A stretch of DNA of 64,000 nucleotides from Comamonas sp. B21-038 (lineage in GTDB: Bacteria; Pseudomonadota; Gammaproteobacteria; Burkholderiales; Burkholderiaceae_C). Made by a program: the position numbers and the translations under genes. Numbering within the stretch: the first letter of the stretch is position 1; the number at the start of each line of letters is the position of its first letter. Under the pieces are notes generated by a model. The model did no database searches. It had not been told where the DNA came from and saw nothing but the letters and a program-made list of their open reading frames with translations. The stretch is from contig NZ_CP092462.1 in assembly GCF_022387135.1 (NCBI RefSeq), forward strand, positions 1,736,001 through 1,800,000. Direction: 5' to 3'. Positions 1-64,000 of the stretch are shown here, in pieces.

Positions 1-22
1 TATCATCCTGGAGTTCGAATGA
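1..22 (+). CDS. 3' end of an upstream gene (partial)
   Basis: The first bases read in one frame as Ile-Ile-Leu-Glu-Phe-Glu followed by TGA at 20-22. A strong rho-independent terminator begins 26 bases later, which is what one expects after the end of a plus-strand gene. Too little is visible to name the product, and the frame choice rests only on the stop and the terminator. Confidence 0.4.
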
Positions 23-47
23 TCTGATTGCTTTGCCCGCATGCAGA

Positions 48-73
48 CCCGCTGCCCCGCAGCGGGTTTTTTT
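48..73 (+). terminator. Rho-independent terminator
   Basis: A perfect 7-bp GC-rich stem (48-54 pairs with 60-66) with a 5-base loop is followed by seven T residues. It ends the transcript of the gene entering from the left. It also shows that the next gene cannot start as far upstream as its open frame allows. Confidence 0.85.
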
Positions 74-105
74 GTGGGCCAAGAAGGGTGTACGAGGGAA
101 TGGGA

Positions 106-876
106 ATGCAACGAGCTTTGTTGGCCTTGGCCGCGCTGGTGCTGCTGGGGCTGGGCGCCGTGCCATTGGCGGCCGGGCACTTTCACCTGGGGGTGCTGGT
201 GCCTGTGGGGCTGGGCCTGGCCGGTGGCTACCTGGCCTGGCGCTGGTGGGCGGTGCAGGCCTGGTGCGCGGCTGCGCCCTGGCGCCGCGCATGCTGGCGT
301 GCCGCCTGGTTGGGCTTGGCCTTGTGGGTGGTCAGCGTGGGCTGGCTCTGGCAGCGCATTGCCGGCCTGGGGCAGACACCGGCGACCACGCCGCCGGTGG
401 CTGCGATCGTGGTGCTGGGCAGCGGAACGCAAGACGGCAAGCCGCGCCCGGCGCTGGCCATGCGGCTGGATACCGCCGCACAGCTGGCGGCCTTGCAGCC
501 GCAGGCGGTGCTGGCAGTGACCGGCGGGGTGGACTTTGGGCAGGACGAGAGCGAGGGCGCCATCATGGCGCGTTACCTGGCCCAGACCCATGGGCTGGAC
601 CCTGCAACGATGGTGGTGGAAGCGCGCAGCACCAGCACCGTGCTCAACCTGGAATGGACCGGCCCCCTGCTGCAGCAGCGCGGCGTGGATCTGGCGCAGC
701 CTATTGCGATTGTCAGCAGCGATTTTCACCTCTGGCGCGCGCTGCAGATTGCCCGCAGCCAGGGCTTTGGCCAGCCCATTGGCGTGGCGGCCCCGACACC
801 GTTGCTGACCCGGTTCAACGTCTGGCTGCGCGAGTACTTTGCGGTGGCCAGCAGCTGGGCCTTGGGGGAGTGGTAG
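106..876 (+). CDS. DUF218 / YdcF-ElyC-like membrane protein
   Basis: 256-residue protein with three hydrophobic segments in the first ~85 residues, followed by a DUF218 domain from about residue 97 to the end. Family-typical motifs are the strand VAAIVVLGSG, the TGG turn, VVEARSTST and SSDFHLWRA. Family members such as ElyC and SanA act at the inner membrane in envelope or peptidoglycan-precursor homeostasis; the exact reaction is not established. The frame is open back to 28, but that would run through the terminator at 48-73. A GAGG stretch at 94-97 lies 8 bases before ATG 106, so I chose that start; ATG 100 is the alternative. It converges on the gntR-like gene. Confidence 0.75.
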   Translation: MQRALLALAALVLLGLGAVPLAAGHFHLGVLVPVGLGLAGGYLAWRWWAVQAWCAAAPWRRACWRAAWLGLALWVVSVGWLWQRIAGLGQTPATTPPVAAIVVLGSGTQDGKPRPALAMRLDTAAQLAALQPQAVLAVTGGVDFGQDESEGAIMARYLAQTHGLDPATMVVEARSTSTVLNLEWTGPLLQQRGVDLAQPIAIVSSDFHLWRALQIARSQGFGQPIGVAAPTPLLTRFNVWLREYFAVASSWALGEW

Positions 877-888
877 CGGCTAAATACG

Positions 889-1962
889 TCAGGTGCTGGC
901 GCGCCGCACCAGGTGGTAGCCCAGATCCAGCCGGTTCTGCGTCACCGGCTGGCCTTGCACCAGCTGCAGCAGCATCGTGGCGGCCTGGGCACCAATGGCG
1001 CTGCGGGGGGTGTGGATGGTGGTCAGCGGCGGCACCATCTGCGCGCTGCCGGGCAGGTCGTTGAAACCGGCAATCGCGATTTGCGCGGGCACGGCCAGCC
1101 TCAGGCGGTTGGCAGCCAGCAGCGCGCCCTGGGCCAGGTCGTCGTTGCAGAAAAATACTGCATCCACGCCGCTGCCCAGCTGCAGCACCTGCTCCAGCAG
1201 CTGAGCGCCCAAGGCCAGCGACGAGCGCTCGGGACTCAGGATCTCCAGGCTGGGGTCGGCCAGGCCCGCCTGCTGCAAGGCCCGGCGGTAGCCCTGCAGG
1301 CGCTGCATGACGCGGGCATCCAGCTGGGCGCCGCAAAAGGCGATGCGGCGGTAACCCTGGGCCAGCAGGTGCTCCGTCATCGTCACACCGGCATCCACCT
1401 GCGAAAAGCCCACGCTGTGCACGCCAGCGGCAGCGCTGGCCGGGTGCAGTTCCATCAAATGCACGCAGGCCGTGCCACTGGTTGCCAGCAACTGCGCACT
1501 GCCGGCGCTGCGCTCATAACCGGTCAGCATCAGGCCGGCAGGGCGCATCGGCAGGTAGGCGCGCAGCAGTTGCTCTTCCTCAGCGGCGCTGTAATGCGAT
1601 ACCCCAATCAGCAGGTGGTACCCGGCGGCAAACAGTACCTTGTGCGCCGCTTCGAGCAAATCCACAAACAGGGTATTGCTGAGCAAAGGCACGATGACCA
1701 GCACCTGGTTGCTTTTCTGCGATGCCAGTGCGCGCGCGGCCGGGTCCGGCACATAGCCCAGGCGCAACGCCACCTCGCGCACCTTGTCTGCCAGCGCAGC
1801 AGCCACCCGGCGCTCACCGCGCAGTGCGCGCGACACCGTCATCGGGCTCACGCCAGCGGCATCTGCCACATCCTGTAAGGTGACCCGGCCGCTGGCACGC
1901 GAGCGGCGGCCAGCGGGCTCGGCCACTTGCGCGGGCAATGGGGTGGAAGAGGGCAGGGGCAA
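889..1962 (-). CDS. gntR: LacI-family regulator, probable gluconate repressor
   Basis: LacI/GalR-type repressor. The N-terminal helix-turn-helix (VTLQDVADAAGVSPMTVSRA) and hinge are followed by a periplasmic-binding-like effector domain to the C-terminus. No ATG lies before the helix-turn-helix. The longest frame begins with TTG at 1986, but a GGAG sits just upstream of a second in-frame TTG at 1962, giving about 357 residues. It is divergent from gntK-edd-eda, and two palindromes with a TAGCGCTA core lie in the shared interval, so repression of gluconate catabolism relieved by gluconate or a phosphorylated derivative is the natural reading (inference). The effector is not proven by sequence. 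Confidence 0.82.
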   Translation of the reverse strand: MPLPSSTPLPAQVAEPAGRRSRASGRVTLQDVADAAGVSPMTVSRALRGERRVAAALADKVREVALRLGYVPDPAARALASQKSNQVLVIVPLLSNTLFVDLLEAAHKVLFAAGYHLLIGVSHYSAAEEEQLLRAYLPMRPAGLMLTGYERSAGSAQLLATSGTACVHLMELHPASAAAGVHSVGFSQVDAGVTMTEHLLAQGYRRIAFCGAQLDARVMQRLQGYRRALQQAGLADPSLEILSPERSSLALGAQLLEQVLQLGSGVDAVFFCNDDLAQGALLAANRLRLAVPAQIAIAGFNDLPGSAQMVPPLTTIHTPRSAIGAQAATMLLQLVQGQPVTQNRLDLGYHLVRRAST

Positions 1963-1999
1963 GCAATTCTCCGGTCGAGTCGGCAAGCAATATCCGGTA

Positions 2000-2014
2000 T
2001 GATAGCGCTATCCC
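2000..2014. promoter_or_regulatory. Operator-like palindrome, gntR-proximal
   Basis: TGATAGCGCTATCCC contains the 12-base palindrome GATAGCGCTATC, centred on CG as in LacI-family operators. It lies 38 bases upstream of the chosen gntR start and matches the gntK-proximal site at 13 of 15 positions. Autoregulation is inferred. Confidence 0.6.
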
Positions 2015-2129
2015 AGTTTGATGGGGAAGGAAGGCAGTGCCTGCAGGCGTCTCAAATGCTAAGTTGATTGCTGAATCGGCTTGTTCAAGAGGCGTCATCC
2101 AAGGGCAGTGCTTATTTTTTACCTGTATT

Positions 2130-2144
2130 GGATAGCGCTAACCC
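2130..2144. promoter_or_regulatory. Operator-like palindrome, gntK-proximal
   Basis: GGATAGCGCTAACCC repeats the TAGCGCTA core of the site at 2000-2014 and ends one base before the chosen gntK ATG. A repressor bound here would obstruct transcription into gntK. The two sites are 130 bases apart, so looping between them is possible (inference). Confidence 0.6.
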
Positions 2145-2145
2145 A

Positions 2146-2685
2146 ATGACCATGTCCTCTAGTGATTCTTCGCGTCGGCGGCCTGTAGCTTTGGTGGTGA
2201 TGGGGGTGTCGGGATGCGGCAAATCCAGCGCCGGTGAAGCCATTGCAACGCACCTGGGATGGCGCCTGGTCGAAGGCGACAGCTACCATGCGGCCGAAAG
2301 TGTGGCCAAGATGCAGGCGGGCATTGCGCTGACTGATGCCGACCGTGCAGGCTGGCTGCAGCGTCTGGCGCAGTTGCTGGCAGAGGCGGATGATGGCGGG
2401 GGTGTGGTGCTGACCTGTTCGGCACTCAAACGCCAGTACCGGGAGTTGCTGCGCGCGTCCCAGGCCCGGCTCGGCTTTGTGTTTCTGGATCTCAGCTACG
2501 AGACGGCCCTGGCACGGGTGCAGCAGCGCGCGGGGCATTTCTTCTCGCCCGAGCTGGTGGCCAACCAGTTTGCGACGCTGGAAGACCCCCGCGAGGAGGC
2601 GCAGGTATTGACTGTGGATGCCGACACCCCACTGGGGCACATAGCCCAGCAAGTGCAGCAGTGGCTCAATGCCCAGCAGCCTTGA
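2146..2685 (+). CDS. gntK: Gluconokinase
   Basis: 179-residue P-loop kinase that phosphorylates gluconate to 6-phosphogluconate, the entry step of this cluster. A Walker A motif (GVSGCGKSS) lies near the N-terminus, followed by the family GDSYH segment and the TCSALKRQYRE region typical of bacterial GntK. The frame is open to 2068, but ATG 2146 (or 2152) fits the normal family N-terminus. It is followed after 133 bases by edd in the same direction. Regulation by the divergent LacI-type repressor is suggested by the operator abutting the start codon. Confidence 0.9.
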   Translation: MTMSSSDSSRRRPVALVVMGVSGCGKSSAGEAIATHLGWRLVEGDSYHAAESVAKMQAGIALTDADRAGWLQRLAQLLAEADDGGGVVLTCSALKRQYRELLRASQARLGFVFLDLSYETALARVQQRAGHFFSPELVANQFATLEDPREEAQVLTVDADTPLGHIAQQVQQWLNAQQP

Positions 2686-2818
2686 GATCGTCAACAGGCT
2701 CTAAGTGCTGACAAAGCCTGGTGCCAGCGCCGGATGCGGCGGCTGTGCTATAAAAATTACATAAACAAGGGGATGCTGCGGCCTTGGCTGCAGGCCCCGG
2801 CAATGCAAAGGATTCCCC

Positions 2819-4669
2819 ATGATGCAGATCCACCCCGTTCTTCAAGCGGTCACCGACCGCATCCGCGCCAAGAGCGCGGCCACGCGCAGCGACTATCTGG
2901 CCCAGCTGGACGCGATGGCCCAGCGGCCGCCGCAGATGCGCTCCATGGGCTGCGCCAATGTGGCGCATGCGGTGGCTGGTGTGCCTGCCAATGACAAGCT
3001 GCGCATTGTCGAGGTCAAGGGCCCGAATGTGGGCATTGTCACGGCCTACAACGATGTGCTGTCGGCCCATGCACCGCTGCAGCGCTACCCCGACATCCTG
3101 AAGGACGAGGCGCGCAAGCACGGCGCCACCGCGCAGGTGGCAGGGGGTGTGCCCGCCATGTGCGACGGGGTGACCCAGGGCATGCCGGGCATGGAGCTGA
3201 GCCTGTTCAGCCGCGATGCGATTGCGATGGGCACCGCCGTGGCACTGACCCATGACACCTTTGATGCGGCGCTGATGCTTGGCGTCTGCGACAAGATTGT
3301 TCCTGGTTTGCTGATCGGTGCCTTGCATTTTGGCCATCTGCCGATGGTGTTTGTGCCCGCAGGGCCGATGACCTCGGGCCTGTCCAACAACGACAAGGCC
3401 AAGGTGCGCGAGCTGGCCGCCCAGGGCCTGGTGGGCCGCGAAAAGCTGCTGGAAGCCGAGATGGCCGCCTACCATGATGCGGGCACCTGCACCTTCTACG
3501 GCACGGCCAACAGCAACCAGATGCTGCTCGAGGCCATGGGCCTGCATGTGCCTGGCAATGCCTTCATCAACCCCGGAGATGGCGCGCGTGAGCTGCTGAC
3601 CCGCGAGGCGATGCGCACGGTGCTCAATATCACTGCCGGCAAGCGCTTTGCGCCGATTGGCCGCGTCGTCGACGAGCGCTGCATTGTCAACGCGATGGTG
3701 GCCTTGCTGGCCACCGGCGGCTCGACCAACCACCTGATCCACTGGGTGGCAGTGGCGCGGGCTGCGGGTATCGTCATCGACTGGAATGATTTCGAACAGC
3801 TGTCGTCGGTCGTGCCCCTGCTGGCACGTGTCTACCCCAATGGGGCAGCCGATGTGAACCAGTTCCAGGCGGCAGGCGGCCCGGGCTATGTGATTGGCCA
3901 GCTGCTGGCGGCAGGCCTGATGCATGGCGATGTGCTGACGGTGCGCCCCGAGGGCCTGGCGGCTTACGCCAGTGTGCCGCGCGTCGAAGCGGGCCAACTG
4001 GTGTGGCAAGCGGCCACCGAATCGGGTGACGACAGCGTGCTGCGCCCCGTCAGCGCGCCTTTCAGTCCCACCGGAGGCCTCAAGCTGCTGACCGGCAACC
4101 TGGGCCGCAGCGTCATCAAGGTCAGCGCCGTGCCGCTCGATCGCCATGTGCTGCGCGCGCCTGCCTGGGTGTTTGACTCGCAGGACGCGCTGCAAGAGGC
4201 CTTCAAGTCGGGGGCGCTGGAGCAGGCCTGCCAGACCAATGGGCACAACGGCGTGGTCTGCGTGGTGCGCTGGCAGGGCCCGCAAGCCAATGGCATGCCC
4301 GAGCTGCACAAGCTGACGCCCCCATTGGCCGTGCTGCAAGGCAAGGGCTACCAGGTGGCTTTGGTGACCGATGGGCGCATGAGCGGCGCCTCGGGCAAGG
4401 TACCCGCTGCCATCCATGTGTCGCCTGAAGCACTGGCCGGCGGCCCTCTGGCCAAAATTGAGAGCGGCGATATGGTGCTGCTGGACGCTGAAACCGGTAT
4501 CATGCAGGCCGAAGTGGATGCCGCCGTCTGGGAGGCACGCCCGCTTGCCACGATACCGGCCGAGCAGCTGCGCGCCAATGGCCGTGGTCTGGGCCGAGAA
4601 CTGTTTGCCGGATTCCGGCGCAATGCGCTGAGCGCAGAAGAAGGAGCCTGCACATGGCTGAGCAACTGA
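2819..4669 (+). CDS. edd: Phosphogluconate dehydratase
   Basis: 616-residue IlvD/Edd-family [4Fe-4S] dehydratase converting 6-phosphogluconate to 2-keto-3-deoxy-6-phosphogluconate, the committing Entner-Doudoroff step. Length and the diagnostic blocks [36 protein letters not shown] and [15 protein letters not shown] are typical. The cysteines of the first two blocks are the expected cluster ligands. ATG 2822 is an alternative start. An AT-rich stretch with a TATAAA (2749-2754) precedes the gene and could be an internal promoter. The 3' end overlaps eda by 16 bases, indicating translational coupling. Confidence 0.95.
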
Positions 4670-5295
4670 CCGCCTTGTCGATCATGCAAGATGCACCGGT
4701 GATCCCGGTGATCGTGCTGCGCGATGTCAACCACGCCGTGTCCATGGCCAAGGCCCTGGTCGCAGGCGGTATCCGGGTACTGGAAGTGACCTTGCGCACG
4801 CCCCAAGGCCTGCCCTCGATCGAAGCGATTGCCAAGGCCGTGCCGGAGGCGATCGTCGGCGCAGGTACCGTGCGCAATGCCGCCGATGCGCATGCGGCTG
4901 CAGCGGCCGGTGCCCGCTTTGCGGTCAGCCCTGGCTACACCTCCAGCGTCGGCCAAGCCTGCCGCGAGGCCCGTTTGCCGCTGCTGCCTGGCGTTGCCAC
5001 CAGCAGCGAGATCATGCAGGCGCAGCAAGATGGCTTCCAGGAACTGAAGTTCTTCCCCGCGCTGCAAGCCGGGGGCATCAACATGCTCAAGGCCTGGCAG
5101 GGCCCCTTCGCCGAAGTGCGGTTTTGCCCGACCGGCGGCATCACGCCCACCAACGCGCCAGAGTTTCTGGCGTTGAAGAATGTCGTCTGCGTGGGAGGAT
5201 CCTGGCTGGTGCCCACCGATACCCTGGAGCGCGGCGACTGGGAACACATCACCTTGCTGGCGCGCGAAGCCGCTGGCTTGCGGTACAAGGGCTGA
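4654..5295 (+). CDS. eda: KDPG aldolase (2-keto-3-deoxy-6-phosphogluconate aldolase)
   Basis: 213-residue class I aldolase that splits KDPG into pyruvate and glyceraldehyde 3-phosphate. The Schiff-base lysine is K132 in the ELKFFPA motif, and the catalytic glutamate is E44 in [10 protein letters not shown]. The phosphate-binding FCPTGGI is also present. ATG 4654 lies inside the end of edd, with an AAGGAG ribosome site (inside edd) just upstream. Edd and Eda complete the pathway begun by the gluconokinase. No convincing terminator with a T-run follows, only a 7-bp stem at 5306-5312/5328-5334. Confidence 0.95.
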
Positions 5296-5548
5296 CCGCG
5301 CAGCCGCAGGCGTGCGGATTAGCTGTGCGCCTGCTACCTACCCGGGCCCCTCTCAGGGCCTGCGGGCGATGGAAGTCATGCCAGGCGCGATGCTGCCATG
5401 ACTGGCTGCTGCAGCGCCATCTGCTTCCACTCCGTTCTTGGATGACCAAGGCGGCGCAGCTGGGCATCGCGCCGCACAGCGCTGCCTGGTATGTGGTATT
5501 TGCCCAGCGACGCAAGTGCCGAGGGCGCAGGCTGCCCCCTTGGGGCCC

Positions 5549-5818
5549 TTATTCCTTGGACTGAGTCTGATCCCCACGGGAATGGCTGGAGGCATCTTCG
5601 GTCCACGCCTTGTAGCGGCCGGAATGCGGCTGGAACTGCTGTCCGGGAAACAGCGTTCGCTCGATATCGCGCAGTACCGTCATGCCCACACCATTGAGCT
5701 TGAGCAAGCGCTCGGGATATGCTTCGACCACCTGATCCACGGTGGTGATCGCGTGCCGCCCCAGGCTGTTGAGGGTTCTGCGAGAGAGCCTTTTGTTCAG
5801 GAGGAGTTCAGTGGCCAT
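5549..5818 (-). CDS. Stand-alone RNA polymerase alpha-CTD-like small protein
   Basis: 89-residue protein whose first ~55 residues resemble the C-terminal domain of the RNA polymerase alpha subunit (helix-hairpin-helix fold). LSRRTLNSLG corresponds to the alpha-CTD LTVRSANCLK segment, and LLKLNGVGMTVLRDI to LLKTPNLGKKSLTEI. Equivalents of the DNA-contacting R265, N268 and G296 are present, while the K298/S299 positions are Thr/Val. There is no alpha N-terminal assembly domain, so it cannot replace RpoA. The tail is polar and probably disordered. It converges on eda, and no strong ribosome site is visible. It may be a transcription modulator or promoter-DNA-binding accessory protein (inference); function unknown. 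Confidence 0.65.
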   Translation of the reverse strand: MATELLLNKRLSRRTLNSLGRHAITTVDQVVEAYPERLLKLNGVGMTVLRDIERTLFPGQQFQPHSGRYKAWTEDASSHSRGDQTQSKE

Positions 5819-6394
5819 GGGATCATCAATCTATAAACAAAGCGGCAACGTCCGTCGTTGGAGTGAAGACAGGGGCCAGGCAACTGCTACTTCAGCGGGA
5901 GTTGCGATGCCCAAGCCTTTGCCCCAACGAGACAGGAATGGATACAAATCATGCTAAATCGCATTTTGTTATTCATTGATTCTATCAGCTTATAGCTAAT
6001 TTGTAACTCAGAGGCGGGCGATTTCTGCCGATGAGAGATTGATTTGCGCCACATTAATGTAATTAAATGTATTTGTGCGCATATACTCAGCGATGTGCGG
6101 GGTGGAATGTCTGCGTTTCTTCCCAGCGGTATTTTCCTCCTAAAAAAATGAATCTCCGGCGCAACTATCCTTTAACCAAACTGCAGGTAATGGCTGGGAG
6201 GGCCTGCGCAAGGACCAGAAAATCACAGGGTTTGCCAAGGGCCGCCGTCACCGCTGCGCTGGCCGGTGTTGGGTTATTACGCAGGTCTATCATGCTATGT
6301 AATCCATAAAAACGGTTAAAGTAAGAATGGGCGGAGAGTATCAATATCCCTGGCTGCCCGCCGCGCGCTATCCGCGCCCTACCATTGTCTGGTT
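5819..6394. other. Gene-free AT-rich interval
   Basis: 576 bases with no convincing gene. From about 5940 to 6080 the base composition drops far below the surroundings, with a perfect palindrome ACATTAATGT at 6051-6060 followed by further AT-rich sequence. It must hold the promoter of the alpha-CTD-like gene (minus) and of the diguanylate cyclase gene (plus), but no clean -35/-10 pair stands out. Short open frames here lack ribosome sites and recognisable sequence. Confidence 0.6.
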
Positions 6395-8119
6395 ATGCCC
6401 GTTCGTAAAGCCTCGTCGTTGACGATCACCTTGATTTTGCCTTTTGTGATGCTGATCGCATTGCTGACCGGGGTGCTGGGCGTGCTGTGGTACTGGACGG
6501 GCAGCAAGACGGTCTCGATGCTGTCTCAGCAATTGATGGTGGAGATGGCCGAGCGCATCAGCCAGGCGGTGGACCGGCATGTCTTCAGTTCCGGCTCCAT
6601 CATCGAGGCGAGCTTTCCGGCCGGTTTGCAGGCGCCTGACCGGATCGAGGACGATATGCCTGCGCTGCGCACCCGGCTGTGGGCGGCCACGTCGCTGACA
6701 CAGCACCAGGGCGACTATGTCTACTACGGCAACCGCCATGGCCAGGGCATGGGCCTGCTGCGCCGCAATGCAACCCAGGCGGAGCTGCGCATCAAGCTCC
6801 AGGCGCAGGACGTGCGCAGCATCTACCTGCTGCCGGGGATTCAGGCCGAACCCATCTTTCTGTCCCAAGAGTCCCATCTGTTCGATCCGCGCACCCGTCC
6901 CTGGTACCGGCTTGCGCAGGGCGTGGCTGGCCATATCTGGACGCCTGTCTACATCGATTTCAATGCCAAGGACCTGGTGATGACGCGGGCGCGGCAGGTT
7001 TTTGGGCGGGACGGCCAGCCCGTTGGTGTGGTGGCCACCGATGTCTCGCTGAAGGAATTGCGGCTTTTTGTCGATGGCCTGCATTTGTCCGAAGGGGCTC
7101 AGGCATTCCTCATGGAGCCCAATGGCGACCTGGTTGCCGGCACGGGCATGGACAATATCCGCCAGAGCGGTGAGCAGCCGCCCAGCCGGGTCAATGCTGC
7201 CAGCGCGGGCAATCCACTCTTGAAGGCGGTGTACCGGCAGCTGGTCAACGAGTTCTCGCAGTCCAACGAGGTGGCTCGCACGGCGCTGATCTTCGACGCC
7301 AAGGACCATGCGATCGAAGTGGCCTACCGCCGCGTCACCGATGAGGCGGGCCTGAACTGGCTGGCGGTGGTGGCCGTGCCGCACCAGCAGATGCTGGCTG
7401 GCATTCGCGTCCATGTTGTGCTGGTGGTCGCCTTGGGTTTGCTTGCGCTGGGCAGTGCGCTGGCACTGGGGTTGCGCATCTTTGGCGGTTTGGCCAAGGA
7501 CATGCGCTCGCTCACCTATGCGGTGCGCCGTGTCGGGCAAGGTGAAATCGATGTACCGATCGGCGTGGAACGCAACGACGAGATTGGCGAACTGGCCAAC
7601 AATGTCCACCATATGCGGCACCGCTTGTTTACGGATGCGCTCACCGGCGCTGCCAACCGCAGCGCGCTGAACCACATTCTGGAAACCCTGACCCGGCCCG
7701 GCAGCGGCAAGCCTGCCGTGTTTGCGATTCTCTTCATTGATTTGAACCAGTTCAAGCCGCTCAATGACCGCTGGGGCCATGACAACGGTGACCTGGCCCT
7801 GGTCGAGGTGGTGCAGCGCCTCAAGGAAGTACTGCGCAGCAACGATGTGCTGATACGCCTGGGAGGGGACGAGTTTGTCGCCGTGCTGCAGGGCGTCCAC
7901 AGTGATGCGCAGATCCAGGTGGTAAAAGCCAAGATCCTTGAAGCCCTCGCACCGGCGTTGCAGACGCTGAAGGGTTTGCCCGAGGGGGTGGTGGTTCACC
8001 TGGGTGCCTCCATCGGGCAGGCCATCTTTCCGGCCGATGGTGCCGATCCGCAAAGCCTGCTCAAGCACGCGGACCTGGACATGTACAAGAACAAGCAGCG
8101 CAGCGGCCACAGCCGTTGA
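6395..8119 (+). CDS. dCache-HAMP-GGDEF diguanylate cyclase
   Basis: 574-residue inner-membrane sensor. A transmembrane helix (about 12-33) is followed by a periplasmic double Cache-like domain (about 40-335, with DPRTRPWYRLA), a second transmembrane helix (about 340-365), a HAMP segment and a C-terminal GGDEF domain. The catalytic motif is intact (G490-G491-D492-E493-F494), and an RxxD inhibitory site (R481-D484) sits exactly five residues before it, so an active, product-inhibited c-di-GMP synthase is predicted. A Cache domain usually binds small organic ligands; the ligand is unknown. No Shine-Dalgarno is visible before ATG 6395. The preceding 576 bases are gene-free. Confidence 0.9.
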   Translation: MPVRKASSLTITLILPFVMLIALLTGVLGVLWYWTGSKTVSMLSQQLMVEMAERISQAVDRHVFSSGSIIEASFPAGLQAPDRIEDDMPALRTRLWAATSLTQHQGDYVYYGNRHGQGMGLLRRNATQAELRIKLQAQDVRSIYLLPGIQAEPIFLSQESHLFDPRTRPWYRLAQGVAGHIWTPVYIDFNAKDLVMTRARQVFGRDGQPVGVVATDVSLKELRLFVDGLHLSEGAQAFLMEPNGDLVAGTGMDNIRQSGEQPPSRVNAASAGNPLLKAVYRQLVNEFSQSNEVARTALIFDAKDHAIEVAYRRVTDEAGLNWLAVVAVPHQQMLAGIRVHVVLVVALGLLALGSALALGLRIFGGLAKDMRSLTYAVRRVGQGEIDVPIGVERNDEIGELANNVHHMRHRLFTDALTGAANRSALNHILETLTRPGSGKPAVFAILFIDLNQFKPLNDRWGHDNGDLALVEVVQRLKEVLRSNDVLIRLGGDEFVAVLQGVHSDAQIQVVKAKILEALAPALQTLKGLPEGVVVHLGASIGQAIFPADGADPQSLLKHADLDMYKNKQRSGHSR

Positions 8120-8151
8120 CCAGCGCAATGGGCCGTTGAGGGCCTGAAAGC

Positions 8152-8176
8152 AGAAAAGCCAGGCGGGGCCTGGCTT
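8152..8176 (-). terminator. Terminator after gloA
   Basis: Seven-bp perfect stem (8158-8164/8168-8174) with a 3-base loop. Read on the minus strand it is followed by TTTT and further pyrimidines, 40 bases past the gloA stop. On the plus strand there is no T-run, so it mainly serves gloA while possibly helping end the cyclase transcript. Confidence 0.6.
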
Positions 8177-8217
8177 GGGGGTGTGGAGAGGCCTGCTGTC
8201 AAGCGGCCCAGGGTCTG

Positions 8218-8631
8218 TTAACGCAGACCGCCACCTTCGCCACCTTCGGCACGTTGAATGAGTTCAATCTTGTAGCCATCAGGATCGGTCACAAAAGCGA
8301 TCACCGTGGTGCCGCCTTTCACAGGGCCGGCTTCGCGGGTGACATTGCCGCCATTGGCCTTGATCTTTTCGCAAGCGGCGTACGCATCAGGCACGCCCAG
8401 CGCGATATGGCCATAGGCCGTGCCCAGGTCATAGCTCTCGGTGCCCCAGTTGTAGGTCAGCTCGATCTCGGCCTGGCCGGGGTTGCCGCCGTCATAGCCG
8501 ACAAAGGCCAGCGAATACTTGTATTCGGGGTTTTCCGAGGTGCGCAGCAGGCGCATGCCCAGCACCTGGGTGTAGAAATCGATGGAGCGCTGGAGATTGC
8601 CAACGCGCAGCATGGTGTGCAAAAGACGCAT
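8218..8631 (-). CDS. gloA: Lactoylglutathione lyase (glyoxalase I)
   Basis: 137-residue VOC-fold metalloenzyme that converts the methylglyoxal-glutathione hemithioacetal to S-lactoylglutathione. All four expected metal ligands are present: H5, E57 (IELTYNWG), H75 (YGHIALGV) and E123 (GYKIELIQ). Length matches E. coli GloA (135). The frame is open further upstream, but the family N-terminus [10 protein letters not shown] fixes the start at 8631. It sits in a minus-strand group with a prolyl isomerase, bolA, yciB, msrB and selO, separated from the isomerase gene by a hairpin, so it is probably transcribed on its own. Confidence 0.95.
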
Positions 8632-8760
8632 GGGGTTTTCTTTCTTGTAAAGGCAGCGGCAGCGCTCGGCCGCCGCAGGGAAGAGGGCCGACCTTGTCGG
8701 TCTGTCCGGAACCATCTGAGTGTAGCGCTGCAACCAGCCGAGCCGCAGCCCACAAAGCAC

Positions 8761-8783
8761 AACCCCTGCACGGGGCAGGGGTT
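8761..8783 (-). terminator. Hairpin after the prolyl isomerase gene
   Basis: A 9-bp stem (AACCCCTGC/GCAGGGGTT) lies 26 bases past the stop at 8809 on the minus strand. Only a broken T-rich tail follows, so termination may be partial. Confidence 0.5.
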
Positions 8784-8808
8784 GGAAGCAGAAGCGAGGC
8801 GGCGAGAA

Positions 8809-9594
8809 TTACTCGACCTTGGCCTTTTCACGCAGCTCTTGCTGGTACTTCTGGATTTGTTGCTGGCGCAGTTGCTGCTCGATCTGGGGCTTGACTTCCT
8901 CGAACTTGGGCAGCTGTGCTTCACGCACATCGTCCACGCGGATGATGTGGTAGCCGAACTGGGTCTTGACGGGGGTGTCCGTCATCTGGCCCTTCTTCAG
9001 CTTGGTCATGGCCTCGGAGAACTCAGGCACGTAGTTGGCTGCATTGCCCCAGTCCAGATCGCCACCGCGCTGGCCCGATCCAGGATCCTTGGATTCCTTC
9101 TTGGCCAGGTCTTCGAACTTGGCACCCTTCTTGATTTGGGCGATCAGCGCCTTGGCCTTGTCTTCGCTGTCCACCAGGATGTGGAAGGCATGGTATTCCT
9201 TGCCTTGGTTGGTGGCGACAAACTTGTCGTACTCGGCCTTGGCGGCAGCGTCAGAAATGGGGTGCGCCTTTTCGTAAGCGGCGAACAACTCCTGGGTCAG
9301 GATGCCTTGGCGAGCCAGCTCGACCTGGCCCTTGAAGGACTCGGTCGCATCCAGGCCTTGGGCCTTGGCAGCCTGGGCATAGATTTCGCGCTCGATGATG
9401 GCTTCCTTGATCTGGCCTTCTTGCTCGGCACTCACAGGGCGGCCGCTGCGTTCCATTTGTTCCTTGAAGGTCTTCAGCAGAGACGAAGGCACGGGCTTGC
9501 CATTGACAACGCCAATGTTCTGGGCCACTGCGGGCAGCGCGGCTGAACCAAGCAGGGCAGCTGCAACCAGACCGGACAAGAGCTGTTTTTTCAT
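8809..9594 (-). CDS. Periplasmic parvulin-type peptidyl-prolyl isomerase
   Basis: 261-residue exported foldase. Residues 1-24 form a signal peptide (MKKQLLSGLVAAALLGSAAL, cleavage after AVA). An N-terminal helical region resembling the SurA/PrsA chaperone arm follows, then a parvulin (rotamase) domain at about 130-235 with AFHILV, GKKESKDPGSGQRGGDLD-like spacing, FGYHIIRVDD and a Gln/Lys-rich tail. Parvulins isomerise prolyl bonds and assist folding of secreted and outer-membrane proteins. ATG 9594 is chosen because it starts the signal peptide; the longer frame adds an uncharacteristic leader. bolA ends 47 bases upstream and may be co-transcribed. Confidence 0.88.
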   Translation of the reverse strand: MKKQLLSGLVAAALLGSAALPAVAQNIGVVNGKPVPSSLLKTFKEQMERSGRPVSAEQEGQIKEAIIEREIYAQAAKAQGLDATESFKGQVELARQGILTQELFAAYEKAHPISDAAAKAEYDKFVATNQGKEYHAFHILVDSEDKAKALIAQIKKGAKFEDLAKKESKDPGSGQRGGDLDWGNAANYVPEFSEAMTKLKKGQMTDTPVKTQFGYHIIRVDDVREAQLPKFEEVKPQIEQQLRQQQIQKYQQELREKAKVE

Positions 9595-9641
9595 GCGAAA
9601 TCCAAATTGTTTATCTGTGAAGGAAATATACACCAGTGATT

Positions 9642-9926
9642 TCATTGTTTTGGTGTATTCAGGACTTCAATGGCAAGGGCATGTAAACCCGCGTCAATGA
9701 ATGCTTGGAGCGCATCATACACAAGCCGGTGCTGGGCAATGCGTGATGTGCCAGTAAATAAGGGTGAAGCGATGCGCAACCGAAAATGGGTGCCAAAACC
9801 GCTGCCATTGGCACCGGCATGGCCGGAGTGCAGACCGCTTTCGTCGATCACTTCCAACTGGGTGGGTGAGAGTTTGTCGCGCAGCACCGCTTCAATGGCG
9901 GTGGCGGTAATGTCCTGGGCTTGCAT
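9642..9926 (-). CDS. bolA: BolA family protein
   Basis: 94-residue BolA/IbaG-type protein with the class II KH-like fold. Recognisable segments are LSPTQLEVIDESGLHSGH, the FRLRIASPLF strand, the HRLVYDALQ helix and the HALAIEVL strand. BolA proteins pair with monothiol glutaredoxins around a [2Fe-2S] cluster; the conserved C-terminal-half histidine that takes part is present (SRIAQHRLVYD). It lies between yciB and the parvulin gene in the same orientation, an arrangement I recognise from beta-proteobacteria. Confidence 0.88.
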   Translation of the reverse strand: MQAQDITATAIEAVLRDKLSPTQLEVIDESGLHSGHAGANGSGFGTHFRLRIASPLFTGTSRIAQHRLVYDALQAFIDAGLHALAIEVLNTPKQ

Positions 9927-10011
9927 AGAGGAAAGGCAAAGATGGGCGCGGGTGTGTCAGCGGCAGCCATAGCGTTCAGCGCGATGCGCTGCCGGCCAGC
10001 GCCCGCGGTTG

Positions 10012-10557
10012 TCAGGGCTGGTCTTCCGGGTTGTGCTGGATGTGGCGGCTCAGGTACATGGCCTGGCCGAGCACGAAGACCAGCATCAGGCCCAGACCAC
10101 CGAACATCTTGAAGGTGACCCAGGTGTCCAGGTCAAACTGGTAGGCCACCCAGATGTTGATGATGCCCATGACGGTGAAAAAAATGGCCCAGCTGTAGTT
10201 GACCGTGTTCCAGACAGGCTGGGGCAGTTGCACCTGCGAGGACATCAGCTTTTGCATCAGGTTGCGGTTGAAGAACCACTGGCCGCCCAGCAAAACGGCT
10301 GCCATCACCCAGTACAAGACGGTGGGCTTCCACTTGATGAAGGCTTCGTCGTGAAAGAGCAGCGTGGCACCGCCAAACACCACGATCACGCCCAGGCTGA
10401 TCCACTGCATCGGCTCCACCTTGCCGACCTTGAAATGCAGGTAGGCAATTTGCGCAATGGTCGCAGCAATGGCCACCCCGGTGGCCACGAACACCCCCCA
10501 GACCTTGAACGCTGCGAAAAACAGCAGGATGGGGAAAAAATCAATCAAAAATTTCAT
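10012..10557 (-). CDS. yciB: Septation protein A / YciB family inner-membrane protein
   Basis: 181-residue integral membrane protein with about five hydrophobic segments. Start and ending match the YciB (IspZ) family: MKFLIDFFPILLFFAAFK at the N-terminus, the KWKPTVLYW and NYSWAIFF blocks, and YLSRHIQ near the C-terminus. YciB is linked to septation and envelope integrity; its molecular activity is unclear. The frame is open 36 codons upstream, but ATG 10557 gives the exact family N-terminus. bolA follows after 85 bases and msrB lies 255 bases upstream. Confidence 0.92.
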   Translation of the reverse strand: MKFLIDFFPILLFFAAFKVWGVFVATGVAIAATIAQIAYLHFKVGKVEPMQWISLGVIVVFGGATLLFHDEAFIKWKPTVLYWVMAAVLLGGQWFFNRNLMQKLMSSQVQLPQPVWNTVNYSWAIFFTVMGIINIWVAYQFDLDTWVTFKMFGGLGLMLVFVLGQAMYLSRHIQHNPEDQP

Positions 10558-10812
10558 ATCAGGCGATGCGGGCTGTGCACGGCGTAGCTGAAAGCGGAGC
10601 ACGATGCGGACAAGAAGGCAGGGCTTTGGTGCTTGTGTTTTGTTGAGTAGCGCGTCTGCGGGCAAGCCGCCAATGATACGCGAGCGGTTTTGCCGCCAGC
10701 TTAAGCTGGACTGAAGCCCCCGCCACGCTTTGCAGCGCTGTCAGAGCGCGTGCTGCTGCCAAAGTTCCACACCGCGCAAGCGCAAGCCACAGGCGCCTGC
10801 TGCGCCCTGGGG

Positions 10813-11219
10813 TCATTCCTGCTTTTCAAAGTCCAGCGCGGCCGAGTTCATGCAGTAGCGCAGGCCGGTAGGCTGGGGGCCGTCCGGGAACACATGGCCC
10901 AGATGGGCACCGCACTGGGCGCAGACCGTCTCGACCCGCACCATGCCATGGCTGCGGTCCACGTTTTCCTGGATTGCGCCGGGAATGGCTTCGGAGAAGC
11001 TGGGCCAGCCACAGCCAGCATCAAACTTGGTGCCGCTGTCAAACAGCTTGGCACCGCAACAGATGCAGTGGTAGCTGCCATCGGCCCAGTGGGCCTCGTA
11101 CTTGCCGGTAAACGGGCGTTCGGTAGCGGCATGCCGGGTGACCTGGTACGCCACTGGTTCGGCTTGTTTGGATGCGAGTTCGGCCTGCCATTGGGCATCC
11201 GATTTTTGGACAGGAAAGC

Positions 11220-11223
<4 letters not shown>
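10813..11223 (-). CDS. msrB: Peptide-methionine (R)-S-oxide reductase
   Basis: 136-residue MsrB, which reduces methionine-R-sulfoxide in oxidised proteins. The zinc site is complete (C53-C56 and C101-C104), the catalytic cysteine is C124 in [12 protein letters not shown], and C71 (AGCGWPSF) is a possible resolving cysteine. There is no signal peptide, so it is cytoplasmic. Its ATG overlaps the selO stop as ATGA, implying translational coupling to selO; both genes have oxidative-stress roles. Confidence 0.95.
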
Positions 11224-12773
<1,550 letters not shown>

Positions 12774-13102
12774 GCAGCCATTGTCTGCCTTGCGGCTTTC
12801 CCCGGGTGGCGCTGTGTCTATATACCAAGTCTGGCTTCTTGGGCCCATCCAGTGCGGCGGCGCAACATTATTTGACCCTGCCCGGGGCGCAAAACCGCCG
12901 CACCCTGCGCTTTTGTCTCTGGTGGGCCGGGAGGGCACGGTATTATGTCGGCCTGAGTTCTACCGCTTGGTTCATCAGAAAAGATCCCTGGGCCATCCGG
13001 CACTTGCCCGGCATGCCTGGCCAGCCCTGTTTTGCGCGGGCCGGCCGGTGTGCGACAGCGCATCGCAGGTGATTGCCGCCCATCCAAGAGAAAACGAGCA
13101 CT
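12774..13102. other. Divergent intergenic region selO / smc
   Basis: 329 bases without a gene between two divergent units. Two AT-rich spots stand out: TATATA near 12820 and TATTAT at 12941-12946, the latter in good position to be a -10 for smc, but without a matching -35. No inverted repeat or RNA motif was recognised. Confidence 0.4.
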
Positions 13103-16100
13103 GTGCGCCTCAATTCCATCAAGCTTGCTGGCTTCAAATCGTTTGCGGAGCCCACCAATTTCATGCTGCCAGGGCAACTGGTGGGCGTGGTCGGCCCCAA
13201 TGGCTGCGGCAAGTCCAACATCATGGATGCGGTGCGCTGGGTGCTGGGCGAGTCCAAGGCCAGTGAATTGCGCGGCGAGTCGATGCAGGATGTGATCTTC
13301 AATGGCACGACGCACCGCAAGCCGGCCAGCCGCTCCAGTGTGGAGCTGGTGTTTGACAACAGCGACCACCGCGCCGGCGGCCAGTGGAGCCAGTACACCG
13401 AAATCGCCGTCAAGCGGGTGCTCACGCGCGACGGCAGCAGCAGCTATTTCATCAACAACATGCCGGTGCGCCGGCGCGATGTGCAGGATGTGTTCCTGGG
13501 CACCGGCCTGGGCCCGCGTGCCTACGCGATCATCGGCCAGGGCACCATCAGCCGCATCATCGAGTCGCGCCCCGAGGAGCTGCGCCTGTTCCTGGAAGAA
13601 GCAGCCGGCGTCTCCAAGTACAAGGAGCGCCGCCGCGAGACGGAAAACCGCCTCAACGACACGCGCGAAAACCTGACCCGGGTCGAAGACATTCTGCGTG
13701 AGCTCAATGCCAACCTCGACAAGCTGGAAAAGCAGGCCGAGGTAGCCGCCAAATACAACGCGCTCAATGCCAGCGCCACCCTGAAGCAGCACCAGCTGTG
13801 GTTCCTCAAGCGCAGCGATGCCGAGCAAGAGCAGGAGAAGGTGCGCATCGAGGGCCTCAAGGCCGTCAATGACCTGGAGTCGCGCCTGGCCGACCTGCGC
13901 CATGTCGAGGCGGACCTGGAAACCATCCGCCAATCGCACTATGCCGCCGGCGACACGGTCAACCAGGCGCAGGGCAAGCTGTACGAAGCCACCGCTGAAG
14001 TAGGCCGGTTGGAGGCCGAAATCCGCTATGTCGTCGAAGGCCGCCAGAGGGTGGAGAACCGTCTGGTGCAACTGGCCGAGCAGATTGCGCAGTGGACGAT
14101 ACGCAAGGACGAGTCCGAGGCCGAACTGGAAAACCTGGCTGGCCAGGGTATGGATGCGGAAGAGCGCGCCGAGATGCTGGCGGCCCAGCTCGAAGAGCAA
14201 AACCTGCAACTGCCCGATATGGAGGAAGCGTTGCGCCTGGCCCAGCAGCGCGCCAATGAGCAGCGCAGCTCCGTCACCCAGGTGCAGCAGCAGATCCAGG
14301 TGCTGGCCGCCGAGCAGCGCAGCCTGAACGAACAAAGCCGTGGCCTGGAGGTACGCAGCGAGCGCCTGCGCAGCGACCGCAATGCGATGGCCGCGCCCGA
14401 CGAGACCCGCCTGGCCAACCTGCAGCAGCAAAACGAGGAAGCCGCCGAGGCCGCCGAGATCGCCGAAGGGCGGCTGCTGGAGCTGCAGGACAGTGTGCCC
14501 CAGCTCGATGAAGCGCGGCGCAGCAAGCAGCAGCAGGTGAACCAGGAAGGCGCCAAGCAGGCCGATCTGTCGGCGCGGCTCGATGCCCTCAAGGCGCTGC
14601 AGGAAAAGGTCAAGACCGACGGCAAGCTGCAGCCCTGGCTGGCCAAGCATGGGCTCGATGGCCTGCAAGGCCTGTGGAGCCGCATCCAGGTGGAGCCGGG
14701 CTGGGAAAACGCATTGGAAGCTGCACTGCGCGAGCGGCTGGCGGCATTGGAAGTCAGCCGCCTGGATATGGTGCGCGGATTCTTGGGCGCCGGTGCCCAG
14801 GATGCACCGCCGGCGCGCCTGGCCTTTTACAGCGTGCCGCAAGCACCAGCCGCTGCCCCTGCGGGCAAACTGGCGCAGCTGTCCGACCTGCTGCGTGTGC
14901 ATGATGCCGGCCTGCGTGCCGTGCTGGTCGACTGGCTCTGCGGCTGCTACACCTGCCCGAGCCTGGACGAGGCGCTGGCCCAGCGCAGCCGTCTGCAGGC
15001 CGGCGAAACCATTTTTGTGCCGACCGGCCACTCCGTCAGCCTGCACAGCGTGAGCTTTTATGCGCAGGACTCCGAGCAGTCCGGCATGCTGGCACGGGCC
15101 CAGGAAATCGAGCATCTGGAAAAGGAGCTGCGCGCCCAATCGCTGATCGGCGAAGAGGCGCGCAACGCGCTGGTGCGTGCCGAGAGCGCCTATGCCGATG
15201 CCTCTCAGCGCCTGGTGGCCGTGCGCGCCGAGGCTGCCCAGACCCGCAACCGTGCCCATGAGCTGCAGGTGGAGACCTTGCGCCTGACCCAGTTGGCCGA
15301 GCAGGCCCGGGCCCGCGCGGCCCAGATCGACACCGACCTGGGCGAAGTGGTGCAGCAGCTCGAAGAGATCCAGGAGCGCCGGATTGCGGCTGAGGCCCGC
15401 TTTGAAGAGTTGGACATGCAGCTGGCCGACAGCCAGGAGCGCCATGCCCAGCTCGATGAAACCGTCTACGAGTCCGAGCGCAAGCTGGCCAGCGCCCGCG
15501 AGCAGCTGCGCGCGCTCGAGCGCCAGTCGCAGGAAGCGGTGTTTGGCCAGCGCAGCATGGAAGCGCGCCGCGCCGAGCTCCACCGCACGATGGAAACGGC
15601 GATGCAGCAGGCCAAGGCCCTCGGAGATGAACAGCTTCGCGCGCAGGAAGAGCAAAAACGCCTCAATGACGCGGCAGCGCAGGGGGGGCTGCAGGATGCG
15701 CTGAACCTCAAGATGGAGCGCGAAAAGGACCTGGCCGCACGCCGCAGCGAATACGATGACCTGACGGCTCGGCTGCGCAGCAGCGATGAGCGCCGCCAGC
15801 AGTTTGAGCGCGAGCTGCAGCCGCTGCGCGACCGGATCACCGAGTTCAAGCTCAAGGAGCAGGCCGCGCAACTGGGCCTGGAGCAGTACACGACCTTGCT
15901 GCAGGAGGCCCAGGCGGATCTGGACGTTATCGCCGCGTCGGTCAAGGATGGGCAGGTGCGCCTGACCGGTCTGCAGGGCGACATCGACCGCCTGCACCGC
16001 GAGATCGAAGCGCTGGGTGCCGTCAACCTGGCTGCCCTGGATGAGTTGAACCATGCCCGCGAGCGCAAGACCTTCCTCGACTCGCAGATGGAAGACCTGA

Positions 16101-16630
16101 CCCAGGCCATGACAACCCTGGAGGACGCCATCAAGAAGATCGATGCCGAAACCCGGCAACTGCTCTCGGGCACCTTCGACACCGTCAACAGCCACTTCGG
16201 CCGCATGTTCCCGGAGCTGTTTGGTGGCGGGCAGGCCAAGCTGATCATCACCGGCGACGAGATTCTGGACTCGGGTGTGCAGGTGATGGCGCAGCCGCCC
16301 GGCAAGAAGAACCAGACCATCCACCTGCTCTCGGGCGGCGAGAAAGCGCTGACCGCGATTGCGCTGGTGTTCGCGATCTTCCAGCTCAACCCGGCGCCCT
16401 TCTGTCTGCTCGATGAGGTGGACGCGCCGCTGGACGATGCCAACACCGAGCGCTACGCCAAGCTGGTCGCCTCGATGAGCCGGGGCACGCAGTTCCTCTT
16501 CATCAGCCACAACAAGATCGCGATGGAGATCGCGCAGCAACTGATTGGTGTGACAATGCAGGAGCAGGGCGTCTCGCGCATTGTGGCTGTGGATATGGAG
16601 TCTGCGTTGTCGATGGCGGATTCGGCGTGA
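13103..16630 (+). CDS. smc: Chromosome segregation protein SMC
   Basis: 1175-residue SMC ATPase organising and segregating the chromosome. The N-terminal head has Walker A GPNGCGKSN (about residues 31-39). Two long coiled coils flank a hinge region around residues 500-640. The C-terminal head has the signature LLSGGEKALTAIAL and Walker B FCLLDEVDAPLDDANTERY. Family length is about 1150-1190. The frame is open back to a TTG at 13073, but beta-proteobacterial SMC begins MRLNSIKLxGFKSF, which fixes GTG 13103. zipA follows 22 bases after the stop, so the two are probably co-transcribed. Confidence 0.95.
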   Translation: MRLNSIKLAGFKSFAEPTNFMLPGQLVGVVGPNGCGKSNIMDAVRWVLGESKASELRGESMQDVIFNGTTHRKPASRSSVELVFDNSDHRAGGQWSQYTEIAVKRVLTRDGSSSYFINNMPVRRRDVQDVFLGTGLGPRAYAIIGQGTISRIIESRPEELRLFLEEAAGVSKYKERRRETENRLNDTRENLTRVEDILRELNANLDKLEKQAEVAAKYNALNASATLKQHQLWFLKRSDAEQEQEKVRIEGLKAVNDLESRLADLRHVEADLETIRQSHYAAGDTVNQAQGKLYEATAEVGRLEAEIRYVVEGRQRVENRLVQLAEQIAQWTIRKDESEAELENLAGQGMDAEERAEMLAAQLEEQNLQLPDMEEALRLAQQRANEQRSSVTQVQQQIQVLAAEQRSLNEQSRGLEVRSERLRSDRNAMAAPDETRLANLQQQNEEAAEAAEIAEGRLLELQDSVPQLDEARRSKQQQVNQEGAKQADLSARLDALKALQEKVKTDGKLQPWLAKHGLDGLQGLWSRIQVEPGWENALEAALRERLAALEVSRLDMVRGFLGAGAQDAPPARLAFYSVPQAPAAAPAGKLAQLSDLLRVHDAGLRAVLVDWLCGCYTCPSLDEALAQRSRLQAGETIFVPTGHSVSLHSVSFYAQDSEQSGMLARAQEIEHLEKELRAQSLIGEEARNALVRAESAYADASQRLVAVRAEAAQTRNRAHELQVETLRLTQLAEQARARAAQIDTDLGEVVQQLEEIQERRIAAEARFEELDMQLADSQERHAQLDETVYESERKLASAREQLRALERQSQEAVFGQRSMEARRAELHRTMETAMQQAKALGDEQLRAQEEQKRLNDAAAQGGLQDALNLKMEREKDLAARRSEYDDLTARLRSSDERRQQFERELQPLRDRITEFKLKEQAAQLGLEQYTTLLQEAQADLDVIAASVKDGQVRLTGLQGDIDRLHREIEALGAVNLAALDELNHARERKTFLDSQMEDLTQAMTTLEDAIKKIDAETRQLLSGTFDTVNSHFGRMFPELFGGGQAKLIITGDEILDSGVQVMAQPPGKKNQTIHLLSGGEKALTAIALVFAIFQLNPAPFCLLDEVDAPLDDANTERYAKLVASMSRGTQFLFISHNKIAMEIAQQLIGVTMQEQGVSRIVAVDMESALSMADSA

Positions 16631-16652
16631 TAGATTTTTAGAACGAAAACGT

Positions 16653-20034
<3,382 letters not shown>

Positions 20035-20158
20035 GTTGCCGGAAGGTTGGAGCGCGATGGCGCTGCACTGGCTTGCTATCTCGCGCCACACGGAGCAGGG
20101 ATAGGGACATTCTCCGACATCGGCGCCTGCCAGATGTCAATACGATGAAAAACGCCAG

Positions 20159-20188
20159 TGGCTGCCATCCGGCGGCCCTGCTTTTTTT
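20159..20188 (+). terminator. Terminator or leader hairpin after ligA
   Basis: GGCTGCC pairs with GGCGGCC (one G-T wobble) around a 4-base loop, followed after four bases by seven T residues. It ends only 16 bases before the next start codon, so it could either terminate the ligA transcript or attenuate entry into the H1-like gene. Confidence 0.55.
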
Positions 20189-20204
20189 ATGCAGAGGAGA
20201 TGCC

Positions 20205-20969
20205 GTGAGCTATACCCTGAGACAAGTTCAGACCTTGCTGACCAAGCCGGAGCTGGAGCTGTTCCAAGCCAGCCGTGCCAATGCGATCAAGGAGCTGACC
20301 GAGCGTCAGCTCAGCAGCAAAATCACCCGCACCCGTACCTTGCGCGCCAAGTACCGCGATCTCTACCAGCGCCAGACGGTGAAAACCCAGAAAGGGCCAG
20401 CGGCTGCGCGTCGGCCCGCTGGCAATGACAACAACCGCACCGAAGTGAAGGCCGATGTCATGCAGGAGGTGCTGGGCCGTTTCGAAGAGCGCCTCGCCAA
20501 GGTACAGGCCGATGCCACGAAAACGGCTGCCAAGACCGCCGCTGTGAAAAATAGCAAGCCCGCGCCCGCAAAGAGCGCTGCCAAAAAGCCCGCTGCTGCG
20601 GCCAAGACAACCGCAGCAGCTGCTCCACGCAAGAAAGCGGCCAAGTCCGCCACCAAGGCATCCCCTGCCGAGGCGGTCAAGGCTGCTGCAGTGAAGAAAG
20701 CCAGCGGCGCTCGCAAGGCTGCCTCCAAGGCCGCTGTGAAGAAAACCGCCTCGTCGTCTGCGGCTCCAGCCAAAGCGTCAAAGACCGCAGCGAACACTCC
20801 GAAAGTGGCCGGCAACGCAACGGCTGCAGCACAAGGGGCCGTGCCCACGACACAACCAGCAGCGGCCAGCCGGGGCAACCCCATCAAAGCCAAGCCGGTC
20901 AACAAGAAAATCCAGGCCAGTGGCCAGTCCCGCACCCAGGCCGCGCAGGCCAAGCGCGACAGCCGCTGA
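20205..20969 (+). CDS. Histone H1-like Lys/Ala-rich basic protein
   Basis: 254-residue protein in two parts. Residues 1 to about 90 form an ordered, charged helical region (YTLRQVQTLL, ELFQASRANAIKELTERQ). The rest is a low-complexity Lys/Ala/Pro/Ser tail with repeated AAKKPAAAAK-like and KKAAKSA-like units, as in bacterial histone H1-like nucleoid proteins (AlgP/BpH1 type). The tail should bind DNA or RNA electrostatically; the N-terminal part is not a domain I recognise. Start is GTG 20205 behind GAGGAGA; the longer frame begins inside ligA. A strong terminator follows. A nucleoid-associated role is inferred. Confidence 0.75.
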   Translation: MSYTLRQVQTLLTKPELELFQASRANAIKELTERQLSSKITRTRTLRAKYRDLYQRQTVKTQKGPAAARRPAGNDNNRTEVKADVMQEVLGRFEERLAKVQADATKTAAKTAAVKNSKPAPAKSAAKKPAAAAKTTAAAAPRKKAAKSATKASPAEAVKAAAVKKASGARKAASKAAVKKTASSSAAPAKASKTAANTPKVAGNATAAAQGAVPTTQPAAASRGNPIKAKPVNKKIQASGQSRTQAAQAKRDSR

Positions 20970-20986
20970 CCGCACACATAAGCGAT

Positions 20987-21027
20987 GAAAAAGGCCGTAC
21001 GTCCTGCGCAGGGGGTACGGCCTTTTT
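20987..21027 (+). terminator. Bidirectional terminator
   Basis: Ten-bp stem (20991-21000/21015-21024, AAGGCCGTAC) with a T-run on the plus side and an A-run on the other. It separates the H1-like gene from the convergent DUF2059-like gene. Confidence 0.85.
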
Positions 21028-21079
21028 AGGGGGTTCCGACGGGGGATCATGGGCCCGGCGGGCCCAGCGCTCGTCAGCG

Positions 21080-21625
21080 TCAGGGTTTCTGTTTTTTGGC
21101 AGGCGCACTAGGGGCGGCTGCAGGTTGCTGTGCTTTGGCATACGCTTTAGCCATCATCTCGCGCAGCATGGCCGAACTCGATTGCTGCATCATGCGGTTG
21201 ATGTCGGCTTGCTTGCTTTGCATCAGCTGGGCGTGGGGCGACTGGGGCCCCTGGTCCAGCAGCGATTGCAGCTGCGCTTCGTTGAAATTCTGCGCATAGG
21301 CGGTAGCCAGCTGCGTGTCCCAGCGCTTTTGGTAGTCCGCCGCGACCGAGCGCGTGGCAGCAATCATGGCCTGGCCGGCGTGCTGCTGGCCCACCTTGTC
21401 GATCAGGGCCTGGTATTCGGGCGACTTGGCGGCAATCTGCAAGCCCACTTGGGGCAGGCTGTGACCGAGCTTGTATTTCTCGACCAGCGCCAGTGCCAGG
21501 TCTTGCAGTTTGGCGGCGTGCGCGAGACTGGGCAGCCAGGCGCTGCCGGCCGCCACGGCGGGCAGGAGCAGGCCGCCAAGCAGGCGGCGTCGGACCGAGG
21601 AGGTGCGGGCAAAGTAAGAGGTCAT
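21080..21625 (-). CDS. Exported DUF2059-like protein
   Basis: 181-residue secreted protein. It has an N-terminal signal with an Arg cluster (SSVRRRLLGGLLLPAVAAG) ending at LAHA, then an alpha-helical domain whose C-terminal half (YAQNFNEAQLQSLLDQG, DINRMMQQSSSAML) resembles DUF2059, and an Ala/Pro/Lys tail. Function unknown; the family is periplasmic. Start is ATG 21625, with an in-frame GTG at 21634 as alternative; neither has a clear ribosome site. The Nudix gene ends 14 bases upstream, so coupling is likely. Confidence 0.65.
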   Translation of the reverse strand: MTSYFARTSSVRRRLLGGLLLPAVAAGSAWLPSLAHAAKLQDLALALVEKYKLGHSLPQVGLQIAAKSPEYQALIDKVGQQHAGQAMIAATRSVAADYQKRWDTQLATAYAQNFNEAQLQSLLDQGPQSPHAQLMQSKQADINRMMQQSSSAMLREMMAKAYAKAQQPAAAPSAPAKKQKP

Positions 21626-21639
21626 GGGAGGCACTTGAG

Positions 21640-22251
21640 TCAGGAAACGGTCGGGACAGCGGAGGCTTCGGCCGGCTGGGGCGGTACCAAGGGGCCGGGC
21701 GGCGTTTCCAGATCGATCACATGGATGCCGAATGCACCGCGCCTGCGGTCTTCGAAATAGCGCTGCAGGGTAACCTTGACGGTGCGAAAGGCAATATCGT
21801 CCCAGGGGATGTCGGCTTCGCTGAAGAGACGGGTCTCCATGGTTTCCCAGCCGGGGTTGAATGTGGTGCTTTGGAGCTGTGCCAGATAGAACAGATGCAC
21901 TTGCCCGACATGCGGTACGTTGACCAGCGAGAACAGCGGGCCCATCGTGATGTCGGCGCCGGCTTCTTCCTCGGTCTCGCGCTCGGCGCCCTGGCCGGTG
22001 GTTTCGTCCAGCTCCATAAAGCCGGCTGGCAAGGTCCAGTAGCCTTTGCGCGGTTCAATATTGCGCAGACACAGCAGCACCTTGTCATCCATGTATGGAA
22101 TGGTGCCCACCACGTTCAGCGGATTTTCGTAATGGACGGTATGGCAGGCCGGGCAGATCGCGCGGATCTTGGTATCGCCGTCATCGGGCAGGCGGTGCTC
22201 AACCTTGGTGCCGCAGCGGCGGCAATAATCAACGGGGGCGCGAGAGGTCAT
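21640..22251 (-). CDS. Nudix hydrolase with N-terminal zinc ribbon
   Basis: 203-residue protein. A zinc ribbon (CRRCG at about 10-14 and CPAC at about 33-36) precedes a Nudix domain whose box is complete: GFMELDETTG followed by AERETEEEAGA, satisfying GX5EX7REUXEEXGU. The ribbon-Nudix order resembles NADH pyrophosphatase relatives, but the protein is shorter than NudC and the substrate cannot be read from sequence. It has a Pro-rich tail. Start ATG 22251. The next gene follows closely in the same direction. Confidence 0.85.
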   Translation of the reverse strand: MTSRAPVDYCRRCGTKVEHRLPDDGDTKIRAICPACHTVHYENPLNVVGTIPYMDDKVLLCLRNIEPRKGYWTLPAGFMELDETTGQGAERETEEEAGADITMGPLFSLVNVPHVGQVHLFYLAQLQSTTFNPGWETMETRLFSEADIPWDDIAFRTVKVTLQRYFEDRRRGAFGIHVIDLETPPGPLVPPQPAEASAVPTVS

Positions 22252-22296
22252 GCGGTCTATTGTGCGTCAAGCCCGCGTTGCTCGCGGCAACGGGCG

Positions 22297-22325
22297 AAAA
22301 AAAGCGCCACCGCAGTGGGTGGCGC
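22297..22325 (-). terminator. Terminator after the FAH-family gene
   Basis: Eight-bp stem GCGCCACC/GGTGGCGC (22304-22311/22318-22325), followed on the minus strand by seven T residues. It lies 13 bases past the stop at 22338. Confidence 0.85.
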
Positions 22326-22337
22326 GTTGTCCTGGTA

Positions 22338-23036
22338 TTACACCAGCTCGATTTTCAACGCGGGCAGGCCGGTCACGCCGCCCTCCAGCACATCGCCCTT
22401 GACCACGGCGGCCACGCCTTCAGGCGTGCCGGTGAAGATCAGGTCGCCGGCTTGCAGCTCCCAGGCTTGCGAGATCACTTCGATGGTCTCGGCAATGTTC
22501 CAGATCAGCTTTTGCACATTGCTGTGCTGGCGCTCCACACCATTGACCTTCAGCCAGATGTCGGCGTTGTTGATATCGCCGGCCTGGGCGGCGGGCACCA
22601 GCGCTGCAATCGGCGCGCTGGCTTCAAAGGCCTTGCCGATCTCCCAGGGGCGGCCCTGCTTTTTCATGTCGTTTTGCAGGTCGCGGCGGGTCATGTCCAG
22701 TCCGACGCCATAGCCCCAGATATGCGCAGCCGCATCGGCTGCAGCAATGTTCTTGCCGCCCTTGCCGATGGCCACCACCAGCTCGATCTCGTGGTGCAGG
22801 TTGCTGGTGAGCGTTGGGTAGGGGATCTGGCCGGTGCTGCCGGTGGCGACAGGCACCACCGCATCGGCGGGCTTCATGAAGAAGAAGGGCGCCTCACGGC
22901 CGGTAAAGCCCATTTCCTTGGCATGATCTTCATAGTTGCGGCCCACGCAGTAGACGCGGCGCACGGGGAACAGCTGGTCGCTGCCTTGGACAGGCACGCT
23001 CGTTGGCGCGGCTGGGGGAATGACGTATTGGCTCAT
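22338..23036 (-). CDS. FAH-family hydrolase, probable fumarylpyruvate hydrolase
   Basis: 232-residue fumarylacetoacetate-hydrolase-superfamily enzyme cleaving a C-C bond in acylpyruvates. Visible are RVYCVGRNYEDHAKEMG, the metal-binding HHEIELV with its Glu pair, GYGVGLDMTRRDLQ, and TGTPEGV near the end. Size and N-terminus match single-domain fumarylpyruvate hydrolases (NagK type). The divergent neighbour is a zeta-class GST isomerase, as in the gentisate lower pathway (inference). No gentisate dioxygenase is present here. Start ATG 23036. Confidence 0.83.
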   Translation of the reverse strand: MSQYVIPPAAPTSVPVQGSDQLFPVRRVYCVGRNYEDHAKEMGFTGREAPFFFMKPADAVVPVATGSTGQIPYPTLTSNLHHEIELVVAIGKGGKNIAAADAAAHIWGYGVGLDMTRRDLQNDMKKQGRPWEIGKAFEASAPIAALVPAAQAGDINNADIWLKVNGVERQHSNVQKLIWNIAETIEVISQAWELQAGDLIFTGTPEGVAAVVKGDVLEGGVTGLPALKIELV

Positions 23037-23227
23037 GCTGGACTTTGGTTGGAGGCGGACAAATACCGCCCGGTTGAAGCGGTGCCAAAAATTATGCGGC
23101 AAAACACCTTGCTCTGCAGGCTCTCCGCACGGGCTGTTGCTGGTCTTGGCATGCCAGACAGCGACAGCTGTCATGCCGGCGACTGGCTCATTCGCGGCCG
23201 CAGCGCCCTGCGTTATGCTCGGTTGCC

Positions 23228-23899
23228 ATGAAGCTGCACAATTATTTCCGCTCCTCTGCCTCCTACCGGGTGCGCATTGCGATGCAGGCCAAGGGCCTGG
23301 CTTATGACTACCTGCCGGTGCACCTGGTCAAGGCTGAGCACCGCGAGCCCGCCTTTGCCAGCCATGTTGGCGATGCGCTGGTGCCGGCGCTCGAGACCGA
23401 TGATGGACTGTGGTTGAACCAGTCGCTGGCGGTGATCGAGTGGCTGGACGAAACTTACCCGCAGACCCCCTCGATGCTGCCAGGCGATGCGCTGGCGCGT
23501 GCCCGCATCCGCGCTCTGGCGCTGCAGGTGGCCTGCGAGATCCATCCGATCAACAACCTGCGGGTGCTGGCCTACCTGGCGGGCGAGCTGGGCCACAGCG
23601 ATGCGGAAAAAGCCCAGTGGTACCAGCACTGGTGCCGCACCGGGCTAGAGGCCTTTGAGCGCCAACTGGTGCTGCTGGCGGCCGAGCGCCAGGCGCAGGG
23701 CCTGGCGCCATCGCGTTTTTGCTGGGGCGACAGCCTGACCATGGCCGACTGCGCGCTGGTCCCACAGATCTTCAATGCGCAGCGCTTCAAGGTCAGCCTC
23801 GATGGTCTGCCGCTGACCATGGCGGCCTATGACACTGCCTTCGCGACCGATGCGGTGCAACAAGCCCAGCCCGGCGTATGCCCGGATGCCCAGCCATGA
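23228..23899 (+). CDS. maiA: Maleylacetoacetate / maleylpyruvate isomerase (zeta GST)
   Basis: 223-residue zeta-class glutathione transferase. The diagnostic motif RSSASYRVRIAM near the N-terminus provides the glutathione-activating serine, and LNQSLAVIEWLDE is the cis-Pro/glutathione region. The C-terminal helical domain carries the DSLTMADCALVPQ N-capping box. It isomerises the cis double bond of maleylacetoacetate or maleylpyruvate using glutathione. Together with the divergent FAH hydrolase this gives two consecutive steps of aromatic ring-fission product degradation. Its TGA overlaps the pgeF ATG (ATGA). Confidence 0.88.
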   Translation: MKLHNYFRSSASYRVRIAMQAKGLAYDYLPVHLVKAEHREPAFASHVGDALVPALETDDGLWLNQSLAVIEWLDETYPQTPSMLPGDALARARIRALALQVACEIHPINNLRVLAYLAGELGHSDAEKAQWYQHWCRTGLEAFERQLVLLAAERQAQGLAPSRFCWGDSLTMADCALVPQIFNAQRFKVSLDGLPLTMAAYDTAFATDAVQQAQPGVCPDAQP

Positions 23900-24777
23900 G
23901 CGCCGTTGAACGTTCCCGTTTTCCGGCGGACTGGCTGCTGCCCCAGTGGCCCACGCCACCCGGCGTGTTTGCGCTGTGCACGACCCGCCAGGGCGGTACC
24001 AGTGAAGGCCTGTTCGGCACCACCAACCTGAGCTTCAATGTGGGCGATGTGCCCGCCCATGTGCAGAACAACAGGCAATTGCTGGCCGAGGCTATGCAGG
24101 CACTGGAGATGCAGGCAGGCCGCGGTGCAGACAACGCGCCCCCTCGCCAGCCGGTGTTTGTGCGCCAAGTGCACGGCACCCATGTGCAGGTGCTGGGCGA
24201 GGGCGGCGGGAATGAACAGCCGGCCGATGCCAGTGTCAGCGATGTGCCGGGTCTGGGTTGCACCGTGATGGCGGCCGATTGCCTGCCCGTGTTGTTCTGC
24301 CACCAGCAGCTGCCGGTGGTGGGCGCCGCCCATGCCGGTTGGCGCGGTTTGCTGGGGCAGGGCGGCGTGGGGGTGCTGGAGAACTGTTTTGCGGCATACG
24401 CCGATCGCGTGAGGCTCCAAGCGGGCCAGGCGGGCCTGAGCGATGCGCAGATTGCCGCGCAGACCATCGCCTGGCTGGGCCCTTGCATCAGCCAGCCAGC
24501 CTTTGAGGTGGGGGCCGAGGTGCGGGCCGCCTTTGTGGAAGCAGATTCGGATTGCGGGCCGCTGTTTGCCCCCGGCAAACCGGGCAAGTTTTTTGCAAAC
24601 CTGAGCGGTCTGGCGCGCCACCGGCTGCAGCGCTTGGGCCTGGCCCAGCTGTTTGGCAATAACGGCAGCCAGGACTGGTGCACCGTCGCCAACCCAGAGC
24701 GCTTCTTCTCGCACCGCCGTGATGGATCGCCGACCGGAGGCACCGGCCGTTTTGCCGCTTGCATTTGGGTGGCCTAG
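23896..24777 (+). CDS. pgeF: Peptidoglycan editing factor / YfiH-family purine nucleoside enzyme
   Basis: 293-residue protein of the YfiH/PgeF (laccase-domain) family. Zinc-ligand motifs are intact: RQVHGTHV, MAADCLPVLF and GAAHAGWRGL, plus GPCISQPAFEVG. YfiH proteins are reported to limit misincorporation in peptidoglycan precursors and, in other members, to act on purine nucleosides; the true substrate here is unknown. ATG 23896 forms an ATGA overlap with the upstream isomerase gene, so coupled translation is likely; the frame extends 6 codons further upstream. Confidence 0.9.
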   Translation: MSAVERSRFPADWLLPQWPTPPGVFALCTTRQGGTSEGLFGTTNLSFNVGDVPAHVQNNRQLLAEAMQALEMQAGRGADNAPPRQPVFVRQVHGTHVQVLGEGGGNEQPADASVSDVPGLGCTVMAADCLPVLFCHQQLPVVGAAHAGWRGLLGQGGVGVLENCFAAYADRVRLQAGQAGLSDAQIAAQTIAWLGPCISQPAFEVGAEVRAAFVEADSDCGPLFAPGKPGKFFANLSGLARHRLQRLGLAQLFGNNGSQDWCTVANPERFFSHRRDGSPTGGTGRFAACIWVA

Positions 24778-24868
24778 GTGCGGGCATCTGAGGCGGTTGA
24801 TATTTAAAGTACCCGGTTTTAACAATGGGTGCTTCTCGCATATTCAATGTGCCTGGTATGCTGTCTAA

Positions 24869-24896
24869 TCTACTCATTTATTCAATAAAGAGTAGA
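24869..24896 (+). promoter_or_regulatory. Inverted repeat in the hipBA promoter
   Basis: TCTACTC (24869-24875) and GAGTAGA (24890-24896) form a perfect 7-bp inverted repeat 10 bases before the hipB start. The right arm overlaps a -10-like TAGAAT (24893-24898). HipB proteins commonly autorepress through such sites, so this is a good operator candidate. The surrounding 100 bases are notably AT-rich. Confidence 0.55.
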
Positions 24897-24905
24897 ATAT
24901 GCAGC

Positions 24906-25217
24906 ATGACTACCCCTTTGATGGCCACCTTGGTGGCAGCCCGTAAAGCCCAGCAACTGACCCAGGCCCAACTGGCCGAGCAGGCGGGGCTGTCGCGCAT
25001 GGCGGTGCAGCGCACCGAAACGGGTGATGTGGACCCGCGCTACTCGACGGTGGCCGAGATGGCCCGGGTGCTGGGCATGCAGCTGGTGGCCGTGCCGGCG
25101 GATCTGCTGCCCGCGCTGCAGGCCTTTATCCAGGCGGGCGGCAAGTTTTTAGGGCAGCCCACCGGTGCGGAAGCGCCCCCTTCGGTGGTGGACAGCCTGG
25201 CGGGCCGCCAGCCCTGA
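24906..25217 (+). CDS. hipB: HipB-like XRE-family antitoxin
   Basis: 103-residue protein with a lambda-repressor-type helix-turn-helix at about 8-60 (LTQAQLAEQAGLSRMAVQRT, DPRYSTVAEMARVLGM) and a short flexible tail. HipB binds and neutralises HipA and represses the operon. The frame is open 27 codons upstream, but ATG 24906 gives the compact family form and leaves the inverted repeat outside the gene. hipA starts 29 bases after the stop. Confidence 0.87.
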   Translation: MTTPLMATLVAARKAQQLTQAQLAEQAGLSRMAVQRTETGDVDPRYSTVAEMARVLGMQLVAVPADLLPALQAFIQAGGKFLGQPTGAEAPPSVVDSLAGRQP

Positions 25218-25246
25218 GGCCTGTCTGAGCGCAAGCGGGGCACGCA

Positions 25247-26560
25247 ATGAGCACTTCCATCCGCTACCTGCGTCTGTACATGCATCTGCCTGACAGCATG
25301 GGCGGCGGGCGGCGGGCGATTGGTTATCTGTCCCAATACGGCGATATCTTGCGGGTCTCGTTCGAGGACAGCTATATCGCCGACCCCCAGCGGCCCTTGT
25401 TGTCGCTCAGCTACCAGGGTGCCAGCGAAGCCGACACCCAGCGCATCCTGCGTGCCGCGCGTGACGCTCGGCTCGTGCGTACCGATGGGCGCTGGCCGGT
25501 CTACTTTCAGAACCTGTTGCCCGAGGGCCATAACCGCCAGCGCCTGGCCGCTGAGCGGGGCTGCTCGCCCGATGATGAGTTTGAACTGCTGGCCGCTGCC
25601 GGCCACGACCTGATGGGCGCGCTGGAAGTGGAGCCGGTGCCGCGCGACGAAGCCATCCCGGACGTTGTGCGCCACTGGCATACCTCGCAAGGCCTGGATG
25701 TGCTCGAACCCGGTTTTGTGGAGTTTCCGGTGGCCGATGCCGCATCGCTGCCGGGCATCGTCACCAAGTTCAGCGCGGTGCAAGACGGCCGGCGCTACAC
25801 GGTGCGCCGCCGGGGCGCGGCCGGCAGCGTGATCCTGAAGCTCCCCAGCACCCAGCATCCCGATCTGGTCGCCAACGAGTACAGCTGCTACCAGCTGTGC
25901 CAGGCCGTGGGGCTGACGACGGCTGACGCGCAGATCATCAGCCGCGCCCAGGCCGATCTGCCCGAACACCTGCCGTTTGACGAGATCTTGGCCGTGCAGC
26001 GCTTTGACCACCTGCCCGACGGCTCCCGTGTGCACATGGAGGAGTTCAACCAGGCCCTGGGTTATGCACCACGCCACAAGTATGGCAAGGGCCTGCAGCA
26101 GGACTGGCCGACGATGCTGCGCGTTCTCGATCGCCTCAGCCCCCAGCCGGTGGCCGACACGCGCGAGTTCCTGGCCCGTACCGTGGCGGCCATCCTGATG
26201 GGCAACACCGACGCCCACCTGAAGAACTGGGCGCTCGTGTACCCCGATGGGCGGCGGCCGCGCCTGGCGCCGGTCTACGACTGTGTCTGCGTCGCCGCCT
26301 TCTTTGAGGGCTCGGCGCCGCAGCAGTACGCCGTCAACAAGGTCATTGACAGCAGCATGCGGGCGCTGCGCTGGGACGATGTGGCGGCACTGCTGAAGAC
26401 CGCCGGTCTTCTGCGGGTGCCGCGCCATATCAGCCTGCTCAAGGAGGTGGTGCGGCAGGCGCAGAGCAGCTGGCCCGCCTTGCTGGCCCAGGCCCCGGCA
26501 GGCATGGCCGGCGTGGTGCAGCAGCGGTTGCGCGGCGGGGTCGCTATCGCCGCGCTCTAA
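25247..26560 (+). CDS. hipA: HipA-like serine/threonine kinase toxin
   Basis: 437-residue HipA-family kinase. The N-terminal subdomain has the FQNLLPEG motif. S176 in KFSAVQDG lies at the P-loop/autophosphorylation position of the family ISGVQ motif. VILKLP carries the ATP-binding lysine. The catalytic loop is MGNTDAHLKNW with D322, and D345 in PVYDCV is the metal-binding aspartate. All key residues appear intact, so an active kinase is predicted. E. coli HipA targets glutamyl-tRNA synthetase; the target here is unknown. It forms a toxin-antitoxin pair with the preceding gene. Confidence 0.9.
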   Translation: MSTSIRYLRLYMHLPDSMGGGRRAIGYLSQYGDILRVSFEDSYIADPQRPLLSLSYQGASEADTQRILRAARDARLVRTDGRWPVYFQNLLPEGHNRQRLAAERGCSPDDEFELLAAAGHDLMGALEVEPVPRDEAIPDVVRHWHTSQGLDVLEPGFVEFPVADAASLPGIVTKFSAVQDGRRYTVRRRGAAGSVILKLPSTQHPDLVANEYSCYQLCQAVGLTTADAQIISRAQADLPEHLPFDEILAVQRFDHLPDGSRVHMEEFNQALGYAPRHKYGKGLQQDWPTMLRVLDRLSPQPVADTREFLARTVAAILMGNTDAHLKNWALVYPDGRRPRLAPVYDCVCVAAFFEGSAPQQYAVNKVIDSSMRALRWDDVAALLKTAGLLRVPRHISLLKEVVRQAQSSWPALLAQAPAGMAGVVQQRLRGGVAIAAL

Positions 26561-26672
26561 TGCGGCAGCGGGCGTATTGCCCGACGGGCTGTCGCTTGTA
26601 TGTCAGGGTTTGCCCCAGGATGGCGCGCAAAAGCGGTATGCTCCACGCTTGCCTGTTGCTGGAGCCTGTGCT

Positions 26673-27101
26673 GTGCTGCCCTTTGAAGTCGAAATCCCCT
26701 TTGTCAATCACCTGGGCTTTAGCTTGCACCGCTGGGAGAACGGCGAGGCGGAACTGCATTACCAGGCCCGGCCCGAACACCTCAACAGCTATGAGGTGAC
26801 GCATGGCGGGGCCTCGATGACCTTGCTTGATGTGACGATGGCCCATGCGGCGCGCAGTGCCATCCCTGGCAGCGGCGCAGTCACGATCGAGATGAAGACC
26901 AGCTTCATGGCGCCGGCCAAAGGCGCGTTGGTGGCCAAGGGCAAGCTGCTCTCGCGCAGCAGCCGCATGGCCTTTTGTGAGGCCTGGCTGTATGACGAGC
27001 AGGGCGCGTTGTGCAGCCACGCCACGGGTACCTTCAAATATGTGATGCCGGAGGTCGTGCAGTCCTTGCAGGCGGCCAAAAAGCAGATCAAGACGGACTG
27101 A
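26673..27101 (+). CDS. PaaI-type hotdog thioesterase
   Basis: 142-residue hotdog-fold protein. PFVNHLGF at the N-terminus and the central THGGASMTLLDVTMAHAAR helix (the HGG...D/E arrangement of PaaI thioesterases) are followed by the VTIEMKTSFMAPA and AFCEAWLYDEQG strands. It probably hydrolyses an acyl-CoA; the substrate is not evident. GTG 26673 lies 8 bases after a GGAG, which decides the start over the longer frame. The GNAT gene follows after 82 bases. Confidence 0.82.
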   Translation: MLPFEVEIPFVNHLGFSLHRWENGEAELHYQARPEHLNSYEVTHGGASMTLLDVTMAHAARSAIPGSGAVTIEMKTSFMAPAKGALVAKGKLLSRSSRMAFCEAWLYDEQGALCSHATGTFKYVMPEVVQSLQAAKKQIKTD

Positions 27102-27183
27102 TTCTCGCGCTTGCGCAATGCTGCGCTCTAGCGCAGCTGGGCCTGTGGCCACTGTCCCCAGGCCTTTGATAGATGGACAGAAC

Positions 27184-27687
27184 ATGCCAAAGCCTTCTTC
27201 GACGGTAGACCAGCTGAGCTGGTCCTTCCAGCCCTTTTCGGCCCTCACTCTGCAGCAGCTGTATGACCTGCTGCATGTGCGCTGCCAGGTCTTCATTGCC
27301 GAGCAGGTCGCCTTCCAGGACCTGGACTACAAGGACCAGGACGCCTGGCACCTGCTGGGGCGTGATGCGCAAGGCGTGCTGCAAGCCTATGTCCGGGTGC
27401 TGCCCCCGGGCCTGGCCTATGCAGAGCCTTCGATTGGCCGCGTAGCCGTCATGCAGGCCATGCGCGGCACCGGCGCTGGCTGGGAGCTGATGCGCCACGC
27501 GATGGCGGAGACGGACCGCCTCTGGCCCGGTTCGGCCATCCGTATTGGCGCGCAGGCCTATTTGCAAAAGTTCTACGAAGGCTGCGGATTCGAGGTTGTC
27601 TCCGAGCCTTATCTGGAAGATGGCATTGCCCACCTGACCATGCTTTACCCGGGCAAGAGCCAGGCCGTGGAAAGCGCCGCTGTATGA
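27184..27687 (+). CDS. elaA: ElaA-like GNAT acetyltransferase
   Basis: 167-residue GNAT protein of the ElaA subgroup. LYDLLHVRCQVFIAEQ and LDYKDQDAWHLLG are ElaA hallmarks. The acetyl-CoA site corresponds to GRVAVMQAMRGTGAGWELM, and AQAYLQKFYEGCGF is the C-terminal signature. The acceptor is unknown. ATG 27184 is chosen to give the normal family start. It lies between a thioesterase and an MFS pump, all in one direction with short gaps. Confidence 0.82.
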   Translation: MPKPSSTVDQLSWSFQPFSALTLQQLYDLLHVRCQVFIAEQVAFQDLDYKDQDAWHLLGRDAQGVLQAYVRVLPPGLAYAEPSIGRVAVMQAMRGTGAGWELMRHAMAETDRLWPGSAIRIGAQAYLQKFYEGCGFEVVSEPYLEDGIAHLTMLYPGKSQAVESAAV

Positions 27688-27720
27688 CAAGCAAGCACCC
27701 CCAAATGGGGATGATTCGCC

Positions 27721-29142
27721 ATGGCTGAGGCCGGCATGCAACCGGCCTCGCTGAACCAGGGCCTGCCGATGCCGGAGCGCCGTCTGGCAATGCTGGTCAT
27801 CGTGCTGGGCCTGATTGTGGCCGTCCTCGATGGCAGCATCATGAACCTGGCGCTGCCCACGGTCGCCAAGGAGTTGCAGGCATCGCCCGCCGAGGCGATC
27901 TGGATCATCAATGCCTACCAGCTGGGCACCCTGGGCCTGCTGCTGCCCTTGGCTGCGCTGGGCGAGCGCATTGGCTACCGCAAGGTCTACCTGGTGGGTC
28001 TTGTCTGTTTTACCCTGGCATCCGCCGTGGCCATGCTGGCCCAATCGCTGTGGCTGCTGATTGCGGCGCGTGGCCTGCAAGGCATGGGCGCGGCCGGGGT
28101 GATGGCCGTCAACGCCGCACTGGTGCGCTTGACCTACCCAGCTGCCAAGCTGGGCAAGGGCATGGCGCTCAACTCGCTGGTTGTCGCGATTTCATCGGTG
28201 GCCGGCCCCGGCGTTGCGGCGCTGATTCTGTCGGTGGCCAGCTGGCCCTGGCTGTTTGCCATCAATGTGCCGCTGGGCATTCTGACCTTGTGGCTGGGCC
28301 GCAAGGCCTTGCCCCGCAACCCGCAGCAGTTGCTGGATGCGCCTCATGCCAAGCTGACGCCGATTGATGTGGTGCTGAATTTTGCGATGTTCTCGCTGGT
28401 GTTCCTGGGCGCCGAGCGCATCGGCGCACGCCATGACGTGCAGTCGGGTGGTTCTGCCGCATCGGGCTGGCTCATGCTGGGCCTGGGCTTGCTGCTGGGC
28501 GCCTGGTATGTGCTGCGCCAGCGCAAGCTGAGCCTGCCTCTGCTGCCGCTGGACTTGCTGCGCATTCCAGTTTTTGTGCTGTCGATGGGCGCATCGATTG
28601 GCGCATTTGCCGCGCAGATGCTGTCCTTTATCGCACTGCCTTTCTTGCTGCTGGATGCGCTGCAGCGCAGCCATTTTGCGGCGGGCATGCTGATGACGGC
28701 CTGGTCGGTCGCCATCGTGGTGGTGGCACCGTTGGCTGGCCGGCTGATTGGCCGGGTGCAAGACGGTCTGCTGGGCGGCATCGGCATGGCGATTCTGGCG
28801 CTGGGCCTGCTGAGCCTGGCGCTGCTGCCGGTGGACCCGAGCGATCTGAACATCGGTTGGCGCATGGCCTTGTGCGGCCTGGGCTTTGGGCTGTTCCAGT
28901 CGCCCAACAACCACACCATCGTGACCTCGGCTCCGCTGGCTCGCGCCGGCGCTGCCAGCGGCATGCTGGGCACCGCACGGCTGACCGGGCAATCGCTGGG
29001 CGCTGTGCTGGTGGCCATCATCTTCACCTTGTGGCCGGTGGCCAGCGGCCATGGCACGACGGTGGCGCTGTACCTGGCGGCAGGCTTTGCCGCCATGTCG
29101 GGGGTGTTCAGCAGTCTGCGGCTGCGGCATTCCGCCCACTAA
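27721..29142 (+). CDS. DHA2-family MFS drug:H+ antiporter
   Basis: 473-residue membrane protein with about 14 hydrophobic segments, typical of the EmrB/QacA (DHA2) class. Motif A is GERIGYRKVYLVG after TM2, TM1 carries VLDGSIMNLALPTV (motif D1-like), and the antiporter motif C appears as SSVAGPGVAALI in TM5. An export role for toxic organic compounds is inferred; there is no adjacent EmrA-type adaptor or regulator. The 3' end overlaps a convergent small gene by 4 bases. Confidence 0.88.
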   Translation: MAEAGMQPASLNQGLPMPERRLAMLVIVLGLIVAVLDGSIMNLALPTVAKELQASPAEAIWIINAYQLGTLGLLLPLAALGERIGYRKVYLVGLVCFTLASAVAMLAQSLWLLIAARGLQGMGAAGVMAVNAALVRLTYPAAKLGKGMALNSLVVAISSVAGPGVAALILSVASWPWLFAINVPLGILTLWLGRKALPRNPQQLLDAPHAKLTPIDVVLNFAMFSLVFLGAERIGARHDVQSGGSAASGWLMLGLGLLLGAWYVLRQRKLSLPLLPLDLLRIPVFVLSMGASIGAFAAQMLSFIALPFLLLDALQRSHFAAGMLMTAWSVAIVVVAPLAGRLIGRVQDGLLGGIGMAILALGLLSLALLPVDPSDLNIGWRMALCGLGFGLFQSPNNHTIVTSAPLARAGAASGMLGTARLTGQSLGAVLVAIIFTLWPVASGHGTTVALYLAAGFAAMSGVFSSLRLRHSAH

Positions 29143-29372
29143 GGCGCGCTGGGCGGCGGTGGAGGAGGGGCCTGTTGCGCCTCGGCTTCCGCGCAGTGGC
29201 GCATGCGGCGCCGCGCGGGCGTGCCGGCAATGAACAGCAGCAAGCCCAGCGGCAGTGCGCCATACAGCAGCAACGTGAAAAAGGCGCCCAGCAGGCTGCC
29301 ATGCGGGCTGGCCGCTTCAACCACAGCCATCAGCACCACCACATAAAGCCAGGCTATCGCTATCAGGTACAT
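29139..29372 (-). CDS. Small two-helix membrane protein
   Basis: 77-residue protein with two predicted membrane helices (about 3-21, LIAIAWLYVVVLMAVVEA, and about 29-49, FFTLLLYGALPLGLLLF), then a basic stretch and a Pro-rich C-terminus. ATG 29372 is preferred over the longer frame because it starts directly at the first helix. It converges on the MFS gene with a 4-base overlap. No function recognised. Confidence 0.6.
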   Translation of the reverse strand: MYLIAIAWLYVVVLMAVVEAASPHGSLLGAFFTLLLYGALPLGLLLFIAGTPARRRMRHCAEAEAQQAPPPPPPSAP

Positions 29373-29482
29373 GCCCTGGAATTTACCCGAACTTGCCCCC
29401 CTCCAGCACACGGCTGCCATTTTTTGCGCCTAAGATGCACAGACGCCTACGCGCAGCGTGGCGCCTGTTCAGGGAGACGACG

Positions 29483-31249
29483 ATGACGCAGCAACCGTAT
29501 TGGGGACTGGGCAGTGACCAGCTCCAGCAACTCAGCCAGATGACCCAGCAATGGATGGAGCGCATGCAGTCCTTGCAGACCATGGCATCTCCTTTCAATG
29601 CCGTCGGCGCACCCAAGGGCCTCAGTGCCGGGCTGCCGGGGCTGGGGGCCCTGCCGGGCGGCACGCCACCGGTCAGCTTTGACATGGAAAAGCTCCAGGC
29701 CATCCAGGCGCAATACGCCCAAGCTGCGTTGGCGCTGTGGACCGAAGGCGCCAAGGGTGAGGTGGCCCTGCCCAAGGACCGGCGCTTTGCCGGCGAGGCC
29801 TGGCAGCAAAATCCGGTCTCCAGCTTCACCGCCGCCAGCTATGCGCTGCATGCCAAAACCATGATGGACATGGTCGATGCCGTGCAAGGCGACGAGAAAA
29901 CCCGGGCCCGGGTCCGCTTTGGGGTAGAGCAGTGGCTGGCGGCCACGGCGCCCAGCAACTTTCTGGCCTTCAATGCCGAAGCGCAGAAAAAGGCGTTGGA
30001 CACCCAGGGCCAGAGCATTGCCCAGGGCCTGCAGAACATGCTGGCCGATATGCGCCAGGGCCATGTCTCGATGACCGACGAGTCGCTGTTTGAAGTGGGG
30101 CACAATGTGGCCACCAGCGAAGGGGCCGTGGTCTTTCAGAACGAGCTGTTCCAGCTCATCGAATACAAGCCGCTGACCACCCAGGTCTATGAGCGGCCAA
30201 TGCTGTTTGTGCCGCCCTGCATCAACAAGTACTACATCCTCGATCTGCAGCCCGACAATTCGCTGATCCGCTACAGCGTGGCCCAGGGCCAACGTACCTT
30301 TGTGGTCAGTTGGCGCAACCCGGATGCCAGCCTGGGCGGCAAGGGCTGGGACGACTACATCGGCAGCGCCGTGCTGGAAGCGATCGAGGTGGTCAAGGCC
30401 ATCTCCGGCAAGCCGCAGATCAACACTCTGGGCTTTTGCGTGGGCGGCACCATGCTCGTCAACGCACTGGCGGTGCTGGCTGCGCGCGGCGATGATTCGG
30501 TGGCCAGTGCCACCTTGCTCACCACGTTGGTGGATTTCAACGACACCGGCATTCTCGACGTGTTCATCGATGAGAACTTCGTCAAGTTCCGCGAGCTGAC
30601 CATGGGCCAGAATGGCCTGATGCCCGGCCAGGAGCTGGCTTCGACTTTCAGCTTTCTGCGCCCGGTGGACCTGGTGTGGAACTATGTGGTGGGCAACTAC
30701 CTCAAGGGTGAGACGCCGCCGCCTTTCGATCTGCTGTACTGGAACAGCGATTGCACCAACTTGCCTGGGCCTTACTACGCCTGGTACCTGCGCAATTTCT
30801 ACCTGGAAAACAAACTGGTGCAGCCCGGTGCGCTCAGCGTCTGCGGCGAAAAGCTCGATGTCGGCAAGATCGACATGCCGATCTACATCTACGGCTCGCG
30901 TGAGGACCACATCGTGCCGATTGGCGCGGCCTACGCATCCACCCAGGTGCTCGGGGGCGACAAGCGCTTTGTCATGGGCGCGTCGGGCCATATCGCCGGT
31001 GTCATCAACCCGCCGGCCAAGAACAAGCGCAGCCACTGGCTGCGCGACGATGGCCAGTTGCCTGCCGATATCGACGCCTGGATCGATGGCGCTGACGAAC
31101 TGCCCGGCAGCTGGTGGACGGACTGGAGCCAGTGGCTAGCGCAGCACGGCGGCAAGAAAGTGGCGGCGCCCAAAAACTATGGCCGCGCGCGCACCGAGTA
31201 CCGCGAACTGGAGCCTGCGCCCGGAAGCTATGTGCAAGCCAAAGCCTGA
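29483..31249 (+). CDS. phaC: Class I poly(3-hydroxyalkanoate) synthase
   Basis: 588-residue alpha/beta-hydrolase-fold polymerase that condenses (R)-3-hydroxyacyl-CoA into PHA granules. The lipase-like box is GFCVGGT with nucleophile C319, the same numbering as the Ralstonia enzyme. LVTWRNP-like VVSWRNPDAS, PPCINKYYILD and the C-terminal GSREDHIVP (Asp) and SGHIAGVINPP (His) segments complete the triad. ATG 29483 sits behind AGGGAGA. phaA follows after 133 bases. Confidence 0.95.
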   Translation: MTQQPYWGLGSDQLQQLSQMTQQWMERMQSLQTMASPFNAVGAPKGLSAGLPGLGALPGGTPPVSFDMEKLQAIQAQYAQAALALWTEGAKGEVALPKDRRFAGEAWQQNPVSSFTAASYALHAKTMMDMVDAVQGDEKTRARVRFGVEQWLAATAPSNFLAFNAEAQKKALDTQGQSIAQGLQNMLADMRQGHVSMTDESLFEVGHNVATSEGAVVFQNELFQLIEYKPLTTQVYERPMLFVPPCINKYYILDLQPDNSLIRYSVAQGQRTFVVSWRNPDASLGGKGWDDYIGSAVLEAIEVVKAISGKPQINTLGFCVGGTMLVNALAVLAARGDDSVASATLLTTLVDFNDTGILDVFIDENFVKFRELTMGQNGLMPGQELASTFSFLRPVDLVWNYVVGNYLKGETPPPFDLLYWNSDCTNLPGPYYAWYLRNFYLENKLVQPGALSVCGEKLDVGKIDMPIYIYGSREDHIVPIGAAYASTQVLGGDKRFVMGASGHIAGVINPPAKNKRSHWLRDDGQLPADIDAWIDGADELPGSWWTDWSQWLAQHGGKKVAAPKNYGRARTEYRELEPAPGSYVQAKA

Positions 31250-31382
31250 GCATCCAACGCACAGGGCTCTCACCACCCGATTGCCATTGCGGGGTGGCCA
31301 TTCAAATGCTGCAGTGCAATAATTAGCACCGCAGGCGCCGTGAGAGACAACGGCATCCGTGCCATTTTGAAAAGGAAGAATC

Positions 31383-32564
31383 ATGGAAGACATCGTCATC
31401 ATTTCCGCCGTCCGCACGGCAGTGGGTAAGTTTGGTGGCTCGCTGGCCAAGGTGCCGGCGACGGACCTGGGTGCCACCGTCATCCAGGAAGCGCTGGCAC
31501 GCGCCAACGTGGCAGCGGACCAGGTCGATGAAGTCATCATGGGCCAGGTCCTGGCCGCCGGCGTGGGCCAGAACCCGGCGCGCCAGGCGATGATCAAGGC
31601 CGGTGTGGACAAAAAGACCCCGGCGCTGACCATCAACGCGGTCTGCGGCTCCGGGCTGAAGTCGGTGATGCTGGCGGCCCAGGCCATCGGCCAGGGGGAT
31701 GCCGAGATCGTGGTGGCCGGTGGCCAGGAAAACATGAGCCTCTCGCCCCACGTGCTCAACGGTTCGCGTGACGGTCAGCGCATGGGCGACTGGAAGATGA
31801 CCGACACGATGATCGTTGACGGCCTCTGGGACGTGTACAACCAGTACCACATGGGCATCACTGCCGAGAACGTGGCCAAGGAATTCCATATCGACCGCGA
31901 CAAGCAGGACGCCTTTGCACTGGCCAGCCAGCAAAAGGCCGCCGCCGCGCAGGACGCGGGCAAGTTCGATGAAGAAATCGTCACCGTGCAAATTCCGCAG
32001 CGCAAGGGTGACCCGGTGGCCTTCAAGGCCGATGAATACATCAACCGCAAGACCAATGGCGAGGCCTTGGCCAGTTTGAAGCCTGCTTTTGACAAGGCCG
32101 GCTCGGTCACTGCCGGTAATGCGTCCGGCCTCAACGATGGCGCCGCCGCCCTGGTGATTGCCAGCGCCAAAAAGGCCCAGGAACTGGGTGCCGAGCCGCT
32201 GGCCCGCATCGCCGGCTTTGCCACCGTCGGCCTGGACCCCAAGATCATGGGCATGGGACCCATGCATGCGGTGCGCAAGGTGCTGGCCAAGACCGGCTGG
32301 AAGGCCGAAGAGGTCGACCTGTTCGAGCTCAATGAAGCTTTCGCAGCCCAGGCCTGTGCAGTCAACCAGGAGTTGGGTCTGGACACCAGCAAGGTCAACG
32401 TCAACGGAGGCGCGATTGCCATCGGCCACCCCATCGGTGCATCCGGTGCGCGCATCTTGGTAACCTTGCTCCATGAGATGAAGCGACGTGGCTCCAAGCG
32501 CGGCATCGCTGGCTTGTGTATTGGTGGCGGCATGGGCGTGGCACTGGCAGTCGAACGCGCCTGA
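31383..32564 (+). CDS. phaA: Acetyl-CoA C-acetyltransferase (beta-ketothiolase)
   Basis: 393-residue biosynthetic thiolase condensing two acetyl-CoA to acetoacetyl-CoA. Active-site residues are C88 (NAVCGSGLKS), H349 (AIAIGHPIGASGAR) and C379 (LCIGGGMG). Its position between phaC and phaB assigns it to PHB synthesis. A strong Shine-Dalgarno (AAAGGAAGA) precedes ATG 31383. The upstream gap holds a TGC-rich stretch (31307-31320) of the kind seen at PHA-regulator sites; this is speculative. Confidence 0.95.
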   Translation: MEDIVIISAVRTAVGKFGGSLAKVPATDLGATVIQEALARANVAADQVDEVIMGQVLAAGVGQNPARQAMIKAGVDKKTPALTINAVCGSGLKSVMLAAQAIGQGDAEIVVAGGQENMSLSPHVLNGSRDGQRMGDWKMTDTMIVDGLWDVYNQYHMGITAENVAKEFHIDRDKQDAFALASQQKAAAAQDAGKFDEEIVTVQIPQRKGDPVAFKADEYINRKTNGEALASLKPAFDKAGSVTAGNASGLNDGAAALVIASAKKAQELGAEPLARIAGFATVGLDPKIMGMGPMHAVRKVLAKTGWKAEEVDLFELNEAFAAQACAVNQELGLDTSKVNVNGGAIAIGHPIGASGARILVTLLHEMKRRGSKRGIAGLCIGGGMGVALAVERA

Positions 32565-32589
32565 CCTTTCGCCCCTGCGCGTCATGACC

Positions 32590-32615
32590 AACCGCCTCTC
32601 GAGGCGGTTTTTCTT
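32590..32615 (+). terminator. Terminator after phaA
   Basis: Stem AACCGCCTC/GAGGCGGTT with a minimal loop, followed by a T-run. It lies 25 bases past the phaA stop and separates phaA from phaB. Confidence 0.75.
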
Positions 32616-32927
32616 TGCTCCAGCAAAGGCGATGGCGATCCGCGTGGCCCAACGATCACGCTGAGCGTCGGGAACCGAGCCGGACAACGCCAGAATACCT
32701 GACTATGGTGGTGTGCCTCGTGATAGGGTTTCCGATGATGGAGCGCGCAAACGCGCAAAACCGCGCACGGAACTGGCGCGTTTCTGTTGCAATGCTCTTT
32801 GGAAATCACCGAAATTTATAGGTACTGCAAGAATTTGTTCGCTTGGCGTAAACGAGCGTTCCGGTGCTCGGTTTCTTGGTTACAGTGCTAGTGCACAAGC
32901 ATGTCAAGCAGAACCAAGGAGATGTGA
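32616..32927. other. phaA-phaB intergenic region
   Basis: 312 bases between the terminator and phaB with no gene. The second half (about 32785-32900) is AT-richer and should hold a separate phaB promoter (TTTATA near 32813 is a candidate -10). An AAGGAGAT ribosome site ends the region. Small GCGC-rich hairpins are present near 32750-32775. Confidence 0.45.
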
Positions 32928-33665
32928 ATGAGTCAAAAAGTGGCCTACGTAACCGGCGGTATGGGAGGCATTGGGACGGCCATTTGCCAGCGCTTGCACA
33001 AGGATGGATTCAAGGTCATTGCGGGCTGCGGGCCCACGCGCGATTTCCAGAAATGGCTCGGTGAGCAAAAGGCGCTGGGCTATGAGTTCCACGCTTCTGT
33101 TGGCAATGTCGGCAACTGGGAGTCTACGGTGGAAGCCTTCAGCAAGACCAAGGCTGAACATGGCAGCATCGATGTGCTGGTGAACAATGCCGGCATCACC
33201 CGGGACCGCATGTTCATCAAGATGACGCCAGAGGACTGGCAAGCGGTGATCGAAACCAACCTGAACTCCATGTTCAATGTGACCAAGCAGGTCGTCGCCG
33301 ACATGGTGGAAAAGGGCTGGGGCCGCATCGTCAACATCAGCTCCGTCAACGGCGCCAAGGGCCAGGCGGGCCAGACCAATTACTCTGCCGCCAAAGCAGG
33401 CATGCATGGTTTCTCGATGGCTTTGGCCCAGGAACTCGCTGGCAAGGGTGTCACCGTCAACACGGTCAGCCCCGGCTATATCGGTACCGACATGGTCAAG
33501 GCCATCCGCCCCGATGTGCTGGAGAAGATCGTCGGCACCATTCCGATGAAGCGCCTGGGCGAACCGACCGAGATCGCTGCGATCATTGCCTGGTTGGCAT
33601 CGGAGGATGGCGGTTATGCGACCGGTGCGGAGTTCTCGGTCAACGGTGGTTTGCATACCCACTGA
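32928..33665 (+). CDS. phaB: Acetoacetyl-CoA reductase
   Basis: 245-residue short-chain dehydrogenase reducing acetoacetyl-CoA to (R)-3-hydroxybutyryl-CoA with NADPH. TGGMGGIG is the dinucleotide site, NNAG follows at about 88-91, and catalytic Y152 and K156 lie in YSAAKAG, with the serine in NISSVNG. The PhaB-typical GYIGTDMV and C-terminal SVNGGLH are present. A canonical AAGGAG ribosome site precedes ATG 32928. A terminator follows directly. Confidence 0.95.
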   Translation: MSQKVAYVTGGMGGIGTAICQRLHKDGFKVIAGCGPTRDFQKWLGEQKALGYEFHASVGNVGNWESTVEAFSKTKAEHGSIDVLVNNAGITRDRMFIKMTPEDWQAVIETNLNSMFNVTKQVVADMVEKGWGRIVNISSVNGAKGQAGQTNYSAAKAGMHGFSMALAQELAGKGVTVNTVSPGYIGTDMVKAIRPDVLEKIVGTIPMKRLGEPTEIAAIIAWLASEDGGYATGAEFSVNGGLHTH

Positions 33666-33686
33666 TCGCCGCAGCAGCTGCCCATG

Positions 33687-33718
33687 AAAAACGCGCCTCA
33701 CAAGGCGCGTTTTGTTTT
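33687..33718 (+). terminator. Terminator after phaB
   Basis: Seven-bp stem ACGCGCC/GGCGCGT (33691-33697/33704-33710) flanked by A- and T-runs, so it can also stop leftward transcription from the tRNA gene. Confidence 0.8.
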
Positions 33719-33721
33719 GTC

Positions 33722-33795
33722 TGGAGCGGGTGATGGGAATCGAACCCACATTATTTGCTTGGGAAGCAAGAGTCCTACCACTGAACGACACCCGC
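33722..33795 (-). tRNA. tRNA-Gly (anticodon CCC)
   Basis: A 74-base cloverleaf reads on the minus strand. The acceptor stem GCGGGTG/CACCCGC is followed by T and an encoded CCA. The anticodon stem TTGC/GCAA encloses loop TTCCCAA, giving anticodon CCC for codon GGG. The T-arm has GGTTCGATTCC. A TACAAT (plus-strand 33806-33811) ten bases before the 5' end is a good -10 box. Confidence 0.95.
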
Positions 33796-33872
33796 GAATC
33801 GATGCATTGTAGCGTGATAAGCAGCTGCGCCCACCTGCGCACTGCCGCATAGGCTACAGCCAGGTGTGCAGC

Positions 33873-34439
33873 CTAGTTTCCCTTCTTGTCTGGGAACTGC
33901 CAGCCTTGCTTTTTCTCCTCTAACGGCTGCAGCTTCCATTTTTCCAGTTCCGCCTCACGCTCCGTCTCGCGGCGCACATCGATGCGCTTGGCGGTGTGCT
34001 TGGCCACGACAGCCAGCTTTTGCAGATCGGTATCGCGCAGCGAAGGATCGGGCTCGGTGCTGAAGCAGCACAGCGTGCCGTAGATCTGGCCATCGGCAAG
34101 GATGATGGGGGTACTCAAATGGGCGCCGACGCGGAAGGGCGTGGCTGGGAGTTTCGCGGACTCTGTGTATTGGGCGGCATCGTGCACCAGCGGCGGCAGG
34201 CGGCCATCCAGCACGCATTGGCAGAACGATTGCTCCAGTGAGGAGCCACCACCGGTCTCGATCAAGGCCTTGTCGGCGCTGTGGTCCACATGCTTGAAAG
34301 TGCGCTGGCCGTTGCGGATCTCGGAGACAAAGATCACATCCATCTTCAGATGCTCGCGCAGCCCGTGCAGCACCTCTTTCACGTTCTGGTCGATCAGGTC
34401 ATCGGCGCCTTCGGCCGTGGCCACCAGCAGCTCACTCAT
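33873..34439 (-). CDS. GAF-domain protein
   Basis: 188-residue cytoplasmic protein, mostly a single GAF domain (about 15-160): MDVIFVSEIRNGQRTFKHV, the QSFCQCVLDGRLP segment and GAHLSTPIILADGQIYGTLC. The rest is a charged helical C-terminus. GAF domains sense small molecules or dimerise; no output domain is attached, so it may act in trans. ATG 34439 is preceded by GGAGG at ideal spacing, which rules out the longer frame starting at 34508. Ligand and partner are unknown. Confidence 0.78.
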   Translation of the reverse strand: MSELLVATAEGADDLIDQNVKEVLHGLREHLKMDVIFVSEIRNGQRTFKHVDHSADKALIETGGGSSLEQSFCQCVLDGRLPPLVHDAAQYTESAKLPATPFRVGAHLSTPIILADGQIYGTLCCFSTEPDPSLRDTDLQKLAVVAKHTAKRIDVRRETEREAELEKWKLQPLEEKKQGWQFPDKKGN

Positions 34440-34645
34440 CGATACCTCCAGCGCGTCAGGTGCGTAATCCCATAAATGAATCGCCATAGTTACTCTCACT
34501 ATTTCCATGCGCTACCCGCTAGCGCATCCCGGTCGCATTTGATGATAACGGCACTGAAAAGTGCTGGCCTGTCTGGCGGCGGGAATGAATTATTCTTTTA
34601 CATCGAAGCGGGGGACCATGCCGCACGCACGTCGACAGCCGGGAT

Positions 34646-35239
34646 TCAGGCCGGCTCGTCGATCCAAACCAGGCGTCCCTGGCCGAGTTCATTCATCCGG
34701 GCTACAAAATCGGGCACCTGCGACGCGACCAGCTCGATCTCTGCCAGCACATCGTCACCATGGCTCACGTGGAGCAACTGCGCATGGGCGCTGCTGACCT
34801 CGCGCCGCAGACCGCCTTCAAGCGCATAGGGCAATCGGCATTGCAAACGGGTCATGGCCTGGCGCTCGATTTTTTCGGCCTTCAACATGGCCTGGGCAAT
34901 GGCATCGGTGTAGGCGCGGACGAGGCCGCCAGCACCCAGCTTGACGCCGCCAAAATAGCGCACCACGGTGGCCAGCGCGCCTTCGATCTGCTGGTGGCGC
35001 AGAACATCCAGCATGGGCCGGCCGGCGGTGCCGCTGGGCTCGCCATCATCAACGGCGGCAGACTGCCCGCCCGCCATCAGCGCCCAGCAGACATGGTTGG
35101 CACCGGGGTGCTGCTCGCGCAGACCTTGAACGATGACCAGCGCCTGTGCGCGGTCCTGCACCGGTTGGACGCAGCCGATGAAGCGGCTTTTCTTGATGAC
35201 CAGTTCGCTATGAACGGCCTGGGCCAGGGTGTAGGGCAT
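34646..35239 (-). CDS. yigZ: YigZ / IMPACT family protein
   Basis: 197-residue protein of the UPF0029/IMPACT family. The N-terminal KKSRFIG, DDGEPSGTAGRPML and VRYFGGVKLGAGGLVRAY blocks are diagnostic; a C-terminal ferredoxin-like DUF1949 domain follows. The family is related to the eukaryotic translation regulator IMPACT, but the bacterial function is unsettled. Start ATG 35239. It is divergent from the 60-residue orphan gene. Confidence 0.9.
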   Translation of the reverse strand: MPYTLAQAVHSELVIKKSRFIGCVQPVQDRAQALVIVQGLREQHPGANHVCWALMAGGQSAAVDDGEPSGTAGRPMLDVLRHQQIEGALATVVRYFGGVKLGAGGLVRAYTDAIAQAMLKAEKIERQAMTRLQCRLPYALEGGLRREVSSAHAQLLHVSHGDDVLAEIELVASQVPDFVARMNELGQGRLVWIDEPA

Positions 35240-35456
35240 GCGTTGCGTGGAGAAGACGTTTGCTTACACTGTGATGCGTCAACGTCGCCTAGATGTCATG
35301 CGTTAGACACATATCATTGTTTCAATGGCGGGAGCGCTCCAGTGATGGAGTGGCTGACCGCAGTGGAGACCTCAGGCGCAGCCAGGCGCGAAGTCTACCC
35401 CGATTTTTCCAAGAACCATTTCATACCACCGACTGACACATTACCCGGGAGCGATC

Positions 35457-35639
35457 ATGCAACACCAACTGCAAACCAATTTGGATTCCTTGAACAACCA
35501 TGGGTTCGGACGTGCAGGTTTGGAGACGCCCGCCTATGTGACGGAGGTGCTGGCAGCACTGCTCACTACCCCCAGTGCCAACGACGATGGCAGCTACGTG
35601 GACCTGGCCCAACGCGTTCGCGAAGGTGGCGAGTGGTAA
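35457..35639 (+). CDS. Orphan 60-residue protein
   Basis: Short acidic protein with no membrane segment and no recognised domain; the C-terminal half contains NDDGSYVDLAQRVREGGEW. Support for a real gene is its own GGGAGCG ribosome site 4 bases before ATG, an ORF-free surrounding, a small hairpin just after the stop (35640-35657) and a classic terminator at 35708-35730. Function unknown. Confidence 0.55.
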   Translation: MQHQLQTNLDSLNNHGFGRAGLETPAYVTEVLAALLTTPSANDDGSYVDLAQRVREGGEW

Positions 35640-35707
35640 GGCGCTGAACAAGAGCGCCAGATTCCGGTACCGGTTGACTGACGAAACTCGCATCGCATTA
35701 ACGCGAT

Positions 35708-35730
35708 AGGCAGCTTGGGCTGCCTTTTTT
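35708..35730 (+). terminator. Terminator after the 60-residue gene
   Basis: Seven-bp stem AGGCAGC/GCTGCCT (35708-35714/35719-35725) with a 4-base loop and six T residues. Confidence 0.85.
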
Positions 35731-35732
35731 GT

Positions 35733-35762
35733 TTGCGGTGCAATGCCTAGCCATGCGACAAT
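35733..35762 (+). promoter_or_regulatory. Candidate promoter of the structured RNA
   Basis: TTGCGG (35733-35738) and GACAAT (35757-35762) are separated by 18 bases. Initiation would fall near 35768-35770, at the first paired bases of the RNA described next. Match to consensus is only moderate (3/6 and 4/6). Confidence 0.4.
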
Positions 35763-35765
35763 GGC

Positions 35766-35950
35766 GGGCTATTTGATGCAGCGCAAAAAAATGCGGTTTT
35801 TGCAGCTCAGGCCCTTGAGGCCATGGCCCCGCCAGCCAGGGGCCGGCGATGGCCCCGGCCTGGAGCTGCGCTGCAATCCCTTGACCGCCCTGGTCCGAGC
35901 TAGGGCTTTGCGCCGTAGATGCTTCCAAATACATAGCATCAATACCCGTA
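35766..35950 (+). ncRNA. Candidate structured non-coding RNA, 6S-like architecture
   Basis: About 180 bases whose two ends pair: 35766-35779 with 35936-35947 (12 bp, two single-base bulges). Inside lie a 7-bp hairpin (35783-35789/35797-35803), a long GC-rich stem built of 35802-35813/35857-35869 (one bulged G), 35819-35824/35849-35854 and 35825-35830/35839-35844, and a small 3'-side hairpin (35887-35891/35902-35906). Closing stem, open middle, long apical stem and small 3' hairpin recall 6S RNA, which binds sigma70 polymerase. The unit has promoter-like boxes and its own terminator and no credible ORF. The 6S assignment is inference from architecture only. A competing hairpin (35918-35922/35936-35940) could open the closing stem. 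Confidence 0.5.
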
Positions 35951-35977
35951 CAAATGCGCGCTACGGGCTATTTTTTT
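35945..35977 (+). terminator. Terminator upstream of ygiQ
   Basis: Stem CCCGTA/TACGGG (35945-35950/35962-35967) with an 11-base loop, then CTA and seven T residues. It shares its first three bases with the closing stem of the structured RNA, so the two folds are alternatives during transcription. Confidence 0.65.
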
Positions 35978-36044
35978 AGAATATCGGACCCTGCCACCGC
36001 TGGCACCGAGCCCCGCGTGCATTACTCCACGACTGTTGTTGCCC

Positions 36045-38558
<2,514 letters not shown>

Positions 38559-38594
38559 GTCGGCTCTGCGCCTTCCAGCGCTGATTACGCCAAC

Positions 38595-38630
38595 AAGGCG
38601 CCAAGCACAGGTTTGGCGCCTTGGTTTTTT
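38595..38630 (+). terminator. Terminator after ygiQ
   Basis: Ten-bp perfect stem AAGGCGCCAA/TTGGCGCCTT (38595-38604/38613-38622) followed by GG and six T residues, 37 bases past the ygiQ stop. Confidence 0.85.
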
Positions 38631-38672
38631 GTGCAGGCGCCAAGACGGCGCGCCACCCGCCGACCGGCACGG

Positions 38673-39812
38673 TCAACCGGTGAATTTCTGGCCATGGCGG
38701 TGAAGCGCCGTGATGCCCGCAACCACCAGCAGCAGGCCCGCCCAGACGCCGCTGATCGGAATGGGTTTGGCGGCCACGACGCTGCCCGCCTCCAGGCCGC
38801 TGCCGTCGGCTTTGCCGGTTGCCATTCGCGCGTCGCTGGCAAAGGCCACACCCCAGGGTGCGCTGCCGACCGTCACGCTGCCCCGCGGCTGCTGGGTCAT
38901 GGTATCGATGACGGACAGTGTGTCGGATTGCGGATGGCTGACATAGGCATGCTTGCCATCCGGGTGGAAGACCAAATGCTGGGGCGCCTGCTCAACAGGA
39001 ATGGACCCGGCCACCGCATGGCGGGCCGTGTCGATGACGGACACTGTGCCATCGCCACTGTTGGTGACATAGGCGGGTGTGCCAGCGGGGTGAAAGGCGA
39101 CGCGGCTGGGGTGCTTGCCGACCTTGATGGTCGCAATAACGGTGTGGGTGCGGGTATTGATCACGGTGACGCTACCCTGGGCCTGGCGAGACTCTCCATT
39201 CACGACATAGGCATAAGCGCCCGCAGGGTGCACCTTGATGTCGGTCGCATCCATGCCCACGCTGATGCGTTCCAGAACGGTGCCGCTGACAGGATCGACT
39301 ACCGCAACCTTTCCGGCATCCGGGGGGCGGTGCTGTTCAAGTGCATAAAGACGTGAACCATCGGGGTGAATGGCCATGCCACGCGTGTTCTGGGGGCTGA
39401 CGACAAAGGTTCGCATGATCTGGTGGTTGGCAGTGTCAATGACGGCAATGGCGCCGCCGCTGGAAGTCGGAGTGTCTACATAGGCGAGGCCGCCGGAAGG
39501 GCTAAATACCACGGCGTTGCCGACGCTGTTCAACGGAATGCCGGCCAGCAGCTGCTGTTTGCCCAGGTCCAGCACGGCAATGGTGGCGGACCAGACGCTG
39601 GACAGGTAGGCGAGGCATCCATCCGGGCTGATGGCGATTTCCTGTGGCATGGCCATGCCTGCAGGCAGCGTCCGGATCGTGCGTTGGCGCGCGACATCGA
39701 CCACCGACACCAGGCTGTCGTCACGGTTGACGACATAGGCCAAAGGTGCTGCTGCCTGGGCCCATACGGCAGCGCTGCATAGCAACAGCGCGCTGCAGTT
39801 GCGCACGGCCAC
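38673..39812 (-). CDS. Exported YVTN-repeat beta-propeller with IPTL-CTERM-like tail
   Basis: About 379 residues. A signal peptide ends at AVWAQA. About seven YVTN-type blades follow (repeated VxxPDGxxAYVxN and SVIDTxxxxVxxxIPVG patterns, e.g. AYVVNRDDSLVSVVDV, AYVTNSGDGTVSVIDT). The C-terminal tail, IPISGVWAGLLLVV, then a hydrophobic helix and RHGQK, resembles the IPTL-CTERM sorting signal. Surface or envelope display through an exosortase-type system is inferred. The frame opens at GTG 39842, but AAAGGA 9 bases before GTG 39812 favours that start. Function of the propeller unknown. Confidence 0.8.
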   Translation of the reverse strand: MAVRNCSALLLCSAAVWAQAAAPLAYVVNRDDSLVSVVDVARQRTIRTLPAGMAMPQEIAISPDGCLAYLSSVWSATIAVLDLGKQQLLAGIPLNSVGNAVVFSPSGGLAYVDTPTSSGGAIAVIDTANHQIMRTFVVSPQNTRGMAIHPDGSRLYALEQHRPPDAGKVAVVDPVSGTVLERISVGMDATDIKVHPAGAYAYVVNGESRQAQGSVTVINTRTHTVIATIKVGKHPSRVAFHPAGTPAYVTNSGDGTVSVIDTARHAVAGSIPVEQAPQHLVFHPDGKHAYVSHPQSDTLSVIDTMTQQPRGSVTVGSAPWGVAFASDARMATGKADGSGLEAGSVVAAKPIPISGVWAGLLLVVAGITALHRHGQKFTG

Positions 39813-39865
39813 TGACAACCATCCTTTCACATTGACTGACACGATTAAAATTATGTAATTGATTA

Positions 39866-39895
39866 ATTATATTAATGTACATTGCAAAATGGTAA
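39866..39895 (-). promoter_or_regulatory. Promoter of the YVTN propeller gene
   Basis: On the minus strand TTACCA (39895-39890) and a perfect TATAAT (39871-39866) are separated by 18 bases. The initiation point would lie near 39859, about 45 bases before the chosen GTG. The interval is strongly AT-rich. Confidence 0.65.
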
Positions 39896-40160
39896 ATGTG
39901 TCAGCATTGGCTCCCAGGCTAAGGATTGTTGGCAATCGATGGGTTGTTTGCCAAGAAGGGCATCAACTCAGAACGATTGGTATAAAAGATTGATCATTCG
40001 TTGGATGGTGGGATGCAGAATGCTGCGTCCGTGACTGCTTGAAACATGGCCCATGCCCATCCAGCGGAAAGGGCAACGTCCAACTGAGGTGGCAATGGTG
40101 GCCACGCAACGCGACCCTTTGCCGGCTAGGCCATGAGACAGGCCGGGTGACAGGCCGGGC
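39896..40160. other. Interval between YVTN gene promoter and the GGDEF-EAL gene
   Basis: With the AT-rich promoter zone this forms about 320 bases without a gene (39843-40160). It contains no recognised motif or strong terminator for the EAL gene; only short GGCCGGG repeats near 40140-40170 were seen. Confidence 0.4.
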
Positions 40161-42680
40161 TCAGACCGGGAATGGTTCAGCAGCCTGGTGGGAAAACGGC
40201 TGAGGCCGACCCACCGCATAGCCTTGCGCATAGTCGATACCCATGCTGCGCAGCGTCTCGACAATCTCGGGCGTGGAGGCAAATTCTGCAATGGTCCGCA
40301 TTCCCAGTGCGTGGCCGAGGTGGTTGATGGCGTCCACCATCGCGCGGTGCGCTGGCTCGTTGAGCATATCGGCCACAATGGCGCCGTCGATCTTCAGAAA
40401 ATCCACCGGGAGATTCTTCAGAGAGCTGAACGAGGACACGCCGGCACCAAAATCATCCATCGAAAAGCGGCAGCCCAGCGCTTTGAGCGCCTTGACCAGG
40501 CGGATGGCATTGGGCAGGTGCGTGATGGCAGCGGTCTCGGTGATCTCGAAGCAAAGCGTCCCCGGGTCGACCGCATGCAGCGCGATCTGCTCCTGCAAGA
40601 AGCCCAGCAGCCGCTCATCACCCAGGGAGGTGCCCGACAGATTGATCGCACAGCAGGAGATGGCAGGCACCTGGCCGGATTTTTGCAAGTGGGCCAGCGT
40701 GCGCAGCGATTGCTTGACCACCCAGCGGTCCACCATCGGCATCAGCCCGTAGCGCTCTGCCGCAGGGATGAACAACACAGGGCTGATGATATTGCCATCG
40801 GGCAAGCGCATCCGTATCTGCACCTCGATATGCAGGCCGCCGCCGGCGATGTCGTCGGCCGTGGTGTTCAACGCGCCGATCGTCTGGGCATACAGGCAGA
40901 AATGCCCGCGTTCCAAAGCGGCCTTGATCCGTTCGACCCATTCCATCTCGCCCACATAGCGGGCAATCTCCTGATCGACGCCAGGGTCGTAGGCATAGAC
41001 GGTATTGCGGCCACGCTGCTTGGCGCCATAGCTGGCCATGTCTGCCACCCGCAGCACTTCTTCAACGGTGGCCAGCGGCGCAGCCAGCTTGACCAGGCCG
41101 ATGCTGATGCCGGCGCTCAGGCTGCGCTCACCCCACTGTATGCGCACATTCTGCGCGGCATCCCGGATCTGTTCGGCAATCCGCTGTGCTTCGCCGAATG
41201 CACATTCGGTCAGCAGAATGGCAAATTCATCGCCGCCCACGCGCGCCAGCACATCGCCAGTGCGCAGGCAGCGCTGCAGCATCACGCTGATCGCGCGCAG
41301 CATCGCATCGCCGGCAATGTGGCCTGCAGTGTCGTTGATGACCTTGAACTGGTCCAGATCCAGGTACATGATCGCGTTGCCTGCGGAGGGCAGGTCGGAC
41401 TGCTGGTTCCTGGCGAGCAGCACACCGAGCAGGCGCTCGAATTCGTAGCGGTTGATCAGGCCGGTCAACTGGTCGTGGGTCGCCTGCCAGGCCAGTTCGC
41501 GGATGTAGCTTTGTTCCTGGCTGACATCGTGCAGCACCCATACCGCCTCGGTGGTGCCGGTATGGTCACCGATCGGCGTGAATGCCAGCCTGACTTCGCG
41601 CAGGTGGAACTGCGCGTCGTAGAGGCGGAAAATCGTATCCCGTGGGTACTCATGGCCCCGCAAGGTCTCCGATATCGCGGTCTGCACCAGCGGGGCGACA
41701 CCGGGTTTGTCCCTGTCGGTGACCAACGGGGGTGCATGCATGTGCTGCACCAGTTCACAGGTGACCAGTTGCTCCAGTGACATGCCCAGCAGCTCTTCTG
41801 CTGCCCGGTTCATGTACATGACATGGCCTGCCGCGTCGGTGGTGATGACCGCCTCACCAATGGCTGCCAACGTCGTCGATGCGCGCTCGCTGACCAGATC
41901 CAGCGCGTCTTCAGCGCGGGCGGTCTTGCGCTGCAAGCGCCAGGTGTGCCCCATCAGCAAGCTCAGCATCGCCACCGCGATGCCGATATTGATCGACCAC
42001 AGCCATGCATTGAGCGCACGCGATGTATCGCCCAGGACCTTGTTGAAGGCCCGCTCGGCCTCGGAAAGTTGAATCTGCAGCGAGTTGATCTGGGCCAGCC
42101 AGCTTTGCTTTTGCGCCGGTGTGGGCGGTGCCAGCTGCAGGCAGGCATAGATGTCCCCCGCCAGGTTCTGCAATTCCTGCAGGGGCTCGTCGCTGTCCCG
42201 CCAGCGGGCGAGCAGCTGGCCGATGGACTCGGTGTGTTTGAAATACACCGTCAGCCAGATCAGGGCATTGATCTCCTCGGGCTCATTGTGGCCTTGCAGC
42301 AGCAGCAGCGATGCCTGGGGTCTGGCAGCGTAGCCGCGATCCTCCAGCATCAGGCGCGCCTGCATATCGCTCATCGGTATATGCAGGCCCTGGTGGAACT
42401 GCTCATACGCGGCAGCGTCACCGCTGACCGCATAGCGCGCCAGTGCATAGGTGGCGTCCTTCTGGCCTTTGCTCCACTGGCTTTCCCCGGAGCTGAAGGC
42501 CCGCATGGCTCCCAGAATATGCAGGCTGGAAATCGCCAGCACGGTTTGCACGATGGCCAGCGCCACAAACGGCCAGATGCTCAGCAGCAGGCTGCGTTTG
42601 CGTAAGGGCCCGCTAAAGCGCGCCGCAGGCGGCGTTCCTACCGAATCGATGCCCGGGGCAGGAGGACTTAGACGGGGCAT
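40161..42680 (-). CDS. PAS-GGDEF-EAL membrane protein (c-di-GMP turnover)
   Basis: 839 residues: N-terminal membrane helix (about 30-55), periplasmic helical sensor region (about 60-220), second helix (about 225-245), PAS (about 265-385), GGDEF (about 400-560) and EAL (about 570-830). GGDEF is intact (482-486) with an RxxD inhibitory site (R474-D477). The EAL signature reads E-V-Q-I-R instead of E-x-L-x-R, but NLSG, EITE, DDFGAG and LKID are present, so phosphodiesterase activity remains possible. GGGGGGA precedes ATG 42680. A dual-function regulator is inferred. Confidence 0.9.
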   Translation of the reverse strand: MPRLSPPAPGIDSVGTPPAARFSGPLRKRSLLLSIWPFVALAIVQTVLAISSLHILGAMRAFSSGESQWSKGQKDATYALARYAVSGDAAAYEQFHQGLHIPMSDMQARLMLEDRGYAARPQASLLLLQGHNEPEEINALIWLTVYFKHTESIGQLLARWRDSDEPLQELQNLAGDIYACLQLAPPTPAQKQSWLAQINSLQIQLSEAERAFNKVLGDTSRALNAWLWSINIGIAVAMLSLLMGHTWRLQRKTARAEDALDLVSERASTTLAAIGEAVITTDAAGHVMYMNRAAEELLGMSLEQLVTCELVQHMHAPPLVTDRDKPGVAPLVQTAISETLRGHEYPRDTIFRLYDAQFHLREVRLAFTPIGDHTGTTEAVWVLHDVSQEQSYIRELAWQATHDQLTGLINRYEFERLLGVLLARNQQSDLPSAGNAIMYLDLDQFKVINDTAGHIAGDAMLRAISVMLQRCLRTGDVLARVGGDEFAILLTECAFGEAQRIAEQIRDAAQNVRIQWGERSLSAGISIGLVKLAAPLATVEEVLRVADMASYGAKQRGRNTVYAYDPGVDQEIARYVGEMEWVERIKAALERGHFCLYAQTIGALNTTADDIAGGGLHIEVQIRMRLPDGNIISPVLFIPAAERYGLMPMVDRWVVKQSLRTLAHLQKSGQVPAISCCAINLSGTSLGDERLLGFLQEQIALHAVDPGTLCFEITETAAITHLPNAIRLVKALKALGCRFSMDDFGAGVSSFSSLKNLPVDFLKIDGAIVADMLNEPAHRAMVDAINHLGHALGMRTIAEFASTPEIVETLRSMGIDYAQGYAVGRPQPFSHQAAEPFPV

Positions 42681-43063
42681 GGTCCCCCCGGTTCGCGGCG
42701 AGTGCTGGCCAGCCCGGCTGCGTACAGGGCAGGCGGTCGAAGGTGGGAGCGGGGAAGGTCAGCAAATAACATGGTGGGAACAAGGCCGGGCAGCGTCGCA
42801 GGTGAGTGCCTCAAGCTATCCAAATATAGTAATACGCTATTCGATAAATGAGTCCTTTTAATTGTAGTTATTTAGGGTAAACACTGTACGCTTTGCGGTC
42901 ACTGATTTAGAAGCAATGTGTAATCGGCGCCCCACCGTTCATCCTGCCGATGATGGCGGCTGACGGCGCTTCGGGTCGCGCACTCTACCGCCAGCAGCGC
43001 CCGGCCTTGGCACAATGGCGTCTGCGGCGCAAGCCTCACACCACCTACAAGGAGCCACTCAGC
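42681..43063. other. Divergent region upstream of the VOC gene
   Basis: 383 bases without a gene. An AT-rich core at about 42820-42890 (including TAATACGCTATT) probably carries promoters for the EAL gene and the VOC gene. AAGGAG just before 43064 is the VOC ribosome site. Confidence 0.4.
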
Positions 43064-43531
43064 ATGCCGGTACAGCGTCCGTTCAAAGTTTTGGGAATTC
43101 AGCAAGTGGCCATAGGAGGCACTGACAAAGAGCGCATGAAAACACTGTGGGTGGACATGCTCGGACTGTCACAAACGGGCAGCTTCCGCAGCGAGCGGGA
43201 GAACGTCGATGAAGACATCCTGGCGATGGGCAAGGGCGCCTTCGCGGTCGAGGTGGATATCATGCAGCCGCTGGATATCGACAAAAAGCCTGCCGTGCAT
43301 GCCACGCCGCTCAACCACATTGGTTTGTGGATAGACGACCTGCCCAAGGCCGTCGAATGGCTGACGGCCCAGGGCGTGCGTTTTGCGCCGGGCGGCATTC
43401 GCCCAGGTGCTGCAGGCCATGACATCTGTTTTCTGCATCCCAAGAGCAATGACGAGTTCCCCATCGCAGGCGAGGGCGTGCTGATCGAGCTGGTGCAAGC
43501 GCCGGCCGATGTGATTGCCGCGCTGGGTTGA
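43064..43531 (+). CDS. VOC-family (glyoxalase-like) protein
   Basis: 155-residue vicinal-oxygen-chelate protein. The two beta-alpha-beta modules begin [21 protein letters not shown] and [18 protein letters not shown]; potential metal ligands are H109-like (NHIGLW), E69-like (VEVDIMQ) and the C-terminal GVLIELVQ Glu. Spacing resembles methylmalonyl-CoA epimerase and lactoylglutathione lyase relatives; the substrate is unknown. AAGGAG precedes ATG 43064 and decides the start. The second VOC gene begins 13 bases after the stop. Confidence 0.8.
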
Positions 43532-43544
43532 AGGGATCGCAGCG

Positions 43545-43964
43545 ATGGCCGATGCCACAACCTTTCAGCCTTGTGTGATCCCGGTGTTGCGCAGCTTCGA
43601 CGCGCAACGGGCTGCAGAGTTCTACCAAGGGTTTCTGGGTTTTGTTCAGGACTGGACACACCGCTTTGGTGATGACTTTCCGCTCTACGAGCAGCTCAGC
43701 CTGCGCAGCGCTGCGGGCCTGGCCTGTGTGCTGCATGTGAGCGAGCACCATGGCGATGCCTGCCCCGGCAGTACGGTGCGTATTGCCTGGCCGCAACTGG
43801 AGGCCTTCCAGCAAAGTCTGCTGGCCAAGAACTACCGCTATGCCAAGCCCGGGCTGGAGCGCATGCCCTGGGGCATGCTGGAGATGCGCATCGCCGATCC
43901 CTTTGGCAACCAACTGGTGTTTTTTGAAGAACTGCCGGATGCGCCGGGGAGCGCTGGCGGTTGA
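43545..43964 (+). CDS. Glyoxalase/bleomycin-resistance superfamily protein
   Basis: 139-residue VOC protein of the bleomycin-resistance-like branch: CVIPVLRSFDAQRAAEFYQ at the start, LGFVQDW, and the C-terminal MLEMRIADPFGNQLVFFEE strand typical of the family. It lacks an obvious full metal set, so it may bind rather than convert its ligand. AAGGGA lies before ATG 43545. It probably forms an operon with the preceding VOC gene, and a terminator follows. Confidence 0.8.
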   Translation: MADATTFQPCVIPVLRSFDAQRAAEFYQGFLGFVQDWTHRFGDDFPLYEQLSLRSAAGLACVLHVSEHHGDACPGSTVRIAWPQLEAFQQSLLAKNYRYAKPGLERMPWGMLEMRIADPFGNQLVFFEELPDAPGSAGG

Positions 43965-43986
43965 GCGCCATGCCAACCTCCACCAC

Positions 43987-44011
43987 AGCCGCACGCCGTT
44001 GCGGCTTTTTT
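43987..44011 (+). terminator. Terminator after the VOC pair
   Basis: Seven-bp stem AGCCGCA/TGCGGCT (43987-43993/44000-44006) followed by six T residues, 22 bases past the stop. Confidence 0.85.
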
Positions 44012-44440
44012 ATGCCCGGCATCTGCAAAGACCCCCAGCGCTGCAAGGGCAAATCTGGGGCGCCGGCGTCAATAAACTCCCAAATAGTGCCAGGGGTATT
44101 GGGCTGGATGGTCTGCAAACGCACGGGACCGGCCTTGCTGCGGGGCTCCACCCCTTGCCAACCACTTATTTGCCGTTAATTGCATGCCTGGCGCGTGTTG
44201 TTTGGCGATCTAAAGCGCTCCCAAAGACGGTCGTTGACGATGCAATGCACCAAGTTGCAGCAATGCCGCTTCTTCTTGCCTGCAATCTGCCTGCAACAGC
44301 GCTCTAAATTAACGGCGCTGCAAAGCTGCCAAACGGCGCTTTCAGAGGCCGCTCTGCACGGGCTGGCCAGTCTTCGGTATTGGACACAATAAGTGCCATA
44401 CCCGGGCATCCCGCACCGGGTAGCGATTGAGGAGAGCTTC
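44012..44440. other. Gene-free region upstream of bioB
   Basis: About 430 bases with no credible gene. A 10-bp perfect inverted repeat GCCGTTAATT/AATTAACGGC (44172-44181/44307-44316) brackets 125 bases. Just upstream of bioB, TATTG-GACA-CAATA (44378-44391) forms a short inverted repeat that could be an operator. AGGAGAG is the bioB ribosome site. Confidence 0.45.
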
Positions 44441-45469
44441 ATGTCCAGCCCACATAGCCCCGATGCGAGCACATCGGCGCTGCATTGGCATCCCAAAGTA
44501 GCAGTGACCGATCGGACGTCGGCCGCAGAGCCCTGGCCGGTAGCCCAGGTGCAAGCCCTGTTCGATATGCCTTTTATGGCCTTGATGTTCCACGCGCAGA
44601 CGGTGCACCATGCGCACTGGCCAGCGGGTGATATCGAGCTGGCAACCTTGCTTTCCGTCAAGACGGGCGGGTGCCCGGAGAACTGCGGTTATTGCCCGCA
44701 GTCGGCGGCCCACGACACCGGAGTCAAGGCCGATAAGCTGATGGATGTTGCAGAGGTGATCCGCGCTGCCCAAGCCGCCAAGGATGCAGGGGCTAGCCGC
44801 TTTTGCATGGGGGCAGCCTGGCGTTCACCCAAGGACCGCGATATCGCGCAGGTCAGCGAGATGATTGCGGCCGTCAAGGCCCTGGGGCTGGAAAGCTGCG
44901 CGACCCTGGGCATGTTGGCGCCCCACCAGGCGCAGGCGCTGAGCGATGCAGGTCTTGACTACTACAACCACAACCTGGATACCGGCCCCGCTTATTACCG
45001 CGATGTCGTCAGCACGCGCCAGTACCAGGAGCGGCTCTATACGCTGGCCCATGTCCGGGCCGCAGGTATCCGGGTCTGCTGTGGCGGTATCGTCGGCATG
45101 GGGGAGACGCCAGTCGACCGCACAGCCTTGCTGGCCCAACTGGCCAACATGCAGCCCTATCCGGAGTCGGTGCCCATCAACAGCCTGGTGCGCGTGCCTG
45201 GCACGCCGCTGGCCGACAGTGAGCCGGTGGACCCGCTGGATTTTGTGCGCGTGATCGCAGTCGCCCGCATCGCCATGCCCAAGGCCCGCATACGCCTGTC
45301 TGCCGGCCGCCAGCAGCTGGGCGAGGCGGTGCAGACGCTGTGCTTCATGGCCGGCGCCAATTCCATCTTCTATGGTGACAAGTTGCTGGTGACCGGCAAC
45401 CCGGAGGCCGACTGCGACGCAAAGCTGCTGGCCAAGCTGGGACTTGCGAGCTTGAAAACTGCGGCCTGA
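44441..45469 (+). CDS. bioB: Biotin synthase
   Basis: 342-residue radical SAM enzyme inserting sulfur into dethiobiotin. The [4Fe-4S] ligands are C78-C82-C85 (CPENCGYC). [18 protein letters not shown] and the C-terminal LSAGRQQ / [17 protein letters not shown] blocks are diagnostic. ATG 44441 follows AGGAGAG; the frame extends further upstream without support. No other biotin genes are adjacent, so bioB is separate from bioFAD here. Confidence 0.95.
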
Positions 45470-45507
45470 ACGACGCGCCTGGACGCACCAGCGAAGCAGG
45501 CGGGCAC

Positions 45508-45531
45508 AAAAAAGGCCAGCGCATGCTGGCC
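45508..45531 (-). terminator. Terminator after pyrD
   Basis: Seven-bp stem GGCCAGC/GCTGGCC (45514-45520/45525-45531), followed on the minus strand by six T residues. It lies between the convergent bioB and pyrD genes. Confidence 0.8.
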
Positions 45532-45554
45532 TGGTGCTGGTTCCGGTGGCTGAA

Positions 45555-46610
45555 TCAGCGGCGACCGCCTTGAGCTTTCAGCGCCTGGGCAATCTCGGTG
45601 ACCAGCCCGGGGCCGCGGTAGATCAGGCCCGTGTAGATCTGCACCACATCGGCGCCGGCCTTGATTTTCTCGACCGCATCGGCACCGCTCAGGATGCCGC
45701 CCACGCCAATGATCGGGAACTGGGGGCCCAGGGCTGCACGCAGCTGGCGAACCACGGCATTGCTGGCCTCGAACACAGGGCGGCCGGAGAGGCCACCGGT
45801 TTCTTCCGCATGCTGCAGGCCTTGCACCGCATCGCGGCTGATGGTGGTGTTGGTGGCGATCACGCCATCCATGCCATGGGTCTTGAGGCTGTTGGCAATC
45901 ACGCTGATCTGTTCTTCGGTCAGATCGGGAGCGATCTTCAAGAACACGGGCTTGTGCTGGCCATGCTCGCGCGCCAGCTGCTCGCGGCGCTGCACCAGCG
46001 CGCTCAGCAGTGCATCCAGCGCCTCATCGCTTTGCAAGGCGCGCAGGTTCTTGGTATTGGGCGAGCTGATGTTGACCGTGATGTAGTCGGCATGGGGGTA
46101 GACGCCATCGAGGCAAGCCAGGTAGTCGCTGGTGGCGTTTTCAATCGGGGTGGCCGCATTTTTGCCAATGTTCAGGCCCAGCAGCAGCGGCGATGCCTGC
46201 TTGCGGAACTGCGCCTTTTTCACATTGGCCACAAAGGCTGCCAGACCTTCGTTGTTGAAGCCCAGGCGGTTGATCAGCGCATCGCGCTCCGGAATGCGGA
46301 ACATGCGGGGCTTGGGGTTGCCCGGCTGCGCCAGCGGCGTGACCGTGCCCACCTCGACAAAGCCAAAACCCATGGCACCCAGGCCGTCGATGGCGCGCGC
46401 ATTCTTGTCCAAACCGGCCGCCATGCCCACCCGGTTGGGAAACTGCAGACCCGCCAAGCTAATGGGGTCATTGACCCGGCTTTGGCGCCAGGCGCAGGCC
46501 AGTGGCGTGTTCTGGCCCTTGGCCAGCATGTCCATCGTGAAGTCGTGGGCCGCTTCGGGCTGCATGCCGAACAGAACGGCGCGGGAGAGGGAATAGGGGA
46601 TCAGGGACAT
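45555..46610 (-). CDS. pyrD: Dihydroorotate dehydrogenase (quinone), class 2
   Basis: 351-residue FMN enzyme of pyrimidine synthesis, membrane-associated and quinone-linked. The N-terminal helical extension ([20 protein letters not shown]) marks class 2. [13 protein letters not shown], the catalytic-serine loop [12 protein letters not shown], and [15 protein letters not shown] with [12 protein letters not shown] are all present. ATG 46610 is 54 bases from the divergent rpiA start, so the promoters face each other. Confidence 0.95.
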
Positions 46611-46664
46611 GGGATGGGATAATCAAGGCGTTATCTGTATTTTCGCTGATCTGATCGCACTACC

Positions 46665-47336
46665 ATGACACAAGACGAATTAAAGGCCGAGGTTGGCCGC
46701 GCAGCCCTGCAATATGTGGTTGCCGGAGAAATCGTAGGCGTGGGCACCGGCTCCACCGTGAACAAGTTCATCGATGCGCTGGCCTCCATCAAGGACCAGA
46801 TTCCTGGCGCCGTTTCCAGCTCGGTGGCCAGCACCGAGCGCCTGCAGGCGCTGGGCATCAAGGTGTTGGACGCCAACGAGGTCGAGCGCCTCGCAGTCTA
46901 TATCGATGGCGCCGATGAGATCGACCACCAGGGGTTCATGGTCAAGGGCGGCGGCGCTGCGTTGACGCGCGAGAAGATCGTCGCTGCGCTGGCCGACCGC
47001 TTCATCTGCATCGCTGATGCGTCCAAGCAGGTACAAACCTTGGGTGCGTTTCCGCTGCCGGTCGAAGTCATTCCCATGGCTGCCACCCAGATTGCCCGCC
47101 GCTTCGCAGCCAAGGGTGGCCAGGCCAGGTTGCGCCTCAAGGACGGCCAGCCCCTGGCAACCGACAACGGCCAGCACATCCTCGATGTCACCGGTCTGGC
47201 GATTGCCGATCCTGCCGCTTTTGAATCGGAAGTGAACCAGTGGCCCGGCGTGGTCACGGTTGGCGTGTTTGCGCACCAGAAGGCGGCAGTTTGCCTGCTG
47301 GGGACCGAGCAAGGCGTAGAGACGCTCGAGTTCTAA
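46665..47336 (+). CDS. rpiA: Ribose-5-phosphate isomerase A
   Basis: 223-residue isomerase interconverting ribose 5-phosphate and ribulose 5-phosphate. Motifs are [13 protein letters not shown] (phosphate loop), DGADEID and [12 protein letters not shown] with the catalytic Glu/Lys, and ADASK. Length is standard. It is divergent from pyrD, and both supply nucleotide synthesis. A terminator follows. Confidence 0.96.
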
Positions 47337-47356
47337 ATCAACCAGTCAAACCTGAC

Positions 47357-47400
47357 AAAATGGCCCGACGCAGGCAACGCCTGGTCGGGCCATTGTTGTT
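47357..47400 (+). terminator. Bidirectional terminator rpiA / glutaredoxin-like gene
   Basis: Eleven-bp stem (47359-47369/47384-47394) with an additional inner pairing, T-rich on both exits. It serves the two convergent genes. Confidence 0.75.
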
Positions 47401-47412
47401 CAGTGCGCAGGC

Positions 47413-48069
47413 TTAGAAAACAATCCCGGTCGGATTGCTGGGCGTGACACGTTCCGGTTCGACATTCTGGTTGCCCGAGGCCGGTGAGCCTGGCGCTGCA
47501 GGCTGCGCGGCAGCCGGCGCAGCAGGTGCAATGACCTTGGGGATCAGCGGCTGGGCCGGGGCCGGGCGGTAGCTGGACGGCAGCTTGGACTGGGCAGGGT
47601 AGCCGGCGGCATCCAGATAGGCGCTCCAGTCGTTTTCGTTGAAGCCACTCAGGTGTTGCGCACCCAACGTTGCAAAGGGGATCGTGCCATCGGGGTTGAG
47701 CTTGCGCAGCGCCTGGATTTCTTCGTTGGAGGTGACCGTCTTCTCCATGAAAGGCACACCCCGCGTCAGCAGATAGCGGCGGGCCGTGTCACAGGCGCCG
47801 CAGTCCTTGCTGGTGTAGAAGGTCAGGGGGTACTTGGTAGCCGCTTGCTTGACCTCGAGCGGCAAGTCACTGAGCCGGGTACCGGTCGGCTCGGTGACCG
47901 CACCGGTCGAGACCGATTGGCTCGGCGTATCGGATGTCGGCGCGCGGTCTGAAAAGGTCACCCTGCCATCGGGCCCCACGATCCGGTACACCGTTTGCGC
48001 GCTGGCCCAGCCAGTGGCACAGGCCAGTGCGGTGCCCACCAGGATGCTGCCCAAAGCCATTGTCCTCAT
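47413..48069 (-). CDS. Exported DUF4124-glutaredoxin-like protein
   Basis: 218-residue secreted protein. A signal peptide (about 1-24, ending ASA) precedes a DUF4124 segment (VYRIVGPDGRVTFSDRAP), a glutaredoxin/thioredoxin-like domain (about 80-155) with redox pair CGAC (SKDCGACDTAR), cis-Pro region GTIPFATLG, and a Pro/Ala-rich C-terminal tail. A periplasmic disulfide role is inferred; partners are unknown. GAGGG precedes ATG 48069. Confidence 0.8.
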   Translation of the reverse strand: MRTMALGSILVGTALACATGWASAQTVYRIVGPDGRVTFSDRAPTSDTPSQSVSTGAVTEPTGTRLSDLPLEVKQAATKYPLTFYTSKDCGACDTARRYLLTRGVPFMEKTVTSNEEIQALRKLNPDGTIPFATLGAQHLSGFNENDWSAYLDAAGYPAQSKLPSSYRPAPAQPLIPKVIAPAAPAAAQPAAPGSPASGNQNVEPERVTPSNPTGIVF

Positions 48070-48173
48070 GCGTTTCCCTCTCTATAGCTGTTGTGGCTCC
48101 ATTATGCCTTCGCAACGCCAGCGCCATCAGCGGCTTGCAGGGCCCCAGGGGGCGGCGCTGCAAGCCGGGAGGC

Positions 48174-50231
48174 TCATGCGGTCAGGGGTTCCGCCATGCC
48201 CTGGTGGCGCAGCAGCGCGTCCAGCTGGGGCTCTCGGCCACGGAAGGCCTTGAACGACTCCATCGCCGGACGGCTGCCACCGGCTTCCAGGATGGCATGC
48301 AGGTAGCGCTGGCCCACCTCGCGGTCCACCACATCACTGCTGCCGCGCTTTTGCGCTGCTTCTTCAAAGCTGGCAAAGGCATCGGCCGACAGCACCTCGG
48401 CCCACTTGTAGCTGTAGTAGCCCGCTGCATAGCCACCCGCAAAAATATGGGTGAAGGTGTTGGGCATGCGGTTGAACTCCGGTTGATCGAGCACAGCCAC
48501 CTGGCTGCGGACGTCGCGCATCACGCGGTAGATCGCCTCTGCGTTGATGCCATCGCCTGACAGCTCGGTGTGGATGCGCATGTCGAACAACGAGAACTCG
48601 ATCTGCCGCAGGGTCTGCATGCCGGACTGGAAGTTCTTGGCGGCAATCATCTTGTCGTAGAGCGCGCGCGGCAGCGGCTCGCCGGTGTCGACATGGGCCG
48701 TCATATGGCGCAGCACTTCCCACTCCCAGCAGAAGTTCTCCATGAACTGGCTGGGCAGCTCGACGGCATCCCATTCCACACCACCGATGCCGGAGACATC
48801 GCGCTCATTGACCTGCGTGAGCATGTGGTGCAGGCCATGGCCGGTTTCGTGGAAGAGGGTGATCACGTCGTCATGGGTCAGCAGCGGCGGCTTGCCGTCC
48901 ACGCCGGCTGCGAAATTGCAGACCAAGTGTGCAATGGGGGTCTGCAGCTCGCCATTGTCCGGGCGCAGCCAGCGGGTGCGCACATCGTCCATCCAGGCGC
49001 CGCCACGCTTGCCATTGCGGGCAGGCGGATCGAGGTAGAACTGGCCGACCAGCTCGCCATCGCGCTCGATGCGGTAGAAGGCCACGTCCTGGTTCCAGAC
49101 AGGCGCCAGGTCCCCCTTGATCTGCACGCCGAACAAGGTCTCGACAATGCGGAACAGACCGGCCAGCACCTTGGGCGCAGGGAAGTACTGCTTGAGTTCC
49201 TGCTCGCTGAAAGCGTAGCGTGCCTCTTTCAGGTGTTCGCCGATGTAGCCCCAGTCCCAGGCCTGGGGGTTGTCCAGGCCCAGTTCGGTGCGGGCATAGT
49301 CGCGCAAGTCTTGCACATCCTTTTGGCCATAGGGCTTGGCCTTGCTCGCCAGCTCCTGCAAAAACTCCATCACCTGCACTGACGACTGGGCCATCTTGGG
49401 CGCTACCGAGAGTTCGCCAAAACTGGGGTAGCCCAGCAGATGCGCTTCCTGCTCGCGCATCTTCAGAATCTCGACCATCAGCGGCGTATTGTCGAGCTTG
49501 GCATCGCCAAACTCACTGGCCCGCGTGGTGTAGGCGCGGTAGAGCTTCTCGCGCAACGCGCTGCTCTTGGCAAACTGCATCACCGGCAGGTAGCTGGGGA
49601 TCTTCAAGGTCAGCTTGTAGCCGGGCTTGCCTTCGGCCTCGGCTGCGGCGCGTGCGGCCTGGATGACGTCTTGGGGCACGCCGGCCAACTCGTCCAGTTC
49701 GGCATAGTAGGCAAACTGGTCGGTCGCATCCATCGCGTTTTCGCTGTACTTCTGGCAGGCGATAGCGCTTTTCTCTTGCAGTTGGGCATAGGTCTCGCGG
49801 GCCTGGCCTTGCAGCTCGGCACCACCGAGCACAAAGTTGCGCATTGCGTTGTCCCAGGCCTGCTTCTGCTCGCTGTTCAAGCTTGCCGGGTCGATGGCCT
49901 TGTACTTGGCATACAGCGCTTCGTCCGCACCCAGCTGGGTCCAAAACGCCGTGACCTTGGGCATCTCGGCGTTGTAGGCAGCGCGCAGCTCGGGAGTGTC
50001 TGCAACAGAATTGAGGTGACCGACCATGCCCCAGGCGCGGCCCAGCTTCTCGGTGCTGACATCGAGCACTTTGGCAATCTCGTTCCATTGCGCCGGGAAC
50101 TCTGGCGCCGTTACTGTCTTGAGGGCCGCTTCACTGTCGGCCAGAAGCTGGTCGATGGCGGGGGCAATGTGTTCAGGTTGGACCTGGTCAAAGCGGGGCA
50201 GGCCGCTGAAGTCGAGCAATGGATTGGTCAT
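48174..50231 (-). CDS. prlC: Oligopeptidase A (M3 metallopeptidase)
   Basis: 685-residue cytosolic zinc oligopeptidase degrading short peptides, including cleaved signal peptides. The zinc site is H461-E462-T-G-H465 (LFHETGHGLHH), with the downstream glutamate in GVEWDAVELPSQFMENF. N-terminal FSGLPRFDQVQPEHIAPAI is typical of PrlC. The frame extends 30 codons upstream, but ATG 50231 starts the family N-terminus. folD lies upstream in the same direction with a weak hairpin between. Confidence 0.94.
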   Translation of the reverse strand: MTNPLLDFSGLPRFDQVQPEHIAPAIDQLLADSEAALKTVTAPEFPAQWNEIAKVLDVSTEKLGRAWGMVGHLNSVADTPELRAAYNAEMPKVTAFWTQLGADEALYAKYKAIDPASLNSEQKQAWDNAMRNFVLGGAELQGQARETYAQLQEKSAIACQKYSENAMDATDQFAYYAELDELAGVPQDVIQAARAAAEAEGKPGYKLTLKIPSYLPVMQFAKSSALREKLYRAYTTRASEFGDAKLDNTPLMVEILKMREQEAHLLGYPSFGELSVAPKMAQSSVQVMEFLQELASKAKPYGQKDVQDLRDYARTELGLDNPQAWDWGYIGEHLKEARYAFSEQELKQYFPAPKVLAGLFRIVETLFGVQIKGDLAPVWNQDVAFYRIERDGELVGQFYLDPPARNGKRGGAWMDDVRTRWLRPDNGELQTPIAHLVCNFAAGVDGKPPLLTHDDVITLFHETGHGLHHMLTQVNERDVSGIGGVEWDAVELPSQFMENFCWEWEVLRHMTAHVDTGEPLPRALYDKMIAAKNFQSGMQTLRQIEFSLFDMRIHTELSGDGINAEAIYRVMRDVRSQVAVLDQPEFNRMPNTFTHIFAGGYAAGYYSYKWAEVLSADAFASFEEAAQKRGSSDVVDREVGQRYLHAILEAGGSRPAMESFKAFRGREPQLDALLRHQGMAEPLTA

Positions 50232-50328
50232 GGTGCTGTATATGGGGCCTCGCGCGCCGCAATCAATGCCATGTTGGCACAGGCTTGCAAGGCATGATGG
50301 CACTTGGGTCTTGCCTGTCATTTAAGCA

Positions 50329-50360
50329 CAAAAAAAAGCCGCTGGCACCGGCAAGGCGGA
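50329..50360 (-). terminator. Weak terminator after folD
   Basis: On the minus strand an imperfect GC-rich hairpin (CCGC...GCGG) is followed by a run of eight or nine T residues. The stem is short, so read-through into prlC is possible. Confidence 0.4.
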
Positions 50361-50433
50361 TGCCAACAGCTATCGTTTTCATAGTTTTACCGGCGCGATA
50401 AATCGGCGCGGAATCGAGGTGATTTTGTGGAGA

Positions 50434-51282
50434 TCAGGCGCGCTCGGCCGACTCCAGCGTATTGACCATCAGCATCGTGATCGTCATCGGGCCGACACCG
50501 CCGGGCACGGGGGTGATGTAGCCTGCCACTTCCTTGACGCCGTCAAAATCCACATCGCCGCAGAGCTTGCCTTCTGCATTGCGGTTCATGCCCACATCGA
50601 TCACCACGGCGCCGGGCTTGACCATGTCGGCGGTCAGCACATTGAGCTTGCCCACGGCAGCCACGATGATGTCGGCCTGGCGGGTCATCGCGGCCAGATC
50701 GGCCGTGCCGCTGTGGGTGATGGTGACGGTGGCATTGGCGGCCAGCAGCATCATGGCCATGGGCTTGCCGACGATGTTGGAGCGGCCGATGACCACGGCA
50801 TGCTTGCCGCGCAGGTCCTTCATGCCGATCGATTCGAGCATCTTCATGCAGCCGTAAGGCGTGCAGGCCTTGAAGCCCACTTCACCCACCATCAGCGCGC
50901 CGGCGCTGGCCACATGGAAGCCGTCCACATCCTTCTTGGGTGAGATGGCTTCGATGACCTTGTGGTCGTCGATGTGCTTGGGCAGCGGCAACTGCACCAG
51001 GATGCCGTGGATGCTCGGATCGTTGTTGAGCGCTTCGACCCGGGCCAGCAACTCGGCTTCGGTCATGTTGGCGTCGTACTTCTCCAGCACCGAGTGGAAG
51101 CCGCACTCTTCGCAGGACTTGACCTTGTTGCGCACGTACACCTGGCTGGCCTGGTTGTCACCCACCAGGATGACGGCCAGCCCCGGCACGATGCCCCGGG
51201 CCTTGAGCTGGTCGGCGCGCGTCTTGACATCGGCACGCAGTTGCTGGGAAAGGGCCTTGCCATCGATCAATTGAGCAGTCAT
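50434..51282 (-). CDS. folD: Methylenetetrahydrofolate dehydrogenase / cyclohydrolase
   Basis: 282-residue bifunctional enzyme interconverting methylene-, methenyl- and formyl-tetrahydrofolate with NADP. Motifs are [18 protein letters not shown] with the catalytic Tyr/Lys, [27 protein letters not shown] and [12 protein letters not shown]. The longer frame begins at a TTG; ATG 51282 gives the normal family start. It is located between prlC and the response regulator, all on the minus strand. Confidence 0.95.
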
Positions 51283-51349
51283 GTGGTCATCCAAAAAGGG
51301 TTGCGCGTGGTCCAGAAGCCGGGCGAGCCCCCAGCATGGCGCGCGGAAT

Positions 51350-51387
51350 TGAAAAATGCGCCGTACCGAAACCGGTACCGGCGCATT
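51350..51387 (-). terminator. Terminator after the response regulator
   Basis: A 14-bp stem with one bulged base: AATGCGCC-GTACCG pairs with CGGTAC-C-GGCGCATT around loop AAAC (51355-51387). On the minus strand it is followed by five T residues. It separates the two-component operon from folD. Confidence 0.85.
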
Positions 51388-51444
51388 GCGCTTTGAGCAG
51401 CGTTGTTGGAACGTCGTCCTTAGGGCGCTAAGACCGCTAATTTA

Positions 51445-52077
51445 TCACGTTGCCTTGGCCGCTGCATTCGAGCCCAGGGCAATCTTGAGCAGATCAGCGA
51501 CGGTATTGGCGCCCAGCTTTTCCATGATGTTGGCGCGGTGCGCTTCCACGGTCTTGATGCTGATGCCCAGGTCGTCGGCGATCTGTTTGTTGAGGCGGCC
51601 GGCGACAATGCGTTCGAGCACTTGCGATTCGCGTCCGGTGAGCTTGGCCAGCAGCGCATCGCGGCTGGCGGCCTGCTGGTGGCCTGCGAAGGCATCGCGT
51701 GCCTGGTCGAGCATGCGCTCCACCAAGGTGTCCAACTGGGCTTCGTCAAAAGGCTTCTGGATGAAATCCATCGCACCCTTTTTCATCGTATCGACCGCCA
51801 TGGGCACATCGCCATGGCCGGTGATGAAGACGATGGGCAGGGGCGACTTGTTTTCGATCAGACGATCCTGCAGTTCCAGGCCGCTCATGCCGCCCATGCG
51901 GATATCGACGATCAGGCATGCCACTTCGCGGGCGTCGTAGCGTGCCAAAAAGGATTCGGCGGAATCAAAGCAGCGCACACGGTAATCCTTGCCCTCCAGC
52001 AACCATTGAAGCGAGTCGCGAACCGCTTCATCGTCATCGACTACGTAGACCGTGCCCTTTTTGGGGATCAAGCTCAT
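51445..52077 (-). CDS. FixJ-type response regulator
   Basis: 210-residue regulator: receiver domain (about 8-122) with phosphoacceptor D58 (LIVDIRMGGMSG), acidic pocket D14-D16, T86 (FITGHGD) and K108 (IQKPF); C-terminal LuxR/FixJ helix-turn-helix (about 143-200, LTGRESQVLERIVAGRLNKQ and GISIKTVEAHR). AAGGA precedes ATG 52077; an in-frame TTG lies two codons upstream. It is the partner of the sensor kinase whose gene ends 36 bases upstream. Confidence 0.9.
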   Translation of the reverse strand: MSLIPKKGTVYVVDDDEAVRDSLQWLLEGKDYRVRCFDSAESFLARYDAREVACLIVDIRMGGMSGLELQDRLIENKSPLPIVFITGHGDVPMAVDTMKKGAMDFIQKPFDEAQLDTLVERMLDQARDAFAGHQQAASRDALLAKLTGRESQVLERIVAGRLNKQIADDLGISIKTVEAHRANIMEKLGANTVADLLKIALGSNAAAKAT

Positions 52078-52113
52078 GCACAATTCCTTCTATCAGTATT
52101 GGTATAGCGCTGG

Positions 52114-54633
52114 CTATTCAGCGGACTCCGCCGGCGTGGCCACCGGAATCCAGAAGCTGAAATTACAACCCGTCACCTCCGAGCCATTGTAGAGGTTCTC
52201 TGCCTGCATCCGGCCATGGTGAGATTCGACAATGCTGCGGCAGAGATTGAGGCCGATTCCCATGCCTTCGCTCTTGGTGGAGAAGAAGGCCTGGAACAGG
52301 CGCTCCAGTGCTTCAGGTGACAGGCCGCGCCCCGTATCTTGAACGGAAAACTCTATCACATCCGTGGCGTCGATCTTGCGAGGTACAACGCGCAGCTCGA
52401 CCATCCGCTGGTGGGCCGGGCGCTCGGCGTTGGCGATGGATTCGGCGCCGTTCTTCATCAGGTTGATGAGCACCTGCTCGATCAGGATGCTGTCCACCTT
52501 CACTTTGGGCAACCGTGCGGCAACGTGGTGCGAAAGCCGCACATTGTGCCGTTTGAGCTCGATCGAGCCCAGCTCGACCGCTTCGCTGACGATGTCGCTG
52601 ACATCGGCCAGCGCCCGGTTGGGTTCGCTGCGTTTGACAAACGAGCGGATGCGGTGGATCACCTGGCCGGCGCGCTGCGCCTGGTGGGCTGTCTTTTCCA
52701 GCGCGCCCAGCAAAGCCTCTTCGCTGAGGCTGCCGTTCTTGACGCGGGTGATCATGCCCGAGCAGTAGTTGCTGATCGCTGACAGCGGCTGGTTGAGCTC
52801 ATGCGCGACGCTCGAGGCCATCTCGCCCATGGTCACCAGGCGGCTCACGGTGGCGGCTTTTTCGGCCTGGCGCGCGGCTTGCTCTTCGGCATGGCGGCGG
52901 GGTGTGATATCGGTCGCAATCACCATTTGCGCGAGCCGTCCGTCCACCCAGTTGAGGTAGCGCGAGCGCACCTCCAGCCATTTGCCCAGTTCAGCGATGT
53001 AGATCTCGGCGTTGCCGCTGACGGCCGTCGTGATCTGGTCACTGGGCAGGCCCATCAGCCCGTCTTCATCGTCCATGCTGGTGCTGGCATTGCTGCTGCT
53101 GGGCAGCACGCCCGCCTGGGCGACCAGTTGCAAATGGCCCACCGTTTGCGAGCCGAACCACTGCCGGTAGAGCTTGTTGGCAAACAGCAGCTCGGCACTG
53201 CCCAGCGGTGCCACCGACACCGAGGCATCCAGTGCCTCGAGCACGATGGTAAAGCGCTCGTAGGAGGCGGAGAGCTGCTCTCGGATGCGGTTGGGCTCGG
53301 TGATGTCGGTCATCGAGGTCATCCAGCCGGTCTGACGGCCATGGCCATCGATGAGCGGCGAGACATAAAGCCGCGCCTCGAACATCGTGCCATTCTTGCG
53401 CTTGACCCGCATCTGGAAGCCACCGGGAAACACCTTGCCGCTCATCTCGTCGATCAGCATGTCGTGGTAGGTGCTTTGGTCGCCTTCGGGCCAATAAGGG
53501 TAGGGGGGCAGCTTGCCCACCAGCTCTTCTTCGCTCCAGCCAGTCATCTGGCAGAAGGCGGCATTCACGTACGAGATGCGGCCTTGCAGATCGAGCGCAC
53601 GCATGCCTGTGAGCACGCTGTTCTCCATCGCACGGCGGAAATTGGTTTCTCCCTGCAGCGCCTCCTGCGCGCGGATGCGCTTGCGCGTATGGCGCCAGGT
53701 GGCCACCAGCAGCCAGGCCGTCATGAAGCTCAGCACACAGACAAGCCAGAACAGCCCGTTGCTGACCAACCCCAGTGAGGTGTGGTAGGCCTGCGCACGC
53801 AGCTTGAGGCTGTTGCCCACCGGCGCGACTGGCATGTCGAATTCGTTGGGCCCCGTGCGCCAGGGCAGCAGCCGCTGGGCAGCCACACGCGGCGCCAGCG
53901 GCGTGCCGGCCAGCGTGGTGCCCTTGCCATCCTGCAGCGTTACCGCATAGCGCGCGAGGATCTCGGTGGGCGTGCCGTAACGCAGCAGATTGTCAATCGA
54001 GAACTCGGCCAGCAGCACGCCGCCAAAGCGGCCTTTCTGACTGATGGGCACCTCCAGCAGCAGCATCGGTGCCGTCTCGCTGGTTGCCAGCGGCTGCGAG
54101 AACACGGGCTGCTGCAGGTCGCGCGCCATCTCGAACAGCTCCAGCAATTCCTTTTTCTGGATCACCTCATCTAGGGTGAGCAGGTTCTCGGCCGCCACGC
54201 TGGGGCCGAACTGGGTGGCGCGCACCTGACGCGCGGTATCGATCCAGGTCAGTGCTTGCAGCTCTGCATACTGGCTGATCAGCGTATCGGCACGGTCATT
54301 GAAGCCGTTCTTGTCCACGTCCTGGTTGCCCACATCGCGGGCCAGGCGCATCAGCTGCTCCTGGCGCTCCGACAGACGCAGCCGAATGCGCTGCTGGGCA
54401 TATTCCACATCCCGGCGCATGGCCTCGCGTTCGCGTTCCAGCTCCTCACTGCGCAGGTACCAAAAGGCCGCGACGATCGCGATGAAGAACATCACCACCG
54501 CCACCAATGGAGCAATGGCCGCATAGCGGTCTTGTCTCGAAGGTGACAATCCGCGCCACCAGGTTTGCCACATCTGCACCAAACGGGGTCGGCTGTTCGG
54601 GGGCGGGGTGGCGGGGCGCTCGGTCGAATTCAT
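52114..54633 (-). CDS. FixL/DctB-like PAS sensor histidine kinase
   Basis: 839 residues. The first membrane helix (about 40-60) and second (about 290-315) bracket a periplasmic region of ~230 residues. Two PAS modules follow (about 335-465 with NAAFCQMTGWSEEELVGK, and about 470-590), then a HisKA domain with H611 (VAHELNQPLSAIS) and a HATPase with INLMKNGAESI, DTGRGLSPE and GMGIGLNLCRS. The soluble part resembles FixL/DctB kinases. The signal is unknown. It is divergent from aceE with a 216-base shared interval, so a link to pyruvate metabolism is possible (inference). Confidence 0.9.
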   Translation of the reverse strand: MNSTERPATPPPNSRPRLVQMWQTWWRGLSPSRQDRYAAIAPLVAVVMFFIAIVAAFWYLRSEELEREREAMRRDVEYAQQRIRLRLSERQEQLMRLARDVGNQDVDKNGFNDRADTLISQYAELQALTWIDTARQVRATQFGPSVAAENLLTLDEVIQKKELLELFEMARDLQQPVFSQPLATSETAPMLLLEVPISQKGRFGGVLLAEFSIDNLLRYGTPTEILARYAVTLQDGKGTTLAGTPLAPRVAAQRLLPWRTGPNEFDMPVAPVGNSLKLRAQAYHTSLGLVSNGLFWLVCVLSFMTAWLLVATWRHTRKRIRAQEALQGETNFRRAMENSVLTGMRALDLQGRISYVNAAFCQMTGWSEEELVGKLPPYPYWPEGDQSTYHDMLIDEMSGKVFPGGFQMRVKRKNGTMFEARLYVSPLIDGHGRQTGWMTSMTDITEPNRIREQLSASYERFTIVLEALDASVSVAPLGSAELLFANKLYRQWFGSQTVGHLQLVAQAGVLPSSSNASTSMDDEDGLMGLPSDQITTAVSGNAEIYIAELGKWLEVRSRYLNWVDGRLAQMVIATDITPRRHAEEQAARQAEKAATVSRLVTMGEMASSVAHELNQPLSAISNYCSGMITRVKNGSLSEEALLGALEKTAHQAQRAGQVIHRIRSFVKRSEPNRALADVSDIVSEAVELGSIELKRHNVRLSHHVAARLPKVKVDSILIEQVLINLMKNGAESIANAERPAHQRMVELRVVPRKIDATDVIEFSVQDTGRGLSPEALERLFQAFFSTKSEGMGIGLNLCRSIVESHHGRMQAENLYNGSEVTGCNFSFWIPVATPAESAE

Positions 54634-54751
54634 GGTCGATGAGTGTAGACGAGGGCGGTGCAGCCTTGCCCTGATGCTGGGCAAATCTCCTGTTTTGTCC
54701 GCGAAGCATCGTCCTGTAGCGCCCGTGGATTGTGCGTTTGCAGCAATTTTC

Positions 54752-54790
54752 CATAATATGAAATTGAAGACCGCTATTTGAAATCTTCAA
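54752..54790 (+). promoter_or_regulatory. Candidate aceE promoter with inverted repeat
   Basis: CATAAT (54752-54757) is a -10-like box. Directly after it TTGAAGA (54764-54770) and TCTTCAA (54784-54790) form a perfect 7-bp inverted repeat with a 13-base spacer, overlapping the expected initiation region. An operator role is inferred; no -35 of good quality was found. Confidence 0.5.
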
Positions 54791-54849
54791 AAAATGTGAG
54801 AAACTCTGGCACAGTCATTCATAGCAGATCACTTGAAGGAGACGCCAGC

Positions 54850-57555
<2,706 letters not shown>

Positions 57556-57576
57556 ATTGCACCAGGAGACACCACA

Positions 57577-59256
57577 ATGGCATTGATTGACATTCAAGTC
57601 CCCGATATTGGCGACTTCGCAGAAGTGGGCGTGATCGAGTTGCTCGTCAAGCCCGGTGACACCGTCGCCAAGGACCAGTCGCTGATCACTGTCGAGTCCG
57701 ACAAGGCCTCGATGGAAATCCCGTCCAGCCACGCTGGCGTGGTCAAGGAAATCATCGTCAAGATTGGCGACAAGGTCGCCGAAGGCTCGGTCATCGTCAA
57801 GCTCGAAGCGGCGGATGCAGCGGCTGCGGCACCCGCTGCGCAAGCTCCGGCGCCAGCACCGGCTGCTGCGGCACCCGCTGCTGCAGCTGCACCGACGCCT
57901 GCACCCCAGGCTGTTGCTGCGCCTGCGGCCTCGGGCCCGGTCGAAGTGAAGGTCCCCGATATCGGTGACTTCAAGGACGTGGCCGTGATCGAGCTGCTGG
58001 TCAAGGTGGGCGATACCGTCACCGCAGAGCAGTCGCTGTTCACCGTCGAATCCGACAAGGCCTCGATGGAAATTCCATCGCCCGCCGCTGGCGTGGTGAA
58101 GGAACTCAAGGTCAAGATCGGCGACACCATCAATGTCGGCGATCTGGTCGCGATCCTGGAAGGCAGCACCGCTGCAGCGCCCGCATCCGCACCGGCTGCG
58201 CAAGCCGCCGCTGCTGCTGCGCCTGCCCCAGCCGCCAGCGCACCTGCTCCTGCAGCAGCACCTGTCGCCGCTGCGCCGGCTGCAGCCGTGCCGGCCCACA
58301 ACCCCACCGTACCGCCATCGGGCGCCTTGCCTTATGCATCGCCATCGGTGCGCAAGTTTGCGCGTGAGCTGGGCGTGCCGCTGGAAGAGGTCAAGGGCTC
58401 GGGCAACAAGGGCCGTATCACCGCCGACGACGTGCAGGCCTTCACCAAGCAGGTGATGGCCGGTGCCGTGCAGACCAAGGCCCAAGCTGCCAAGGCGCCT
58501 GCCGGTGGTGGCTCTGGCGCAGGTCTGGATCTGCTGCCATGGCCCAAGGTCGATTTCAGCAAGTTCGGCACGGTCGAGCGCAAGGATCTGTCGCGCATCA
58601 AGAAGATCTCGGGCGCCAACCTGCACCGCAACTGGGTGATGATCCCGCACGTCACCAACAATGACGAAGCCGACATCACCGAGCTCGAAGCCTTCCGCGT
58701 CTCGACGAACAAGGAAAACGAGAAGAGCGGCGTCAAGGTCACCATGCTGGCCTTCGTGATCAAGGCGCTGGTGTCTGCACTCAAGAAATTCCCTGAGTTC
58801 AACACCAGCCTGGATGGCGACACCCTGGTCTACAAGCAGTACTTCAACATCGGCTTTGCGGCGGACACGCCCAATGGCCTGGTGGTGCCCGTGCTCAAGG
58901 ATGCCGACAAGAAGGGCATCATCCAGATCAGTGCAGAAATGGGCGAGCTGGCCAAGAAGGCGCGCGACGGCAAGCTGGGCGCGGCCGACATGCAAGGCGG
59001 CTGCATCTCCATCTCGTCGCTGGGCGGCATTGGCGGCACGCACTTCACGCCTATCGTGAACGCCCCTGAAGTGGCGATCCTTGGTCTGTCCAAGTCGGCG
59101 ATGAAGCCCGTCTGGGACGGCAAGCAGTTCGTGCCACGCCTGATGCTGCCGCTGAGCCTGTCGTACGACCACCGCGTCATCGACGGCGCCTCGGCCGCAC
59201 GCTTCAATGCCTACCTGGGCCAGGTGCTGGCGGACTACCGCCGCATCATCCTGTAA
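57577..59256 (+). CDS. aceF: Dihydrolipoamide acetyltransferase (E2) with two lipoyl domains
   Basis: 559 residues: lipoyl domain 1 (about 3-75), Ala/Pro linker, lipoyl domain 2 (about 122-195), second Ala/Pro linker, a peripheral-subunit-binding domain (about 250-290, [20 protein letters not shown]) and the catalytic domain with H532 ([10 protein letters not shown]). Both lipoyl lysines sit in [11 protein letters not shown]. It transfers acetyl groups to CoA in the core of the complex. AGGAGA precedes the start. Lipoyl domain 1 is nearly identical to the lipoyl domain of the E3 gene that follows. Confidence 0.96.
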
Positions 59257-59271
59257 TCGGAGACGCATACT

Positions 59272-61131
59272 ATGGCAATCGTAGATATCAAAGTCCCCGA
59301 CATTGGTGATTTCGCTGAAGTGGGCGTGATCGAGCTGCTGGTGCAGCCTGGCGATACCGTCGCCAAGGACCAATCGCTGATCACCGTCGAATCGGACAAG
59401 GCCTCGATGGAAATCCCGTCGAGCCATGCCGGCGTCGTCAAGGAACTCAAGATCAAGATCGGTGACAAGGTCGCCGAAGGCTCGGTGATTCTGTCGCTGG
59501 AAGCCGCTGAGGGCGCTGCCCCTGCGCCTGCTGCCCCAGCACCTGCACCTGCAGCCTCGTCGCCCGCACCAGCTCCTGCAGCAGCGGCGCCTGCTCCCGC
59601 AGCACAAGCTGCGGCGCCAGCACCGGTGGCCAGCAACTACAGCGGCCGGGTCGATGAAGACTGTGACGTGGTCGTGCTCGGCGGTGGCCCTGGCGGCTAC
59701 TCTGCGGCATTCCGCGCGGCCGATCTGGGCCTCAAGGTGGTGCTGATCGAGCGCTACAAGACCCTGGGCGGCGTCTGCCTGAACGTGGGTTGCATCCCAT
59801 CGAAGGCCCTGCTGCACGTGGCGGCCGTGATGGACGAGGTCAAGCACCTGGAAGTCGCCGGCGTCAAGTTCGCCGCGCCTGAGGTCAATATCGACCAACT
59901 GCGCGCCCACAAGGAAAAGGTCATCGGCAAGCTGACCGGCGGTCTGGGCCAGATGGCCAAGATGCGCAAGGTCACGATCGTGCGCGGCTATGGCAACTTC
60001 GTCAGCGCCAACCACATCGAAGTGCAGGAAACCTCGGGCGACGGCCAGGACAAGACCGGCGCCAAGAAGGTCGTGCAGTTCAAGAAGGCCATCATTGCTG
60101 CGGGCTCGCAGGCGGTGCATCTGCCCTTCATGCCCAAGGACGAACGCGTGGTCGATTCCACCGGCGCACTGGACCTGAAGGCGGTGCCCAAGCGCATGCT
60201 GATCCTGGGCGGCGGCATCATCGGCCTGGAAATGGGCACCGTCTACAGCACCCTGGGCGCACGCCTGGATGTGGTCGAAATGATGGACGGCCTGATGCAA
60301 GGCGCTGACCGCGATCTGGTCAAGGTCTGGCAAAAGATGAACGCGCCGCGCTTTGACAACATCATGGTCAACACCAAGACCGTGGCTGCCGAAGCCACGC
60401 CCGAAGGCATCAAGGTCTCGTTCGAGCCAGCCAAGGAGGGCGTGACGGTGCCCGAACCCCAGGTGTACGACCTGGTGCTGCAAGCCGTGGGCCGCACGCC
60501 CAATGGCAAGAAGATCGGCGCAGAGGCTGCAGGCGTATCCGTGACCGACCGTGGCTTCATCAATGTCGACATCCAGATGCGCACCAATGTGCCCCACATC
60601 TTCGCGATCGGCGACATCGTGGGCCAGCCCATGCTGGCACACAAGGCTGTGCATGAAGCCCATGTGGCCGCTGAAGTCATCGCCGGCGAGCTGCAAGGCA
60701 ACAAGGAACTGGCTGCTGCCGCTTTCAATGCCCGCGTGATCCCATCGGTGGCCTACACCGATCCCGAAGTGGCATGGGTGGGTCTCACCGAAGACCAGGC
60801 CAAGGCACAAGGCATCAAGGTCAAGAAGGGCCTGTTCCCCTGGGCCGCCTCGGGCCGCGCCATTGCCAATGGCCGCGACGAAGGCTTCACCAAGCTGCTG
60901 TTCGACGATTCGCCCGAAGCCCATGGCCACGGCAAGATCCTCGGCGGCGGCATGGTCGGCACGCACGCCGGCGACATGATCGGCGAGATCGCGCTGGCCA
61001 TCGAGATGGGTGCAGACACGGTGGACATCGGCAAGACCATCCACCCGCACCCGACCTTGGGCGAAAGCATCGGCATGGCCGCAGAAGTGGCCCATGGCAC
61101 CTGCACCGATGTGCCGCCTGCGCGCAAATAA
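59272..61131 (+). CDS. lpdA: Dihydrolipoamide dehydrogenase (E3) with N-terminal lipoyl domain
   Basis: 619 residues, about 150 longer than ordinary E3 because of an N-terminal lipoyl domain (about 3-75, lysine in [11 protein letters not shown]) and an Ala/Pro linker (about 80-120). The flavoprotein part starts at [11 protein letters not shown], with the redox disulfide C169/C174 ([13 protein letters not shown]), the NAD site [11 protein letters not shown] and a C-terminal HPHPTLGE active-site base. It reoxidises dihydrolipoyl groups. E3 with a lipoyl domain is known from Neisseria and Ralstonia-type complexes. A terminator ends the operon. Confidence 0.96.
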
Positions 61132-61157
61132 GACCAGCCGGTCTTGAGCCACTCTGC

Positions 61158-61187
61158 AAAAGACAGCCTACGGGCTGTCTTTTTTTT
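61158..61187 (+). terminator. Terminator of the aceE-aceF-lpdA operon
   Basis: Eight-bp stem AGACAGCC/GGCTGTCT (61161-61168/61173-61180) with a 4-base loop and a run of T residues. Confidence 0.9.
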
Positions 61188-61232
61188 GCATCTTGGTCAG
61201 GCGTTCAAGGCCGTGCCAACAGGGGCCCGGGC

Positions 61233-61874
61233 TTATTCGTCATCAAACTCCGCCCGGTAGTCTTCCGGGTCGATGCCTTCAGCGCGCAGCGGCTCAATCA
61301 AGCGAAAGCGCGTGACCTTGGCCGATGCGGTGATATAGCCTTTGATGACCCATTCACGGGTGACAGGGCTGTGTGCTTCTTGGGCGAGTTGCTCGATCAC
61401 GCGCGTGGTTTTGCGCCGGGCCAGCATGCGGAAGAATGCGGGCACATGGGCGAGCAGGCGTTGCAGCAGCTCCTCGGCATCGGCGGCCCATTCGCCTTGC
61501 TTGGGCAGTTCCGGCACAAAACCCCATTCGTCTTCTGTCAACGCGCGCCACAGCACGATCGCATGGCCATCGGCATCGTTCACGCAGGCCATCTCTTCGA
61601 GCTCGGGGGTGCGCATCGGCGCACAGCGTGAGCTGCTGCCTGCCGCCAACAGGCTTTGGTAGGCCTGCGCCACATCGGCCACCTGCAGGCGCAGGCTCGT
61701 CTGCGACTCCACCTTGGGCACCTGCAGCAGCCGCAGCAGGGCGCTGCCGGTGTCGATATCGACATAGCCCTCGCCGCTGCGCGCGGCCCTGAAGCCGATC
61801 ACATCACGCCAGAGCTGCGTTGCTTTTTCCAGATCGCTGCAGGGGAGGACGAGGTGGCTGATTCCAAAAAACAT
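61233..61874 (-). CDS. VOC-domain protein with PCP_red-like C-terminal domain
   Basis: 213 residues in two parts. Residues 1 to about 118 form a single VOC domain ([43 protein letters not shown]). Residues about 130-185 resemble the PCP_red domain otherwise found in light-independent protochlorophyllide reductase and other small proteins: [47 protein letters not shown]. There are no photosynthesis genes here. Start ATG 61874; the longer frame is unsupported. It converges on lpdA and is divergent from a Bug protein. Function unknown. Confidence 0.75.
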
Positions 61875-62100
61875 GGCATGCGGTGGTAAAAATGACAATG
61901 CTGATGATAGCTTTTGGCTGCGCCATCGATCAGAACTGATCGCCCCAGCGAGCAACGATACCCACCACCAGCAGTTGTCTTGGAGACAGCCCAGACTGCC
62001 CATTCGCCACTGGATGGGCGAAGATCCCGGCTACACAAGCTCGCGCAGCGCATCGGCGCTTTCTGCCAACGCCGCTGCAGCTCTTCAGGAGACCCACCCC

Positions 62101-63087
62101 ATGATCCCCCATGCGCTCGCTTCTGCTGCCGCATTGGCAATGGCTGCTAGCTTGGCCGTTGCGGCCAATCCGGCCCTTGCCGCCTATCCAGACAAGCCCA
62201 TCAAGCTGATCGTGCCGTTCCCACCCGGCCAGGCCACCGATATCTTTGCCCGTGCGCTGGCCGACAAGCTGGGCCAAAGGCTCGGTCAACCGCTGGTGGT
62301 GGAGAACAAAGCCGGCGCGGGCAGCAATATCGGCTCCGAGCAGGTTGCGCGCAGCGCCGCCGATGGTTACACCTTGCTGGTGGCGGGCAGCGCGATGGCG
62401 GTGAACCAGACCTTGTACAAAAAGGTGAACTTCGATCCGCGGGCCGACCTGGTTGGCATCAGCTTGATCGCCAAGGTGCCGCTGGTCTTTCTGGCCAATC
62501 CGGCCAGCGGTATCAAAAGCATGAACGACCTGGTGAGCAAGGCCCGCGCCGAGCCCGGCAAGCTGAGCTATGCCAGCGCCGGCATTGGCGGCACCCAGCA
62601 TTTGAGCGCGGAGATGGTCAAGGCCCGCGCAGCGCTGCAGATCGAACATATTCCCTACAAAGGCAGCGGCCCGGCGCAGGCGGATTTTCTGGGCAACCAG
62701 GTGCCGCTGATGGTGGATTCGGTCACTGCCGCGTTGGCCAACATCCAGGCCGGCAAGGCGGTGCCGCTGGGCGTGACCTCAGCCACCCGTTCCAGCCAGT
62801 TGCCCCAGGTACCAACGATTGCTGAATCCGGCTTGCCTGAGTTCAAGGGTTTCGAGGCCGTGGGCTGGCTCGGGCTGATGGCCCCCAAGGGGACGCCCAA
62901 AGCCATTGTCGACAAGTTGACCCAAGAAACGGTGGCCATTCTCAGCAGCGCCGAGATGCAGAAATTCATCCGCGACCGGGGCTCCGAGCCCGCACCGACC
63001 AGCGGCCCGGAGATGGACCGCTTTGTCGCCAGCGAAATGGTGGAATGGGGCAAGGCCGTCAAGCAATCGGGCGCGACCGTGGAATAG
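62101..63087 (+). CDS. Bug-family (TTT) periplasmic solute-binding protein
   Basis: 328-residue tripartite tricarboxylate transporter receptor-type protein. The signal peptide (about 1-27, ending ALA) is followed by [40 protein letters not shown] and [20 protein letters not shown], all hallmark Bug blocks. These proteins bind carboxylates or aromatic acids. No TctA/TctB membrane genes are adjacent, so it is an orphan receptor, as is common in Comamonadaceae. AGGAGA lies before ATG 62101. The ligand is unknown. Confidence 0.9.
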
Positions 63088-63140
63088 GGCTACCCCCAGG
63101 CTGCGCGGCCAGAACCCTTACGCCCCGCCGACCATGTCAC

Positions 63141-63170
63141 CCAGGCGTCCCAGTGCCTGGATGTGCTTTT
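63141..63170 (+). terminator. Possible weak terminator between Bug genes
   Basis: Six-bp stem CCAGGC/GCCTGG (63141-63146/63155-63160), followed after six bases by TTTT. The distance to the T-run makes it weak. Confidence 0.35.
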
Positions 63171-63212
63171 CTACACTCTTTGTCGCCTATAGACCGAAAT
63201 GGAGACAAAGAC

Positions 63213-64000
63213 ATGGTGTTGACGCGCAGAAGCCTGGTGCAAGCCGGGGCCGCCACGACAATGGGAGCTTATATCGGGGCCGGCGCATCGCTGGCCCACG
63301 CGAACAAGCGCTTTCCCAACCGGGCGATCAAGCTCGTAGTGGCCTTTCCCGCCGGGGGGCCGACCGACCTGACAATGCGCCAGCTCGCCGAGAACGCCGC
63401 CAAGGTGCTGGGCCAGCCGATTGTGGTGGAGAACCGCCCCGGCGCGGCGGGTTCGCTGCCTGCGGCCCAGCTACAGAACACGGTGGCCGATGGCTATACC
63501 ATCGCCCAGCTGCCGATGAGCGTGATGCGCCTGCCTTTCACCACGGGCCTCAAATGGAACCCGGTGGAGGATCTGAGCTACATCATCAATGTCACCGGCT
63601 ATGCGTTCTGCATGGTGGCCAGCACCCAGTCCGGGCTCAAGAATTGGCAGGAGGTCGTAGCCTGGGCCAAGGCCCACCCTGGCAAGCTGACCTTGGGCAA
63701 TACCGGTACCTATACTTCGCCGCATGTCACCTCGGCCATCATTGCGCAGCAGCTTGGACTGGATGTCGTACATGTGCCCTACAAAGGATCGGCGGAGCTG
63801 ATGCGCGCGACGATGGCAGGCGAGGTGATGGTCGCGGCCGACACCAGTGCCGTGATCCCCTATGTAGACCAGGGCCGCATGGTCGCGTTGAACGTCTGGA
63901 CCGAAAAGCGCCTGCCCACCTTGCCCAATACCCCCACCTTGATCGAGCTCGGCCTGCCCACCACGCAATACTCGCCGTTTGGCCTGGTGGGCCCCAAGGG
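63213..64000 (+). CDS. Bug-family (TTT) solute-binding protein, 3' end missing
   Basis: An open frame from ATG 63213 runs off the window edge (262 codons visible). The N-terminus has LTRRSLVQAGA, a twin-arginine-like signal, then a hydrophobic stretch ending ASLAHA. Bug signatures follow: PNRAIKLVVAFPAGGPTDLT, VVENRPGAAGS, VADGYTI and VPYKGSAELMRATMAGEV. Only modest similarity to the preceding Bug protein, so not a recent duplicate. GGAG at 63201-63204 is the ribosome site. The stop codon lies beyond the window. Confidence 0.88.
   Translation, partial: MVLTRRSLVQAGAATTMGAYIGAGASLAHANKRFPNRAIKLVVAFPAGGPTDLTMRQLAENAAKVLGQPIVVENRPGAAGSLPAAQLQNTVADGYTIAQLPMSVMRLPFTTGLKWNPVEDLSYIINVTGYAFCMVASTQSGLKNWQEVVAWAKAHPGKLTLGNTGTYTSPHVTSAIIAQQLGLDVVHVPYKGSAELMRATMAGEVMVAADTSAVIPYVDQGRMVALNVWTEKRLPTLPNTPTLIELGLPTTQYSPFGLVGPK

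What the first reader, a model, noticed from the sequence alone, without database searches (positions are those of the whole stretch)
35733..35977. Autonomous structured RNA upstream of ygiQ with 6S-like architecture
The sequence shows ends that pair over 12 bp, a long interrupted GC-rich apical stem of about 24 bp, a small hairpin on the 3' side, moderate -35/-10 boxes at the expected distance, and a T7-tailed hairpin at the end. A separate terminator stands upstream. Closing stem, bubble and apical stem are known features of 6S RNA; calling it 6S is inference. A local hairpin (35918-35922/35936-35940) competes with the closing stem, so a fold switch is possible.
Basis: partly seen in the sequence, partly recalled or inferred. 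Interest (0 to 1): 0.75.

Follow-up and report, generated by a model that had tools for sequence, protein, structure and literature searches.

The report
Oxygen-regulator-linked small RNA gene, not 6S
The stretch before ygiQ looks like a small independent RNA gene of one Comamonas clade whose start carries a binding site of the type used by the oxygen-sensing regulator FNR; it is not 6S RNA, and its 3' end may pair with the FNR messenger, which is only a lead.

Summary
The elements described are there, but the 6S reading fails. RF00013 does not match 35500-36200 at E<=10. The genome's own 6S candidate lies at G000:C1:745668-745830 (28.3 bits, below the 46.4 cut-off), with the 6S core shared by its relatives. 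The strong fold is largely private: z -3.7 here, +0.3 to -1.8 in seven orthologues, and no counted pair covaries. The GC-rich middle is unconserved (145 to 63 nt).

Conserved in 8 of 53 genus genomes, before ygiQ: an extended -10 (TGCGACAAT), a ten-base spacer of fixed length but no fixed base, the 14-mer TTGATGCAGCGCAA, and a 3' hairpin block. The 14-mer fits the FNR/FixK operator and recurs before a universal-stress-protein gene in 6 of the 8; the genome encodes FNR. Best reading: an FNR-box-controlled small transcript, predicted to be repressed by FNR. Its 3' block is complementary (10-12 bp core) to the fnr ribosome-binding site in six carriers, not in two; this is a lead only.

The parts
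35708..35730 (+). intrinsic terminator of the upstream unit
   Evidence: scan hit; hairpin visible in the 8 carriers
35733..35738 (+). weak -35-like hexamer TTGCGG
   Evidence: sequence; weakly conserved, spacing 16-18 between carriers by eye
35754..35762 (+). extended -10 TGCGACAAT
   Evidence: 9 of 9 bases invariant in 8 carriers; the same 9-mer is the -10 of 20 of 30 genus fnr promoters read, all 20 in non-carriers
35763..35772 (+). 10-base spacer with the predicted start of transcription near 35769
   Evidence: length fixed in 8 of 8, 0 of 10 bases invariant; start inferred from the -10
35773..35786 (.). 14-bp FNR/FixK-type operator TTGATGCAGCGCAA, predicted at about +5 to +18
   Evidence: exact in 8 of 8 carriers; fits TTG(A/C)-N6-(T/G)CAA (PMC5582078 passages); also before a usp gene in 6 of 8 carriers
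   Evidence: 14 of 145 bases invariant; 63-146 nt long in the carriers
35932..35955 (+). conserved 3' block CATAGCATCAATACCCGTACAAAT, complementary to the fnr ribosome-binding site in six carriers
35941..35977 (+). terminator-like hairpin AATACCCGTA/TACGGGCTATT with T tail
   Evidence: the 9 counted stem pairs are invariant in 8 of 8; T tail degraded in G008 and G068
35977..35982 (+). candidate -10 TAGAAT of ygiQ
   Evidence: TAGAATATCGG 10 of 11 bases invariant; inference
36045..38558 (+). ygiQ, radical-SAM protein gene (fixed neighbour, not part of the RNA)
   Evidence: Radical_SAM_N, Radical_SAM, DUF3362

Best explanation
Window 35754-35977 is a small, untranslated transcription unit of about 209 nt, specific to one Comamonas clade. 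An extended -10 starts it near 35769 and a hairpin ends it near 35977. The conserved 14-mer at 35773-35786 is an operator for an FNR-family regulator (most likely the genome's own FNR), placed just downstream of the start, where a bound dimer would block transcription. Predicted behaviour: RNA made when oxygen is plentiful, shut off when FNR is active. Shown by computation: conserved elements, fixed spacing, shared 14-mer, an FNR gene, lack of a covarying fold. Inferred: that it is transcribed, that FNR binds, the sign of the effect, and any RNA function.
For: Carried by 8 of 53 genus genomes, found without mismatch by two separate patterns; all 8 align through the ygiQ start. Conservation is patchy in the way of operators: -10 9/9, spacer 0/10 at constant length, 14-mer exact in 8/8, middle 14/145; flanks for comparison 23/61 upstream and 25/57 in the rest of the ygiQ leader. 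The 14-mer matches the FixK2 consensus and differs by one spacer base from the FixK2 site of nosR. It occurs exactly upstream of a universal-stress-protein gene in 6 of 8 carriers and of a response-regulator gene in G000. G000 encodes FNR (NF008365, 239.9 bits, over its cut-off of 228). In the 30 genus fnr loci fetched, TTGA-N6-TCAA sits at -41.5 (29) or -40.5 (1) of a [GC]ACAAT -10, which supports both element types in this genus. No conserved reading frame: the ATGCAGCGC frame is 6-67 codons long across carriers.
Against: No transcript data. The degenerate operator pattern is not rare (11 in the window, 6.0 expected), and the box here is the GCAA variant, not the TTGA-N6-TCAA form found at fnr. 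7 of 23 exact 14-mer copies in the carriers lie in coding sequence, and the usp sequence shown is identical in G000 and G067, so the six are not all independent. An RNA role for the 14-mer is not excluded: RNAalifold pairs TGCAGCGC with GCGCTGCA of the middle, present in 6 of 8 carriers, though without two-sided changes. The -35 is weak and the promoter scan finds nothing. The T tail is degraded in 2 of 8 carriers, so termination there may leak into ygiQ. Narrow distribution: 2 of 399 sampled family genomes match the 3' pattern, both of them carriers.
Confidence: 0.6

Rival explanations
1. A ygiQ leader rather than a free RNA: transcription from the FNR-box promoter runs into ygiQ and the end hairpin attenuates it, so that oxygen tunes a radical-SAM enzyme.
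For: Directly upstream of ygiQ in the same direction in all 8 carriers; T tail degraded in G008 and G068, which favours read-through.
Against: A conserved -10-like TAGAAT follows the hairpin; T7 tail in four carriers and T5 in two; the consensus fold shows no alternative pairing that would open the hairpin.
Confidence: 0.2
2. A member of the 6S RNA family that binds RNA polymerase.
For: Stable rod-like fold of this one sequence.
Against: No RF00013 match at E<=10; nothing overlapping the element for model R1; separate 6S candidate elsewhere; fold energy not conserved; no covariation.
Confidence: 0.02
3. Only DNA-level control elements are under selection (FNR operator, promoter, ygiQ promoter and a dyad ATACCCGTA-N11-TACGGGCTAT bound by another regulator); the RNA is a by-product.
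For: The hairpin stem is invariant without any compensatory change in 8 of 8, and the hairpin stays where the T tail is lost; this fits a protein-bound dyad as well as an RNA hairpin.
Against: A hairpin with a T5-T7 tail at the end of a promoter-led unit is what a terminator looks like in six of eight carriers.
Confidence: 0.15

Closest known systems
FnrS (E. coli) and PhrS (P. aeruginosa), sRNAs controlled by FNR/ANR (PMC5703892 passages)
   Same: small RNA gene under an FNR-type oxygen regulator
   Different: FnrS is induced in an FNR-dependent way and PhrS depends on ANR; here the box lies downstream of the predicted start, so repression is predicted. No sequence relation was tested beyond the Rfam scans.
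FixK2 box of B. diazoefficiens nosR, TTGATCCAGCGCAA (PMC5582078 passages)
   Same: 13 of 14 bases, differing only in the unspecified spacer
   Different: the nosR box lies 40.5 bp upstream of a start and is needed for expression; here it lies at about +5 to +18
6S RNA (RF00013)
   Same: small gene between other genes, stable fold in this genome
   Different: no covariance-model match, no conserved architecture, a better candidate elsewhere

Membership tests
6S RNA (RF00013) | match to the covariance model | tested here: not met
   no match in 35500-36200 at E<=10; at gathering score the whole window gives only a tRNA
6S RNA (RF00013) | conserved closing stem, central bubble and apical stem | tested here: not met
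   middle 14 of 145 invariant; z +0.30 to -1.79 in 7 of 8, though -2.71 and -2.24 in two of them without the end hairpin; no covarying pair
6S RNA (RF00013) | genome's 6S gene at this locus | tested here: not met
   G000 hit at C1:745668-745830, 28.3 bits, E 0.00145, below cut-off; 28 of 37 genus genomes searched have one hit, and in the six carriers among them it is not the ygiQ locus
6S RNA (RF00013) | binds sigma-70 RNA polymerase and templates pRNA | not testable with these tools
   needs biochemistry
FNR/FixK-type operator | TTG(A/C)-N6-(T/G)CAA | tested here: met
   TTGATGCAGCGCAA, exact in 8 of 8 carriers; consensus from PMC5582078 passages; the pattern alone is common, 11 in the window against 6.0 expected
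FNR/FixK-type operator | cognate regulator in the genome | tested here: met
   FNR at G000:C1:742474-743193, NF008365 over cut-off, Crp helix-turn-helix
FNR/FixK-type operator | position that allows control of a promoter | tested here: inconclusive
   fixed 10 bases after the -10, suits repression; the activation position (-41.5) is empty here though filled at fnr
FNR/FixK-type operator | bound by FNR in the cell | not testable with these tools
   needs ChIP or footprinting
trans-acting base-pairing sRNA | own promoter and terminator | tested here: inconclusive
   conserved -10 and hairpin, weak -35, no promoter in the scan, T tail lost in 2 of 8
trans-acting base-pairing sRNA | conserved pairing with an mRNA start region | tested here: inconclusive
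   fnr: -19.6 to -22.7 kcal/mol in six carriers, -9.6 and -5.8 in two; 1 of 240 random windows as good with accessibility in G000; another site wins in G007
trans-acting base-pairing sRNA | transcript detected, Hfq or ProQ bound | not testable with these tools
   no expression data

The most novel reading that the evidence does not exclude
A two-sided FNR switch: FNR shuts off the RNA gene through the box at +5..+18, and the RNA, through CAUAGCAUCAAUACCCGUACAAAU, covers the ribosome-binding site and start codon of fnr mRNA. Each would silence the other, giving a sharp, possibly bistable oxic/low-oxygen decision in the six-genome core of this Comamonas clade.
Probability: 0.17. Interest if true: 0.7.

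Novelty: new member of a known kind. Interest (0 to 1): 0.42.

Why it matters
If the RNA is made and obeys FNR, it would add an oxygen-linked small RNA in Comamonas; my one library search for Comamonas with small-RNA terms listed three papers, none about Comamonas small RNAs by title and abstract start. If it also represses fnr, it would be a compact mutual-repression loop around a global regulator, testable with one deletion and one reporter. It also shows how a good-looking single-sequence fold and a '6S-like' outline can come from an operator half-site plus a GC-rich, fast-changing insert.

Tried and rejected
6S membership: rejected. In one search RF00013 reached E<=0.05 in 7 of the 10 fetched 6S loci; the G000, G014 and G008 loci did not, so the 6S call at 745668 rests, the shared neighbourhood (cobalamin riboswitch in 9 of 10 loci) and the aligned 6S core. 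Model R1 contains the G000 6S locus, so it cannot test that locus; it was used only on the window and the eight ygiQ loci. It gave three matches, none over the element: window 7707-7832 (16.5 bits, E 0.0093), L100 2555-2631 (6.9 bits, E 2.4), window 33262-33276 (4.5 bits).

Leader peptide at ATGCAGCGC: rejected, no conserved frame. Fold switch between closing stem and local hairpin: the local hairpin is kept in 79% of cells, without covariation. Repeat family or second copy: no second match to either end pattern in the own genome. The 14-mer as an RNA seed for other mRNAs: set aside when 16 of 23 exact copies proved non-coding or unassigned, six of them before one usp gene; not fully excluded.

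fnr pairing: kept as a lead only. With the 36-nt block 61 of 16,184 windows of G000 DNA were as good (the element's own complement was not removed there); with the 24-nt core 3 of 16,179 (own complement removed as far as two motifs catch it). Per carrier against the window's DNA: G000 3, G007 16, G014 5, G018 5, G008 1,724 and G068 3,933 of 4,264 windows as good (own complement not removed; G067 and G020 not run, their cores being equal to G000's). It fails in G008 and G068 and is not the best site in G007 once accessibility counts. The core was chosen after the match was seen. ACGGGTATTGAT with at most one mismatch occurs 8 times in G000, against 7 for the reversed pattern, so it is not enriched; one is the RNA gene, one is fnr, and six lie in or against open frames.

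Class II FNR activation of the RNA: rejected, no box in the expected place.

Full report
WHAT WAS CLAIMED AND WHAT IS THERE. The promoter-like hexamers, the upstream terminator, the T7-tailed hairpin and the local hairpin are in the sequence at the stated places. The closing stem is 7 contiguous pairs, 12 only with a bulge. This one sequence folds better than its dinucleotide shuffles (-92.9 against -75.8 kcal/mol, z -3.84).

IT IS NOT 6S. At gathering scores the window holds only a tRNA, and RF00013 does not hit 35500-36200 at E<=10. A first own-genome search at E<=0.001 found no 6S at all. With a permissive threshold one hit appears at G000:C1:745668-745830 minus (28.3 bits, E 0.00145, below the 46.4 cut-off). 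Of the 37 genus genomes searched, 28 have one such hit, none over the cut-off; of 24 genomes of other families of the order, 21 have at least one, 16 over it. In 9 of 10 fetched genus loci a cobalamin riboswitch lies nearby. Aligned with relatives that include strong hits of other families, the G000 sequence has the shared core (TTGAACCAAT, GGTTCAGGATG). A model from that alignment finds nothing over the element in the window or in the eight carriers' ygiQ loci; its best window hit is elsewhere (7707-7832, 16.5 bits).

THE FOLD IS LARGELY PRIVATE. A search with window 35640-36200 over 61 genomes, then two separate patterns over 53 genus genomes, give the same eight carriers without mismatch: G000, G007, G014, G067, G018, G020, G008, G068. 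Two further genomes match the 5' pattern with 3 mismatches and not the 3' pattern. In 399 sampled family genomes (five of them of this genus) only two match the 3' pattern, both carriers. In genome contigs (84,980 species) four records hold the 5' pattern exactly: Comamonas sp. BIGb0152, C. odontotermitis S00124, Comamonas sp. JUb58 and C. koreensis KCTC 12005 (the tool warns that the window's own genome or near ones may be left out), identical over the element to G020, G068, G007 and G067. Folding each carrier gives z -3.67, -0.70, -1.47, +0.30, -1.07, -0.18, -1.37, -1.79, in the order G000, G007, G014, G067, G018, G020, G008, G068; without the end hairpin -4.16, -1.08, -2.24, +0.26, -1.13, +0.02, -1.77, -2.71. 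So G068, and weakly G014, keep some excess stability, with a different and, in G068, much shorter middle. RNAalifold finds no pair with changes on both sides; its consensus is the end hairpin plus TGCAGCGC/GCGCTGCA, the latter intact in 6 of 8. The closing stem has 6 invariant pairs and one broken in 2 of 8. The 9 counted pairs of the end hairpin are invariant.

WHAT IS CONSERVED. Over the eight carriers: extended -10 TGCGACAAT 9 of 9 bases; the following ten bases 0 of 10, at constant length; the 14-mer TTGATGCAGCGCAA exact in all eight (an aligner gap makes it 13 of 14); the middle 14 of 145, with length 63-146; CATAGCATC 7 of 9; the hairpin 27 of 32; TAGAATATCGG 10 of 11; for comparison 23 of 61 upstream of the -10 and 25 of 57 in the rest of the ygiQ leader. 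A fixed distance through unconserved sequence is what a promoter with a DNA operator looks like, rather than an RNA helix. There is no conserved open frame.

THE 14-MER AS OPERATOR. It fits TTG(A/C)-N6-(T/G)CAA, the FixK2 box, and differs in one spacer base from the nosR box TTGATCCAGCGCAA (PMC5582078, passages; found, in which the exact 14-mer itself occurs in no paper). The eight carriers hold 23 exact copies: 8 at this locus, 6 upstream of a universal-stress-protein gene (box centre 115-116 bases before its ATG), 1 upstream of a response-regulator gene in G000, 1 unassigned, and 7 in coding sequence (protein families, run on the G000 copies; coding or not was judged from open frames). The usp flanks differ, except that G000 and G067 are identical over the stretch shown, and an open frame of the opposite strand also begins near the box, so the box might serve that gene instead. 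G000 encodes FNR (NF008365 over its cut-off). As an internal yardstick, the 30 fnr loci fetched (48 of 53 genus genomes had a match) each hold TTGA-N6-TCAA at -41.5 (29) or -40.5 (1) relative to a [GC]ACAAT -10; 20 of the 30, all non-carriers, have TGCGACAAT itself, while the carriers' own fnr promoters have CACAAT (six) or GACAAT (two) (the script asked for these two motifs 25-33 bases apart). So both element types are plausible parts of promoters in this genus. At the ygiQ locus the activation position is empty, and the box instead lies at about +5 to +18, which suits repression (inference).

A POSSIBLE TARGET: FNR ITSELF. The fnr leader of G000 reads ATTTGTTCACGGGTATTGATACATG; ACGGGTATTGAT is the complement of window 35938-35949, and ATTTGT and ATG extend it. 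Core duplex energies are -22.7 to -19.6 in six carriers and -9.6 and -5.8 in G008 and G068. The G000 core against 22 non-carrier fnr leaders averages -8.3, best -13.4. In G000 DNA 3 of 16,179 windows are as good for the core, but 61 of 16,184 for the longer block (own complement not removed). Counting the cost of opening both RNAs, the G000 site scores -9.5 and 1 of 240 random windows does as well. In G007 another site wins, and the best sites in G008 and G068 (-4.6, -3.1) are not the ribosome-binding site. The 12-mer is not enriched in the genome: 8 sites with at most one mismatch against 7 for the reversed pattern. The pairing region overlaps the terminator stem, which is invariant even where fnr no longer pairs, so that stem is conserved for another reason. 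The core was delimited after seeing the match. This is a lead, not a finding.

MECHANISM. Most likely: oxic cells transcribe the unit; active FNR blocks it at the box; the RNA ends at the hairpin before ygiQ starts from its own -10. Shown: elements, geometry, clade, shared 14-mer, FNR gene. Inferred: transcription, binding, sign, function.

KNOWN RELATIVES. FnrS is an FNR-dependent and PhrS an ANR-dependent sRNA (PMC5703892 passages). A search for 'fnr mRNA' with sRNA returned 0 papers, and for ygiQ with small RNA three, none about this region by title and abstract start. A search for Comamonas with small-RNA terms returned three, none on Comamonas small RNAs by title and abstract start. For '6S RNA' with Comamonadaceae there was one paper, on Bordetella, whose passages I saw. 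A search for FNR-repressed small RNAs listed six papers that I did not open. For a library of open papers only, this is weak evidence of absence.

I also added the z-scores without the hairpin, the consensus helix that touches the 14-mer, the reversed-pattern control, and the exact share of TGCGACAAT.

Noticed in passing
L145-L174, fnr promoters: All 30 genus fnr promoters fetched carry an FNR box at -41.5 or -40.5 of a [GC]ACAAT -10; the 22 non-carriers have a further TTGA half site directly after the -10, reminiscent of the ygiQ-upstream unit.
   Followed up: partly
L117, L119, L075, L115, L118, L122: A universal-stress-protein gene has the exact operator 14-mer 115-116 bases before its start in six carriers, a possible FNR-regulated gene.
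   Followed up: partly
L008-L012, L016, L018 upstream of ygiQ: Non-carriers have other sequence before ygiQ, including (by eye) an inverted-repeat-like stretch and a conserved GCAAGACCTTGC..TGCAAGG motif before a TACACT -10.
   Followed up: no
L051-L060: The 6S candidate of Comamonas lies under 1 kb from a cobalamin riboswitch and, in G000, about 2.5 kb from the fnr start; it scores below the Rfam cut-off, so 6S may be under-annotated in this genus.
   Followed up: partly
window 7707-7832: Weak match (16.5 bits, E 0.0093) to the lineage 6S model, over a TTGAACCAGTTCAA palindrome; probably chance.
   Followed up: no
window 35457-35639: Small 60-aa open frame upstream of the first terminator, without a Pfam match; similar C-terminal letters are visible upstream in some relatives.
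   Followed up: no
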